This document shows, in pieces, positions 1 through 52,378 of a stretch of DNA of 52,378 bases (its first letter is position 1; every line of letters begins with the position of its first letter). A program made the translations under genes and the position numbers. Origin of the DNA: Clostridiales bacterium (lineage in GTDB: Bacteria > Bacillota > Clostridia > Oscillospirales > Oscillospiraceae); assembly GCA_021202515.1 (NCBI GenBank), contig JAJQCW010000063.1:1-52378 (forward strand), in the 5' to 3' direction. The notes under the pieces were generated by a model. It saw nothing but the letters and a program-made list of their open reading frames with translations, was not told the origin of the DNA and searched no databases.

Positions 1-2
1 AG

Positions 3-104
3 CTGGTGGACTACTCAGACGACCTGCTGGGCAATCCTGTTTATAAGAAGAAAACTCCAGACGGGTATTCAGTATCCGATGGGCGAGACGATAAAATGGC
101 GTAA
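3..104 (+). CDS. C-terminal tail of an unidentified protein (cut by window edge)
   Basis: An open frame enters from the left edge and encodes 33 residues before TAA at 102-104. It is hydrophilic, with the visible tail ending in GRDDKMA. I do not recognise the family. It is followed by a 54-bp gap and then the hicA promoter, so it ends an upstream transcription unit, probably another gene of the same integrative element. Confidence 0.35.
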   Translation: MVDYSDDLLGNPVYKKKTPDGYSVSDGRDDKMA

Positions 105-158
105 AACCGCTACATCTATATATTGTGTTTGCGGTTTGACCGTTACAACATCTTGCGG

Positions 159-187
159 TTGCATTTTAGATTTTTTCAGGGTATAAT
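159..187 (+). promoter_or_regulatory. Promoter of the hicAB operon
   Basis: TTGCAT (159-164) and a perfect TATAAT (182-187) are separated by 17 bp. The promoter lies just upstream of a palindrome and the hicA start. Confidence 0.75.
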
Positions 188-194
188 ATAGATA

Positions 195-217
195 CTGCAA
201 CTAGAATTTAGTTGCAG
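195..217 (+). promoter_or_regulatory. Palindromic operator, candidate HicB binding site
   Basis: Perfect 9-bp inverted arms CTGCAACTA / TAGTTGCAG are separated by 5 bp. The site sits 8 bp after the -10 box, across the expected transcription start. HicB antitoxins with an RHH domain repress their own operon from such sites, so autoregulation is the likely role. Confidence 0.65.
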
Positions 218-240
218 TACACAGAGGGGGAACGCTTGCT

Positions 241-504
241 GTGGCAAAGAAAGAAAAACTGCTGGAAAAGCTGTTCCAGTCGAAAATGCCCAAAAATTTT
301 ACTACATCTGAGTTGGACGCCCTGATGAGCCAATGCGGGTGTTGTAAGTATTCAGGCGGACGCGGGTCTTCAATCAAATATTTCCACGAGGAAACAAAGC
401 GCATTTTAATCTTTGACGGTCCCCATCCCGGTAACGAGTTGAATCCCTATCAGGTCAAAAAGGTACGTACATTTTTAATCGAAATTGGTGAAGTTGAGGG
501 GTGA
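241..504 (+). CDS. hicA: HicA-family mRNA interferase toxin
   Basis: This 87-residue protein has the HicA fold signature: a conserved glycine-serine stretch (GGRGSSIKYFH) and the C-terminal PHPGNELNPYQVKKV motif. HicA toxins are small dsRBD-like proteins that cleave mRNA and are neutralised by HicB. Like some HicA subfamilies it has GSS where the classical toxins show GSH, so the catalytic histidine must be checked; H45-type residues remain nearby. Translation starts at GTG 241, preceded by an AGAGGGGG ribosome site. The gene precedes hicB with an 8-bp gap, in toxin-first order, under the promoter at 159-187. Confidence 0.85.
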   Translation: MAKKEKLLEKLFQSKMPKNFTTSELDALMSQCGCCKYSGGRGSSIKYFHEETKRILIFDGPHPGNELNPYQVKKVRTFLIEIGEVEG

Positions 505-511
505 ATTTGAA

Positions 512-1066
512 ATGTCGAATGTAATGCAGTATAAGGGTTATCATGGGAAAATTGAGTTTAGCAGTGAGGACAATCTTTTTATTGGTTCTGTGGTCGGCGT
601 CAATGATTCTCTGAATTTTCACGGGTCCACTGTAGAAGAACTCAGGCAATCTTTCCATGATTGTATTGATGATTACCTTGAAATGTGCGAGGCTCTTGGG
701 CGTAGCCCCGACAAAGAGTACAAGGGTTCCTTTAATGTCCGGGTTGGTCCAGAGCTGCACCGTCAAGCCGCCATCGCTGCGGAAAAAACAGGAATCTCCT
801 TGAACCAGTATGTACAGGATGCTATTGAGCTGAAGCTTGAACAGGCTACAACTGCGCAGAGTGCATCAGTTGTGCCTACGATGGAAGATATCGAACGTTG
901 TATCCAGCGATATATCACTGTGCCTGAGACAGTGGGTAAGCTGGTTGAGAAGGCTCTTTACGAGTACAATCGCACATTTACGACAGCAAACAGCCCACCT
1001 GTTTTTTCTCGTCAGAGCAAGTTCACTGCCACGTCTCAATTCAAGAAGCGTGCTCAAGTAAGTTAA
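512..1066 (+). CDS. hicB: HicB-family antitoxin with RHH domain
   Basis: The 184-residue product has an N-terminal HicB partial RNase H-like fold (YKGYHGKIEFSSEDNLFIG, about residues 7-60) that binds HicA. It is followed by a ribbon-helix-helix segment (FNVRVGPELHRQAAIAAEKT, about 78-105) that should bind the operator. A long C-terminal tail rich in T/S extends beyond the usual ~110-150 residue length. I place the start at ATG 512, about 10 bp after GAGGGGTG, rather than at an upstream TTG. The gene is co-transcribed with hicA. Confidence 0.85.
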   Translation: MSNVMQYKGYHGKIEFSSEDNLFIGSVVGVNDSLNFHGSTVEELRQSFHDCIDDYLEMCEALGRSPDKEYKGSFNVRVGPELHRQAAIAAEKTGISLNQYVQDAIELKLEQATTAQSASVVPTMEDIERCIQRYITVPETVGKLVEKALYEYNRTFTTANSPPVFSRQSKFTATSQFKKRAQVS

Positions 1067-1107
1067 TCTGTGAATTTGCGAAATAAATTATGATGGAGGT
1101 TCAACAC

Positions 1108-1359
1108 ATGTATAACTTTGTCAATTCTTTTAGGCTCGCTACAAACGAGCAGTGTTCGGAAGTCATTGTTTCTTTCAGCCAGGCATTCCCCGATGATTCT
1201 GGTGAATTGCAGCCGCTCCCCGTCTCCGATTTGATTATGCCGGGACCTCTCGCGTTTGAACTGGCTACCAAGATTGCTGAACTCTTCAACGACTCAGCTT
1301 CCAAGGAAGATACACCTGCCGCCGCCGAAAAAGAGGGCGATGCCAAAAGCGCCGAATAA
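1108..1359 (+). CDS. Small acidic hypothetical protein
   Basis: The 83-residue product is not a family I recognise. It has a helix-forming middle segment (LAFELATKIAELFND) and an acidic, low-complexity C-terminus rich in A, E and K. ATG 1108 is preceded by GATGGAGG 8-9 bp upstream. It lies 41 bp after hicB and is followed by a strong hairpin, so it is probably the third gene of the hicAB transcription unit. A role in the toxin-antitoxin system is only a guess from position. Confidence 0.6.
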   Translation: MYNFVNSFRLATNEQCSEVIVSFSQAFPDDSGELQPLPVSDLIMPGPLAFELATKIAELFNDSASKEDTPAAAEKEGDAKSAE

Positions 1360-1376
1360 CTACTCAAAAACAAAGT

Positions 1377-1405
1377 CTGCCCTGATGCCATCTACATCAG
1401 GGCAG
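1377..1405 (+). terminator. Terminator-like hairpin after the hicAB unit
   Basis: CTGCCCTGATG pairs perfectly with CATCAGGGCAG across a 7-nt loop and is followed by TTTGGG. The stem is strong but the T-tract is short. It lies 17 bp after the stop of the small hypothetical gene. Confidence 0.6.
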
Positions 1406-1455
1406 TTTGGGCTAACGGGGCGCCCGTGAACGCTTCACATCTATGATAGCAAAAA

Positions 1456-1525
1456 CCTCCCCCGGTGTTGGCGCACCAGAGGAGGCAAAGGGTAGTAAAG
1501 TTTTCCTAGGACGTTACTACCCTTT
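1456..1525 (+). repeat. Two adjacent inverted repeats upstream of the recombinase
   Basis: CCTCC/GGAGG with inner GGTG/CACC forms one hairpin (1456-1485). AAAGGGTAGTAA (1487-1498) pairs perfectly with TTACTACCCTTT (1514-1525) to form a second. They sit 38 bp before the recombinase start. They could be a terminator, a recombinase-gene operator or part of the element's control region. Confidence 0.5.
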
Positions 1526-1563
1526 CATTATAATACGCATTTTGCGAAAATGGAAGGAGAAAA

Positions 1564-3006
1564 ATGAAAAATACTGAAATCGTTGACCTGTATGGTCGGG
1601 TATCCACGGCGGAGCAAGCCCAGGAGGGCTATTCCATCGGGGAGCAGAAAAGCCGGTTGGAGAAGTACGCCGAAGCGCACGGTTGGACGATCTACCGGAA
1701 CTACTCAGATGCGGGTTATTCCGGCGGAAACCTGAACCGGCCCGGCTTGCAGGCGCTGCTGCGGGATGTGCGGCAGCGGAAGGTGTCGAAGGTGGTCGTC
1801 TACAAACTGGACCGGCTGAGCCGTTCCCAGAAAGATACCTTGTATCTGATTGAAGATGAGTTTTCGGCAAACGGCGTGGATTTCGTCAGCATGACAGAAA
1901 ACTTTGATACCGGTTCCCCCTTTGGCCGGGCTATGATCGGTATCTTGTCGGTGTTCGCCCAGCTTGAGCGGGAGCAGATCCGGGAGCGGATGCAGCTGGG
2001 GCTGGAGGCCAGAGCAAAGGACGGCTATTATCACGGCGGGCCTTATGCGCCCATCGGCTATGATTATGCCAACGGTGAGTTGGTAATCAATGAGTATGAG
2101 GCTATGCAGGTCCGGGAGATTTACCGGCTGTATATTGAAGGGATGCCCGTTTACAGCATCTACAAATATGTCGCGGCGCGTTATCACACAAAATATGGAG
2201 AGTGGCACGATTCCTCTGTCCGTTCCTGCCTGAACAGTGTCGTTTATAATGGCCAAATCGAATGGAAAGGCCAAATTTATCAGGGACGGCACCAGGCCAT
2301 TATTGACGATGAAACCTTTGCCGCCGCCCGCAAGAGAGACCGGATGCGGGCTGAATCGAACTTCCGCAAGCACCCTTTCCAGCGTACAACCCTGTTGGGC
2401 GGTCTGCTGTGGTGCGGGAACTGTGGCGCACGCTATTACTGTAAGCAGAACACCTCAAAGCGGCCGGGTATTATCCCCGCCCAGCGATATTACACCTGCT
2501 ACTCCCGCGGGAAGTCCAGCAAGAAGCAGATACGCGACCCCAACTGTAAAAACAAATCTTACAACGTGAAGGACTTAGACCGCATTGTGCTGGATGAGAT
2601 CAGGGCGTTGGCCCTTGAGCCTGCCCGTATCGACAGTCTGATAGACAGCGGACGGGAAAACGTTGCGGTAGAGCGCACCCAGGCCATCACAAAACGGCTG
2701 GGGGAGATAGAGACCCAGATCAATCGCCTGATTGATTTGTACGCAGTCGGTAACATGGATATGGCTATGGTCAGCCGACGGATAGAAGCTCTGTCCGCCG
2801 AAAGAGAAGCCCTGGAACAAGAGCTTTCAGATGTCACGCCCCCGCAGCCCACCCTCAGCGTGAAGGACGCGAAACAGGCGCTGTTGGACTTTCAAAATGT
2901 AGCAGAGACCGACGATTTTGAAGCGCTGAAATCGGTGGTGCATTTGTTGATTGACGGAATTGTCATAAATGGGGCAGATGTGTCGATAAGTTGGAACTTT
3001 ATTTAG
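1564..3006 (+). CDS. Large serine recombinase (site-specific integrase)
   Basis: This 480-residue protein has the resolvase catalytic domain with the nucleophile serine at position 14 in GRVSTAEQ. It has the YKLDRLSRS motif near residue 82 and the typical LEREQIRERM helix. A recombinase domain follows, then a zinc ribbon (WCGNCGARYYC with later cysteines, about 280-330) and a C-terminal coiled coil (about 370-425). Such enzymes integrate and excise elements by attB/attP recombination through a phosphoserine link. Length is normal for the family. ATG 1564 follows AAGGAGA. The gene lies at the edge of the inferred element. Confidence 0.93.
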   Translation: MKNTEIVDLYGRVSTAEQAQEGYSIGEQKSRLEKYAEAHGWTIYRNYSDAGYSGGNLNRPGLQALLRDVRQRKVSKVVVYKLDRLSRSQKDTLYLIEDEFSANGVDFVSMTENFDTGSPFGRAMIGILSVFAQLEREQIRERMQLGLEARAKDGYYHGGPYAPIGYDYANGELVINEYEAMQVREIYRLYIEGMPVYSIYKYVAARYHTKYGEWHDSSVRSCLNSVVYNGQIEWKGQIYQGRHQAIIDDETFAAARKRDRMRAESNFRKHPFQRTTLLGGLLWCGNCGARYYCKQNTSKRPGIIPAQRYYTCYSRGKSSKKQIRDPNCKNKSYNVKDLDRIVLDEIRALALEPARIDSLIDSGRENVAVERTQAITKRLGEIETQINRLIDLYAVGNMDMAMVSRRIEALSAEREALEQELSDVTPPQPTLSVKDAKQALLDFQNVAETDDFEALKSVVHLLIDGIVINGADVSISWNFI

Positions 3007-3122
3007 GGGAAGAGATAAGGCTAGTTTTAACTTCGATTCATGTCGAGACGGTTGTTCAACTGTCCCAACACCCCCTTGCTTTGTTCCATACAGACAGCGG
3101 TGAGAAAGAAGGCTGAGAGACG

Positions 3123-3884
3123 ATGGAGTTTGACCCCAGATTGAAAATTGGGCAGACGCTCAAAAACAGCGAGCTTGTTGCCATCTTCAAATGCGGCAAC
3201 ATGGGCGAAATGCGCCGGTCGAAAGCGACCAACACCCTGGTACTTGTTTCTGACTACACGAAAGGGCTTTACCATGACAAATGGATCGGCGGTGTACTCC
3301 ATTATACCGGGATGGGGAAAACGGGAGACCAGGACATTCATTGGGCACAGAACGCCATCCTTGCAGCCTGTGAAGAAAATGGCGTAGATGTTCATCTGTT
3401 TGAGGTAATAGATGCCGGCGAATATGTGTACTGCGGCAGAATCGCACTTGCAGATAAGCCCTATGTGGCCATTCAGCCCGGCGAGGACGGAACCAACAGA
3501 AAGGTGTGGATGTTCCCGATCCGTCCCGTTCCGGATAATGACGTAAAAAAGCCGTCTATGTTTGTATTTCGTGATATGGAGGATTACAAGGCACGGGGCG
3601 CAAACGCTGATGCGGAGTACAAAAAGAAAATGGAGGAGAAAACAAGGCGAGGCAGCAAGCCGAAACCAGTGCCTGCTGCCCCGACCACGCCTCCACGTCC
3701 GCCAAAACCAATGATGGCTGCGCCACCGGAACTCATAGGAAAAAGCGTAAAGCACAAATCCTATGGGGAAGGTACTATTACCGGCATTTCCGGCGCAGTT
3801 CTCACGGTTTTATTCTCCGGTGTGGGGGAGAAAAAGCTGAGCTACGAGGTGTGCATCAAGAATAAACTGATTGAATTTATCTGA
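3123..3884 (+). CDS. ScoMcrA-like SRA-domain protein
   Basis: The N-terminal ~160 residues (LKIGQTLKNSELVAIFKCGN, then TNTLVLVSD, LHYTGMGKTGDQ) match the SRA-like domain first described in ScoMcrA. That domain reads phosphorothioated or otherwise modified DNA. A basic, proline-rich linker (about 160-205) leads to a small C-terminal domain beginning GKSVKHKSYGEGTITGI, resembling CarD/DUF3553-type SH3-like modules. No nuclease (HNH) domain is present, so this is a reader without a cutter. It starts at ATG 3123 with a weak ribosome site, just beyond the recombinase. A defence or DNA-modification role is inferred. Confidence 0.75.
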   Translation: MEFDPRLKIGQTLKNSELVAIFKCGNMGEMRRSKATNTLVLVSDYTKGLYHDKWIGGVLHYTGMGKTGDQDIHWAQNAILAACEENGVDVHLFEVIDAGEYVYCGRIALADKPYVAIQPGEDGTNRKVWMFPIRPVPDNDVKKPSMFVFRDMEDYKARGANADAEYKKKMEEKTRRGSKPKPVPAAPTTPPRPPKPMMAAPPELIGKSVKHKSYGEGTITGISGAVLTVLFSGVGEKKLSYEVCIKNKLIEFI

Positions 3885-3904
3885 GGAATTGGAAAGGGGC
3901 CAAC

Positions 3905-4387
3905 ATGAAAACAATAAAAGTGGTGGCTGCGGTGCTCCACAGCAATCATCGGATTTTTGCGACGGCCCGCGGATATGGTGACTACAAAGGCCGCTGGGAG
4001 TTCCCCGGCGGAAAAATCGAACCAGGCGAGACACCGAGGCAGGCGCTGGAGCGTGAGATTTGGGAAGAGCTGAACGTTCAAATCGAGGTGGGCGAGCAAA
4101 TTGGTACGATTGAGTGGGATTATCCTGCCTTTCACCTGTCTATGGACTGCTTCTGGTGCGTCATCGTCGCGGGAGAGTTGGTGCTAAACGAAGCGGAGGA
4201 CGCTAAATGGCTGGGCAGCGGGGAACTGTACAGCGTTGACTGGCTACCGGCTGATAGAGAACTGATTGAAATAATAAAGGATCACCCGCTTACAGGCGGC
4301 GCACAGGTCGAAACACCCGACACAACAGTTGTCCCAGCATTCTCATGCAGACAGAAACCGACTGGCTGCGCTCCAACGGGCCGCTGA
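3905..4387 (+). CDS. Nudix hydrolase, MutT-like
   Basis: The Nudix box is clear: GGKIEPGETPRQALEREIWE followed by EL, residues 36-57. The protein resembles MutT/8-oxo-dGTP pyrophosphatases, which clean oxidised nucleotides. The domain ends near residue 125 (LPADRELIEIIK). About 35 further residues look unrelated and end in PTGCAPTGR, so the native stop codon may have been lost by mutation or fusion to downstream DNA. The gene starts at ATG 3905, 20 bp after the SRA gene, behind AAAGGGG, so the two are probably co-transcribed. Confidence 0.85.
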   Translation: MKTIKVVAAVLHSNHRIFATARGYGDYKGRWEFPGGKIEPGETPRQALEREIWEELNVQIEVGEQIGTIEWDYPAFHLSMDCFWCVIVAGELVLNEAEDAKWLGSGELYSVDWLPADRELIEIIKDHPLTGGAQVETPDTTVVPAFSCRQKPTGCAPTGR

Positions 4388-4467
4388 CCCATGCCAGACT
4401 GGTGTTTTCCGGTGAACCGTAGCAGTATGCCAGGGATATGCAGGAAACGCACGGACTGGAGCATTAA
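4345..4467 (+). pseudogene. Possible decayed gene remnant
   Basis: Directly overlapping the odd tail of the Nudix gene, another frame reads like protein (for example WLRSNGPLTHARLVFSGEP) but is interrupted by TAG and ends TAA-TAG at 4465-4470. It could be the 3' end of a deleted gene whose loss also removed the Nudix stop codon. I cannot name the family. Confidence 0.2.
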
Positions 4468-4550
4468 TAGATACGGAACAACATGTGAAATAATACCAAT
4501 TGCCCGCTACCCGGCGGTTTTGTCTTGTGAATTGCTGTTTCACCGATGGC

Positions 4551-5282
4551 TCAGTCGATGCGCTCTCCCTTGTTGCCGTAGCACTCGCAGAACCGCGCCG
4601 CAAAGGAAGGCGGTTCCTCCCCGGCGTAGAGGTGGGAAATATCCCCGAAGGAAGTGACCCGGAACGAGGCCACCCCCGGCCTGCGCTCCTCCGTGACCGC
4701 CGTTGTCACCGAGGAAGGCGCGGCGCAGAGGCCGTGCCACAGAATCATGGGAGACACGTTCCACAGGTGGCTGAGCGGTACGCACTCCAGCGCGAAGTGG
4801 CAGAAGAGGACAACGGTGTCGTTGTTGGGGCGTACCGCCCGGTAGCACCTGCCGTCGCGCTCATAGCCGTGCTTTTGCAGCAGCGCGTCAAACTGCTGGA
4901 TTACGTAGTCGTACTGCTGCCCGACCTGTCCCGCCTGCATGACCGGGTCGTCGGCCCACTGTTCGGCGGAGAAGAACCCCTCCCGGCGCGTCCAATCCTG
5001 GGGCAGCCAGTCCCAGGCGATGGTCTGCTTCCCCGGCACGTTGGGCTTTTCCACCCGGGCGGGAAATTCCTGCAACCAGCCGCACACGGTCGCCGTGCGC
5101 CCCAGCCGCTCCAGGGTCAGGGAGGCGGTATCCTTTGCCCGGCCCAGCGGCGAAACATAGTAATAGTCCGCCTCCTGCTTTGTCAGCCGCTGGGCCAGCA
5201 GCTCCGCCTCCCGCCAGCCCTTTTCGGTCAGTGAGTCGTGTTCATAATCCGGTTCACAGTGCCGTACAATGAGCAATTTCAT
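4551..5282 (-). CDS. Histidine phosphatase family protein
   Basis: The 243-residue product begins with LLIVRHCEPDYE, the RHG-type catalytic motif of the phosphoglycerate mutase-like superfamily (here RHC). A second catalytic histidine is probably in VVLFCHFALE, and SPLGRAKDTASL supplies the conserved arginine. These enzymes dephosphorylate sugar phosphates or other small molecules through a phosphohistidine. ATG 5282 is preceded by AAAGGAGAT. It is a single gene with a 198-bp upstream gap. Confidence 0.85.
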   Translation of the reverse strand: MKLLIVRHCEPDYEHDSLTEKGWREAELLAQRLTKQEADYYYVSPLGRAKDTASLTLERLGRTATVCGWLQEFPARVEKPNVPGKQTIAWDWLPQDWTRREGFFSAEQWADDPVMQAGQVGQQYDYVIQQFDALLQKHGYERDGRCYRAVRPNNDTVVLFCHFALECVPLSHLWNVSPMILWHGLCAAPSSVTTAVTEERRPGVASFRVTSFGDISHLYAGEEPPSFAARFCECYGNKGERID

Positions 5283-5421
5283 AGTCTGGTTATCTCCTTT
5301 ACGCAGTCTCATGAGCATTTTAGCTTTTAGCAATTCGCTTTGCGGTGCTTGGCATTGCGTACTGCGCTCACCGTTTGCATGACTTTACAAATGGGTGGTT
5401 TCGTTTTCAGCTCCCTTTTCG

Positions 5422-5457
5422 GCTGTTCGCTTTGGTTGGAAGTACCTGACGAACAGC
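5422..5457. terminator. Inverted repeat in the ATPase/phosphatase gap
   Basis: GCTGTTCG (5422-5429) pairs with CGAACAGC (5450-5457). It lies just after the end of the leftward ATPase gene, so it may be its terminator, although no T-tract follows. The remainder of 5283-5480 shows no gene. Confidence 0.35.
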
Positions 5458-5480
5458 TAACAGCTCACGGCTAATAGCCT

Positions 5481-8003
5481 TCACAGTTCTTCCTCCTCCG
5501 GGCGCAGGATGGCCTTTACCATCCCCCGCACCTTGCCGCTGACCCACAGCACCGCGCCGCGGATGCCGTCCACCATGATGTTGGCGGAGAGGGATACCTC
5601 GAAGGCCAGCAGCACGAACACCACCAGCACCAGCCAGCCCCCGTGACTGAGGGCGGCCAGGTCCAGGGAGAAGATGGGCTGGAGGAAGGCGATGCAGACG
5701 GCGAAGGCCGCCACACAGGTCACCATCAGCAGCCGCCGCAGGGCGTTGTAGGGCTTGCAGGTCCGGTGGACCATCAGCAGGCCCACCACCGCCACCACCA
5801 GGGTACAGATGGTGCTCAGTTCGTCTCCGGTCAGGTCAAAGACGATATAGAACAGCACCACGCCGATGCTCAGCACCAAATCGCTCATGGCGGAGGGCAG
5901 CGCCCGGTAAATCACGTTGGGCATAAAACGGCCCTGGATGCGGTTCTTGTTGGGTTCCAGCGCCATGACGAAGGAGGGCAGGCCGATGGTGATGGCGCTG
6001 ACCAGGCTCATCTGGGAGGCGGAGAAGGGGTAGGTGAAGGTAAAAATCAGCGAAATGGCCGCCAGGCACAGGGAAAAGATGTTTTTTACCAGGTACAGGC
6101 TGGCGGAGCGCTCGATGTTGTTGATGACCCGTCGCCCCTCCGCCACAACAGAGGGCATGGCGGAGAAATCGGACTCCAGCAGGACGATGTGGCTGACCTG
6201 GCAGGCCACCTGACTGCCGGAGGCCATGGCCACCGAACAGTCCGCCTCTTTCAGGGCCAGCACATCGTTGACGCCGTCGCCGGTCATGGCGACGGTGTGG
6301 CCCGCTTTGTGCATGGCCCGCACCAGTTGGCGCTTCTGCTCCGGCGTCACCCGGCCAAAGACGGTGTACCGCTCCGCGGCCTGGGCCAGTTCCTCGTCGG
6401 TGTGCAGAGTGCGGGCGTCTACATATTGGTCCGCGTTGGGAATTTCCGCCCGGAGGGCAACCTCTGAGACGGTGACGGGGCTGTCGCCGGAAATGACCTT
6501 GACGGCGACCCCCTGTTGCCGGAAGTACCGGAAGGTCTCCGGCGCGTTGTCCCGAATCTTGTTGGTCAGCAGCACCAGCGCCAGCGCCTCCACTGGCTCC
6601 GTCAGGGCATCCCCCGCCAGACTGCCGCCGTAGCGGGCCAGCAGCAGCACCCGGCACCCCAGCCGGGAGTATTTCTCGATTTCCTCGCTGTAGCGCTGGT
6701 ACTGGCCCCCCAGCAGGTTTTCCGGTGCGCCCAGCAGGTAGGTGCCCTCCCCGGCGAAGGTCACGCCGCCGTACTTCCGGGCGGAGGTGAAGGGCAGCGC
6801 CTGCATCACCACCCGGCGGGAGTGCTGGCCGTCAAAGTAGCGTTTCAGCGCCGCCATGGTTTCGTTGTCGTTCTGCATGGCAAAGACGTAGTCCGCCAAA
6901 ATCTCCCGCAGCGCGTCCAGGCTCAGAGGGGAGGCGCTGACCGCCACCAAATCCTCCACCACCATCTTAGGCTCGGTGATGGTGCCGGTCTTGTCCACAC
7001 AGAGGGTATCCACCCGCGCCAGCGTCTCAATGCAGCCCATCTCGTGGACCAGCGTTTTCCGCTGGGCCAACCGCAGCACACCGGCCATCAGCGCCAGAGA
7101 GGTCAGCAGGTACAGCCCTTCGGGAATCATGCCCACCAGACTGGCTACGGTGGACACCACGCCGTCCCGCACTGTATTGTCCAGCACGGCGATCTCCTTG
7201 TAGGCCATGGCAATGCCCAGGGGGATGATGATGATGCCGATGGCCAGCACCAGCCGGTTCAGGGAGCGCATCATCTCCGACCGGGGCGGCTGACGGGTCT
7301 GCTTGGCTTGGAGAGTCAGCTTGGACATATAGGAGTCCCGACCAACGGCGGTCAGCCGGGCGCGGCACTCCCCGGAGACCAGATAGGCGCCAGAGAGCAG
7401 GGAATCCCCCGGCTCTTTTTTGATTTCGTCGGCTTCGCCGGTGAGCAGCGACTCGTTCACCAGACACTGGCCCTCCACCACCTCCGCGTCGGCGTAGATT
7501 TGATCCCCGGCGCGAAAGACAGCGATGTCGTCCCGGACGGTTTCGTAGGCGGAGAGGTCCAGCACCTGGCCCTCCCGCACCACGGTGGCCTTGGGACTGG
7601 AGAGCAAGCTCAGGCTGTCCAGCTTCTTTTTGCTCTTCCACTCCTGGCCGATGCCGATGCAGATATTGGCCACCACCACGATGAGGAAGGTCAGCTCGGT
7701 CCACGCGCCCACGGCGCACACTGCCGCGGCCAGCACAAAAAAGATGAGGTTGAAGTAGGTGCAGACGTTGGAGCGGACGATGTCCCCCAGCGACTTGGAC
7801 GTTGGCTCAAGTTCCACGTTCCGACAGCCGCCCTCCCGCCGCTCCTGTACCTGTGCGTCGGTCAGGCCCTGACTAGGGGGCGCCTCGACTACAAGGATGT
7901 CCCGGACAGGGGCGGTCTCCGTCTCAGGGGTCGGCGGCTGCCGACGGAAAGACTTTTTTGCTGGATGGATTCGGGTTTTCTTTGTCTCAGACACAGGTTT
8001 CAT
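5481..8003 (-). CDS. Cation-translocating P-type ATPase (CtpE/Exp7-like)
   Basis: This 840-residue pump has all P-type landmarks: actuator motif SLLTGE (about 186-190), M4 motif GMIPEGL (291-297), phosphorylation site DKTGTIT with D337, and hinge TGDGVNDVLALKEAD. There are two transmembrane pairs before the phosphorylation site and about six segments after it. The IPEGL motif and single-gene arrangement suit the CtpE/Exp7 group, which move Ca2+ or other cations. The substrate is not fixed by sequence. A basic N-terminal tail of about 35 residues precedes the conserved part. A good promoter lies 45 bp upstream. Confidence 0.92.
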   Translation of the reverse strand: MKPVSETKKTRIHPAKKSFRRQPPTPETETAPVRDILVVEAPPSQGLTDAQVQERREGGCRNVELEPTSKSLGDIVRSNVCTYFNLIFFVLAAAVCAVGAWTELTFLIVVVANICIGIGQEWKSKKKLDSLSLLSSPKATVVREGQVLDLSAYETVRDDIAVFRAGDQIYADAEVVEGQCLVNESLLTGEADEIKKEPGDSLLSGAYLVSGECRARLTAVGRDSYMSKLTLQAKQTRQPPRSEMMRSLNRLVLAIGIIIIPLGIAMAYKEIAVLDNTVRDGVVSTVASLVGMIPEGLYLLTSLALMAGVLRLAQRKTLVHEMGCIETLARVDTLCVDKTGTITEPKMVVEDLVAVSASPLSLDALREILADYVFAMQNDNETMAALKRYFDGQHSRRVVMQALPFTSARKYGGVTFAGEGTYLLGAPENLLGGQYQRYSEEIEKYSRLGCRVLLLARYGGSLAGDALTEPVEALALVLLTNKIRDNAPETFRYFRQQGVAVKVISGDSPVTVSEVALRAEIPNADQYVDARTLHTDEELAQAAERYTVFGRVTPEQKRQLVRAMHKAGHTVAMTGDGVNDVLALKEADCSVAMASGSQVACQVSHIVLLESDFSAMPSVVAEGRRVINNIERSASLYLVKNIFSLCLAAISLIFTFTYPFSASQMSLVSAITIGLPSFVMALEPNKNRIQGRFMPNVIYRALPSAMSDLVLSIGVVLFYIVFDLTGDELSTICTLVVAVVGLLMVHRTCKPYNALRRLLMVTCVAAFAVCIAFLQPIFSLDLAALSHGGWLVLVVFVLLAFEVSLSANIMVDGIRGAVLWVSGKVRGMVKAILRPEEEEL

Positions 8004-8047
8004 CTCCAGAGTTTTGCGCGATTTGCTTTTGGCGTTGTTTAACAGCT

Positions 8048-8076
8048 ATTATACCATGAGGAAGGCGGGTTGTGAA
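8048..8076 (-). promoter_or_regulatory. Promoter of the P-type ATPase gene
   Basis: On the minus strand, TTCACA (8071-8076) and a perfect TATAAT (8048-8053) are spaced by 17 bp, giving a leader of about 38 nt. Confidence 0.75.
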
Positions 8077-8181
8077 CCCAGGAGTTTGATTAAAATCAGG
8101 TAAAAAAACAGGCCATTGGCATGGTTTTTTGTACAGGAACGGTACGCAAATCGAAAAAAGACGCACCATCCCCCGCAATGC

Positions 8182-8227
8182 AAAAAAGCCCACAGGCGGG
8201 GAGACTTTGCGCCTCCCGCCTGTGGGC
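8182..8227 (-). terminator. Rho-independent terminator of the HAD-GH3 operon
   Basis: A 13-bp stem (GCCCACAGGCGGG with its complement at 8215-8227) is followed on the minus strand by six T residues. It lies 50 bp after the GH3 stop. Confidence 0.9.
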
Positions 8228-8277
8228 CGGGTCGGTTTTCTTATGTATCCGCTCCCCAGGGGAGAGCGGTCACGCTT

Positions 8278-10047
8278 TTACAGCCTGGCGTCGAACAGGC
8301 CGCAGAAGCTGTCGATGGGGTCGGTGCCATTGAACGCCTCCGGCCCGGTCATCAGGTCGTCGACGAGGGCGTCGAAGGTGTCGCTCTTGGAATCATAGGT
8401 GTTGATGTAGGTGCGCACCTGGGGGATGTCCGCCAGCATGGTGGGCTGGCCGCAGCCGATGGCCACCACAGGCAGCTCGAACACATACCAGGGGATCTCG
8501 CCGCCGCCCTTGGAGAAGCCGAACACAGGCCGCCCGCTGGAAACGTCGCAGAGGGTGATGATAAGGTCCTGGCCACTGACAAAGTCGTCGATGGCGTTCT
8601 TACCGGCGAAGTAGACGTTCAGGCTGGGTTGCTCCCCCGCTTCGATCTGCTTCTTCACCTTGTCGATGGGGCTTTCATAGATAAAGGCGTCAAAGCCCTT
8701 GGCGCAGAGCTTTTCTTTCAGCACCTCGGCGGCGCTCTTCTTGGCGGGCGCGCCCAGCAGCTTCATCAGGGTGCTCATGCCGCTCTCCGCTTCCTTGATG
8801 TGAACGATCATAACCCGCTTGTAGCGCTCCGGCGTGATGGGCAGCACGTCCTTGTCCTTGTACTTGACCAGGGTGATGCAGTCCTCGCTGATGGCCTTAT
8901 GCATGGCCTTGTACTCGGCCTTGCCCAGGGTGGCCGCCACCGTCTCCTGAGAGGGGACCAGCTCGTCAACGGTCTTTTTGTGCATCCCAAGGTGGGCTTT
9001 CAGGCCCAGGATACGGGTCAGCGCCTCGGTGATCCGCTCCTCGCTGATGGTACCGTCCTGATAGGCCGCCAGCATGGTGGCGAAGTCCTCGTCGGGGTCG
9101 TTGAAGAACAGGAACATGTCACAGCCGGCGTTGATGCAGCGGGGCAGCATTTCCCGCCGGGTCATGCGGTCGGTCATGCCCACCATGTGGGATGCGTCGG
9201 TGACCACCATGCCGTTGAAGCCCAGCTTGTCCCGCAGCAGGCCCTTCATGATCTCCGGGCTGAGGGTGGCGGGCATCATGTCCTCGTCCTTCAGGTCAGG
9301 ATTGATGGCTCTGGCGTATTCCGGCAGCATGATGTGGCCCGCCATAATTGCGTCCAGCCCGTTGTCGATGAGGGTCTTGTAGACCAGACCATAGGTCTCG
9401 TCCCATTTTTCAGGGGTGAAATAGTTGACGTTGTTGGACAGGTGGGCATCCCGGAAGTCCTGGCCGTTGCCGGGAAAATGCTTGGCGGCGCAGGCGAAGC
9501 CGGGGATGGTGTGCGCGCCCTGGACATAGGCGGCGCTCATCTTGGCCACCCGCTCCGGGTCGTTGCCGAAGGCGCGGCAGATGATCTCGGTGTTCTCCCA
9601 GTTATAGGCGATGTCGCAGACGGGGGCGAAGGCCATGTTGCAGCCGATGGAGGCCGCCTCTTCGTTGGCCATCTTGCCCAGGGCGAAAGCGTACTCCTCC
9701 TTGCCGGTGGCGCCGATCTTGACGCCAGAGCCGATGGCGGTGCCGTCCGCACAGGCGCCGTCGCCGCCGCCCTCGGTGTTGCAGGCGATGAAGATGGGCA
9801 CCTTGGCGTAGGTTTGCAGGGTGTGGTTCTGCTCCTGGACCTTCTTGCCGGGCATGTTGTTGTACCGGCAGCCGCCCAGGTGGTATTTCTGCATCAGCGT
9901 CTTGAGATAGGCTTCATCCTGGGATTCGGTCAACTGGAAGAACAGTTGGCCCACCTTTTCCTCATCGGACATGGAGGCGATGGTGTCCTCCACCCATTTG
10001 ATGTCTTCGTCAGAGAGGTAATAGGGGTTGGCTTTCAAATCGACCAT
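8278..10047 (-). CDS. Glycoside hydrolase family 3, NagZ-type
   Basis: The 589-residue enzyme has the NagZ-type acid/base motif KHFPGNGQDFRDAH (K189, H190, D200, H202) and the nucleophile aspartate in VVTDASHM (D284). GH3 enzymes with this His/Asp loop are beta-N-acetylhexosaminidases or related phosphorylases. A C-terminal alpha/beta domain (about 400-585) is present, as in two-domain GH3 enzymes. No signal peptide is seen, so it acts in the cytoplasm on imported sugars, perhaps muropeptide or mucin-derived amino sugars. The start at ATG 10047 follows AAAGGAGCC. It is the second gene of an operon with the HAD phosphatase. Confidence 0.9.
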   Translation of the reverse strand: MVDLKANPYYLSDEDIKWVEDTIASMSDEEKVGQLFFQLTESQDEAYLKTLMQKYHLGGCRYNNMPGKKVQEQNHTLQTYAKVPIFIACNTEGGGDGACADGTAIGSGVKIGATGKEEYAFALGKMANEEAASIGCNMAFAPVCDIAYNWENTEIICRAFGNDPERVAKMSAAYVQGAHTIPGFACAAKHFPGNGQDFRDAHLSNNVNYFTPEKWDETYGLVYKTLIDNGLDAIMAGHIMLPEYARAINPDLKDEDMMPATLSPEIMKGLLRDKLGFNGMVVTDASHMVGMTDRMTRREMLPRCINAGCDMFLFFNDPDEDFATMLAAYQDGTISEERITEALTRILGLKAHLGMHKKTVDELVPSQETVAATLGKAEYKAMHKAISEDCITLVKYKDKDVLPITPERYKRVMIVHIKEAESGMSTLMKLLGAPAKKSAAEVLKEKLCAKGFDAFIYESPIDKVKKQIEAGEQPSLNVYFAGKNAIDDFVSGQDLIITLCDVSSGRPVFGFSKGGGEIPWYVFELPVVAIGCGQPTMLADIPQVRTYINTYDSKSDTFDALVDDLMTGPEAFNGTDPIDSFCGLFDARL

Positions 10048-10110
10048 AATTGGCTCCTTTCCGCAGGCATACCGCCTGCAATCATATGGTTATGGTTGAA
10101 AACACTTCCG

Positions 10111-10953
10111 TTACGAGAGGTTCTTGAGGAAGGCCGCGACCTTCTCATCCTGATAGGCTCCGCCGTATTCGCCGCCGATGAGCTTGTCCACCGCCGTTTC
10201 CCGGAACTCCACCCAGGATTCCTTTTCGTGCTTGACCAGGATGGGATAGTAATAGACGCCGTTCTTGGTGGCCGCGTCGTAGTCGCCGGGAGCGTCGCCG
10301 GTCATCAGCACGTTGGCCGGGTCGTAACCCTTTTTCAGCAGCTCCTGGATGCAGAAGGCTTTGCTGCCGGTGTCCTGGGCCAGCACCAGGTCCACGTGGT
10401 CCAGCAGCTTGTAAAGCTCCCACTCCTCCATGACTGCCTGGAGGTTGGCAGAGGAGACAATGACCACGTCCGCCCGCTCATTGGCATAGGCCAGACCCTC
10501 CCGGACGCCCTCGTAGGGCTTTTTCACCTCAAAGGGCAGGGCGTTAATGCTTTCGTTGACGCTCTCCGACCAGGACAATGCCTTTTTCAGGCAGACGCTG
10601 CCGGTTTTCTCAATGGCCTTGGCGATGGCGCTGTTGGACAGCTCGTCGCTGTTGGCCGCCCAGTCCTCCAGGGACTCCAGGTCCTCGATTTTGGTGTACT
10701 GGTCGTTGACCTCCCGGAGCATCAGCGCCAGCCCCTTGAACCGGTTGATGCCGCGGGTCATGGTATACAGGTTGATGTCGTTCCAGCGCGTCAGAATGGG
10801 GTCCTTCCACTGTTGCAGTCCCCATTCCTCCACCATGCACGGCCCAAAGCAGCGGATGTGCTTGATGTCCATGGTGTCCATTGCGCAGCCGTCTGAGTCC
10901 ACGCAGATGAGGAAGTCCTTCCTTTTCTGGAAGGTTTCCAATTTGCCGCCCAT
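10111..10953 (-). CDS. HAD-superfamily hydrolase
   Basis: The N-terminal motif CVDSDGCAMD contains the HAD nucleophile pair (DxD). The later VIVSSAN (motif II) and MTGDAPGDYDAA (motif IV) complete the active site. The long helical insert between motifs I and II (about residues 35-165) is a large cap domain that selects the substrate. It is probably a sugar-phosphate phosphatase. It is first in an operon with the GH3 glycosidase 63 bp downstream, under a promoter with a cre-like operator, which suggests carbohydrate use. TTAGGAGG precedes ATG 10953. Confidence 0.85.
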   Translation of the reverse strand: MGGKLETFQKRKDFLICVDSDGCAMDTMDIKHIRCFGPCMVEEWGLQQWKDPILTRWNDINLYTMTRGINRFKGLALMLREVNDQYTKIEDLESLEDWAANSDELSNSAIAKAIEKTGSVCLKKALSWSESVNESINALPFEVKKPYEGVREGLAYANERADVVIVSSANLQAVMEEWELYKLLDHVDLVLAQDTGSKAFCIQELLKKGYDPANVLMTGDAPGDYDAATKNGVYYYPILVKHEKESWVEFRETAVDKLIGGEYGGAYQDEKVAAFLKNLS

Positions 10954-11035
10954 TGTTTTGCCTCCTAACGATTGATTTGCAAAATAAAATGAAGCGTATA
11001 CGCGATATCCATTCCATCCTATTTCACTTTGTTTT

Positions 11036-11065
11036 ATTTTAAGCGCTTTCAGGTCATTTCGTCAA
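11036..11065 (-). promoter_or_regulatory. Promoter with embedded cre/LacI-type operator
   Basis: On the minus strand TTGACG (11060-11065) and TAAAAT (11036-11041) are 18 bp apart. The spacer and -10 contain TGAAAGCGCTTAAAA (11037-11051), close to the CcpA cre consensus, positioned to block RNA polymerase. A perfect palindrome GCGTATACGC lies downstream at 10994-11003 and may be a second site. The HAD-GH3 operon is therefore probably repressed by CcpA or a local LacI-type regulator. Confidence 0.65.
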
Positions 11066-11242
11066 GCAGAATCGGCAAAGTCCCAACGAATATCCAAAGA
11101 CAACTAAAAATCGACAAGTTCACCAAAGCATTGCCTCCGTGGGTGCGCCTGATTGTTCGATTGTTCTAAGTTATCTTCCCTCCCGGCGGGATGGGGCTGT
11201 TTGTTATGAGCAGGGCTGTATCCTGCGAATCAGAAAAAATAC

Positions 11243-11482
11243 ATGACAATACGAGATATAGCAGAAACGCGAGCAGCTATACTTTTGCATAACCCTGGCA
11301 AACAAACCAGAGCGAAAGCTGCCCCGGCCCTCGCTCCAACAGAGCAGGATTCCACCTCAGCTCACCGCCCAACAGAGAAGCGTCTTTTTGGCGGCGATGT
11401 CCTTTGTCTGGAGGAAATCGACTTGGACGGTGCGGTGGCGCAAATCGAGGACGATTTGGCCCTGAAAATCGCAGAAAAATAA
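11243..11482 (+). CDS. Doubtful small ORF
   Basis: An open frame of 79 codons lies between two leftward units. Its C-terminal third (LCLEEIDLDGAVAQIEDDLA) looks protein-like, but there is no ribosome site before the ATG and I do not recognise a family. It may be a remnant of a longer gene. The remaining gap 10954-11242 holds only the operon promoter. Confidence 0.25.
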   Translation: MTIRDIAETRAAILLHNPGKQTRAKAAPALAPTEQDSTSAHRPTEKRLFGGDVLCLEEIDLDGAVAQIEDDLALKIAEK

Positions 11483-11484
11483 AC

Positions 11485-11519
11485 GAAAAAACACTCCGGG
11501 CGCAGTATTCCGGAGTGTT
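11485..11519 (-). terminator. Terminator hairpin downstream of tetR
   Basis: AACACTCCGG pairs with CCGGAGTGTT (11490-11499/11510-11519). On the minus strand a run of T follows, so it can end the leftward TetR transcript. Confidence 0.7.
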
Positions 11520-11620
11520 CCTTGCTGGCCGCAGAACAGGCAAGACAAAGGGAGGGATGCAGAACAAAAACCTTTCCTGAGCGGTGGAACGCTCCTGAGG
11601 GTTTGCCGCGCGATTCAGTG

Positions 11621-12154
11621 CTATAATTTGCTTTTCAGCAATCCCAGCACGTTGGAGATTTTCTCCACCGGCTCCGGGCTTTCGCTGTTCAGCCAGTCGT
11701 AAAGGACAGAAAAAGTCCCCTGAAAGACAAACTGGCGGATATACTTTACCTCCGTCTCTGAATAATTGCTTTCGTCGAGCATATTCTGAAAAATAACGCC
11801 GATACTTGGGAGGGCGAACAGGTGCGAGGAAAATTCCTGCATGGGAACAGAGCGGACAAGGAGGCAGAACAGGTCTCTTTGCTCATATAGGTGCTGTAAG
11901 GTCAGGAGCATAGCGTTGGAGCTTTGGGTGATGACCTGCTTGAGTTCCTCATCCAGTTGTCTGAGAAAGTCTGATTCAATTTCGTTCAGCAGTTCCTCTT
12001 GACTCCCATAGTATTTATAGAACGTGGTGCGGTTGATCTCCGACACCTTGCAAAGCTCGTAAACCGTAATTTGGCTCAGCGGCTTTTTTCTGAGCAGCTT
12101 GAGCAGTCCTGTCTTGAGCATGGTTTTGCTGATACGCACTCTTTGATTTTCCAT
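11621..12154 (-). CDS. TetR/AcrR-family regulator
   Basis: The 177-residue protein has an N-terminal TetR helix-turn-helix (LSQITVYELCKVSEINRTTF then YKYY, about residues 27-50) and a variable ligand-binding C-terminal domain. ATG 12154 fits the GAGGTGGAG site. It is divergent from the adenylation-domain operon and its operator candidates lie in the shared 350-bp gap, so it probably represses that operon. It resembles the second TetR at 15393-15941, and both have the identical 10-mer ACTGTTGACT in their upstream regions. Confidence 0.85.
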   Translation of the reverse strand: MENQRVRISKTMLKTGLLKLLRKKPLSQITVYELCKVSEINRTTFYKYYGSQEELLNEIESDFLRQLDEELKQVITQSSNAMLLTLQHLYEQRDLFCLLVRSVPMQEFSSHLFALPSIGVIFQNMLDESNYSETEVKYIRQFVFQGTFSVLYDWLNSESPEPVEKISNVLGLLKSKL

Positions 12155-12239
12155 CCCTTGCTCCACCTCGACAAATGTTTGATAACTGTTGACTTTAAGA
12201 CAAATGAGCAGAAAGTGTTGACCACAGAACATTTCAATA

Positions 12240-12280
12240 TCAACAGTATGTTGACTTTAACCGCTTTCGTCTATTATAAT
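12240..12280 (+). promoter_or_regulatory. Promoter of adenylation operon with TetR operator candidate
   Basis: TTGACT (12251-12256) and perfect TATAAT (12275-12280) are 18 bp apart. The -35 overlaps an inverted repeat TCAACA-GTA-TGTTGA (12240-12254). Further TGTTGAC copies at 12187 and 12217 suggest several regulator contacts. Confidence 0.65.
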
Positions 12281-12507
12281 GAAAGAGCGGAGATTTGTCA
12301 ACTTTCAATTGCGGAAACCGCAGTAAAAATCATCGAAATCAACCTCTGCGCAAAAAAAGAGGACAACACCACGCGGAAAAGCGCGCTTTTGGAATCAGTT
12401 GGCCTGTCCCGCTCAAGGAAAGCGGATTCCTACAAACAATGGAGCAGCGAGCTTGCGGCGAAAGCAGGACCGCCGCTCGAACGACCGGCCTGAAGGAGGC
12501 CGACACT

Positions 12508-14085
12508 ATGAATCATTCTACCATTTACGAACGTTTTGCAGAAACCGTGACACAATTCCCCGACCAGCCTGCCATTATAGAGCAAGCGCGGTCCCTCACC
12601 TACGCCCAGCTCGACCGGCGCATTAACGTGATTGCGGGCAATTTCCCCTCGCACAGGCAGGGAGCGCAGCGGAAGTGCCGCTTGACGGCGGAGGGGCAAA
12701 GCCCCACAGGGAGAAGCGCAGCTTCGGAAGTGCTGCTCGACAGCAGAAGTGCCGCTCGACGGCAGGAAAACTGCATCGGCATCGTGGCCGACCACGGGGC
12801 CGATTTCGTTGCCGCCATTTTTGCCGTGCTGAAAACCGGAGCGACTTACGTTCCGGCAGAGCCGGATTTCCCGGAAGAGCGCATCCGCTTTATGATGCAG
12901 GAGAGCAATGTGGGCTTCATCATCACCCAGAAAAAGTATCGGGAGAAGCTGGCTGGATTCCCTCTGCTGTTTCTGGAGGACATGACCGGGGAGACCGCTG
13001 TGCAGGAAAACAGACCCTTGACACGTCCGGAGTCTCTGGCCTATATTTTATATACCTCCGGCTCTACCGGCGTGCCGAAGGGCGTCTGCGTGACAAACGC
13101 CAACGTCTGTCATTACGTCCGGGCGTTTCAGCACGAGTTTCACCCCACAGCCGGGGATGTGATGCTGCAATACTCGGTTTGTTCCTTCGATATTTTTGTG
13201 GAGGAGGTGTTCACCACCCTCCTCTCCGGGGCGGCCCTCGCCATCCCCGACGGTCAGGCGAGGGCGGATGTCCATTCCCTGATGGATTTCGTGCAGGAAA
13301 AGAACGTGACCATGCTCAGCGGGTTCCCCTATCTGCTGATGGAGCTGAACGAGCTGGAGCGCATCCCCTCCAGCCTGCGGCTGGTCATCAGCGGCGGCGA
13401 CATCCTCCGGGAGAGCTATGTGGGCCATCTGCTGCCCCAGGTCGCGGTTTACAACACCTACGGGCCGTCAGAAACCACCGTCTGTTGCAGCTATTTCCGC
13501 TGCAACGACCAGAAGGCGCTGGAGGATGGCACCTATCCCATCGGGAAACCGGTGCTTGGGACGCAAATCGAGCTGTTGGATGAGGACGGGCAGCCCGTCC
13601 CCGCAGGTTCTGTGGGGGAGCTTTGCATCTCCGGCGGCGGCGTCTCCAACGGATACCTTGACCAGAGCAAGAATGAGATGTTCGTGACCACAGCGGACGG
13701 AAAACGGCTCTACCGGAGCGGCGACCTGGGCTATCTCCTGCCGGACGGCAATCTGGCGTTCCTCCACCGCAGGGACTCTCAGGTGATGATCTTGGGGAAA
13801 CGGGTGGAGCCGGAGGAGGTGGAAAACGTCCTCTGCGACTGCGAGGAGGTGCAAACCGCCGTGGTTTGCCCGTTCACGGATGAGCACGGCCTTTCCTACC
13901 TGACCGCCTATGTGGTCCCGGAGGGGACGAATTTTGTGCTATCTGAGGTCAAGAAAAAGCTGCGGCGTTATCTGACCTCCTTCATGATACCGGAATTTTT
14001 CGTGATTCTGGACCACATCCCCCTGACCCCCAACGGGAAGCCGGACGTGAAAAGCCTGCCGGTGGTGCTGAAAGAGGGGGCCTAG
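12508..14085 (+). CDS. Stand-alone amino-acid adenylation enzyme (NRPS A-domain)
   Basis: The 525-residue protein carries the A-domain core motifs: ILYTSGSTGVPKG (A3), NTYGPSETT (A5), YRSGDLG (A7), GKRVEPEEVE (A8) and NGKPDVKSLP with the A10 lysine. It should activate an amino or aryl acid as its adenylate. There is no carrier protein or condensation domain. Residues ~46-87 are an arginine/serine-rich insertion not found in the family, encoded by a hairpin-rich DNA element. AAGGAGG precedes ATG 12508. Downstream GNAT and esterase genes follow at 4 and 16 bp, so the three form one operon, with TetR divergent. The product is unknown. Confidence 0.88.
   Translation: MNHSTIYERFAETVTQFPDQPAIIEQARSLTYAQLDRRINVIAGNFPSHRQGAQRKCRLTAEGQSPTGRSAASEVLLDSRSAARRQENCIGIVADHGADFVAAIFAVLKTGATYVPAEPDFPEERIRFMMQESNVGFIITQKKYREKLAGFPLLFLEDMTGETAVQENRPLTRPESLAYILYTSGSTGVPKGVCVTNANVCHYVRAFQHEFHPTAGDVMLQYSVCSFDIFVEEVFTTLLSGAALAIPDGQARADVHSLMDFVQEKNVTMLSGFPYLLMELNELERIPSSLRLVISGGDILRESYVGHLLPQVAVYNTYGPSETTVCCSYFRCNDQKALEDGTYPIGKPVLGTQIELLDEDGQPVPAGSVGELCISGGGVSNGYLDQSKNEMFVTTADGKRLYRSGDLGYLLPDGNLAFLHRRDSQVMILGKRVEPEEVENVLCDCEEVQTAVVCPFTDEHGLSYLTAYVVPEGTNFVLSEVKKKLRRYLTSFMIPEFFVILDHIPLTPNGKPDVKSLPVVLKEGA
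12665..12763 (+). repeat. Cluster of five small hairpins inside the adenylation gene
   Basis: Successive perfect short stems occupy about 90 bp: GCCG/CGGC (12677-12689), GGGGC/GCCCC (12693-12705), GAAGC/GCTTC (12713-12725), TGCTG/CAGCA (12731-12745) and GCCG/CGGC (12751-12763). The last two and the first share a common unit, GAAGTGC-GCT-GAC with compensating C/T changes in the stem. It interrupts the A-domain in frame, as a mobile palindromic (REP/MITE-like) insertion would. Confidence 0.7.
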
Positions 14086-14089
14086 CGAA

Positions 14090-14563
14090 TTGGAACTGAC
14101 GATCAGAAAAGCGGATAGCTCCGACCTGGAGGAATTGATGCGCTGGCGGGAAGTTGTTCTGCGGGAGGTTTTTTCCATTCCCGCCGGGGAGAATATGACA
14201 GAGCTTCTCGCGGCAAACCGGGCGTATTACCAGACTGCGTTGGAGGCGGGGGAACACATCGCCTGCTTCGCCTGCGCTGGAGAAAAAATCGTGGGCTGCG
14301 GCGGCGTCTGCCTCTACCGGGAGATGCCCTCGCCGGACAACCTCAGTGGAAAATGCGGGTATCTGATGAACATTTACACCCTTCCTGCTATGCGGCAGCG
14401 GGGTGTGGGAAAAGAAATCGTGCAACGGCTGGTGCAGGAGGCGAAGCACCGGGGCGCGGAGAAGATTTATCTGGAGGCGTCGGAACAGGCGTATCCCCTG
14501 TATCGGTCATTGGGCTTTCAGGATATGAAAGGATATTTGAAGTACAACGAAACATCGTTTTAG
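14090..14563 (+). CDS. GNAT-family N-acetyltransferase
   Basis: The 157-residue product has the acetyl-CoA binding motif MRQRGVGKEIV (about 104-114) and the GNAT ending YRSLGFQDM. It transfers an acyl group from acyl-CoA to an amine. It begins with TTG at 14090, four bases after the adenylation gene, with GAGGGGG in front, so it is translationally coupled to it. It may acylate the adenylate-derived product or provide self-protection; the substrate is not evident. Confidence 0.82.
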   Translation: MELTIRKADSSDLEELMRWREVVLREVFSIPAGENMTELLAANRAYYQTALEAGEHIACFACAGEKIVGCGGVCLYREMPSPDNLSGKCGYLMNIYTLPAMRQRGVGKEIVQRLVQEAKHRGAEKIYLEASEQAYPLYRSLGFQDMKGYLKYNETSF

Positions 14564-14579
14564 GGCAAGGAGAGGGAGC

Positions 14580-15272
14580 ATGAAGGCAGAAAAGGCAGTC
14601 ACGTTGCAAGTGAACGGAAAGAAGATACAGGTCTACTGCGCGTCTCAGGCCGCGCCGCTGGTGATTTACCACGCCGTAATGGGCGAAGGGAAAGCCCTGT
14701 GGCAAGCCTGCCAAAAGCTAGATTGCCCGGCGTTTTCGCTGGCGGTCATCAACGGCGTGAGCTGGGACGACGATATGACGCCGTGGGCCATCCCGCCCAT
14801 CTCCAAGGGGGACACCCCCTGTTCCGGCGGCGCGGACGCATGGTTAGCGCAGCTCACCGGCGAACTGCTGCCGCAAATCACGGCGGCGCTCCCGTTCCCG
14901 CCGACGTACTGCGCCCTGGCGGGCTATTCCCTGGCGGGGCTGTTTGCCGTGTATGCGGGGTACAAGACGGACTGTTTCTCCCGCCTGATTTCTGCATCCG
15001 GCTCCCTGTGGTATCCTGACTTCGTACCGTTTGTCCAGCAACACCGCATTTCGGAACAGGTGAAGGTGATTTATTTCTCCCTGGGAGATCAGGAGAGCCA
15101 CACGAAAAATCAGTACCTCGCCCCGGTGGAGGAAAACACCCGGTTTCTGGCGCAGTATTTTTCGGAGCAGGGCCTTCAAACGACCTTCCAGTTGAACAAA
15201 GGGAATCACTATCGCAACTCCACAGGACGGATGGCCGCGGGGATCCAGTGGGCGCTGGAGCAGCAGCTTTGA
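14580..15272 (+). CDS. Alpha/beta-hydrolase esterase (Fes/IroE-like)
   Basis: The 230-residue protein has the nucleophile elbow GYSLAG (S near 120) and a late histidine in NKGNHYRNS, giving a Ser-His catalytic pair. This is the esterase-D/siderophore-esterase type fold. It is cytoplasmic, with no signal peptide. It follows the GNAT gene closely and is probably co-transcribed. Together with the adenylation enzyme it could make or hydrolyse a small ester-linked metabolite. Its 3' end is duplicated at 17143-17319. Confidence 0.8.
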   Translation: MKAEKAVTLQVNGKKIQVYCASQAAPLVIYHAVMGEGKALWQACQKLDCPAFSLAVINGVSWDDDMTPWAIPPISKGDTPCSGGADAWLAQLTGELLPQITAALPFPPTYCALAGYSLAGLFAVYAGYKTDCFSRLISASGSLWYPDFVPFVQQHRISEQVKVIYFSLGDQESHTKNQYLAPVEENTRFLAQYFSEQGLQTTFQLNKGNHYRNSTGRMAAGIQWALEQQL

Positions 15273-15360
15273 GCGAAGCAGGAACCGGGAACAGCGGCAT
15301 CATCTGAACAGAAAAATAAGAACCCGGCAGGCCGTCACAGAAATTGTGGCGGTCTGCCGG
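15184..15360 (+). repeat. 177-bp direct repeat, copy 1
   Basis: This stretch covers the last ~30 codons of the esterase gene and its terminator. A near-identical copy lies at 17143-17319, same orientation, with scattered substitutions only. Confidence 0.9.
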
Positions 15361-15365
15361 GTTTT
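15321..15365 (+). terminator. Terminator of the adenylation operon
   Basis: AACCCGGCAG pairs with CTGCCGGGTT and TTTT follows. Inner pairing (GCCGTCAC/GTGGCGG) extends the stem. Confidence 0.85.
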
Positions 15366-15392
15366 GTGATATTCGAAGGCAAATAGCACGGA

Positions 15393-15941
15393 TTAAAAAC
15401 ACTCGGACAAGAGGTGGATGGTTTCCTTCATCTTCATATATAGGCTGTGTGGCGATTCCGTCTTCCCATTTTCTACCCAAATCTCCAGGAACATGCACAT
15501 TTCTAAGAAGATGGACCGTATGATATAGTCAGACAGTTCGGACGTTTTTCCTTTGGCGAATATGGAAAGGAAGCACGCTTTCTGTTTCATGATCGACTGA
15601 TATAGAATATCCGTCCGCTGTGCGGATAGAACTGCGCCAATAAGTTCGGAGTGGTCCATGCCAGTCTCAATTACCAGAATCGTAGCATCTTCTAATGTTG
15701 GATTTGGAAATGACTGCAATTTGACAGCTAATTGCTCAAATACCAGGTCACTTTTGTAAACCAGCACGTCCACTATATTATCAAATAGTCGATAAAAAGT
15801 TGCCCGACTGATATTCGATGATTTCCAGACATCCGTCACTGTAATTTGAGAAAGGTCTTTTTGTTTTAGACAAGTCATGAGAGCTGCTGTTATCGCGTTT
15901 GCGGACTTTTCAGCCCGCTTATCATTTGGGATATGATACAT
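15393..15941 (-). CDS. TetR/AcrR-family regulator
   Basis: The 182-residue protein has the TetR helix-turn-helix (LSQITVTDVWKSSNISRATF then YRLF, about residues 31-55) and a ligand-binding C-terminus. ATG 15941 is preceded by GGAGGG. It is divergent from the lipocalin-like gene and probably represses it. It is related to the TetR at 11621-12154, sharing the LSQITV...TFY core and a common upstream sequence, which suggests that the two regulator/target units are duplicates that diverged. Confidence 0.85.
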   Translation of the reverse strand: MYHIPNDKRAEKSANAITAALMTCLKQKDLSQITVTDVWKSSNISRATFYRLFDNIVDVLVYKSDLVFEQLAVKLQSFPNPTLEDATILVIETGMDHSELIGAVLSAQRTDILYQSIMKQKACFLSIFAKGKTSELSDYIIRSIFLEMCMFLEIWVENGKTESPHSLYMKMKETIHLLSECF

Positions 15942-15980
15942 CTTTTCCCTCCGCTGTTTCATAAGTCGATAGAACAAATA

Positions 15981-16018
15981 TGAGACTGTTGACTCACAAC
16001 TTTAAGATATGATACAAT
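15981..16018 (+). promoter_or_regulatory. Promoter/operator of the lipocalin-like gene
   Basis: TTGACT (15989-15994) and TACAAT (16013-16018) are 18 bp apart. TGAG (15981-15984) and CTCA (15993-15996) form an inverted repeat over the -35. ACTGTTGACT (15985-15994) is identical to 12185-12194 next to the other TetR gene. Confidence 0.6.
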
Positions 16019-16101
16019 TTTCTCACAGCGAAGTCAAGAACAAATGATAACAGCCCGATATTTTAAATCAACAAGCAGAAAACGAAAGGCGGCCTTTTGA
16101 T

Positions 16102-17109
16102 ATGTATGAAAACTTGAATTTGAATCTGATGACCGAAAATGTGAAGGGAGAACGGCTTGGTGTTGTCCCACAGGTTGACCTCTGCGGAGATCTTCCCAGA
16201 AAACCGGATTACACGATAGATTCCTGGTTTGTGATTGGACGGGTGGAAGAAGCCGGTCACAAAATCAACTATCTGTTCCACATCATGGCGATGCACCCTC
16301 CGATTCCGGTTGAAAGGATTGCAAAAAAGTGGCAGGTTTGTTTTTCCGTTATGGATGAAACCACCGGATATTATCACGCAGGAGATCACTTCTATGGGGA
16401 AAAAGAAATTCAGGCCGAAGAGAACTATTTCAGCCTAAAGTGTCCCAATGCGGAAATGTCCGGCGATTGGGACAAGATGAAGATTTATCTGAAAGAAAAG
16501 GAATTTGTGATTGATACAGAGGCCACTGCTATTCACTATCCCGTCTTCACCAGAGGGTCATCCGTCTTCGATGTATTTGGCATGGTAGTTCATCAGATGT
16601 CCATTCCGTACATGAAAACAGTCGGAACTTTGACTGTCAAGGGGAGAACCTATGAGCTGAATGGAGAGAACGCTACCTCCTGGTTTGACCGTCAGTGGCA
16701 GAAGCAGAATTTTAAAATCAAAACAGCCTGGAGTTGGATGGCAATTTATTTAGACAATGGCGAAGTGCTCAGCGTGTTCGATGCAGAAGGTGAAACAGAT
16801 ACGCCTCGTTTTATGACAGTGCTGAGAAATGACGGTTCGTTATCTCATTCCACCAACTTTAAGCCGCTTGCGGAAGCGCAGACCCGAACCTGGACATCAA
16901 AGGCTTCCGGCAACACTTATGCTACCAGATGGGATTTGAACCTTTACGATTATGATTCCACGCTCCATGTGGAACCTGTGGTGGAACAGCAGGAAATCAA
17001 ATCTGATATGAACAAACTCAGCAAGTATGAGGGCAGTGCAACTGTGACGGGGACCTTTGAGGGCAAGCCAGTCACCGGAAGGGCCACCATCGAAATTATC
17101 ATGATTTGA
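16102..17109 (+). CDS. Lipocalin-like CrtC/AttH-family protein
   Basis: The 335-residue protein consists of two lipocalin-type beta-barrel halves, as in the CrtC/AttH family (hydroxyneurosporene synthase-like, secreted-hydrolase-like). Signs are SWFDRQWQKQNF, WSWMAIYLDNGE and the final GRATIEIIMI strand. Family members bind hydrophobic ligands; some hydrate them. No signal peptide is seen. AAAGG is the only ribosome site before ATG 16102. It is divergent from the TetR at 15393-15941 and is likely induced by that regulator's ligand. Confidence 0.75.
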   Translation: MYENLNLNLMTENVKGERLGVVPQVDLCGDLPRKPDYTIDSWFVIGRVEEAGHKINYLFHIMAMHPPIPVERIAKKWQVCFSVMDETTGYYHAGDHFYGEKEIQAEENYFSLKCPNAEMSGDWDKMKIYLKEKEFVIDTEATAIHYPVFTRGSSVFDVFGMVVHQMSIPYMKTVGTLTVKGRTYELNGENATSWFDRQWQKQNFKIKTAWSWMAIYLDNGEVLSVFDAEGETDTPRFMTVLRNDGSLSHSTNFKPLAEAQTRTWTSKASGNTYATRWDLNLYDYDSTLHVEPVVEQQEIKSDMNKLSKYEGSATVTGTFEGKPVTGRATIEIIMI

Positions 17110-17142
17110 GCGTGGTTTAAAGATTACCATTCAGATAATAAA

Positions 17143-17319
17143 CTTCCAGTTGAACAAAGGGGACCATTTTCGCAACTCCACAGGACGGATGGCCGCAGGG
17201 ATTCAATGGACGCTGGAGCAGCAGCTTTGAGCGAAGCAGGAACCGGGAACAGCGGCAGCATCTGAACAGAAAAATAAGAATCCGGCAGGCCGTCACAGAA
17301 ATTGTGGCGGTCTGCCGGA
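17143..17319 (+). repeat. 177-bp direct repeat, copy 2
   Basis: This is the second copy of 15184-15360, 1,959 bp downstream in the same orientation. It contains an esterase 3' end and its terminator. Confidence 0.9.
17145..17230 (+). pseudogene. 3' fragment of a second esterase gene
   Basis: It encodes the last ~28 residues of the esterase family (FQLNKGDHFRNS ... WTLEQQL) ending at TGA 17228-17230. No start or 5' part precedes it; the lipocalin gene ends 36 bp upstream. It keeps the catalytic histidine region, so it derives from a paralogous esterase whose body was lost. Confidence 0.75.
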
Positions 17320-17326
17320 CCTTTTT
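17281..17326 (+). terminator. Terminator after the lipocalin-like gene
   Basis: TCCGGCAG pairs with CTGCCGGA and CCTTTTT follows. It is the repeat-copy counterpart of the terminator at 15321-15365. Confidence 0.8.
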
Positions 17327-17336
17327 AAGGATGGTT

Positions 17337-17690
17337 TCACTGTTCGTTCTGCGCCTTATAGTTTTCGCCCCAATCCCACATGGCGTCTAAAATTGGTTTC
17401 AGGCTATAGCCCAGTTCTGTCAGGGTGTATTCCACATGGGGCGGCACTTCTGGGAAAACGGTGCGGGTCACAAGGCCGCTGGCCTCCATTTGCCGCAGTT
17501 GAGCGGTTAGTACCTTCTGGGAGACATGGCCGATGGATTTTTTCAGCTCGCCAAACCGTTTCGTTCCGGGCATCAGGTCCCGGAGGATCAACACTTTCCA
17601 CTTGTCGCTGATCAGCATTAAGGTCGTCTCCACCGGACATTCGGGCAGCTCTTTTTTGGGCGTTGTCTGAATGTCTTTTTTGTTTTCCAT
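17337..17690 (-). CDS. HxlR-family transcriptional regulator
   Basis: The 117-residue winged-helix protein has the HxlR signatures CPVETTLMLISDKWKVLILR and LTAQLRQMEASGLVTR, ending in the beta-wing VEYTLTELG. A conserved cysteine (C19) could sense redox or electrophile stress. It is divergent from a flavodoxin-like oxidoreductase, the classic HxlR target. Two copies of a palindromic operator lie between them. TATAGT (rc of 17722-17727) inside the first operator is its probable -10, implying autorepression. Confidence 0.9.
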   Translation of the reverse strand: MENKKDIQTTPKKELPECPVETTLMLISDKWKVLILRDLMPGTKRFGELKKSIGHVSQKVLTAQLRQMEASGLVTRTVFPEVPPHVEYTLTELGYSLKPILDAMWDWGENYKAQNEQ

Positions 17691-17717
17691 GTGCGGTCCC
17701 TCCTATGGTTTCCAAAT

Positions 17718-17751
17718 GGTAACTATAGCACAATATTGTACTTACTTTACA
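17718..17751. promoter_or_regulatory. HxlR operator candidate, copy 1
   Basis: A 34-bp unit, GGTAACTATAGCACAATATT followed by GTACTTACTTTACA, recurs at 17861-17894. The core is the palindrome ACAATATTGT. It covers the leftward promoter of the HxlR gene. TTTACA at its right end, with TATTAT 17 bp on, would also form a rightward promoter. Confidence 0.7.
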
Positions 17752-17860
17752 AATTCTCCGTACACCCTTATTATAGAGTCAGTAAGAGGGAATTGCAAGA
17801 CGATTCCGATCAAATCGTTTCCCAAAACGCAGACAACCGGCTGGGGCATGGTATCCTGCC

Positions 17861-17917
17861 GGTAACTATACCACAATATTGTGCGTACTTCACAGGCTGC
17901 CAAACTGCTGGTACAAT
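17861..17917 (+). promoter_or_regulatory. HxlR operator copy 2 and flavodoxin promoter
   Basis: The second 34-bp operator (17861-17894) has the perfect palindrome CACAATATTGTG. Its last six bases TTCACA (17889-17894) are a -35, followed after 17 bp by TACAAT (17912-17917), so the regulator would overlap the promoter. Between the two operators (17752-17860) I see no gene. Confidence 0.7.
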
Positions 17918-17970
17918 AAAACCAGTCAAGAAGGAACCCTTGCAGAAAACGAAATTTGGAGGTCATCACT

Positions 17971-18540
17971 ATGAAAAAGGTACTTATCGTCAACGCAAGC
18001 AAGCGCCGCAATGGCAACTCCTATGCCCTGGCAAAGAGATTTGCTGAGCAGATGGAGGGGAAGGCTGAGGTCACGACCTTTAACATCGGTGAGAAGGATG
18101 TGCGTGTGTGTCTTGCCTGTGATGGCTGCAAGCGTCAGCACACCCCCAACTGTGTCCAGAAGGATGACTTCACCGCTCTGATCCCCGCCATCGACAACTG
18201 TGATGCGATGCTGATCCTGGCTCCTGTCCATTGGGATCAGTTCCCCGCCCAACTGAAGGCTTTCCTGGACCGCACCTACTCCTTCATGGACTTCACCCAG
18301 CCTGATATGTCCATGGCCACCCGCAAGGACAAGAAGCTGGCTGGTTACTTCTTCGCTGGCTTCGGCCCTGTGGATGTGTACACCCAGATGGTGGAGACCA
18401 ACCTGAAGAGCTTCGCCACTGCCGGTTTCCGGGATTATAAAGCCTATGTAGTCGGCAACGCCAACGTCCCCGGCTCCGCGATGGAGAACGAGGAGGCTAT
18501 GAAAACCGCCGACGAAGTGGCCGCCTGGCTCATTGGCTGA
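17971..18540 (+). CDS. Flavodoxin-fold NAD(P)H:FMN oxidoreductase
   Basis: The 189-residue protein begins with MKKVLIVNASKRRNGNS, the FMN phosphate-binding loop of the NADPH-dependent FMN reductase family. It has CLACDGCKR, a cysteine pair typical of the iron-sulfur flavoprotein-like branch, and APVHWDQFPAQLKAFLDR. It probably reduces quinones, nitro compounds or other electrophiles. ATG 17971 is preceded by TTTGGAGG. Regulation by the divergent HxlR is inferred from the operator positions. Confidence 0.85.
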   Translation: MKKVLIVNASKRRNGNSYALAKRFAEQMEGKAEVTTFNIGEKDVRVCLACDGCKRQHTPNCVQKDDFTALIPAIDNCDAMLILAPVHWDQFPAQLKAFLDRTYSFMDFTQPDMSMATRKDKKLAGYFFAGFGPVDVYTQMVETNLKSFATAGFRDYKAYVVGNANVPGSAMENEEAMKTADEVAAWLIG

Positions 18541-18583
18541 TTGAGCTCCCGCGCGTGTTAAGGCTTACCGCATAAATCGGTGA

Positions 18584-18619
18584 GAGCGCCTGACGGACAA
18601 ACTGTGCTGTCAGGCGCTC
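18584..18619 (+). terminator. Terminator-like hairpin after the flavodoxin gene
   Basis: GAGCGCCTGAC pairs perfectly with GTCAGGCGCTC (11 bp, 14-nt loop). There is no T-tract, so it may instead be an attenuator or mRNA end structure before the next operon. Confidence 0.45.
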
Positions 18620-18651
18620 CACTGTACCGTCAGAATGGAGGTTGATACCAT

Positions 18652-19260
18652 ATGAACAGAAACGACTATTTGAAGCTGCTGGTGGAGGACATTCACTCCA
18701 CTATCGTGGCAACCATCGGCGCAGACGGACATCCCCAGACCCGCACCATTGACATGATGCTGTGGGATGAGCAGGGGGTATACTTTCTGACGGCGAAGGG
18801 CAAAGCCTTTTACAGCCAACTCATGGAGCAGCGGTACATTGCCCTTTCCGCCACGCAGGACAAAAAGTCCGTTTCTCTGCGGGGCAAAGTTCAGAACATC
18901 GGCAGCGAAAAGCTGGACGAGATGTTTGAAAAGAACCCCTATATGCAAAAGATTTACCCTGGTGACACCCGCAGCGCCCTGGAGGTGTTCCGGCTGTACG
19001 AGGCCAGCGGGGAATACTTCGACATCAGCGACCCGGCCCATGTGACGCGGGACAGCATTGTCATCGGTCAGCCGGAGGCGGTGGCCAGCGGCTACTTTGT
19101 GGGTAGCGCCTGCATCGGCTGCAAGCTGTGCTGCTCCGTCTGTCCCCAGAAGTGCATCGACATCTCTGCCAAGCCTGTGGTCATCGACCAGAGCCGCTGC
19201 CTGCACTGCGGACGCTGCTCGGAAATCTGCCCCAGGCAGGCCATCGAAAAGAGAGGATAA
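18652..19260 (+). CDS. PNPOx-like flavoprotein fused to a 2[4Fe-4S] ferredoxin
   Basis: Residues ~1-140 form a pyridoxamine-phosphate-oxidase-like split barrel (TIVATIGADGHPQTRTIDMM). The C-terminal ~55 residues hold two [4Fe-4S] motifs: CIGCKLCCSVCPQKC and CLHCGRCSEICP. Such proteins pass electrons between a flavin and ferredoxin clusters. GGAGG precedes ATG 18652. It is the first gene of an operon with a macrodomain and a sirtuin (2-bp gap to the macrodomain), which links redox chemistry to ADP-ribosylation control. Confidence 0.85.
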   Translation: MNRNDYLKLLVEDIHSTIVATIGADGHPQTRTIDMMLWDEQGVYFLTAKGKAFYSQLMEQRYIALSATQDKKSVSLRGKVQNIGSEKLDEMFEKNPYMQKIYPGDTRSALEVFRLYEASGEYFDISDPAHVTRDSIVIGQPEAVASGYFVGSACIGCKLCCSVCPQKCIDISAKPVVIDQSRCLHCGRCSEICPRQAIEKRG

Positions 19261-19262
19261 CC

Positions 19263-20036
19263 ATGACTCAGGACGAACGCAGAGTATATTTAATCAAGGC
19301 GCTTCTTGCGGAGGATAGCCGATATCAGGGGATGGAGATATCCGCCGACGTGCAGCAGCAGAAGCGGCTCCTGCGGGCGCTGTTCAACGTGCGGATGCCG
19401 GAACCGGTCAGCGCGGAATTTTTGACGGTGCAGGACGCCTATTTACAGGAGGAAACCCGACAGAAGGGGATTACAGACCTTTCCGACCTGACGCCTGTGC
19501 AGGAGGGCCTCTACCTCTGGCAGGGGGACATTACCACCCTGCGCTGCGGGGCCATCGTCAACGCCGCCAATTCGCAGATGCTGGGCTGCTTCTGCCCCAA
19601 CCACGGCTGTATTGACAACGCCATTCACACCTATGCGGGGGTACAGCTCCGGGCCGCCTGCGCGGAGCTGATGGAGCGCCAGGGACACGAGGAGGAGACC
19701 GGCAGAGCAAAACTGACCCCGGCGTTCAACCTGCCCTGTGACTGCGTACTCCACACCGTCGGCCCCATCGTCGGCCACTGGCTCACCAGAAAAGACCGGG
19801 AACTGCTGGCCTCCTGCTACCGCTCCTGCCTGGAGCTGGCGGAGCAAAACGGGATTCAGAGCGTTGCGTTTTGCTGCATCTCCACCGGAGAATTTCACTT
19901 CCCCAACGACAAGGCGGCGGAGATCGCCGTCAACACCGTGAAAGAGTACAAACAACAAACCCACAGCGAAATCGAGGTGATCTTCAATGTTTTTAAGGAC
20001 ATCGACCTGGAAATCTACCAAAGCCTGCTCCAATAA
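19263..20036 (+). CDS. Zinc-dependent macrodomain ADP-ribosyl hydrolase
   Basis: The 257-residue protein has a helical N-terminal extension and a macrodomain from about residue 75 (GDITTLRCGAIVNAANSQML). The segment GCFCPNHGCIDNAIH supplies the Cys-His-Cys set that defines the zinc-containing macrodomain class (Zn-Macro). These enzymes remove ADP-ribose from protein side chains. The gene is directly followed by a sirtuin that overlaps it by 50 bp, the pairing known from SirTM operons, where sirtuin writes and macrodomain erases the mark. Confidence 0.92.
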   Translation: MTQDERRVYLIKALLAEDSRYQGMEISADVQQQKRLLRALFNVRMPEPVSAEFLTVQDAYLQEETRQKGITDLSDLTPVQEGLYLWQGDITTLRCGAIVNAANSQMLGCFCPNHGCIDNAIHTYAGVQLRAACAELMERQGHEEETGRAKLTPAFNLPCDCVLHTVGPIVGHWLTRKDRELLASCYRSCLELAEQNGIQSVAFCCISTGEFHFPNDKAAEIAVNTVKEYKQQTHSEIEVIFNVFKDIDLEIYQSLLQ

Positions 20037-20859
20037 CATCGAACGGCTGAAACAGGAGCTGGAGACGGCGGACGCCATCGTCATCGGCGCGGGAGCGGGG
20101 CTTTCCACTTCGGCGGGGATGCGCTATGACGGGGAACGCTTTGAAAAATATTTCTCGGACTTTCACAGGAAGTACGGCATTACCGATATGTACTCCGGCG
20201 GCTTCTATCCCTTTGGCACCCTGGAGGAATATTGGGCGTGGTGGTCCCGGCACATTCTGGTCAACCGCTATGAGGCGGGGGTAGGGAAGCCCTACAGCGA
20301 CCTGCTGGATCTGGTGAAGGACAAGGATTATTTTGTGCTGACCACCAACGTAGACCATCAATTCCAGCTTGCCGGGTTCGACAAGAAGCGGCTGTTCTAC
20401 ACCCAGGGGGATTATGGCCTGTGGCAATGCTCCAAACCCTGCCACAAAAAGACCTATGACAACGAAGAAGTGGTCCGGCAGATGGTGGCCGAGCAGAAAG
20501 ATATGAAGATCCCCTCGGAACTGGTGCCCCACTGCCCGATTTGCGGCGCGCCCATGAATGTAAACCTGCGCTGTGACGATACCTTTGTGGAGGACCAGGG
20601 CTGGCACCGGGCCGCGGAACGGTACAATGATTTTATCCGGCGGCACGAAAACCAGCACGTCCTGTTCCTGGAGCTGGGCGTAGGAGCGAACACCCCCGTC
20701 ATCATCAAATACCCCTTCTGGCAGATGACGGCGAAGAACCCCAAAGCGGTTTACGCCTGTGTGAACTACGGGGAGGCGTTTTGCCCGAAAGAAATTGAAC
20801 GTCAGTCTATTTGTATTGATGCGGATATCAATGCGGTGTTCCAAAAGATACTTGCGTGA
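19987..20859 (+). CDS. SirTM-class sirtuin (protein ADP-ribosyltransferase type)
   Basis: The 290-residue protein has the NAD-binding motif AIVIGAGAGLSTSAGM, TTNVDHQFQLAGF and two zinc-binding cysteine pairs (CSKPC and CPICG). SirTM proteins ADP-ribosylate, rather than deacetylate, a lipoylated GcvH-like carrier protein in the systems studied. The start at ATG 19987, inside the macrodomain gene, is supported by GAGGTGA 6 bp upstream. No GcvH-L or lipoate ligase gene is visible nearby, which is unusual for this class; the target may be elsewhere or different. Confidence 0.88.
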   Translation: MFLRTSTWKSTKACSNNIERLKQELETADAIVIGAGAGLSTSAGMRYDGERFEKYFSDFHRKYGITDMYSGGFYPFGTLEEYWAWWSRHILVNRYEAGVGKPYSDLLDLVKDKDYFVLTTNVDHQFQLAGFDKKRLFYTQGDYGLWQCSKPCHKKTYDNEEVVRQMVAEQKDMKIPSELVPHCPICGAPMNVNLRCDDTFVEDQGWHRAAERYNDFIRRHENQHVLFLELGVGANTPVIIKYPFWQMTAKNPKAVYACVNYGEAFCPKEIERQSICIDADINAVFQKILA

Positions 20860-20942
20860 ACCGCCCCATTTGGCCGGAGGCGCAAGCACAGAAGAAGCAG
20901 AACATGAGCACGGTTGAACAGTAAGCGTCAAAATCACAATTT

Positions 20943-20973
20943 GCGCCCAGGGTGCCGGCAGCACCCTGGGCGC
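20943..20973 (+). terminator. Hairpin after the sirtuin operon
   Basis: GCGCCCAGGGTGC pairs perfectly with GCACCCTGGGCGC over a 5-nt loop. The T-tract is weak; it sits between convergent genes and may serve both. Confidence 0.65.
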
Positions 20974-21029
20974 AGTTATATCAGGAAATGCAAGTTACAA
21001 AATGCCGTTTCCTGTGAAAACGGACAAAA

Positions 21030-22175
21030 TCATTTTACGCCCATCGCCCCGGAAATCACCATGCGCTGCACTTCGCTGGTGCCTTCATAAATCTCCGTGA
21101 TTTTGGCGTCCCGCAGGAACCGTTCAAAGGGATACTCGCCGGATACGCCGTCCACCCCTACCAGGTCAATACAGCGGCGGGTGACATCCACAGCGGTTTC
21201 GGAGGCAAAGAGCTTTCCCATCGCGGCGTACTGTCCAAAGGGGTCGCCGTCCTGTTTGGCCTGTGCTGCCCGCTGGACAAGGAGCCGGGCGGCGTCCACT
21301 TTGGTTTGCATATCCGCAAGTTGGAACTGGGTGTATTGGTATTTGGAAATCAATTGCCCATTCATGCTGTGTTCCGTCACATATTTTTTGCAGCAGTCGA
21401 TGGCCCCCTGCGCGATGCCGACCGCCTGGGCGCCGACGCTGATGCGCCCGCCGTCCAGGGTGGTAAGCGCCGTTTTAAAGCCTTTCCCCAATTCGCCCAG
21501 CAGATTTTCCTTGGGGATTTTGCAATCCTGGAAAACCAGTTCGTAGGTAGCAGAGCCGCGAATGCCCATCTTCTTTTCCTTTTTGCCAAAGGTAAAGCCA
21601 GGTGTGCCTTTCTCCACCACAAAGGCGGAAATGCCCCTGGTCCTTTGGCTGGGGTCAGTCACAGCGCTGATAAAATAGATGTCCGCATAGTAACCGTTGG
21701 TGATAAAGATTTTGGAGCCGTTGAGCAGCCAGTGGTCGCCCTTGTCCTCGGCTTTTGTGCGCTGGCCGCCGCCCAAATCCGTACCGGCGCCCGGTTCTGT
21801 GCAGCCAAACGCGCCCAGCTTTTGGCCCTTCATCAGCGGCAGCAGGTATTTCTCCTTCTGCTCCGGCGTTCCAAGCACGGAAAGCGCATAAGCCCCCAGG
21901 GAGTGGTGGGCAGCGAACATGATGGAAGTGGTGGCGCAGTATTTTGCCAGCTCCTCCACCATGGCGATATAGGCCAGATAGGAGTGTCCGCCGCCGCCGA
22001 CTTCTTTCGGGTAGCAGACCCCCATCAGATTCATCTCGCCCAGACGCTTGAATGCCTCGGACGGAAATCGTTCCTGTTCGTCCAGCTCCGCCGCCAGCGG
22101 TGCAACCTCATTGACCGCAAACTCGTGGATTTGCGCCAGCAACCGTTGTTCTTCCTCCGTAAAGTGAAAATCCAT
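21030..22175 (-). CDS. Acyl-CoA dehydrogenase
   Basis: The 381-residue flavoenzyme has the family signatures GAFGCTEPGAGTDLGG and, near the C-terminus, RDAKITEIYEGTSEVQRMVI containing the catalytic glutamate (YEGT). It oxidises acyl-CoA to enoyl-CoA, passing electrons to ETF. No etfAB or other beta-oxidation gene is adjacent. The start at ATG 22175 is chosen for AAGGAGG upstream. A LysR gene is divergent at 22332 and is the likely regulator. Confidence 0.92.
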   Translation of the reverse strand: MDFHFTEEEQRLLAQIHEFAVNEVAPLAAELDEQERFPSEAFKRLGEMNLMGVCYPKEVGGGGHSYLAYIAMVEELAKYCATTSIMFAAHHSLGAYALSVLGTPEQKEKYLLPLMKGQKLGAFGCTEPGAGTDLGGGQRTKAEDKGDHWLLNGSKIFITNGYYADIYFISAVTDPSQRTRGISAFVVEKGTPGFTFGKKEKKMGIRGSATYELVFQDCKIPKENLLGELGKGFKTALTTLDGGRISVGAQAVGIAQGAIDCCKKYVTEHSMNGQLISKYQYTQFQLADMQTKVDAARLLVQRAAQAKQDGDPFGQYAAMGKLFASETAVDVTRRCIDLVGVDGVSGEYPFERFLRDAKITEIYEGTSEVQRMVISGAMGVK

Positions 22176-22245
22176 TGCTCTTCCTCCTTGTGTCATTTTT
22201 GAACGGGTGTTGTACATTCAGCGCTTGCCATCTCCCGCCCTCTGG

Positions 22246-22274
22246 ATTATAATAACACCAGAGGCCATTCAGAA
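22246..22274 (-). promoter_or_regulatory. Promoter candidate of the acyl-CoA dehydrogenase gene
   Basis: On the minus strand TATAAT (22246-22251) lies 17 bp from a weak -35 TTCTGA (22269-22274). A weak -35 fits a LysR-activated promoter. Confidence 0.45.
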
Positions 22275-22331
22275 AAAGCGAATGATTCGAAATGCAAGAT
22301 TCGACTTTTTCGTACAATTTGGGAGGATACA

Positions 22332-23240
22332 ATGGACACGAAAAATCTTGCCACACTGGTTGCCATTATAGAAACCGGCAGTTTTCAAAAGGCGGCAGCG
22401 CAGCTCAATTATGCGCCTTCCACTGTTACCTCTCAGATACGGCAGTTGGAAGACGAACTCTCCATAAAGCTGTTTGAAAAGGTCGGGCGAAAAATGGAGC
22501 TGACCCAGGCGGGACGGGACATCCTGCCGTTCGTCAGGGACATTTTGCAAAACGTGGAGCAAATCAACAACTATCAAAAAGACCTCTCAGAAATCACGGG
22601 CACCCTGCGGCTGGTTGCGCCGGACTCGATTTTTATCTATCTTATGCAGCCCATCATCAAGGAAATTCTGTACGAGGCTCCCAAGATCAATCTGGTTTTC
22701 AATTCGCTTCCCTCGGAGGAGATCAACCAGGCCATCGTCAATGGAACTGCGGACATTGGAATCGACTGCGATAAGGGCCACTTCCCGGATACGGTGGCGC
22801 ATCTGCCCGGCAGACCATTCCAGGCGTGTTTGATCGCTTCCCCTTTTATGGCCCCAGCGGAACGGGACTTCATCACCCCCCACCAGCGGAAAGCGGTCAG
22901 CATGATTCTGAACGAACCGTATGCAAATTATCAAAAAGGAATCTCTGCTTATTTTGACCGGAAGGACATTGTACTGAACCCCGACATGAAGCTGCAAAGC
23001 ATCGAGGCGGTCAAGCGAAGCGTTATGAACAATCTGGGGATCGCCTACGTCCCGCAGTTTTCTGTGGAGGAAGAGCTGAAAAACGGTTCCCTGCTCCGAT
23101 TGGAGACGGAGTTGGATGACAAATCGTTTCCGGGGGTAATTGTGTTTCACAAAAACAGGTGGGTCAGTCCGCAGATGGAATTGGCGTTTCGGATTTTGCA
23201 GGAGCAAATTGAGGTTGACTATAGGGAATATAAGCGTTGA
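22332..23240 (+). CDS. LysR-family transcriptional regulator
   Basis: The 302-residue protein has the LysR winged helix (TGSFQKAAAQLNYAPSTVTS, QIRQLEDEL) in residues 1-62 and a periplasmic-binding-like effector domain after. GGGAGG precedes ATG 22332. It is divergent from the acyl-CoA dehydrogenase, sharing a 156-bp gap with AT-rich dyads, so it probably controls that gene in response to an acyl or aromatic acid. Confidence 0.9.
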   Translation: MDTKNLATLVAIIETGSFQKAAAQLNYAPSTVTSQIRQLEDELSIKLFEKVGRKMELTQAGRDILPFVRDILQNVEQINNYQKDLSEITGTLRLVAPDSIFIYLMQPIIKEILYEAPKINLVFNSLPSEEINQAIVNGTADIGIDCDKGHFPDTVAHLPGRPFQACLIASPFMAPAERDFITPHQRKAVSMILNEPYANYQKGISAYFDRKDIVLNPDMKLQSIEAVKRSVMNNLGIAYVPQFSVEEELKNGSLLRLETELDDKSFPGVIVFHKNRWVSPQMELAFRILQEQIEVDYREYKR

Positions 23241-23295
23241 AATCCAACGGCACGACCCATTACATCCTTTGTGGTATCAGCCTTGCGTAAGCCAT

Positions 23296-23324
23296 TTGTC
23301 TTGGGTAAACCAGCGTGATACAAT
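23296..23324 (+). promoter_or_regulatory. Promoter of the polymerase/glycosylase operon
   Basis: TTGTCT (23296-23301), 17-bp spacer, TACAAT (23319-23324). I looked for a LexA/SOS box around it and did not find a convincing one. Confidence 0.5.
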
Positions 23325-23353
23325 AATGCCATCAGGACAAGGAGGTGAACCGC

Positions 23354-24862
23354 TTGCCAGACCGTTCCTATATCGCCGTTGACCTGAAATCCTTCTATGC
23401 CTCGGTGGAGTGCGTAGAGCGGGGGCTTGACCCGCTGACCACCAATCTGGTGGTGGCCGACGAGAGCCGTACAGAGAAAACCATCTGCCTTGCGGTGTCT
23501 CCCTCTTTGAAATCCTTTGGGATTCCCGGACGGGCGAGGCTATTTGAGGTCATCCAGCGGGTGAAGGAGGTCAACCGGGAGCGCCAGCGCCGAGCGCCTG
23601 GCCACACATTCACCGGTTCCTCCTGTGACATCAACGAACTGAACGCCGACCCGTCTCTGTCGCTGGATTATATCGTGGCCACGCCCCAGATGGCCCATTA
23701 TATCCGGCGCAGCACCGAAATCTATCAGGTCTACCTCCGGTTCATTGCCCCGGAGGACATCCATGTGTACAGCATCGACGAGGTGTTCATGGATGTGACC
23801 AACTATTTGCAGACCTACCGGCTCACGCCCCACGAGCTGACCAGAAAAATCATTCGGGCAGTTTTGCAGGAGACCGGTATTACGGCCACCGCCGGGATCG
23901 GGACCAACTTATACCTCTGCAAAATCGCAATGGACATCGTGGCAAAGCACATCCCCGCCGACAGGGACGGCGTTCGTATCGCGGAGCTGGACGAGATGAG
24001 CTATCGGCGGCAGCTTTGGGCACACCAGCCCATCACCGACTTCTGGCGGGTAGGCCGTGGCTATGCGAAACGACTGGACAAGCTGGGGCTGCACACGATG
24101 GGCGACATTGCCCGGTACAGTCTCAGCAGCTACGGCGAGAACCGGCTGTACAAGGAGTTCGGCGTCAACGCCGAGCTGCTGATCGACCACGCATGGGGCT
24201 GGGAACCCTGCCGCATCCCCGACATCAAGGCTTATAAACCGGAGAACAACAGCATCAGCTCCGGGCAGGTGCTGCAATCGCCCTATGAATTTGCAAAGGC
24301 GAAGCTGGTCGTCCGGGAAATGGCAGACGCTCTTTCCCTCGACCTGGTGGACAAGGGGATGGTGGCCGATCAAATCGTGATGACCATTGGGTATGATATT
24401 GAAAACCTGACTGCCCCAGAGAGACAGAAAGCTTACAAGGGCGAAGTCACCACAGATCACTACGGCAGGAAGGTTCCCAAGCAGGCCCACGGCTCCATCA
24501 ACCTGGGGCGGCAGACGGCCTCCACCATGCTGATTACCAACGCCGCTATGGAGCTGTTTGACCGCATCGTTGACCAAAATCTGCTGGTGCGGCGGATGTA
24601 TGTGGTCGCCAACCATGTGGTCAGCGAGGACATGGCCAAACCCCCGGAGCCGGAGCAGCTCGACCTGTTCACCGACTATGCCGCCCTGGAGCAGCAGCGG
24701 GAAGCGGAGCAAGCGGCGCTGGAGAAGGAAAAGCGGCGACAGAAGGCTGTCCTCGCCATTCAGAAGAAATTCGGGAAGAACGCGCTGCTGAAAGGCATGA
24801 ATCTGGAGGAGGGCGCCACCGGAAAAGACCGCAACGCACAAATCGGAGGGCATAAGGCATGA
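23354..24862 (+). CDS. Y-family DNA polymerase (UmuC/ImpB-like)
   Basis: The 502-residue protein contains the polymerase motifs AVDLKSFYASVE (metal-binding D, about residue 7) and YSIDEVFMDV (DE pair), the core of translesion Y-family polymerases, with a helix-hairpin-helix region and an extended basic C-terminus. It is the long plasmid/prophage-type UmuC found in Firmicutes. AGGAGG is followed by GTG 23345 (too close) and TTG 23354; I choose TTG, 8 bp away. It overlaps the glycosylase gene by ATGA. It bypasses DNA lesions. Confidence 0.9.
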   Translation: MPDRSYIAVDLKSFYASVECVERGLDPLTTNLVVADESRTEKTICLAVSPSLKSFGIPGRARLFEVIQRVKEVNRERQRRAPGHTFTGSSCDINELNADPSLSLDYIVATPQMAHYIRRSTEIYQVYLRFIAPEDIHVYSIDEVFMDVTNYLQTYRLTPHELTRKIIRAVLQETGITATAGIGTNLYLCKIAMDIVAKHIPADRDGVRIAELDEMSYRRQLWAHQPITDFWRVGRGYAKRLDKLGLHTMGDIARYSLSSYGENRLYKEFGVNAELLIDHAWGWEPCRIPDIKAYKPENNSISSGQVLQSPYEFAKAKLVVREMADALSLDLVDKGMVADQIVMTIGYDIENLTAPERQKAYKGEVTTDHYGRKVPKQAHGSINLGRQTASTMLITNAAMELFDRIVDQNLLVRRMYVVANHVVSEDMAKPPEPEQLDLFTDYAALEQQREAEQAALEKEKRRQKAVLAIQKKFGKNALLKGMNLEEGATGKDRNAQIGGHKA

Positions 24863-25434
24863 GTGAGACCAAACACCGCTGCTCCTATGTGAATCTGAAA
24901 AATCCACTTTACGTTTGGTATCACGATGAAGAGTGGGGCGTGCCGGAACATTCCGACCAGAAGCTCTATGAGCTTTTGATTCTGGAATCCTTTCAGGCAG
25001 GTCTGTCCTGGGAATGTATCCTGAACAAGCGGGAGAACTTTCGCATTGCCTTTGACGGGTTTGACATCGACAAGGTCTGCGCTTACGATGAGGCAAAGTG
25101 CGCAGAACTGATGAGCAACCCCGGCATTGTCCGCAACCGGCGCAAAATCACGGCGGCAGTCAATAACAGCATCGTTTTCAAAGCAATTCAGCAGGAGTTC
25201 GGCTCCTTCGATGCGTATATTTGGGGCTTCACCAATGGCGAGACCATTGGAGAGGATTATCACATTCGCACCACCTCTCCGCTCTCCGATACCGTCTCGA
25301 AGGATTTGAAAAAACGGGGCATGAAGTTTGTTGGCTCCACCATCATTTATTCGTATCTCCAGGCTATCGGAGTGCTGAACGCGCACGGGGAGGAATGTGA
25401 TTTGTGTTCCCGTAGATTGGAGGCGACGCCATGA
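24859..25434 (+). CDS. tag: DNA-3-methyladenine glycosylase I
   Basis: The 191-residue enzyme matches Tag: WYHDEEWGVP near the N-terminus, LILESFQAGLSW, IVRNRRKI and the zinc-binding residues C9 and the C-terminal EECDLCSR. It excises 3-methyladenine, a replication-blocking alkylation product. Overlaps of 4 bp with both the polymerase gene and the YolD-like gene mean tight translational coupling. The three genes make a DNA-damage-tolerance operon. Confidence 0.93.
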   Translation: MSETKHRCSYVNLKNPLYVWYHDEEWGVPEHSDQKLYELLILESFQAGLSWECILNKRENFRIAFDGFDIDKVCAYDEAKCAELMSNPGIVRNRRKITAAVNNSIVFKAIQQEFGSFDAYIWGFTNGETIGEDYHIRTTSPLSDTVSKDLKKRGMKFVGSTIIYSYLQAIGVLNAHGEECDLCSRRLEATP

Positions 25435-25865
25435 ACCGGGATTACAGCGACATCATCAACCTGCCCCATCACGTCTCGGAGACCCGCCCCCATATGTCCA
25501 TGCGAGACAGGGCGGCCCAGTTTTCGCCCTTTGCGGCGCTCACCGGTTACGATGCCGCCGTGAAAGAGACGGCACGGCTGACCGACCAACGGGCGGAACT
25601 GGATGAGGAAATGAAGCAGAATCTTTCTGAGCGGTTGAATTTGATTCAGGAGGATCTGGCGGCAACTCCAGTGGTGGAGATCACCTACTTTGTCCCAGAC
25701 GAACGCAAGGAGGGCGGCGCTTACAACACCGTTACCAGCGCCGTGAAAAAGATAGATGAGTTTCAGAGGCTTGTTGTTTTGACGGACGGAACAGCCATCC
25801 CGATTGATGAAATTATCGAAATCAGCGGAGCAATGTTCCGGTCTCTGGATGATTCCTTTGTCTGA
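25431..25865 (+). CDS. YolD-like protein
   Basis: The 144-residue product contains MSMRDRAAQFSPFAALTGYD, the conserved segment of the YolD-like family that travels with Y-family polymerases in Firmicutes. YolD is predicted to be a UmuD-like partner of the polymerase. It overlaps tag by ATGA (25431-25434) and ends the operon. Confidence 0.82.
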   Translation: MNRDYSDIINLPHHVSETRPHMSMRDRAAQFSPFAALTGYDAAVKETARLTDQRAELDEEMKQNLSERLNLIQEDLAATPVVEITYFVPDERKEGGAYNTVTSAVKKIDEFQRLVVLTDGTAIPIDEIIEISGAMFRSLDDSFV

Positions 25866-25932
25866 TTGACGGGGAGCGGTCTCTCTAGCGGGGGCAATGT
25901 TTCGCTGTATTAAGAAGAAGGGATGATTTACG

Positions 25933-26205
25933 ATGCGGGAAGAGAAAAAAGCGGATGGCTTCAAATATGATTTTACGTTTTCAGAAATGAAAGCGCTGCT
26001 GTTCCAGTCTAAGAAGTGCCCGGAGTGTTCGGGGCAGCTTACGAGGGAAAAGACCTGCGAAAGAGTGGAAGGCCGGGACGTCAATTCGAAGTCTGATCCG
26101 TTCTTTGTCCAGAACGCCCAGGTCAACCACTACGGGTTCCTTTTTCGTTGCCAAAACTGCGGACGAGTATTTACGCTGCAAGAGCTTGCGGAACGCGCCG
26201 ATTGA
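25933..26205 (+). CDS. Small zinc-ribbon protein
   Basis: The 90-residue protein has two CxxC pairs, CPECSGQ and CQNCGRV, about 50 residues apart, typical of a zinc ribbon. No enzyme signature is seen. AAGGGATG lies before ATG 25933, 67 bp after the YolD-like gene. Confidence 0.7.
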   Translation: MREEKKADGFKYDFTFSEMKALLFQSKKCPECSGQLTREKTCERVEGRDVNSKSDPFFVQNAQVNHYGFLFRCQNCGRVFTLQELAERAD

Positions 26206-26228
26206 CCATGTAAAATGAGGACAGGTCT

Positions 26229-26909
26229 ATGAATACAGATTTAGATTTTATCATAAGAACGAAGGACGATTTAATCAATGCGGTGCAGCGGCTAGGCATC
26301 CTTCCTCTGTTTCAAAACAGTATTCCCGGCTTCTCCGTGGAGGAACACGTCGCACCCTCTGCATGGTTCTCCGATGAGCCGGGGGTGTGGGAGTGGAAAG
26401 GCCCGGTCATTCAGGAGGCGGGCTGCGCCTACGGGAAATTCTTCGAGAAAAAAGCGGTATTCATCAGCGCAGAGTGGTTCCCGGACTTCGCCAACTACCG
26501 TCGAGATGGGTATGACTTCGATGCTCGGTTTGACGATGGGCTGGCCTCTTACAAGGACAAACAGCTTTTTGATCTGGTGGACGCCCGTGCGCCGGTGCTG
26601 TCCAAAACGTTGAAGCGGGAGGGCAACTACAGAAAGGGCGGCACGACCGGCTTTGACACCTCCATGAATCGCTTGCAAGCACAGGGTTATGTAGTCATCA
26701 GCAACTTTGTTTACATGAAAGACCGCTACGGAAAAGAATACGGCTGGGGTGTGGCGGAGTATTCTACGCCGGAGAAGTTCTTCGGAGAAGCGTTTACCAA
26801 TGCAGTTTACCAGCGCCAACCGGAGGAATCTTTTCAGCGCATACTGGAGCACCTGCACACGATTTTGCCGGACGCTTCGGACAAGTCTTTACGCAGTTTT
26901 CTCAAGTGA
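26229..26909 (+). CDS. AlkZ-related winged-helix protein
   Basis: The 226-residue protein has a C-terminal region resembling AlkZ/YcaQ-type DNA glycosylases, which act on alkylation and interstrand crosslinks: WEWKGPVIQEAGCAYGKFF, WFPDFANYRRDGYDF and YGWGVAEYSTP. It is shorter than AlkZ (about 400) and the catalytic QxQ motif is not seen, so it may be only a structural relative. It lies 23 bp after the zinc-ribbon gene, next to the Tag operon. Confidence 0.6.
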   Translation: MNTDLDFIIRTKDDLINAVQRLGILPLFQNSIPGFSVEEHVAPSAWFSDEPGVWEWKGPVIQEAGCAYGKFFEKKAVFISAEWFPDFANYRRDGYDFDARFDDGLASYKDKQLFDLVDARAPVLSKTLKREGNYRKGGTTGFDTSMNRLQAQGYVVISNFVYMKDRYGKEYGWGVAEYSTPEKFFGEAFTNAVYQRQPEESFQRILEHLHTILPDASDKSLRSFLK

Positions 26910-27058
26910 CGTCTCTGAAATAGCGTTGTTTTTTGAGAATTTAAGGGCATTCTCACTCCATTGCGCGCACGCCCGCTGTTAGAAAAGCGAATGAGGACGA
27001 GATTGCTGCGTACAGGCGTAATCGAGAAAAATCCAACAGGAAAGGCAACGGTGACAAT

Positions 27059-27661
27059 GTGAACGTCTTGAAAAGGTTGGAGCCGGACGAGCTGCGGATC
27101 ATTTACAAAGAACATATCAGAGAGGACTTTCCCCGTGGAGAGCGCCGCCCTTTGTTCGCAATGGAGAAGATGTGGAAAACAGGACAATATGACTGCTATG
27201 GCTATTATCGGAATGACAGCCTGCTTGCATATGCCTGTTATATTCTGACCCAGAGCGGTTCTTATGCGCTGCTGGATTACTTCGCTGTTATCCCTGAATT
27301 GCGCGGCCAGGGAATCGGCAGCGAGTTTCTGCGGAGCTTGAAAGGAGCTGTGTCCGCAAAAAGCGGCGTGTTCATCGAGGCCGAAAGTCCCGATTCGGCA
27401 AAGTCGGAGGATGAGAGGCGGGTGCGGGAACGCCGCATTCGTTTCTATCTGTCGAACGGCGCAAAACAGACAAACTCCAGATGTTTGCTGTTCGGAGTGG
27501 ACTACAATATCCTGTTTATCTCCACTGACGATGTTGCCAACACGCGGGAAAATGAGGGGCAACACCATGCGGTGGAGGAGCTGTATCGGGAATTATATGG
27601 ACGAGTTTACGGACATTTGTGTAAGCCATATGAAAGCAGCGTCAAACAGAATGCACGATAA
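27059..27661 (+). CDS. GNAT-family N-acetyltransferase
   Basis: The 200-residue protein has the acetyl-CoA motif VIPELRGQGIGSEFL (about 80-95) and the GNAT beta-bulge core. GTG 27059 is the likely start; an overlapping ATG 27057 reads into a stop. The substrate is unknown. The 149-bp gap upstream (26910-27058) shows no gene. Confidence 0.75.
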   Translation: MNVLKRLEPDELRIIYKEHIREDFPRGERRPLFAMEKMWKTGQYDCYGYYRNDSLLAYACYILTQSGSYALLDYFAVIPELRGQGIGSEFLRSLKGAVSAKSGVFIEAESPDSAKSEDERRVRERRIRFYLSNGAKQTNSRCLLFGVDYNILFISTDDVANTRENEGQHHAVEELYRELYGRVYGHLCKPYESSVKQNAR

Positions 27662-27702
27662 AAAATGCCTATTTTGTTTATCATCGGGAAGGGAGCCTCG
27701 CC

Positions 27703-28464
27703 ATGAAATTTTATGAAATCACGTTCAGCCCCACAGGAGGAACAAAAAAAGCCGCTGACATTTTGAGCCGCAGTCTGACACAGCAGGCGGTAGAAATCGA
27801 CCTGTGTGACCGGAATGTTGTTTTTTCAGAAATAGCGCTTGCAGAGGACGATGTTGCCCTGCTTGCCGTTCCATCCTATGGTGGGCGTGTCCCCCAGACT
27901 GCGCTTGACCGGCTGCGTGCCTTATCCGGGAACAAAGCCAGAGCAGTCCTTGTGTGTGTTTATGGGAACCGTGCCTTTGACAACACCCTTGCTGAGCTGA
28001 TGGACGCCGCAGGCAAAGCCGGGTTCAGACCGGTTGCCGCTGTTGCTGCCCTGGCGGAACACTCGATTGCCCGGAAGGTCGCGGCTGGTCGGCCGGACGC
28101 GGAGGATGAAAAGCGGTTGCAAGAGATGGCAGCCCAAATTCGCCAGAAGCTCACCGGTGCGGATTGTTCAGCTCCGGAAGTTCCCGGCAAAGTCCCGGAG
28201 AAACCCGGAATGCAGACTCCCGGCATGGCGCCGAATGCTTCGGATGCCTGTGTTAAGTGCGGCCTCTGCGCCGAAAAATGTCCCGTTGGGGCAATCGATC
28301 CCGTGACGATGAACCCGGACTCGAAAAAGTGTATCAACTGTATGCGGTGCATTTCCGTCTGCCCCGTTGGAGCAAAAAAGTTAAGCCGTGTTATCACCAG
28401 CGTGGGCGGAGTGGCGCTGGGTGTTCTCTGTGCCAACCGGAAGGAATGTGAGCTGTTTTTGTGA
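27703..28464 (+). CDS. EFR1-family flavodoxin-ferredoxin protein
   Basis: The 253-residue protein fuses a flavodoxin-like domain (EITFSPTGGTKKAADIL, about 5-21, FMN loop) to two [4Fe-4S] motifs near the C-terminus (CVKCGLCAEKCPVGAI and CINCMRCISVCPVGA). A proline-rich linker (about 160-185) joins them. EFR1-type proteins carry electrons in anaerobic metabolism. GGGAAGGGAG precedes ATG 27703. It stands alone, followed by two terminators. Confidence 0.88.
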   Translation: MKFYEITFSPTGGTKKAADILSRSLTQQAVEIDLCDRNVVFSEIALAEDDVALLAVPSYGGRVPQTALDRLRALSGNKARAVLVCVYGNRAFDNTLAELMDAAGKAGFRPVAAVAALAEHSIARKVAAGRPDAEDEKRLQEMAAQIRQKLTGADCSAPEVPGKVPEKPGMQTPGMAPNASDACVKCGLCAEKCPVGAIDPVTMNPDSKKCINCMRCISVCPVGAKKLSRVITSVGGVALGVLCANRKECELFL

Positions 28465-28513
28465 GATAAGATAAGACAACCGACGATATATTTGTGAACA
28501 TTCAAGCGACAAA

Positions 28514-28559
28514 CCCGGCAGGACACTGCATTTTTGCAATGAGCTGCCGGGCTTCTTTT
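28514..28559 (+). terminator. Terminator of the EFR1 gene
   Basis: CCCGGCAG pairs with CTGCCGGG around an inner TGCA-rich stem; CTTCTTTT follows. Confidence 0.8.
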
Positions 28560-28630
28560 ATCTGTTTGGTTTACTTTCAGCGATTTGAAAATCGGGGAAT
28601 CAGCCATTTCGTGAAAACCGGTTTGTCAGA

Positions 28631-28680
28631 GCAACAGCGAATCCACTTTTTCGTGGTTCCGCTGTTGCTTTTTTTGTTTT
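28631..28680 (+). terminator. Second strong terminator
   Basis: GCAACAGCG and its complement CGCTGTTGC plus inner ATCCAC/GTGGTT form a long stem (28631-28668), followed by seven T residues. Confidence 0.85.
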
Positions 28681-28814
28681 TGACCCATATCTCATGAGAC
28701 GGACACGCAACAAGAAGCATAGATGAAATACAAAGCGGGTCAGACAAAAGATTTACGGAGACTTTAAAGGTTCGTGGTAGAAGAAATTACACAAAAACCA
28801 GTATGATTGATTAC

Positions 28815-28829
28815 GGTCTTACAAAGACC
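28815..28829 (+). promoter_or_regulatory. Small palindrome before the ABC operon
   Basis: GGTCTT-ACA-AAGACC lies 35 bp upstream of the first permease start. It could be an operator or an early transcript hairpin. No clear -35/-10 pair was found in 28681-28863. Confidence 0.4.
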
Positions 28830-28863
28830 AAATAAGAGAGAACGATCAAGGAGGCGCTGTTTT

Positions 28864-29730
28864 GTGGTCCAAAGCAAAAGTAAGTTCTCAAAGATAGAAC
28901 CATACCTGTATTTGCTGCCGGCGGTGATCCTGTTCGGGCTGTTCACTTTTTATCCGTTTTTCAAAACGATCGTGTACAGCTTTGGCAACACGGATACCGC
29001 CGGACGGTTGACCGGTCTGGCAGGACTGGCCAACTATGCAAAGCTCCTGACGGACAGTGTGTTTCTCAAGTCCCTGGGCGTGACGGTGGTTTACTCCGTG
29101 CTGACGGTGATCTTTTCTATGTTCATCGGTGTGTTCCTCGCCCTGATGACCAGCGAAAAATTCCCCGGACATAAGGTGTTCCGCACCGTGTACGCCCTGC
29201 CCATGGCGGTTTCCGCATCGGCCGCCGCAGCTATCTTCAATTTCATCTTCCACCCCTCCATCGGCATTTTGAACGGCATCCTGGGCACCAAGATCGGCTG
29301 GCTGACCGATTCCCGGTATGCGCTCATTTCGGTGGTCATCGTCACGGTCTGGATGAACATTGGCGTCAATTACATCTTTGCGCTGGCCGCCGTTCAGGGC
29401 GTCCCCCAGGAGCTGTACGAAAGCGCCACCGTGGATGGCGCGGGCGCGTTGAACAAGAGTTTGCACGTCACGCTGCCCTGTATTTCGCCCACCCTGTTCT
29501 TCCTGCTCATCATCAACGTGATCTATGCCTTCCAGCAGTACGCTCAGGTGAAGATGATGACCAGCGGCGGACCAGACAACTCCACCCGCGTTCTGGTGTA
29601 TGAGATCTACGAACAGGCCTTTATGTACGGCAAGTTCGGCTATGCCTGTGCGGAATCGGTGATCCTGTTCCTGATTTTGCTGCTGCTGACGCTGGCACAG
29701 TTCCGGCTTGAAAGAAAGGTGACCTACTGA
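28864..29730 (+). CDS. ABC transporter permease (UgpA/MalF type)
   Basis: The 288-residue protein has six transmembrane helices and the EAA loop ELYESATVDGAGALNKSLHV, which binds the ATPase. The fold and length match permeases of CUT1 carbohydrate/glycerol-3-phosphate importers. GTG 28864 is chosen, 9 bp after AAGGAGG; an upstream ATG has no ribosome site. It is followed with overlap by the second permease. Confidence 0.88.
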   Translation: MVQSKSKFSKIEPYLYLLPAVILFGLFTFYPFFKTIVYSFGNTDTAGRLTGLAGLANYAKLLTDSVFLKSLGVTVVYSVLTVIFSMFIGVFLALMTSEKFPGHKVFRTVYALPMAVSASAAAAIFNFIFHPSIGILNGILGTKIGWLTDSRYALISVVIVTVWMNIGVNYIFALAAVQGVPQELYESATVDGAGALNKSLHVTLPCISPTLFFLLIINVIYAFQQYAQVKMMTSGGPDNSTRVLVYEIYEQAFMYGKFGYACAESVILFLILLLLTLAQFRLERKVTY

Positions 29731-30557
29731 TGGACAAAAAGACGAAAAAGCGGCTCACAAATGGCCTTTTGATTGCGGGGAACCTGGTGCTGGCGGCATT
29801 CCTGCTGTTCCCGATCTTCTACTGCCTGTCCATGAGTCTGATGACCAACCAGGAGATTTACGCACAGAAGATTTTCTCCTTCTCCTTCAACATTGAGAAC
29901 TACGCAAAGGCCCTGAAAATGGCCCCCCTCTTCCGCTACATCCTGAACACCGTTATTGTGGCCGGTGTTTCGGTGGTGCTGCAAATGGTCACCGGCACTC
30001 TGGCGGCGTTCGCCTTCTCCATGCTGCGGTTCCGCGGCCGGAACGTGTTGTTCCTGCTGTTCCTGGCCACCATGATGATCCCCGGACAGGCTATCATCAT
30101 TGCCAACTACCTGACCGTCAGCAGTTGGAACATGGCCAACACCTTCACGGCCCTGATCCTGCCCTATGCCTGCACGGCGTTCGCTGTGTTCAATCTCCGG
30201 CAGGGGTTCCTGAGCCTGCCCAAGGAGCTGCACGAGGCAGCCATGATCGACGGCTGCACCAACTTCCGGTACTTCTACAGCATCGCTCTGCCGCTGTTGA
30301 AGCCCTCGCTGGGCGCTCTGGGCATCTATGAGTTTTTGCAGGTCTGGAACAACTATCTGTGGCCCCTGCTCATCACCAGCAAAACGGAGATGCGCACGGT
30401 ACAGATCGGCCTGTCCATGCTCCAGGACGGCGAGGCCGCCCAGTATGGCCCGGTCATGGCGGGCGCTATGCTGGTGCTGATCCCCTCCATCATCGTGTTC
30501 CTGGTGGGGCAGAAACAGATGGTCGCCGGTCTGACCTCCGGCGCGGTCAAGGGCTGA
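29730..30557 (+). CDS. ABC transporter permease (UgpE/MalG type)
   Basis: The 275-residue protein has six transmembrane helices and the EAA loop ELHEAAMIDGCTNFRYFYSI. ATG 29730 overlaps the TGA of the first permease (ATGA-type coupling). Together the two form the membrane channel of a CUT1 importer. Confidence 0.9.
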   Translation: MDKKTKKRLTNGLLIAGNLVLAAFLLFPIFYCLSMSLMTNQEIYAQKIFSFSFNIENYAKALKMAPLFRYILNTVIVAGVSVVLQMVTGTLAAFAFSMLRFRGRNVLFLLFLATMMIPGQAIIIANYLTVSSWNMANTFTALILPYACTAFAVFNLRQGFLSLPKELHEAAMIDGCTNFRYFYSIALPLLKPSLGALGIYEFLQVWNNYLWPLLITSKTEMRTVQIGLSMLQDGEAAQYGPVMAGAMLVLIPSIIVFLVGQKQMVAGLTSGAVKG

Positions 30558-30646
30558 TACCAGCTCCCTTTCCTTGCAGTCCGGGCCGCTGGCCCTGACG
30601 ATAGATCATTGCAAGCAAACCCAAACAGAAAAATTAGGAGGATCTT

Positions 30647-32056
30647 ATGAAGTTCAATTCCAAACGTGGCTGGCGGCGTATGCTGGCCGTTGCCACCGCT
30701 GCCGCCCTGACCGCCAGTGTTTTGACTGGATGCGGCACGTCTTCTTCCACAGCGGACACCACTTCCGATACCACCACCGCCGACAGTGCCACTTCCACTG
30801 CCAGTGATACCGAGTCCACGGGCAGCGTCATCGAGATAACGCTGTGGCACGCCATGTCCGGCACCAACGGCGAGGCGGTGGACTATCTGGTGGAGCAGTT
30901 CAACGAGTCCCAGAGCGAGATCCATGTGACCGCCGAATACCAGGGCACTTACGACGACTCCAAAACCAAGTTTGGCGCCGCTGTGCAGAGCGGCGACGTG
31001 CCGGACATCCTGCAAATGTATGAGGTCGGCACCCAGTACATGATCGACCTGGATTGTTATGTGCCGGTGCAGGACTTTATGGACGCCAACGGCTATGACG
31101 AGAACATCATTGAGGCCGTTTCCAACTACTATACCTACGACGGCAAGATGCTGAGTATGCCCTTCAACACCTCCACTCCGGTGCTGTGGATCAACAAGGA
31201 CATCTGCGCCGAGGCGGGGCTGGACGTGGACAATCCTCCCACCACCTTCGCGGAGGTGCTGGAGTGGTCCAAGGTCATTGTGGACGGCGGTTACTGCGAT
31301 GCGGGCTTCTCTGCGGCGGTGTACGGCTGGTACTTTGAGCAGATGATCGCCGGGCTGGGCCTGAACTACGGCAACAACGACAACGGGCGCACCAGCCGCA
31401 TGACGGCGGTGGAGTTCGACTCCAACGGCGCGCTGAACCAGGTGCTGACCACCTGGAAGGAGTGGATGGACAGCGGCTACTGCGCCAGCTACGGCACCAC
31501 CACGGCGGACACCCAGACCGCGTTCAAGGCGGGCCAGGTGGCCATGATCCTGGAAAGCTCCGGCTGCCTCGGCACCTTCATGGAGGATTGTGCTTTTGAA
31601 GTCGGCAACGCCAACTTCCCCAAGATCGAAGAAAACGACGACGGCGGCGTCATCATCGGCGGCGCGTCCATGTGGCTGATCGACACCGGTGACGAGGAAC
31701 GGGAGAACGCGGCCTATCAGTTCCTGGCTTACTGCTCTCAGGCGGAACAGCAGGCGTACTGGTCCACCGCCACGGGCTATCTGCCGGTGAATGCAGACGC
31801 CGTGGACACCGAGACCTTCTCCAGTTATGCAGCGGAGACCCCGCTGGCCCTGACCGCGGTGAACCAACTGCTGAACAACCCCGTCAACACGGCGACCCAG
31901 GGCTGCCTGACCGGCGTGTCCTCTGAGGCCCGCTCCATCTTCCAGGACAACATTGAGGCCCTCATCAACGGCCAGAAGAGCATCGAAGAGGCGGAAGCGG
32001 ACATCACCGACCGCATTAACGCTGCGATCGAGGATTATAACGCAAACAACGGCTGA
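30647..32056 (+). CDS. Extracellular solute-binding lipoprotein (UgpB-like)
   Basis: The 469-residue protein begins with a lipoprotein signal: basic N-terminus, hydrophobic core and lipobox LTGC with C29 as the lipidated cysteine. A T/S-rich linker follows (about 30-60). The body is a family 1 binding protein (ITLWHAMSGTNGEAVDYLVE, then PFNTSTPVLWINKD), closest in feel to UgpB-type glycerol-3-phosphate/glycerophosphodiester binders. GGAGG precedes ATG 30647. A terminator follows, so it may be expressed more strongly than the downstream phosphodiesterase. Confidence 0.9.
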   Translation: MKFNSKRGWRRMLAVATAAALTASVLTGCGTSSSTADTTSDTTTADSATSTASDTESTGSVIEITLWHAMSGTNGEAVDYLVEQFNESQSEIHVTAEYQGTYDDSKTKFGAAVQSGDVPDILQMYEVGTQYMIDLDCYVPVQDFMDANGYDENIIEAVSNYYTYDGKMLSMPFNTSTPVLWINKDICAEAGLDVDNPPTTFAEVLEWSKVIVDGGYCDAGFSAAVYGWYFEQMIAGLGLNYGNNDNGRTSRMTAVEFDSNGALNQVLTTWKEWMDSGYCASYGTTTADTQTAFKAGQVAMILESSGCLGTFMEDCAFEVGNANFPKIEENDDGGVIIGGASMWLIDTGDEERENAAYQFLAYCSQAEQQAYWSTATGYLPVNADAVDTETFSSYAAETPLALTAVNQLLNNPVNTATQGCLTGVSSEARSIFQDNIEALINGQKSIEEAEADITDRINAAIEDYNANNG

Positions 32057-32075
32057 TTTGTTTTCCTCCAACAGG

Positions 32076-32109
32076 CCCGCCGGAGCAACGCTCTGGCGGG
32101 TCACTTTTT
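32076..32109 (+). terminator. Intra-operon terminator after the binding protein
   Basis: CCCGCCGGAGC pairs with GCTCTGGCGGG (one G-T), and TTTTT follows at 32105-32109. It may reduce read-through into the phosphodiesterase gene. Confidence 0.75.
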
Positions 32110-32212
32110 CGGGAAACTGTGCTATCCCTTGCTTCTTTCGAAGCGGCGGCGTAGAATGAAACTGGCTGTTTCCCATAGTTTGCTTTTGTACGCACAGAAA
32201 GGTTGCATCGCA

Positions 32213-32974
32213 ATGAAACACACACGCAATATCAGTCACCGCGGTTACTCCGCGAAATACCCGGAAAACACCCTTTTGGCTTTCCGCAAGGCCATTGAAG
32301 CCGGGTGCGACGGCATCGAGCTGGATGTGCAGCTCAGCCGGGACGGCGTACCAGTGATTTGCCACGACGAGACGCTGAACCGCACCACCGAGGGCAAGGG
32401 CCTGCTCTGCCAATACACGCTGGCGGAACTGAAACAGCTTTGTGCAGGGACGGGGGAAAATGGCGAGGTGTGCCGTATCCCCACGCTGCGGGAATATTTT
32501 GAACTGGCAGCGCCCGCAGGTATCAGCACCAATATCGAGTTGAAAACCGGCGTTCTGCCCTATCCCGGCATCGAGGAAAAGGTGCTGGAGCTGGTGGACA
32601 CGTTCGGTCTGCGGGAGCGGGTGCTTATTTCCTCCTTTAACCATTACTCAGTGCTGCGCTTCAAGGCGCTGGCTCCTGAGATTCCCTGTGGTCTGCTGAC
32701 AGAGAGCTGGATCGTCAATTTCGCCGCCTACGCCAAAAGCCTGGGGGTGGAATATGTGCATCCGGTCTACTTCTATTTGGAGCGGGCAAACGTAGAGGAA
32801 CTGCAACGCGCCGGGGTCGGTATCAACACCTGGACCGTCAACGACCCGAAGGTCATGCGGCAACTGCTTGCCATGGGGATCGACGGACTCATCGGCAACG
32901 ACCCGCTGGTCATTGGCCAGGAGATACGGGCCTTTGAGACCGCCAACAGCAAGGCTGAACGGGCGAAGCTGTGA
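32213..32974 (+). CDS. Glycerophosphodiester phosphodiesterase
   Basis: The 253-residue enzyme has the GDPD signatures ISHRGYSAKYPENTLLAF, GIELDVQLSRDGVPVICHDE and NIELKTG, giving the catalytic histidines and metal-binding acids. It hydrolyses glycerophosphodiesters to glycerol-3-phosphate and an alcohol. There is no signal peptide, so it acts on imported substrate. Its position after the ABC genes supports phospholipid-derived glycerophosphodiesters as the cargo. ATG 32213 follows AAAGG. Confidence 0.92.
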   Translation: MKHTRNISHRGYSAKYPENTLLAFRKAIEAGCDGIELDVQLSRDGVPVICHDETLNRTTEGKGLLCQYTLAELKQLCAGTGENGEVCRIPTLREYFELAAPAGISTNIELKTGVLPYPGIEEKVLELVDTFGLRERVLISSFNHYSVLRFKALAPEIPCGLLTESWIVNFAAYAKSLGVEYVHPVYFYLERANVEELQRAGVGINTWTVNDPKVMRQLLAMGIDGLIGNDPLVIGQEIRAFETANSKAERAKL

Positions 32975-33004
32975 AACGGAAACCAGCACTGCTCTTGCCA
33001 CGAA

Positions 33005-33117
33005 GCTCGGCTTGATAAAATAGAAGCCTCGGTTGTGAAGAAAACTCCTGAATGGGTGCGCACTTCCTGCGGCGGGTGATTCAGGAAAGCGACATCCCCC
33101 AGCGACGAGAGCCGAGC
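33005..33117 (+). ncRNA. Candidate structured element between genes
   Basis: The 316-bp gap 32975-33290 holds a nested structure: outer GCTCGGCT (33005-33012) with AGCCGAGC (33110-33117) and inner TCCTGAAT (33046-33053) with ATTCAGGA (33079-33086). It could be a small RNA, an mRNA 3' structure or a MITE-like relic. No tRNA features were found. The remaining part of the gap shows a TATACT at 33224 without a good -35. Confidence 0.3.
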
Positions 33118-33290
33118 AAGACCCGCAACAGAGATATGGAACGATCACAGGCACTGTCGTTGTGAAGCGGACTTTTTCTGAAATCGGCATACGAATGATG
33201 CACGCTTCTCTGAAAAATGTGTTATACTAAGGGCAACGGTTCTTGTTTGGCGTACCCTTAAATGCTTTCCTATGAGAAGGGAATCGCGCG

Positions 33291-34013
33291 ATGTATTTTT
33301 TTACCTATGAAACAGATTTGCCGGAGGGAGTGGGATTTTCTCACTTTTCCCCAACGCACCTTATCTGGCTTGCCGCAATTGTTTTGTTTATCGTACTGCT
33401 GTCGAAGTGGTTTTCAGGGAAACACGAAGAAACGCAGCGAAGGCTCAGCAAAGCACTGGCATGGTCGATGTGCAGTATCCTTGCGGCAGAACATGTGATC
33501 CTGCTCGTAACGGGACACCAGACGATTTATCAGCTTCCGCTGCACCTGTGTACGCTTATGCCGGTCGTATGCCTGGTTTTCTCCTACACGCACTGGGACT
33601 GGGCGGGGCAAACGATTTATAGCTTGGGAATTGTCGGCGCAGCACTGGCGCTTCTCTTCCCGGACTGGAACAGGTATCCCCAGTGGAATTACATGAACCT
33701 GACCGGTTTTGCCGTTCACGGCGGACTGATCCTCTATGGTGTTTGGCAGATTGCAGGAAAAACGGTCAGTCCCCGTATCACGGCGATGTGGAAACCGGCG
33801 TTGTTTCTGGCAGTCGTGGCGCCTCCCATTTACCTGTTTGATCGGTTTTTCGGAACAAATTATTTCTTTCTGATGCGCGGGTCATCTGGCTCCCCGCTTC
33901 AGATTTTGGCGGAACGGTTTGGCGCTGCGTATCTTCCTGCCTATGCGGTTCTGGTGCTTTCAGTGATGGTAATCGAATACTTGCCCTGGCTCGGTAAGCG
34001 CAGGGACAAATGA
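33291..34013 (+). CDS. YwaF/TIGR02206-family membrane protein
   Basis: The 240-residue protein has about seven transmembrane helices and family landmarks FSHFSPTHLIWL, YQLPLHLCTLMP and WNYMNLTGF. The function of the family is not known. GAAGGGAA precedes ATG 33291. It is a single gene followed by a strong terminator. Confidence 0.85.
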   Translation: MYFFTYETDLPEGVGFSHFSPTHLIWLAAIVLFIVLLSKWFSGKHEETQRRLSKALAWSMCSILAAEHVILLVTGHQTIYQLPLHLCTLMPVVCLVFSYTHWDWAGQTIYSLGIVGAALALLFPDWNRYPQWNYMNLTGFAVHGGLILYGVWQIAGKTVSPRITAMWKPALFLAVVAPPIYLFDRFFGTNYFFLMRGSSGSPLQILAERFGAAYLPAYAVLVLSVMVIEYLPWLGKRRDK

Positions 34014-34113
34014 CATTTTGATACGTTTTCGGTTATCCGCGCGCGCGGCAAGCAAATGCCTTGGTATCATCTCCGCTGCCTGTCGGTGGCCTGTTGCCCC
34101 CAAGCTCCTGTGA

Positions 34114-34140
34114 CCCCAGCCATTTCTGGCTGGGGTTTTT
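34114..34140 (+). terminator. Terminator of the YwaF-like gene
   Basis: CCCCAGCCA pairs with TGGCTGGGG over a short loop and TTTTT follows. Confidence 0.9.
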
Positions 34141-34198
34141 ACGCGTTACCAACCTGTTTATCATGCGCAAGTTCCAGTTTATATACGCTGGCAGCAAA

Positions 34199-34310
34199 GA
34201 AGCCCAGGCGCTTCTGGTGAGTGCCTGGGCTTCCTGTTGCTACCGTCATGGGAGATGTTGCAAAACAGCAAAAGCTGCAACGCTCCCTTGTCTTTGTGGG
34301 GCTGTTTTGC
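34199..34310. terminator. Two inverted repeats between convergent genes
   Basis: GAAGCCCAGGC/GCCTGGGCTTC (34199-34209/34223-34233) is a perfect 11-bp hairpin. GCAAAACAGC/GCTGTTTTGC (34260-34269/34301-34310) is a second. They lie downstream of the leftward GH3 gene, whose transcripts they probably end. Confidence 0.55.
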
Positions 34311-34333
34311 GCTAGCCCTTTGTGTTTTTTAGC

Positions 34334-36682
34334 TCAATAATGCAGACCGAACCCGGAGCGGTAATAGTTGCCGTCCGCGTCGTAATAGGCGTAGCTGCCG
34401 CCTTTGACCGTTGCCAACACCTCTGGGTCGATGTACTGGTCCTTGTCGTAGCCGGGGACATCGTTGGGGGAGGCGCAGACCTCCCGGACCACACCGTCGA
34501 TCTCCTTCTCGGTGATGGCGATGACCTCCGGCGAGGACACCATAGTCAGGCTCATCTTGCCGGTGGGGTTGAACGCGCCGGACAGAACGTCCATTTGCGC
34601 CCCCAGCGCGTTGTCCATGGCAACAGGAGAGATGGTATACTGGAAGGTCAGGCCGTCGCAGTAAGGCTCCAGATTGGACAAAATCCAGGGGTTGTTGACC
34701 ACGCAGGTGGCGATGACCTTGCCGCCGTGGGCGTGGACCGTTTCCGCAATGCCGGGAATCTCATCGACGCCCCGGAGGGTGTGGATGGGAATGAGGTTGC
34801 CGGTCTTTTTCTGGGATTTGTTCATCTCCCGCTCCTCGTGCATCAGGCCATCCACCAGTTCCAGGACGGGCATGGAGCGCTGAACGAAGATGATGTTGTT
34901 CTGCTTGGGCCAGACGTGGAGATAGGCGTAATCGCAGTCCTCCGCCTTGTCAACGATCTCATAGCCCCGCCCGGCCAACAGCTCCTCCAGTTGCTTCCGC
35001 AGCGCTTCGTTGTCGGAGTTTCCGGCGGTCCCGGCGCCCATGGACTGAGCGAGCGCGGCGCCGGCATCGTCTCCGGCGAAAACCGCAACAAAGACCTTCT
35101 TCCCCTTTTGCATGGGCAGAGCGCCCTCGTGGTTCTTGGCCAGGACCACTTCCTTTTGGCAGGCTTTGTAGGCGGCCTTTTTCGCGCCCTCGTAGTTCTC
35201 GGCGCGGATGCGGTCCGCTTCGTCCGGGTCGAGATAGGGGTTGTCCACCCGCTTCTGTTTGAACAGGCTCAGGAGGCGGCGGTAATTGGCGCGATCTAGG
35301 TCCTCCTTCGACAGCAGACCGTCCTCTACCGCTTTAACGATGTTTTCCGCGTCCGTGTTTCCGCCGATGACATCCGTCCCGGCGGAAATGGCCTTGGCAT
35401 AGCGCTCCGGGATGGACAAATCCTCTACGCCGTAGATTTGCACGGCGGTAATGCCGGAGTCAGAGTTTACATAGCCCTCAAAGCCCATGGTTTCCCTGGC
35501 CAGACCGGTGATCAGCTCTTTGGAGTAGGCAGAGGCTACCTGTTCGGAGGAGGTCAGCTTGCCCCGGTAATACTGCGGCTTGGAGCGGCCATCCGTCCCC
35601 ACGCGGGAGTAGTCGGGCATCAGGGAGGAGGCTTTCATGTCCATCGCGGCCTGGAAAGGCGGCAGATGGTATTTCTCCATAGACCCTTCCGTGGGGTACA
35701 GCCGCCACTGGCCGATGGGCATATGCGGCTCAAAGCCGTTTTCTGCGGGGCCGTCGCCGGGGAAGTGTTTGACCGTCAGGACGACGCTACCCTCGTTCAA
35801 ACCGTCCTCCCCGTTTTGGTAGCCCCGGACCAGCTCTCTGGTGATGCCCGCGGTGATGTCGGGCCGCTCGCCATAGGTGCCGGAGTTCCGCGGCCAGCGC
35901 GGGTCCGTGGATACGTCCACCTGGGGGCCGTACATGATATTCAGGCCGCAGCCCTTCATCATCTTCCGGTCCGTGTCAGCCATTTCATAGACCATGTCGA
36001 AGTTCCCGTCCCCCAGGCAGGCGGCGCCGAACCCCAGGAAGTCCGGGTAGCCGATGTTGATGGGGTTGGTGTGCATGGAGTATGGGATGGCAACGCCGCC
36101 CTGGACAGCTCCGTACTCCAGGTATTGGGTGCCGATGTTGTGGTAAAGGGCGGCGACGCCGGCCTCCGCTACCATATCGCCCCGGTAAACGCCGGCGGTG
36201 ATCTTCTTCTCCAGCACATCGGTGTCGTCACAGCGCATACTGATGCCGGGCAGCGGAGAAGTCGGCTCCGGCTCGGTGGGGTCAAAGTGCTTGAACACCT
36301 TTGTGGGGATGATGTTCCCCTCCTCGTCCTGGGCCTCTTTCCGGGTGAAGGAGACCGGGGTGTTCCACAGGGCGTTCAGCACCAGACCGGCCTGCTGTTC
36401 CAGGGACAGGTGCTTCACCATGTCCGCAGCGCGGACCTCGTCGGAATTGCGCCAGTCCTCATAAGGGGAGAGAACGCCGTCGTTGTCCATGTCCTTGAAA
36501 TACAGGCCGTCCTGCACGATCACGCCGCAGGTGGTGACGCCAATGTCAGGGCCGTTTTCGTTGTGGAAAATCACCGGTTCCAGATAGACATCAGTGATGT
36601 TGTCGCCCTCCTCCAGCACGTATGGCGCGGGGATGTAACCGTCCTTCACAGAGGGGTCGATGGTGATGGGATTCTTTTTCAT
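34334..36682 (-). CDS. Glycoside hydrolase family 3 (beta-glucosidase type)
   Basis: The 782-residue enzyme has the GH3 N-domain (VVLTVKHFPGDGP) and nucleophile region (GFEGYVNSDSGI), followed by a C-terminal alpha/beta domain ending GNYYRSGFGLHY. Near the N-terminus, D64, D66, D68 and E75 in KDMDNDGVLSPYEDW form an EF-hand-like calcium loop. No signal peptide is seen. The start at ATG 36682 follows AAGGAGTG. The substrate is not defined; it stands alone under its own promoter. Confidence 0.9.
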   Translation of the reverse strand: MKKNPITIDPSVKDGYIPAPYVLEEGDNITDVYLEPVIFHNENGPDIGVTTCGVIVQDGLYFKDMDNDGVLSPYEDWRNSDEVRAADMVKHLSLEQQAGLVLNALWNTPVSFTRKEAQDEEGNIIPTKVFKHFDPTEPEPTSPLPGISMRCDDTDVLEKKITAGVYRGDMVAEAGVAALYHNIGTQYLEYGAVQGGVAIPYSMHTNPINIGYPDFLGFGAACLGDGNFDMVYEMADTDRKMMKGCGLNIMYGPQVDVSTDPRWPRNSGTYGERPDITAGITRELVRGYQNGEDGLNEGSVVLTVKHFPGDGPAENGFEPHMPIGQWRLYPTEGSMEKYHLPPFQAAMDMKASSLMPDYSRVGTDGRSKPQYYRGKLTSSEQVASAYSKELITGLARETMGFEGYVNSDSGITAVQIYGVEDLSIPERYAKAISAGTDVIGGNTDAENIVKAVEDGLLSKEDLDRANYRRLLSLFKQKRVDNPYLDPDEADRIRAENYEGAKKAAYKACQKEVVLAKNHEGALPMQKGKKVFVAVFAGDDAGAALAQSMGAGTAGNSDNEALRKQLEELLAGRGYEIVDKAEDCDYAYLHVWPKQNNIIFVQRSMPVLELVDGLMHEEREMNKSQKKTGNLIPIHTLRGVDEIPGIAETVHAHGGKVIATCVVNNPWILSNLEPYCDGLTFQYTISPVAMDNALGAQMDVLSGAFNPTGKMSLTMVSSPEVIAITEKEIDGVVREVCASPNDVPGYDKDQYIDPEVLATVKGGSYAYYDADGNYYRSGFGLHY

Positions 36683-36827
36683 AGGTTCACTCCTTGTAGT
36701 CATGGTTTGGTGGTTATTTTCTAACAATGTCAGGACATACGGAAACAAGGCACAAAACCGGCTATGGCAGATGGCGTGGGATGTTTCCCGCCATTATGCA
36801 GTGTTGCCTTAGCGTCCCTTTCCTATT

Positions 36828-36856
36828 GTTATACTATGTTTTTTCCAAAAATACAA
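36828..36856 (-). promoter_or_regulatory. Promoter of the second GH3 gene
   Basis: On the minus strand TTGTAT (36851-36856) and TATAAC (36828-36833) are 17 bp apart. The leader would be about 140 nt. The stretch 36857-37140 shows no convincing gene. Confidence 0.55.
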
Positions 36857-37140
36857 GTGCAAAATGCGGGAAAATTGTATTATTCCGACAAGACGCAACC
36901 GGTTTCCGATGCAAAAACAGTCCTTTGTCGCCGCTGGGAAGAAGCGACCCAGGCTCGAACGAAAAAGAGACTGTTTGCAACGTCTCCTTAAAAATCATGA
37001 AGTGTCATCTATTCAACGAAAACAGAAACGCAGCATTTTCAGATGAGCCTCCGTGATGCTTAGCGGGTGATTTTTCCATTCGATATACACAACTCTCACG
37101 GCATCGTGTGAGCTTATTTTTGTATTGGAGGTGAAGAACG

Positions 37141-37584
37141 TGGAACAGGGTTCACGGGTCCGCCCATGGAACGGAGTTTTTCCTTCATACGAAAAAGAAC
37201 AGGATTTTCACGACAAGCAAAGGAGCTGGGGATCGGCTTCATCCTTCTGGCAGGTAGAGAACCCATGATGCGCCGGGACGTTCTGCTGAAGGCGGCGGAG
37301 ATCCCAGAAATTTTGTTTCCATCCCAGGGGATGAGAAAAGCTCTGACGGCTGCCTGGCTGCGGGGCGTGGCTTTTTCTACATCAATCCGCATGGCGGTGC
37401 GGAGCCCTGCCCCTTCTCCCCATATTCCGACATCAATGTTCGGGATACATCTGTCAGGGAGGCACTGCATTCCAGGCTTTTCACCGCTTTGCAGGATGGG
37501 GATGTGCTGATGGAAGACCATGCGGGTGGCTGTGTCTTATTCAAACGGAAAGACCGCGTGGAAGCGCTCCTGTCCGCTGAATAA
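37141..37584 (+). pseudogene. Radical SAM protein pseudogene (deleted and frameshifted)
   Basis: Two fragments of one radical SAM family protein are joined. In one frame, KELGIGFILLAGREPMMRRD followed by VLLKAAEIPEILFP is seen. It then jumps frame to PGDEKSSDGCLAAGRGFF and NPHGGAEPCPFSPYSDINV, ending GGCVLFKRKDRVEALLSAE at TAA 37582-37584. The middle of the protein, about 100-150 residues, and the CxxxCxxC N-terminus are missing. The C-terminal CPFSPYSD cysteine region is the usual auxiliary part. It is a dead gene. Confidence 0.75.
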
Positions 37585-37654
37585 TACGGGAAACAGCTTA
37601 TCCTCTATCGTTTGATACTTTTTACTTAGGATATAAGATAAGCAAAATCTGAGG

Positions 37655-37684
37655 ATTTCAATCCATGCCCCGCGAGGGAGCAAC
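37655..37684 (-). repeat. Lone decayed CRISPR repeat
   Basis: ATTTCAATCCATGCCCCGCG followed by AGGGAGCAAC is 30 bp and aligns with the variant repeat at 38118 with three missing bases and three or four changes. It lies 433 bp left of the array, beyond the RHH gene. It is an isolated fossil of the older repeat type, in the same orientation as the array. Confidence 0.8.
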
Positions 37685-37694
37685 CTGCAATTAC

Positions 37695-37739
37695 AAAAGC
37701 GGCCCCTGCTGGAAATAGAACCAGCAAGGGCCGCTTTTT
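37695..37739. terminator. Bidirectional terminator
   Basis: AAAAGCGGCCC and TGCTGG pair with CCAGCA and GGGCCGCTTTT. A- and T-tracts on both sides allow it to end leftward transcription from the RHH gene. Confidence 0.85.
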
Positions 37740-37746
37740 ACTGTTT

Positions 37747-37950
37747 TCAGGGAGCTTTTGCACCCTTGTCACGCTCCATTGCCTCACGGATAGCTCGGTT
37801 GACAAAGGCATTTAGGCTCTCACCCATCGCCTCAGCATGTTCCCTGACCGCCTCTTTTTGCCCCTTTGGAAGCATCAAAGATACACGATCATAATTCTGC
37901 TGATTGTAAGTATTATTGTATTTTATCATTTTTTCGCGGTCACGCGGCAT
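37747..37950 (-). CDS. Small Arc/RHH-type DNA-binding protein
   Basis: The 67-residue protein has a ribbon-helix-helix pattern: DRVSLMLPKGQKEAVREHAE (strand and first helix), then GESLNAFVNRAIREAM (second helix). These are antitoxin or autorepressor-type proteins. ATG 37950 follows AAGGAGGTGG. Three CATTG-NN-CAATG-like sites lie upstream at 37998-38075. No toxin partner is adjacent. It lies between a decayed repeat and the CRISPR array. Confidence 0.8.
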   Translation of the reverse strand: MPRDREKMIKYNNTYNQQNYDRVSLMLPKGQKEAVREHAEAMGESLNAFVNRAIREAMERDKGAKAP

Positions 37951-37997
37951 CTGTACCACCTCCTTCTGCTTCAATTTTACTATACCACAAAGCAAAC

Positions 37998-38084
37998 CAT
38001 TGAACAATGTGCAAAGCATACAAATTTCATCAGAAAACATTGCGCAATGTAACAATATGAAAACATTGAGTAATACGTTATAAT
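37998..38084. promoter_or_regulatory. Three CATTG-N2-CAATG operators and TATAAT
   Basis: CATTGAACAATG (37998-38009) and CATTGCGCAATG (38038-38049) are perfect palindromes; CATTGAGTAATA (38064-38075) is a partial one. They are probable binding sites of the RHH protein. A TATAAT at 38079-38084 faces right towards the array but lacks a good -35. Confidence 0.65.
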
Positions 38085-38117
38085 ATCATTGTAAGGCAGG
38101 AGCGGCATGCTCCTTAA

Positions 38118-38217
38118 ATTTCAATCCACGCCCCCCGTGAGGGGAGCGACGATTTTACACCGGGGCAGATGCCGCCTCCAAGATATTTCAATCCACGCTC
38201 CCCGTGAGGGGAGCGAC
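38118..38217 (-). repeat. Two leader-distal repeats with a different stem
   Basis: Repeats at 38118-38150 and 38185-38217 keep ATTTCAATCCACG and CGAC at the ends but have CTCCCC-GTGA-GGGGAG in place of AGGCCC-GCAT-GGGCCT. The second is a perfect hairpin; the first has one broken pair (C for T). All 72 other repeats share the other stem. CTCCCC...GGGGAG is the stem common in I-C systems. Confidence 0.92.
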
Positions 38218-38352
38218 TGGTTATGTCGAATTATGTCAAGTCTTTGCAGTGGATTTCAATCCACGAGGCCCGCATGGGCCTCGACCGGACAGCCGCAGGA
38301 CCATCAAGGCACTACGGCTATTTCAATCCACGAGGCCCGCATGGGCCTCGAC

Positions 38353-38387
38353 GGCTGTGGGAGACGCTGCTGGAATCCCACAGAGTG
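38353..38387 (-). repeat. Duplicated, self-complementary spacer (copy 1)
   Basis: The spacer contains CTGTGGGA and its complement TCCCACAG about a 13-nt loop (GACGCTGCTGGAA). The same spacer recurs at 42532-42565, one base shorter at one end. Confidence 0.9.
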
Positions 38388-41300
38388 ATTTCAATCCACG
38401 AGGCCCGCATGGGCCTCGACGGCTGGTGGGTGCTGTGGGGTTCGGCGGGTGACAATTTCAATCCACGAGGCCCGCATGGGCCTCGACCGGCACCCCGGCC
38501 AGAGGCCGCGACGTAACCGGATTTCAATCCACGAGGCCCGCATGGGCCTCGACGCGGATTGGAGGCACGTAATGGCTGGAATCAAAATCATTTCAATCCA
38601 CGAGGCCCGCATGGGCCTCGACGCGACATTACCACATGCCGTAGCCTGTGGTAATGTATTTCAATCCACGAGGCCCGCATGGGCCTCGACGCGGCCAAAA
38701 GCGCCCGGCCAGACGGCCGCACGGGATTTCAATCCACGAGGCCCGCATGGGCCTCGACAATACTGGAATATCGTTTCACTAGGAAGCGACCGATTTCAAT
38801 CCACGAGGCCCGCATGGGCCTCGACCGGGGGAGTTTTTGGCGATGATGTGGGCGTTTTTGATTTCAATCCACGAGGCCCGCATGGGCCTCGACTGCCGAC
38901 CTCCAGATTCGCGGCATTTGCGGCGGTATTTCAATCCACGAGGCCCGCATGGGCCTCGACCAGACAGGGGCAATGTGCTGATTACGCCACCGTTGATTTC
39001 AATCCACGAGGCCCGCATGGGCCTCGACCAGATAACAAGGCTGACCCCGCAAAGGGGAAAAAATTTCAATCCACGAGGCCCGCATGGGCCTCGACGATAC
39101 CGGATATGATTTGCCGGGGTTGGAAGTCCGAATTTCAATCCACGAGGCCCGCATGGGCCTCGACGTGAAGTATTATAATAAATTCAGAAAGATGAACAGA
39201 TTTCAATCCACGAGGCCCGCATGGGCCTCGACGCTGAGATTGGTCCCCTCCGTCTTTGCCAAGCAGATTTCAATCCACGAGGCCCGCATGGGCCTCGACG
39301 TTGCCAAGTGACATGCCTCGGCGGTTGCCACCGATTTCAATCCACGAGGCCCGCATGGGCCTCGACGATGATACAGAAGCGGCGCAGAAATGGCGGGTGC
39401 ATATTTCAATCCACGAGGCCCGCATGGGCCTCGACCACCGCCATTCATTGGCGGGACGGCTACGGCATGATTTCAATCCACGAGGCCCGCATGGGCCTCG
39501 ACATCTCGTTCCGTATCGCCTGTGACCGCAACTACAAATTTCAATCCACGAGGCCCGCATGGGCCTCGACAGGGCCGTTTTGTGGAAAAGCCCCTGCCGC
39601 ATGATGATTTCAATCCACGAGGCCCGCATGGGCCTCGACGCACACATCTCCTTTTTGATTTCGTGCAACGCACGATTTCAATCCACGAGGCCCGCATGGG
39701 CCTCGACCTATGGCAGAATCCTCCTACAGTGGACGGCTCGATATTTCAATCCACGAGGCCCGCATGGGCCTCGACTGTGGCTTGAATGTAATTGCACTCT
39801 GGTACAGTTCACATTTCAATCCACGAGGCCCGCATGGGCCTCGACTCCACCTTTCCAGAGCCGAAGCCCGGGAAAGGGCATTTCAATCCACGAGGCCCGC
39901 ATGGGCCTCGACTTAAGGCTACCAGCAAAACCGCCGCCTCTCACTCCATTTCAATCCACGAGGCCCGCATGGGCCTCGACATTTTTGTAAAACCATGCCG
40001 CCACAAAGAAAAAAATTTCAATCCACGAGGCCCGCATGGGCCTCGACTCTGAACGCCGACGGCATCCCCGACATCGAACACATTTCAATCCACGAGGCCC
40101 GCATGGGCCTCGACGATGGAATCCAGCAGTGTATCGGACGACACGAAATTTCAATCCACGAGGCCCGCATGGGCCTCGACCTACGGCGACCTGCCGTATA
40201 GCGTCCTTAGCACCATTTCAATCCACGAGGCCCGCATGGGCCTCGACCAACATCGTTTCCGAGCCGGAGAACCCCGCCAAAATTTCAATCCACGAGGCCC
40301 GCATGGGCCTCGACGCCAACAACGACGGGCAAAACCTGTGGATTGACGATTTCAATCCACGAGGCCCGCATGGGCCTCGACCTGGAAAAATTCCTTGCCT
40401 GGTATTTCGGCTGCACTATTTCAATCCACGAGGCCCGCATGGGCCTCGACTTCGGCAAGGTAGTCTACGGCCAGCGGGAATTGATTTCAATCCACGAGGC
40501 CCGCATGGGCCTCGACGTTTCCACCCTGACCTTTACCGCTGCGACCTAAGATTTCAATCCACGAGGCCCGCATGGGCCTCGACCCACTGCATTTCAAGTG
40601 GCCACGCCCGGTAAGCATTTCAATCCACGAGGCCCGCATGGGCCTCGACGCTGCCGGTGATGGTGCCGTTGTCCAGGTCGATATTTCAATCCACGAGGCC
40701 CGCATGGGCCTCGACTTGTGCCTATCGGCGGGGACGGCACCAACCAGCAATTTCAATCCACGAGGCCCGCATGGGCCTCGACAATATCTGACAAAAAACT
40801 CACCACCAAAAAAAGATTTCAATCCACGAGGCCCGCATGGGCCTCGACTAGCAAAGAACCTCACCGGAATAAAAAAAATACTATTTCAATCCACGAGGCC
40901 CGCATGGGCCTCGACAATTATATTTTTTCTGGTTCTGGCCTTAGCTGGATTATTTCAATCCACGAGGCCCGCATGGGCCTCGACGTGGCGATTGTTTTTG
41001 AAGTCACCAATACACTTGTATTTCAATCCACGAGGCCCGCATGGGCCTCGACTATTTCCTTTGCCACCCAGGTAGGGGCGCCGACATTTCAATCCACGAG
41101 GCCCGCATGGGCCTCGACAACACAGACGCCAACACACAAACACAGATACACATTTCAATCCACGAGGCCCGCATGGGCCTCGACGTGTGGCTGCGCAAAA
41201 ACATCACGCAGGTGGACAGCATTTCAATCCACGAGGCCCGCATGGGCCTCGACCCGGCTGGCCGCTGTCACCTCCGACAGTCAAGCCAAAATTTCAATCC

Positions 41301-42531
41301 ACGAGGCCCGCATGGGCCTCGACTGGGAACCTGGTAGCCGGGACTATCACCTCCAATATTTCAATCCACGAGGCCCGCATGGGCCTCGACGTGTGTCAAT
41401 TTCCCCGGAGCTGCCCTGCACCAGGATTTCAATCCACGAGGCCCGCATGGGCCTCGACTCGGTTCCGTTGATTTCTGCAAATTCCAAAAACTATTTCAAT
41501 CCACGAGGCCCGCATGGGCCTCGACAATACCGGGACAAATTGCAGGAACTGCTACGGTATTTCAATCCACGAGGCCCGCATGGGCCTCGACCATTCCAAA
41601 AAACGTCCTCTGGGATCTTTAGAATATTTCAATCCACGAGGCCCGCATGGGCCTCGACTGGCCATGCAGCCGCAAAAATAGGCAGCATACAGATTTCAAT
41701 CCACGAGGCCCGCATGGGCCTCGACTCCACCATGCCCATCTCCAGGACGGCATAGCAGGAATTTCAATCCACGAGGCCCGCATGGGCCTCGACCGTTTGG
41801 CGGTTTAGCCCTCTTTCACCTCAAAGATTTCAATCCACGAGGCCCGCATGGGCCTCGACGTACCCCAAAATAGGGACGCGGGGGGGGTAGACAAATTTCA
41901 ATCCACGAGGCCCGCATGGGCCTCGACTACGTCCGGGTACAAATCGGGGAGGATGCAAGCGATTTCAATCCACGAGGCCCGCATGGGCCTCGACCCACAC
42001 CTGCCGCGCCAAAAATATCAACGCCGATATTTCAATCCACGAGGCCCGCATGGGCCTCGACAATACTGTGCCATAGGCCAATACATGGCCGAAAAATTTC
42101 AATCCACGAGGCCCGCATGGGCCTCGACGGTGCCCCCAAAAAAACAAAGGAGGTAACGAAATATTTCAATCCACGAGGCCCGCATGGGCCTCGACATATA
42201 GGCACAACGGAAACACAAGAAAACAAAACGATTTCAATCCACGAGGCCCGCATGGGCCTCGACGGATATGAAACGTATCGCTGGGGATGGCCTGGTCATT
42301 TCAATCCACGAGGCCCGCATGGGCCTCGACTGACCTTGACCTTGCCCACCGTGACCGATGGGCGAATTTCAATCCACGAGGCCCGCATGGGCCTCGACTA
42401 AGTTGCTCGTCTGTATCTCCAAATACAAAGACATTTCAATCCACGAGGCCCGCATGGGCCTCGACATCATCCTCACCGCCGCAAATGCCGCGAATCTGAT
42501 TTCAATCCACGAGGCCCGCATGGGCCTCGAC

Positions 42532-42565
42532 GCTGTGGGAGACGCTGCTGGAATCCCACAGAGTG
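42532..42565 (-). repeat. Duplicated, self-complementary spacer (copy 2)
   Basis: It is identical to 38354-38387. Copies are 4.2 kb apart and have different neighbours, so it is not a tandem duplication of a block. Confidence 0.9.
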
Positions 42566-43069
42566 ATTTCAATCCACGAGGCCCGCATGGGCCTCGACGG
42601 TTCCTCAGCGGAGGCAGGGGGTTCCACTTCTGATTTCAATCCACGAGGCCCGCATGGGCCTCGACGCCTGAAAATGAAAAGCGGAAATTTCGGGCTGGAA
42701 ATTTCAATCCACGAGGCCCGCATGGGCCTCGACGGTGTCGGAAAAATCAATCTCCAGCAGATACGCCTTATTTCAATCCACGAGGCCCGCATGGGCCTCG
42801 ACTGATGGGTTATGTTCACATTTCCCGGGGGAAAGATTTCAATCCACGAGGCCCGCATGGGCCTCGACGGAGAAACTGGCCAGACTGCCGGAGGACTGTG
42901 AGATTTCAATCCACGAGGCCCGCATGGGCCTCGACAAAAATCTGACAAGGAGGGCAAAACGGCATGAACATTTCAATCCACGAGGCCCGCATGGGCCTCG
43001 ACACACGCCGGGGAGTATGCAGATCAACAGGTGTTGATTTCAATCCACGAGGCCCGCATGGGCCTCGAC

Positions 43070-43271
43070 GGCAAATGTTCCCAATAAAAGAACACTTGCG
43101 CGCAGTTTTTTGTAAAAAACGGCGAAAAAACATAAATTAAAGGGTGAAAGACCTTATGGAATTCTATTCTGCACAGCATTAAACCAAACGAAATTCGGTG
43201 CGAACCTCCCGCAAAATATATGCACGCTTTTGGTTCGCACAACCGTTTTTCCTTCATGGCCATGCAAAGAA
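43070..43271 (-). promoter_or_regulatory. CRISPR leader with promoter inside an inverted repeat
   Basis: This 202-bp region lies between cas2 and the newest repeat and has A/T-rich tracts near the array. On the minus strand TTGTGC (43237-43242) and TATATT (43215-43220) are 16 bp apart. The flanks are a perfect 9-bp inverted repeat GTGCGAACC/GGTTCGCAC (43198-43206 and 43232-43240), so a repressor or nucleoid protein could bind over the promoter. No gene is present. Confidence 0.65.
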
Positions 43272-43562
43272 TTATAGAATCAATGGCTCGTCTACTTGCA
43301 GCCCGCGTTGCACCCCAAAGTGTTCTACCTTGCCTTTGTAGTGATTACCCAAAGAGTAGAAACGCAGACTGTCCTTTTCTTCATCTATTTCCTTCAGCAG
43401 CAGGTGCTTCAGCTTTGTGTACTGTGCGGCATCCACCTGGCACTCAAAGACGGAATTTTGCACCCGTATGCCATAATTGACGCATTGCCTGGCGACCCGT
43501 CTCAGGCGGCGCGCCCCTGCCGCGTCCGTGATGTTGATGTCGTATGTGATCAGGACAAGCAA
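43272..43562 (-). CDS. cas2: CRISPR-associated endonuclease Cas2
   Basis: The 96-residue protein starts LVLITYDINITDAAGARRLR, the conserved Cas2 ferredoxin fold with the first-strand aspartate (D8), and has the typical FYSLG ending. With Cas1 it forms the integrase that adds spacers at the leader. The start is TTG 43562, 6 bp after GAGGTGG. It follows cas1 by 9 bp and is the last gene of the operon, next to the leader. Confidence 0.96.
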   Translation of the reverse strand: MLVLITYDINITDAAGARRLRRVARQCVNYGIRVQNSVFECQVDAAQYTKLKHLLLKEIDEEKDSLRFYSLGNHYKGKVEHFGVQRGLQVDEPLIL

Positions 43563-43571
43563 TTCACCACC

Positions 43572-44603
43572 TCATTTCCACAAAAACGGCGGGTAAGCGT
43601 CCAAATCGCCCCGCAAATGGCGGGCCAACAGCATGGCCTGCGCGTAGGCCACCATGCCCCACTGAATTTTTTCCTTGAGATAAGGGTGCATCAGTGTCTC
43701 CTGTTTGCGCTTTTGCCAGGCGGCTAAAAAGCGCTTTCTAGCCTCGTCCGTCAGAAAGACGGCTCCATTTTCCTTTTTTGCAAAATCCTTTTCTGTGAAA
43801 ACACCGAGATTGATTTGCGTTACAACAAATCTGTCCGCCAAAGGCGCCCGCAGCTCTTCCAGCAGGTCCAGAGACAGCGAGGACCGCCCTGGGCGCACGG
43901 TGTGGAGGAATCCCACCGCCGGGTCCAAACCAACAGACTCCAACGCGCCCGTGATCTCATTCCCCAGCAGGGTATACGCGAACGAGAGCATTGCGTTGAC
44001 CGGGTCCAGCGGTGGCCGCCGGTTCCTTCCGTCAAAAGTGAACACATCTTCATTCCGCAGGATCATTTGCGGGAACGCGCCGAAATACGCTTTCGCGGCG
44101 ATTCCTTCAATTCCCATCAGCTCGCTCCGGGTCTCCGCTCCCTCTAGGCTGGCGAGGGATTGCAGCATCTGCTCAATGGCCCCGCCCAGTGCCTCCTGAT
44201 CGACCCGCATGGCGTGGTCGCGCTTGACCCGTTCCAGGCACCACCTGCCGTTGTAGATTTTACCCAGCAGGAAAGATTTTGCAATGTCCAGGGATTGGCG
44301 TTCGTCCATCGCTCTGCAATACTGCGTCTCCCGCAGCAGCACATTTCCGCGCACCGGCCCGTTGATTCGGGCCAGAAAGCGACCATGCTGGGTCAGGAAA
44401 CAAAGGCCGACCCCTCTTTCCGCACAGGCCCCCATCAGGGCGGGGCTGACCCCCTTGTACCCAAAACAGACGATCCCCTCCAGATTGTGCAGCGGAACAC
44501 GGCCCAGCTCGTGCTGCTCCTGCAAAAGGACGACAGTCTCTCCGTCCAGAGATAAATACCCCTTCGGCGTTGTCACATATAATGTGTTTAGCAGCTTCTT
44601 CAT
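43572..44603 (-). CDS. cas1: CRISPR-associated integrase Cas1 (type I-C)
   Basis: The 343-residue protein has the normal Cas1 layout: N-terminal beta domain (NTLYVTTPKGYLSLDGETVV), then a helical catalytic domain with LMGIEGIAAKAYFGAF (metal-binding E), RRPPLDPVNAMLSFAYTLL and a late H/D pair (LHTVRPGRSSLSLDL). It integrates new spacers. ATG 44603 overlaps the cas4 stop by 4 bp and follows GAGGAGG. A longer reading upstream is out of phase with the cas4 gene and not used. Confidence 0.96.
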   Translation of the reverse strand: MKKLLNTLYVTTPKGYLSLDGETVVLLQEQHELGRVPLHNLEGIVCFGYKGVSPALMGACAERGVGLCFLTQHGRFLARINGPVRGNVLLRETQYCRAMDERQSLDIAKSFLLGKIYNGRWCLERVKRDHAMRVDQEALGGAIEQMLQSLASLEGAETRSELMGIEGIAAKAYFGAFPQMILRNEDVFTFDGRNRRPPLDPVNAMLSFAYTLLGNEITGALESVGLDPAVGFLHTVRPGRSSLSLDLLEELRAPLADRFVVTQINLGVFTEKDFAKKENGAVFLTDEARKRFLAAWQKRKQETLMHPYLKEKIQWGMVAYAQAMLLARHLRGDLDAYPPFLWK

Positions 44604-45268
44604 GTGCCGTCCTCCTCGTGGAACGCCCGGCGGACATACTCCGAAGCCGAAACCTGCTTGCCTAGCCGGGGCTGGCAGATCTCCATAAGAGAGCAGCTTT
44701 TGCAGGCTTTCCCCATTTTTGCCTTCGGCGTATAGCCCCTTGCCATCAGTCGGTGCATCTCCGCTGCGGAATCCGTTACCTTTTGCCGCAGTTCCTCCGT
44801 CAGGGGGACCCGCTGCCGCCGTTTTGTTTTGCCGTAGTACAGCGCCCCTTCGGGGATGTCGGTCACAAACATTTCCTCCAGGCACATGGCCTGAGCGCAT
44901 AGCTGCAATGCATCCGCGCCCTGGCCATCTGGCCGCCCCAGCTTGTACTCCACCGGATACAGCCGCCAGCGGCCGCTCCGCCCCTGGATGGGGACGCCCA
45001 CCTCGTCCCTGTACAGCTCCACCATATCGCACACGCCGGTGAGTTTCAGCGCCTGGGAGCGGACGGGCATCCCCCGGGACAGCAACACGGCTCCCCGCGC
45101 CTCTGTGAAGCTGTTGTCATGGACCCGTTCGTGCATATAATGTCCCTCCAGGGTCCGTGTGTTTTCCTCCCACTGCTGCTCGACATGGACCAACGCCCAC
45201 CGCCTGCGGCAAAACTGGAAATGTTTCAGCCCGGACAGCATCAGGAAATCTGAATCATCATTCGCCAT
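44600..45268 (-). CDS. cas4: CRISPR-associated Cas4
   Basis: The 222-residue protein has the RecB-type nuclease and Fe-S features: C20 (FQFCRRR), the C-terminal cysteine trio CKSCSLMEIC, and the active-site YPVEYKLGR. It trims prespacers and selects the PAM for Cas1-2. It overlaps cas7 by 11 bp and cas1 by 4 bp, so these genes are tightly coupled. Confidence 0.95.
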   Translation of the reverse strand: MANDDSDFLMLSGLKHFQFCRRRWALVHVEQQWEENTRTLEGHYMHERVHDNSFTEARGAVLLSRGMPVRSQALKLTGVCDMVELYRDEVGVPIQGRSGRWRLYPVEYKLGRPDGQGADALQLCAQAMCLEEMFVTDIPEGALYYGKTKRRQRVPLTEELRQKVTDSAAEMHRLMARGYTPKAKMGKACKSCSLMEICQPRLGKQVSASEYVRRAFHEEDGT

Positions 45269-46172
45269 CCAGGACCTCCGGCGTCAGGCCCGGCAAATCC
45301 TCGGTACGCACAGTCACGTTCCCATCTGCATCGCAGGAGACGCGGAGGGTGCGGTGTACCTTGGCGGAGGAATACTGTCCGTTGGCGCAGTTGTGCTGCC
45401 ACCAGACCAGCTTGATGACCTCCATGCTCCCGGCGGGGCGGGCGGCGGATTCGTCGTTGCGGAAGAGCGTGCGCAGGGCCTCTTTGAGCAGGGCGGCGTC
45501 CGCATCGCTGAATCCGGTTTTTTCCGCCAACTGCACGCTGATGCCGCCGTAGGTCACATAAACGCCGAAGTCTACCCGGTGCTTTGTACCCATGGTGTCC
45601 TTTCCCTTTTTGTCAGGGTCGTCTCCCGTTTCCAGGTTTACAGACTTAGTGATCTGGGTGCTGGTGATGTCCACCGGGTTCAGGCTGAATGCCGATTGAA
45701 TGCTGACGGGGCCGCGTACACCGATGGAGACAGCGTCTGTTTCGCTCCCCTCGTCCTTTTTCCCCGCTTTCTTGAAGGCAAATACCTGTCCAAAGGCCCG
45801 GACGTCGTACCAGGTGGCGCAGGCCAGCTTTGCGTAGTCCTCTTTGGTCTTTCCCGGCTTTTGGTCCTTGCCCTTTTTCCCTTTGGGGGCCTGCATTTGT
45901 TTCAGACAGTCTGCCAGGGCGGGCTCTCCCTCTGCCCGGTCCCGCAGAGAGCGGAATTCGTCGGTGCGGCGCTCATCTGACTGGACGAAAATGCGTTCTC
46001 CCTCATCCATCAGCCGGTTGCGGAGCTTGCGCTTGAGGCAGACATCGGAGACCTCACCCAGCCCCGCCAGAGTGGAACGGGGGCGGTTCCCGCCCAGGGG
46101 GTCGCCGTTGGGATTCGCGTTGCGCACGGTAAAGACCAGTGCGAAGTCGATTTTGTTTGTCAGAGTACTCAT
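45258..46172 (-). CDS. cas7: Cas7 (Csd2), type I-C backbone subunit
   Basis: The 304-residue protein begins KIDFALVFTVRNANPNGDPL, the Cas7c/Csd2 signature, and has RRM-like strands to the end. Several copies polymerise along the crRNA. A lysine-rich insert (PKGKKGKDQKPGK, about 97-110) lies in the thumb-like region. Of three in-frame ATGs, 46172 fits best, 9 nt after AAGGAGA. It lies 5 bp after cas8c. Confidence 0.96.
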   Translation of the reverse strand: MSTLTNKIDFALVFTVRNANPNGDPLGGNRPRSTLAGLGEVSDVCLKRKLRNRLMDEGERIFVQSDERRTDEFRSLRDRAEGEPALADCLKQMQAPKGKKGKDQKPGKTKEDYAKLACATWYDVRAFGQVFAFKKAGKKDEGSETDAVSIGVRGPVSIQSAFSLNPVDITSTQITKSVNLETGDDPDKKGKDTMGTKHRVDFGVYVTYGGISVQLAEKTGFSDADAALLKEALRTLFRNDESAARPAGSMEVIKLVWWQHNCANGQYSSAKVHRTLRVSCDADGNVTVRTEDLPGLTPEVLDGE

Positions 46173-46177
46173 AATCA

Positions 46178-48856
46178 TCATTCTCCTTTTCTATTTCGTT
46201 CCGCATAGTAACCATGCAGATAGCTGCTGTTAAGGGGAGCGTTGGTATCCCAACCATTCTGTGAAAGCTGATCTTCCAACTGTGCCAACAGGACGCTGGC
46301 CGCTGTGCGCTCCGCTCCATACCGCAGGTAGGGCTGGAGCTTGACTTTCAGATATGCCCAGGTAGCCGCTGGTTGACGGGCAAAGGCCGCCATATAGCGC
46401 AGTGCATTGGTGGCGCGCTGCTCTACGTCTTCCGGTACACCGCCTGCCCGGATGAGCAGCATCCGTCGCTCCAGCCATTCCGATGCACCCAGCATCCGGC
46501 CATACCAGAGGCTCCGCAGGTTTCCAGTGTCCTGTGGCCAAGGCTGTGGATACCAGCAGTACTGGGTTTTCTGGTAGAAGGTGCGGAGCATCCCGTAATA
46601 GCTGTGGAGGTAGCTGCTGTCCAGCGGCGCGGGTGATTCCCGGTCCGGCTGGGAAAACTGCGCTTCCACTTTGCCAATCAAAGACTGGTAATAACCGGCC
46701 TTGTCCCCCAGCTTTTCCAGATAGGGAAGCAGCTTGTCGTGCAGATGGCCCCAGCTCTCATAGGGCCTTGCGGAAAATGTTGGCATCATCTGCATGGCGT
46801 TGGTCTTGCCAAGCCGTTCACCGTCGCTGGCGTCCAACTCGACCCGGTCTGCAATGGCCAAAAGACAGCCGTAAAGCTGGGAGCGGCTGGTCGGCACCTC
46901 ATATAAAGCTGGTTCCTTTGTTTCTTCCGGTTCGTTTCCATCCTTGTCCTGTTTTGTGAACCACGCCTGTCGCTGGCTGGAGTACCCCTGTAAAAATACC
47001 ATAGAGAGCGGGCCTTTCTCGAGCCTTTCCTTCTCCAAAAACAGACCTTCGATCTCCTCAAAGGCGATTTGATACCGCTTCGCGTCCTCTCCCGCTGTTG
47101 AAAAGACCGGAATCAGCTTTTCGTGGATCATCTGCCAGGTCTCAAAGGGGCGCTGGGCAAACCTTTGTGTCAGGCGAACGGCATTCGTGGGGAGGTTTGA
47201 CTTCAGATTCAAAACCTCTTCTTCCATCCTGTCTGCAACGGCCAGCAATCTGCCGTACAGGTAGTCCCGGTTCCGGGAGGCGATTTGCAGTTCCGGCGGA
47301 AACACCTCTTCGCGCCCGCGCTTTTGGAAGCAGGAGATCATCGCGCAGGCGGTGTTGACGCTGCGCGTCCATGCGTACCGGTCCCATTTTGCCTCTCTCC
47401 CGCTGGTAAAGGACAGGGGAGTGCAGCACCGATAAAAGGCACTGTTCACCGTGCTCAGGGACAGCGGTTGCTTGTCTACAATGCACATCATCAACTGAGA
47501 CATCAGCTGGCGCATGAGCTTTGTCTGAGACTTGTCACATCTCAAATCCTGTTTCGCCAGGCTCACAGCATCAGCGCCCATGACGGCTTCTGCAATTTCC
47601 TGCGAAGTAGGTGTTATGATTTCCGTGACTTTTTTCTTTCGGTTATAACCCCACCAGCAACAGTACCGATACCAGTCCGCCAGGCGCTCAACATAATCAT
47701 TGCCGGGACATTCCTGGTAGTAGGTGACGGACATTCTGCCGTCTGTGGCCGCCTCCAGTCCCAAAATCTCCACGAAGTTGACCCGGTCTGCGTCAAAGCC
47801 ATCTGCAAAGCCATCCAAGACGGACTGGTACCCAAGCGCCGCCTGGTTCACCGCCTTGGCGTATCCGTCCAGCGTGTTAATGGCCGGCTTGTCGGTTTCA
47901 TCCTCGTATTCCTCTTCCTCGTATTCCACCCCTACGGGGAGGGCATTCCCTTCCGTGGCGGGCCGCATGACCGCGCCGTTGGTGTTCCAGACCACCCAGG
48001 TCATGCCGTATTTGTTGATACCCTGGCGGGCAGTCAGCCACGCAAGGGCATTATGGGCACGGATCATTGCGCTGGTGCTGATACAGGCCGCACTGTGGTC
48101 TTCAACAAATCGGCCTTTGTATTGAAATCGGTAAGCAGCGTCCTTTGCGGAAATCAGCTTTGCGTTCCCTTGTACCTTGGGATAATTTGTCGTGGCAGGA
48201 AGAACCTTGCCCTCTACATAGCACAGCTTTTCTTCTCCCGGCAGATGTTGCATATAATATCGGCTCCAGCTCTCCTTCACATCATCCCGCTGCCAGAGGT
48301 CATCCGAGGTCATGTCCTGGGACTGGACGGAAAAGCAGACCATCGCCTTCCAGTCTGTGCCTTCCCCCTGCTGATTTTCCGGGTCTTTGTAATAGTTCAC
48401 CTTTAGATTCGGCTGCGTATTCAGGTCGGAGAGCAGGGTGTGCCGGTCCAGATAGGCATAAACCGCCCGCAGGCAGGCCGGTGCGTCCGGCTGCTCACAC
48501 CACGCTTTTAGCCGTTCCATGTAGGCGTCAAACCGCCCACGATTGCTCTCGTCTTCGTAGACCAGATAATTCAGCCCTTCAGTCAGGGGATAGGGCGCCC
48601 CATTGCTGCCGGTTCGACTTTCTGCCTGAGGCGTACTGGGGATCTCCAGCACTGGCGACTGTCCCTTTTTGTCGTTTTCGTTCCGCATCTCCTTTGGTTC
48701 ATCCGCAGAGACAAACTGCCCATCCATTGTCAGAACGATGTGGTATTTTACGCTTTTGCGGACGAACCCCACAGGAACCAGAGGCGGTTTTTCCCCGCTC
48801 TGGTCGCTTATGATTCCCACGTCATACGCTTCGCATAGCTTCTGCATCCATCCCAT
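46178..48856 (-). CDS. cas8c: Cas8c (Csd1) large subunit with triplicated C-terminal domain
   Basis: The 892-residue protein is the type I-C large subunit, whose role is PAM recognition and holding target DNA. Residues 1-~520 match the Csd1 core (for example SAMIRAHNALAWLTARQGIN). The normal family ends near residue 635 after one helical C-terminal domain ending FLQGYSSQRQAWFTKQ. Here two further copies follow (see 46571-46885 and 46187-46516). The other I-C systems make this C-terminal part also as a separate small subunit, Cas11c. An acidic tract (EYEEEEYEDE, about 311-320) is also present. The gene abuts cas5c directly and precedes cas7 by 5 bp. Confidence 0.95.
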   Translation of the reverse strand: MGWMQKLCEAYDVGIISDQSGEKPPLVPVGFVRKSVKYHIVLTMDGQFVSADEPKEMRNENDKKGQSPVLEIPSTPQAESRTGSNGAPYPLTEGLNYLVYEDESNRGRFDAYMERLKAWCEQPDAPACLRAVYAYLDRHTLLSDLNTQPNLKVNYYKDPENQQGEGTDWKAMVCFSVQSQDMTSDDLWQRDDVKESWSRYYMQHLPGEEKLCYVEGKVLPATTNYPKVQGNAKLISAKDAAYRFQYKGRFVEDHSAACISTSAMIRAHNALAWLTARQGINKYGMTWVVWNTNGAVMRPATEGNALPVGVEYEEEEYEDETDKPAINTLDGYAKAVNQAALGYQSVLDGFADGFDADRVNFVEILGLEAATDGRMSVTYYQECPGNDYVERLADWYRYCCWWGYNRKKKVTEIITPTSQEIAEAVMGADAVSLAKQDLRCDKSQTKLMRQLMSQLMMCIVDKQPLSLSTVNSAFYRCCTPLSFTSGREAKWDRYAWTRSVNTACAMISCFQKRGREEVFPPELQIASRNRDYLYGRLLAVADRMEEEVLNLKSNLPTNAVRLTQRFAQRPFETWQMIHEKLIPVFSTAGEDAKRYQIAFEEIEGLFLEKERLEKGPLSMVFLQGYSSQRQAWFTKQDKDGNEPEETKEPALYEVPTSRSQLYGCLLAIADRVELDASDGERLGKTNAMQMMPTFSARPYESWGHLHDKLLPYLEKLGDKAGYYQSLIGKVEAQFSQPDRESPAPLDSSYLHSYYGMLRTFYQKTQYCWYPQPWPQDTGNLRSLWYGRMLGASEWLERRMLLIRAGGVPEDVEQRATNALRYMAAFARQPAATWAYLKVKLQPYLRYGAERTAASVLLAQLEDQLSQNGWDTNAPLNSSYLHGYYAERNRKGE
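46187..46516 (-). repeat. Cas8c C-terminal domain, copy C
   Basis: Residues 781-890: WYGRMLGASEWLER, TNALRYMAAFARQPAATW, KVKLQPYL and PLNSSYLHGYYAERN. It is the final part of the protein, 123-131 residues after copy B depending on the motif. Confidence 0.85.
46571..46885 (-). repeat. Cas8c C-terminal domain, copy B
   Basis: Residues 658-762: LYGCLLAIADRVEL, TNAMQMMPTFSARPYESW, HDKLLPYL and PLDSSYLHSYYGMLR. Its motif spacing equals copy A exactly: 128 residues further on. Confidence 0.85.
46961..47272 (-). repeat. Cas8c C-terminal domain, copy A
   Basis: Residues 529-632: LYGRLLAVADRMEE, TNAVRLTQRFAQRPFETW, HEKLIPVF and PLSMVFLQGYSSQRQ. This is where the normal Csd1 protein ends. Confidence 0.85.
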
Positions 48857-49609
48857 TTACACGTCCCCCTCTATTTCAGCCAGTTCCTGCCGAATGGAAT
48901 CCTCCTCCAGCCCGGAGAAGTTCCCCAGCTCTTTGCTGAACTGCCTGGCCTGCACCGGGCGCACAGTCTGCTTCATCTCCGCAGGGATGTCCCAGGGCGC
49001 GGGGAATCGGATGACGCCGTCCGACATCTTCGCGTTCCAGAACCGGGTAGCCAATACGCCTTCCCCCGTCTCGTCCGCATAGTCGAAGCCATGAAACATG
49101 ACGCCAAAGCTCAGTTCCCCGTAATGGTCGTAAAAGCCTTCACCGCTGCCGAAAACGCACGGTTCCACATAGCCCTGACACTCCCGTGTGCCCAGGAAAA
49201 TGTCCCGGCGACCGCCTTTTTCCACCATGCGTTTGGCGATGTTGTGGTGCTTGTTCTCGTTGAAATCCTGTCCCAAGTCTGCGCGGCGGTTTTCGTTGAA
49301 AATAAAGTGGGCGCGCACCTGATAGGACACGTCAGCCAGGTAATTGTAAACCGACAGGGAGTTCCCGGGTTCGTTATAGCTGATGGGGCGGATGCTTTTG
49401 GATTCTGTGCGGATGCGTTTCATAATGCGCACCTCATCCACCACCCAGAGGATGGAGGGTTTCCAGTAGATGCTCTCTGTGATGCCTTTCAGTGCCTGGT
49501 AGGTGGGGACCATGTAGCTGCATTTTTCGCCGCCCATGCGGGTGACGGGGTCGCTGAACAGCGCGTAACGGCCCTGTAGGTTGTACTCAATTTGGTTTCT
49601 CATTTTCAA
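48857..49609 (-). CDS. cas5: Cas5c, crRNA-processing subunit
   Basis: The 250-residue protein has the Cas5c pattern: [20 protein letters not shown] near the N-terminus and the catalytic region [12 protein letters not shown] with K120 and H121. In I-C systems this enzyme cuts pre-crRNA because Cas6 is absent, then caps the 5' handle. I place the start at TTG 49609, 9 bp after GGAGG; the next ATG (49603) is 15 bp away. It directly precedes cas8c. Confidence 0.95.
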
Positions 49610-49627
49610 TGCTACATTCCTCCTTCT

Positions 49628-52006
49628 CTATGCCTTAGAGTGTAAGCAATTCCATTTCCTCAGAAGTTGTCCTGACCCCGCCAGAGGCGTTGTAATACTC
49701 CGCCCGCAGCGCCACCACGCCGGTTTCCCCCAGAGGGCGCAGCGCCCCTCCCGCGCCAGCCGGTCATAAATCTGGTCAAACAGGTTGACGCTGTACTGCT
49801 GGGCCTGCTTCAGGCAGGTAATTTCTTCCTGCATGGTGTGGCTGCTTTCCAGAGTTTGCATCAGCTCCGCGCCTTTGCCATAGGGGACCAGCACGGGTTT
49901 GGTCTGCTGGTCGATGACATGAAACGCCTTGCCTGCGGTGCGGAAACTCTGGAGAAGCTGTTCACTGATTTTTGGCAGTGCCTTTCCAGTGTTTGCACAG
50001 GTTTGGTTGTCCGAAAGCATTTTGACCAGGTTGGTTTTCCAATCTGGGTATGGATAGTTTTCCTCATTTTTTGACTGGCTGTCGCTTCTCTCTTTTTTGA
50101 AGTAGGCGTCTACGATTTTCAGACTGTCCAGGTGGTAGGAAAGCGTTCCGTTTCCCAGCAGACTTTGGGTGAGTTCCTTGCCCTTCTGAATGTCCGGCAG
50201 GCTTCCGAGCTTTTCCTCCGCCAAGTTCCACAGATAGACCTGCCCCAGCGCCCACTCAAAGTTCCGGTTACAGCGCCCTGCTGCCTGAATGATGCTGGGG
50301 ATCCCGGCGAGGCTGCGGACGACCACGGGGAAACTGACGTTGATGCCGGCCTCGATCAATGCGGTCGAAACGCAACAGACCAGCTTGCGCTCTTTCAGCC
50401 ACGCCTTGACCCAGCGCAAAATCTCCTTCCGGTGCATGGGGCACATGAGGGTGCTGAGATGGACACAAAGAACCTGGTCCTTCCTGCACATTTTCGCGCG
50501 CTCCTGCAATTCCTCGCCCGAAAGTCCCTGATGTACTTTTACCAGTTTGAACCCCGCCGACTCCAGCCGCTGGGAGACCCTCTCATAGACGTGCCAGGCG
50601 GCAGGTTTTGTGTTGACGATGGTGAGGACGGAGCGATTTCCGCACACCATCGCTGCAATGTCATCGGCGGCCTCCTGGTAGGTGCGCTGTTGCAACTGCG
50701 GCAGGTACTCCACTCGTTTTAGCTGTTGATATAACGCGTCCACGTCTGGAACCAGCTCTTCGGCCTGTAATCTTAAATTCGGCTGGGTAGCGGTGCAGAG
50801 CAGCACGGTACAGTGGCAATATCGCACCAGAAACTTGACAGCCTCCCGGAACAGTCCGCGGCACTTTTTGGGCAGCGCCTGAATTTCGTCAAAAATCAGG
50901 ACCGAATGGGTGAGACGGTGCATCCGCCGCGCCTTGCTGTTTCCGTCCCGAAACAGCGCGTCCAGAAATTGCACTAAACTGGTCAAAATGATGTCGCTGT
51001 CCCAGCGCTCGGTCAGCCTGCGATGGTGTTCGTCCTCCTTTTCATCCTCCAGCACCACGTTGGAATGGTGTTCCAGGATAGAGGGGTAATCGTGCAATGC
51101 GTCCCGAATGTCCTTCGCGTTCTGGTCGAGGATGGTGTTCATGGGAATGATGTAAAAAATGCGCTGCATCCCGTTCGCCCGGGCCTGGGTCAGGGCGAAA
51201 CGCAGGCTGGAATAGGTTTTTCCTCCTCCAGTGGGAACTGACAGGGTATAAATGCCAGGCCTGGCGCCTCCTGCGTCCTTGCACCACTCAGATACCTCCC
51301 ATCGGGTCTCAGCCAGTGCGCCCTGCCTGGGAAAGCGCTCAAGATATTGCTCCAGCTCTGTCAAGAGGCCGCCCCAATCGGGCAGCGCTTTCTGTGACGC
51401 TGCAAAGGGATCCACATCGTTCTCAAAGCAGGCGGAATCCCATCTGTCCGCGTCCACAAGGATGCTCAGCAGCAGCCTGGCCAGCATCCCCCAGGGGAAG
51501 GGGCGGTTCCCTAGTCCAAATGCGTCCAGCTCCCGGCAGGCGGCGCAAAACAACTCGTCCAGTTCCTGCGCAGATGCGACTTCCGTATAGAAATTTTCCG
51601 TTGCCTCCTGGTAATACGCTTCTGATTGCTCCTGCAAATCGTCTAAAAAGGGGGATTCTCCGGCTTTATTGAGACAGTCCTGTAGCCCGGCATGATGGCC
51701 GGCAATACAGAGAGAAATCAGTTGGGCGGTACGCCGCTTCTTCACGTTTGCTTCCGCATCTCCCCAGCGCCGCCAGGCGTAGAGCGCCCCCAGTGCCGCA
51801 TGGGTCGGGTGTTTGCGTCCAATTTCAAATAGGTAATCCTGCCAGTCCTGCGTCCCTTTTCCAAAATCATGAAGAAGCCCGATCAACTTTGCCAACATTT
51901 CCAGTCCCATGGCTTTGGCTGTCAAAAAACAAAGGTATGATACATTTCTGCAATGCTGCCCCCAGTCTTGCGTTTTTTCGTCTGACTGTTGTTTGTGTGC
52001 GTACAT
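49628..52006 (-). CDS. cas3: Cas3 helicase-nuclease (3' end frameshifted)
   Basis: The 792-residue protein has an N-terminal HD nuclease (LHDFGKG, H46-D47; HH at 104-105) and an SF2 helicase with Walker A PTGGGKT (258-264) and DEIQ (373-376). Cascade recruits it to degrade target DNA. ATG 52006 is 7 bp after GGAGG. After residue ~754 the reading shifts: adding one G in GGGG (49745-49748 on the plus strand) restores a Cas3-like tail, VVALRAEYYNASGG...MELLTL, ending at 49635. The present 38-residue tail (RCALWGK...HSKA) looks unrelated. It is the first gene of the operon. Confidence 0.93.
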   Translation of the reverse strand: MYAHKQQSDEKTQDWGQHCRNVSYLCFLTAKAMGLEMLAKLIGLLHDFGKGTQDWQDYLFEIGRKHPTHAALGALYAWRRWGDAEANVKKRRTAQLISLCIAGHHAGLQDCLNKAGESPFLDDLQEQSEAYYQEATENFYTEVASAQELDELFCAACRELDAFGLGNRPFPWGMLARLLLSILVDADRWDSACFENDVDPFAASQKALPDWGGLLTELEQYLERFPRQGALAETRWEVSEWCKDAGGARPGIYTLSVPTGGGKTYSSLRFALTQARANGMQRIFYIIPMNTILDQNAKDIRDALHDYPSILEHHSNVVLEDEKEDEHHRRLTERWDSDIILTSLVQFLDALFRDGNSKARRMHRLTHSVLIFDEIQALPKKCRGLFREAVKFLVRYCHCTVLLCTATQPNLRLQAEELVPDVDALYQQLKRVEYLPQLQQRTYQEAADDIAAMVCGNRSVLTIVNTKPAAWHVYERVSQRLESAGFKLVKVHQGLSGEELQERAKMCRKDQVLCVHLSTLMCPMHRKEILRWVKAWLKERKLVCCVSTALIEAGINVSFPVVVRSLAGIPSIIQAAGRCNRNFEWALGQVYLWNLAEEKLGSLPDIQKGKELTQSLLGNGTLSYHLDSLKIVDAYFKKERSDSQSKNEENYPYPDWKTNLVKMLSDNQTCANTGKALPKISEQLLQSFRTAGKAFHVIDQQTKPVLVPYGKGAELMQTLESSHTMQEEITCLKQAQQYSVNLFDQIYDRLAREGRCALWGKPAWWRCGRSITTPLAGSGQLLRKWNCLHSKA

Positions 52007-52024
52007 ACACATCCCTCCATTTTA

Positions 52025-52113
52025 AGCTGGCAATTTACGAATAAGAAGCCAGCTATTTCTTAAAATTTACAAATTAACAAGTATAATATAACATTGAATC
52101 CGTAGTTTGTAAA
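52025..52113 (-). promoter_or_regulatory. Promoter and leader hairpin of the cas operon
   Basis: On the minus strand TTTACA (52108-52113), 17 bp, TATATT (52085-52090). The ~70-nt leader can form AGCTGGC/GCCAGCT (52025-52031/52048-52054) just before the cas3 ribosome site, which could modulate translation. Confidence 0.55.
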
Positions 52114-52144
52114 GGCACGTTTGTGCAATTTGCTGTATAACGGG

Positions 52145-52378
52145 TCAATATACGAGACGTAACACACCCAAGAGGGAGCACCGAGGCCTAGCTCTGCAAT
52201 CTTGCAACCAAAACAGATTTGTGTACAACTCAAATCGCCGCTGGTCATAAACCGCCCTTCCCTTCATCCGTTTGACGATGTTGTGGTGTTTTTCCTCGTT
52301 GTGATAGCCGACAAGCTCCGGGCGGTTTTTGATCCATTCAAAGTGGGCGCGCACCTGATGGCGGCAGTTTTTCAGGTA
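52145..52378 (-). pseudogene. Relic of a second cas5c gene (cut by window edge)
   Basis: The frame entering from the right edge reads YLKNCRHQVRAHFEW and then EEKHHNIVKRM, clearly the catalytic region of Cas5c (compare [15 protein letters not shown] and [12 protein letters not shown] in the intact gene). After KRMKG the similarity is lost and the frame ends at 52145. It is therefore truncated or decayed at its 3' side. The upstream part is outside the window. It is not a copy of the intact gene: many residues differ. Confidence 0.75.

Follow-up and report, generated by a model that had tools for sequence, protein, structure and literature searches.

The window, that is, the whole stretch of 52,378 nucleotides of Clostridiales bacterium DNA that was analysed, carries a complete operon in the order cas3-cas5-cas8-cas7-cas4-cas1-cas2, followed by a CRISPR array (Table 1). 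This is the gene content of subtype I-C. The signature large subunit of this subtype, Cas8c/Csd1, scored 305.8 bits with TIGR01863, the cut-off of which is 218.65, and 427 bits with the Cas8c profile of PADLOC. The second Cas3 profile, TIGR01587, gave 90 bits on the cas3 product, which is under its cut-off of 102.45. The array repeats were counted by an exact 22-mer.

Table 1. Genes, domains and other features of the I-C locus in the window
Feature	Residues	Position (nt)	Strand	Description
cas3		49628..52012	-	HD nuclease-helicase; TIGR01596 89.1 bits, over its cut-off; Pfam DEAD and Cas3-like C
cas5c		48857..49609	-	TIGR01876 237.7 bits, over cut-off
cas8c/csd1		46178..48856	-	Large subunit, 892 aa, with three C-terminal small-subunit domains; PF09709 E 1.1e-110, 371.4 bits; TIGR01863; PADLOC
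Relic internal Shine-Dalgarno	516-518	47303..47311	-	GAAGAGGTG; aligns to AAGGAGGTG of a two-copy relative
Ancestral Cas11c start codon	521	47294..47296	-	Now CCG (Pro521); GTG in the two-copy and nearest single-copy (L100) relatives
Copy A	526-640	46937..47281	-	Cas8c C-terminal domain; HMM limits
Linker A-B	641-652	46901..46936	-	Gap between HMM domain limits
Copy B	653-766	46559..46900	-	Cas11c-like; HMM limits
Linker B-C	767-776	46529..46558	-	Gap between HMM domain limits
Copy C	777-890	46187..46528	-	Cas11c-like; HMM limits
cas7 (Csd2)		45258..46181	-	TIGR02589 316.3 bits, over cut-off
cas4		44600..45268	-	TIGR00372 122.4 bits; PF01930
cas1		43572..44594	-	PF01867 E 3.6e-102
cas2		43272..43562	-	PF09827 E 2.5e-25
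CRISPR array		38253..43069	- (assumed from operon)	72 repeats, repeat about 33 nt

The Cas8c protein of the window ends in three tandem Cas11c-like domains, as the initial annotation had proposed; together they take up about the last 365 residues. Smith-Waterman alignment of the blocks with one another gave scores of 174 (A/B), 100 (A/C) and 134 (B/C) against shuffle means of about 27 (z of 32, 15 and 23, respectively), and none of 1000 shuffles equalled any of these scores. Meanwhile, the alignment of blocks A, B and C with the N-terminal part of the same protein was not significant, since 305, 211 and 867 of 1000 shuffles reached the respective scores. The Pfam Cas_Csd1 profile aligned to three stretches of the whole protein. 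When the copies were searched alone with PF09709, A (taken as residues 505-640), B and C yielded 64.4, 55.0 and 35.4 bits, each above the curated cut-off of 27 bits, and the positions covered (435-559, 445-553 and 456-556 of 559) belong to the last part of the profile. In the phmmer comparison with Cas8c/Cas11c of D. vulgaris, copy A was the only copy aligned, and weakly (best E 0.0078). The span assigned earlier to the repeats, 46178-47272, covers the three blocks, but the HMM limits put the start of copy A a few residues upstream, at nucleotide 47281. The estimate that about 635 residues, the usual size of Csd1, are left when copies B and C are subtracted agrees with the open frames having a single match, which are mostly 560-690 aa long, with some reaching 858 aa. 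All matched Csd1/Cas8c profiles of Pfam, NCBIfam and PADLOC have 525-588 positions, the length of a single-copy protein. The linkers measured 12-19 residues in the seven tandem proteins compared, for which the domain limits were slightly narrower.

Structure prediction of the C-terminal repeats indicated that copies B and C would each fold like the solved Cas11c of I-C systems. The profile of copy C matched that of the single-copy domain with a probability of 99.6 in hhalign. In the Foldseek search with the B-C model, ranks 1-12 were all I-C structures, but their E-values were 0.035 or worse, and there was no match at 0.001 or better.

The distribution of tandem forms was examined in seven overlapping genome samples, five of which include the window genome, by counting the genomes with at least two Csd1 C-terminal matches in one frame. 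Such genomes numbered 3 of 32 in the genus sample (23 with any Csd1), 2 of 300 in the family sample (64 with any Csd1) and 1 of 87 in the family of the genome labelled G589 (21 with any Csd1). The order sample of 394 genomes (90 with any Csd1) contained two three-copy and two two-copy forms, and the class sample of 341 (54 with any Csd1) contained one of each. Two two-copy forms were found among 71 genomes in the genus of G521 (20 with any Csd1) and two three-copy forms among 378 in the phylum sample (99 with any Csd1). Furthermore, 84,980 species genomes were scanned for the B-C alignment pattern using two peptide patterns, by which distant forms would be missed. Eight of the 32 stretches were confirmed, representing eight loci, all of them three-copy; three of the genes had been found already and five were new. 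Among the new ones are those of two culture-collection strains, [Clostridium] symbiosum ATCC 14940 and Lactonifactor longoviformis DSM 17459. In total, ten distinct three-copy genes were obtained, open over 879-919 aa: nine forming one clade and a tenth, in G1343. No relative of B-C was found in the viral contigs and phages searched. Six plasmid records annotated as cas8c, in which the listed place spans about 105-110 codons and is matched by two query pieces, are read as single-copy. The cas3 gene of G017 looks split.

The copies within the window protein share 31% (A/B), 28% (A/C) and 34% (B/C) identity, and given this divergence, neither misassembly nor recent duplication accounts for them. 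The dN/dS of A, B and C against three relatives was 0.03-0.29, with dS above 1 in some of the comparisons; for C. symbiosum, only copy C allowed a computation, which gave 0.095. An assembly artefact or a decaying recent duplication might be suspected from the draft state of the window genome (81 contigs) and from the split appearance of cas3 in G017. Nevertheless, there are ten distinct three-copy genes with open frames, two of them from culture-collection strains, the repeat statistics are far from those of shuffled sequences, the copies have diverged to 28-34% identity and dN/dS is below 0.3 wherever it was computed. We therefore rejected this explanation, to which we assign a negligible probability.

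In the tree of the N-terminal part (74 rows), nine three-copy proteins formed one clade with a support of 100. G1343 was placed beside the single-copy L136 and L121 (95), and the two-copy pair was sister to the single-copy L100 (100). A single clade for all ten three-copy proteins was not rejected by the AU test (p 0.179). In the domain tree, the copies of the nine grouped by position, with supports of 98/86 for A, 99/93 for B and 94/76 for C, the last being under the threshold of the tool and accompanied by a long-branch warning. G589 shares 38-40% identity with the rest of the clade both in B-C and in the whole protein. As the copies group by position, the main-clade triplication probably took place before G589 diverged from the other members. 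The three copies of G1343 grouped together (99/74) and are 65-73% identical to one another, which suggests that this triplication was probably separate, although homogenisation of its copies by concerted evolution is also possible. Between species, the same-position identity averaged 60.6% for A, 66.4% for B and 55.4% for C, and different copies shared 29-37%. The middle copy is thus the most conserved and the end copy the least, which would be expected if B contacts neighbours on both sides.

In subtypes I-B, I-C and I-D, Cas11 has been reported to be translated separately from inside the large-subunit gene (PMC11899642), and the I-C Cascade reportedly does not form without Cas11c (Tan et al. 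2022, cited in PMC11899642). The D. vulgaris complex has the composition Cas7(7)Cas8(1)Cas5(1)SSU(2), where the small subunit (SSU) spans Cas8c residues 489-612 and is translated from an internal ribosome site (PMC7684278). This matches the two Cas11c copies per I-C Cascade that the initial annotation had given. In that complex the small subunits carry the belly on beyond the C-terminal domain of Cas8c, and it has been proposed that they hold the non-target strand (PMC7684278).

We searched the cas8c genes for a canonical internal start, defined as ATG, GTG or TTG within 12 codons before the domain together with a Shine-Dalgarno duplex energy of -8 or lower. Three duplicate genes and one truncated gene were excluded from the count, as were duplicates and open reading frames shorter than 480 aa in an earlier set; L154 was counted as single-copy though its domain match is split in two. 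The site was present in 111 of 113 single-copy genes with a median energy of -12.0; in most (91 of 113) the start lies 4-5 codons ahead of the domain. The two genes lacking the site are L155 (-7.7) and L150 (-5.3). The background in windows of the same width was 91 of 2917 (3.1%) in single-copy genes and 3 of 276 in three-copy genes. Both two-copy genes had the site, before copy A only. Meanwhile, none of the ten three-copy genes had it before copy A, where the best values were 0 to -7.8, and no ATG, GTG or TTG with a Shine-Dalgarno at or below -8 preceded B or C in any of the ten. The Fisher test gave p 4e-13 for the loss of the site, a value that ignores relatedness and rests on one or two independent losses. 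In eight of the nine clade members the codon aligned with the old start encodes Pro (CCG or CCA); it is AAC (Asn) in G589 and ATT (Ile) in G1343. The canonical internal start has therefore been lost in the three-copy genes.

Allowing CTG and ATT/ATC/ATA as start codons changed this picture in part: six of the ten three-copy genes then had a site at or below -8, the background being 228 of 2917 windows for single-copy and 7 of 276 for three-copy genes. Four of the six (those of the window, G005, L112 and C. symbiosum) have a CTG of about -9.6 that lies two codons beyond the old start and is separated from the purine stretch by 12 nt. The CTG of the window is residue 523 and lies 12 nt after GAGGTG (-9.6). 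The initial annotation had found no convincing internal ribosome site; for the canonical site, the best value in the window is -3.7 and the start codon is now CCG. The purine stretch in these four genes is read as a relic of the old site, with which it is aligned. E. bolteae (a CTG site at -12.5) and G1343 (an ATT site at -8.5) may keep weak initiation. A GTG site of borderline energy (-7.8) occurs in C. symbiosum as well.

These sites bear on the possibility of a mixed supply, in which the fused chain is used and some free small subunit is still made from weak starts (CTG523, GTG518) or by proteolysis of the linkers. The occurrence of CTG or ATN sites before copy A in six of ten three-copy genes, above the background of 7 in 276, speaks for it, as does the GTG of C. 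symbiosum. It is opposed by the disappearance of the canonical start from ten of ten three-copy genes and its retention in 111 of 113 single-copy ones, by the lack of canonical sites before B or C in all ten, by the low efficiency of CTG starts, and by the position of the window CTG, 12 nt from a purine stretch that is what is left of the old site. In Haloferax, moreover, the replacement of the start Met of Cas11b within Cas8b by Ala abolished Cas11b (PMC11899642). We consider a mixed supply rather unlikely.

Another explanation would be that B and C serve as additional domains for some other purpose, such as partner recruitment, an anti-CRISPR decoy or a longer belly, and that the normal slots are filled otherwise. 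The divergence of the copies to 28-34% identity fits such a role, and so does the loss of net positive charge from copy B, which is about 0 (-1 to +1), single-copy domains having a mean of +3.6. However, no other supplier for the slots was found: there is no canonical internal start, and no second Csd1 match was present elsewhere in the window's own genome, a draft of 81 contigs, so another source of Cas11 in the genome was rejected. The window spacers of 33-37 nt (mean 34.4) resemble those beside eight single-copy relatives (means 33.7-34.9 nt), there being no array at three further single-copy loci. A changed number of Cas7 slots is accordingly not expected; the guide length is unchanged and presumably the Cas7 number with it. 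The loss of the start, furthermore, accompanies three copies and not two. Another role for B and C therefore appears very improbable. The near-neutral charge of copy B does not point to strong strand binding by this copy, which may contact DNA more weakly than C or free Cas11c do.

Taken together, the number of domains, their predicted fold, their conservation by position and the disappearance of the start are most simply read as a Cas8 that supplies the whole belly of the complex in cis. According to this reading, to which we give a probability of roughly three in four, the belly of the type I-C Cascade would be one polypeptide in which B and C replace the two Cas11c and the internal start has decayed. 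Copy A would be the ordinary Cas8c C-terminal domain, and B and C, on linkers of about 10-16 residues, would occupy the places of the two separately translated Cas11c. The single chain would fix the ratio of one Cas8 to three small-subunit domains as well as the order A-B-C along the crRNA-Cas7 spine, and the belly would hold the displaced non-target strand, as proposed for Cas11c. In this proposal, the internal Shine-Dalgarno and the start codon decayed because small subunits were supplied in cis. Slot occupancy, stoichiometry, the binding of the non-target strand and the absence of separate Cas11c are what we infer here from the genes. The earlier reading of the locus, in which two small subunits are fused in cis in a 1+2 arrangement and the internal start may be unneeded, gains support from the fold, the three-copy clade, the recurrence of three copies in G1343, the lost canonical start and the unaltered spacer length.

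The locus is of subtype I-C by gene content and departs from the studied members in the covalent fusion of small subunits and in the loss of the canonical internal start. It shares with the D. vulgaris Cascade (PDB 7KHA, 8DEJ and others) cas5, cas7, cas8, the small-subunit domain at the C-terminus of Cas8c and, in the proposed reading, three such domains per complex (1+2). Unlike D. vulgaris, with two separate identical Cas11c made from an internal ribosome site, it joins three non-identical domains in a single chain and no longer has the canonical site. The fold predicted here is also that of the Cas8 C-domain and Cas11 in the Cascade/Cas3 of Neisseria lactamica (8G9S-8G9U), where, however, the Cas11 chains are separate. 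Closer in design are the two-copy Cas8c proteins of G389 and G521, which have tandem small-subunit domains and the operon cas3-5-8-7-4-1-2. In contrast to the window, they represent an independent duplication (copies 53-54% identical, sister to single-copy L100) and keep the internal start, from which a two-domain Cas11 of about 254 aa would be made. For type III, the 2025 classification notes small subunits that are fused, as well as fusions of Cas7 with Cas11 (PMC12669027). Type III-E and III-I Cas7-11 and the III-D fusions likewise join once-separate effector subunits including Cas11 (PMC12669027), but these are Cas7 fusions with a single Cas11 domain, whereas the window protein is a type I large subunit that bears Cas11 domains in tandem. 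The main text of that classification contains neither "Cas8c" nor "duplicat" (PMC12669027). No description of tandem Cas11 domains on Cas8c was found in the open-licence literature that was covered.

We think it likely, with somewhat less confidence than the single-chain belly itself, that the three-copy loci of these gut bacteria encode a natural three-protein Cascade (Cas5, Cas7 and Cas8) with a covalent Cas8-Cas11-Cas11, whose domains are slot-specialised and non-interchangeable and whose full belly is obligate. Such a form would have arisen at least twice, each time at the needed domain number and with the canonical start lost, and in a different lineage the two-copy form, which still has the start, would represent partial fusion. 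From sequence alone, both the number of domains and the lost canonical start are consistent with the 1+2 stoichiometry.

Internal bacterial starts are not known to function in eukaryotic cells, and I-C tools used there add Cas11 as an extra part; a Cas8 of the window type may need no added Cas11. The fixed, non-identical domains allow each slot to be mutated alone, which is impossible with identical Cas11c in both slots. With the fused subunits it can be tested directly why other systems retain the gene-within-gene design, be it for ratio, turnover or spare Cas11. The arrangement is conserved, has probably been repeated, is present in culture-collection strains and is directly testable.

The synonymous divergence (dS) between the three-copy cas8c gene of the window and its counterpart in G017 (L022), a relative's genome that also carries the three-copy form, was compared by region. 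Within the stretch that holds the three Cas11c-like copies (window 46187-47281), the dS was 0.31 for copies B and C and 1.35 for copy A, while that of the N-terminal part was 0.72. Because B and C show lower values than both the N-terminal part and A, the sequence comparison suggests a mosaic gene formed by recombination. The reading frame of the G017 gene is open, despite the state of its operon (L061:1003-8402), in which cas3 is apparently split across frames and the cas4 match covers only 86 residues before a cas2-like stretch.

The upstream neighbour of the window cas3 is a remnant of a second cas5, and a comparable remnant is present in G005, another three-copy carrier. A second I-C gene set of G005 adjoins the array of its three-copy system.

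Additional I-C features in the window and in G005
Feature	Position	Strand	Description
Second cas5, remnant	window 52265-52378, at contig end	-	54% identity, 39 aa, to cas5 residues 90-128
cas5 remnant, G005	L060:14186-14372		
Second I-C gene set, divergent and partial, G005	L060:794-3475		cas3 fragments, cas7 33%, cas4 and cas1 fragments, cas2 61%

In addition to the three-copy gene, G005 encodes a second, single-copy Cas8c (L070 and L021, G005:C54), which is placed distantly in the tree and has an internal start (duplex energy -9.1, ATG 8 codons upstream of the domain). The internal start is also kept in two Cas8c genes with two copies (L095, L096). These represent an independent, partly fused form, whose predicted product is a two-domain Cas11.
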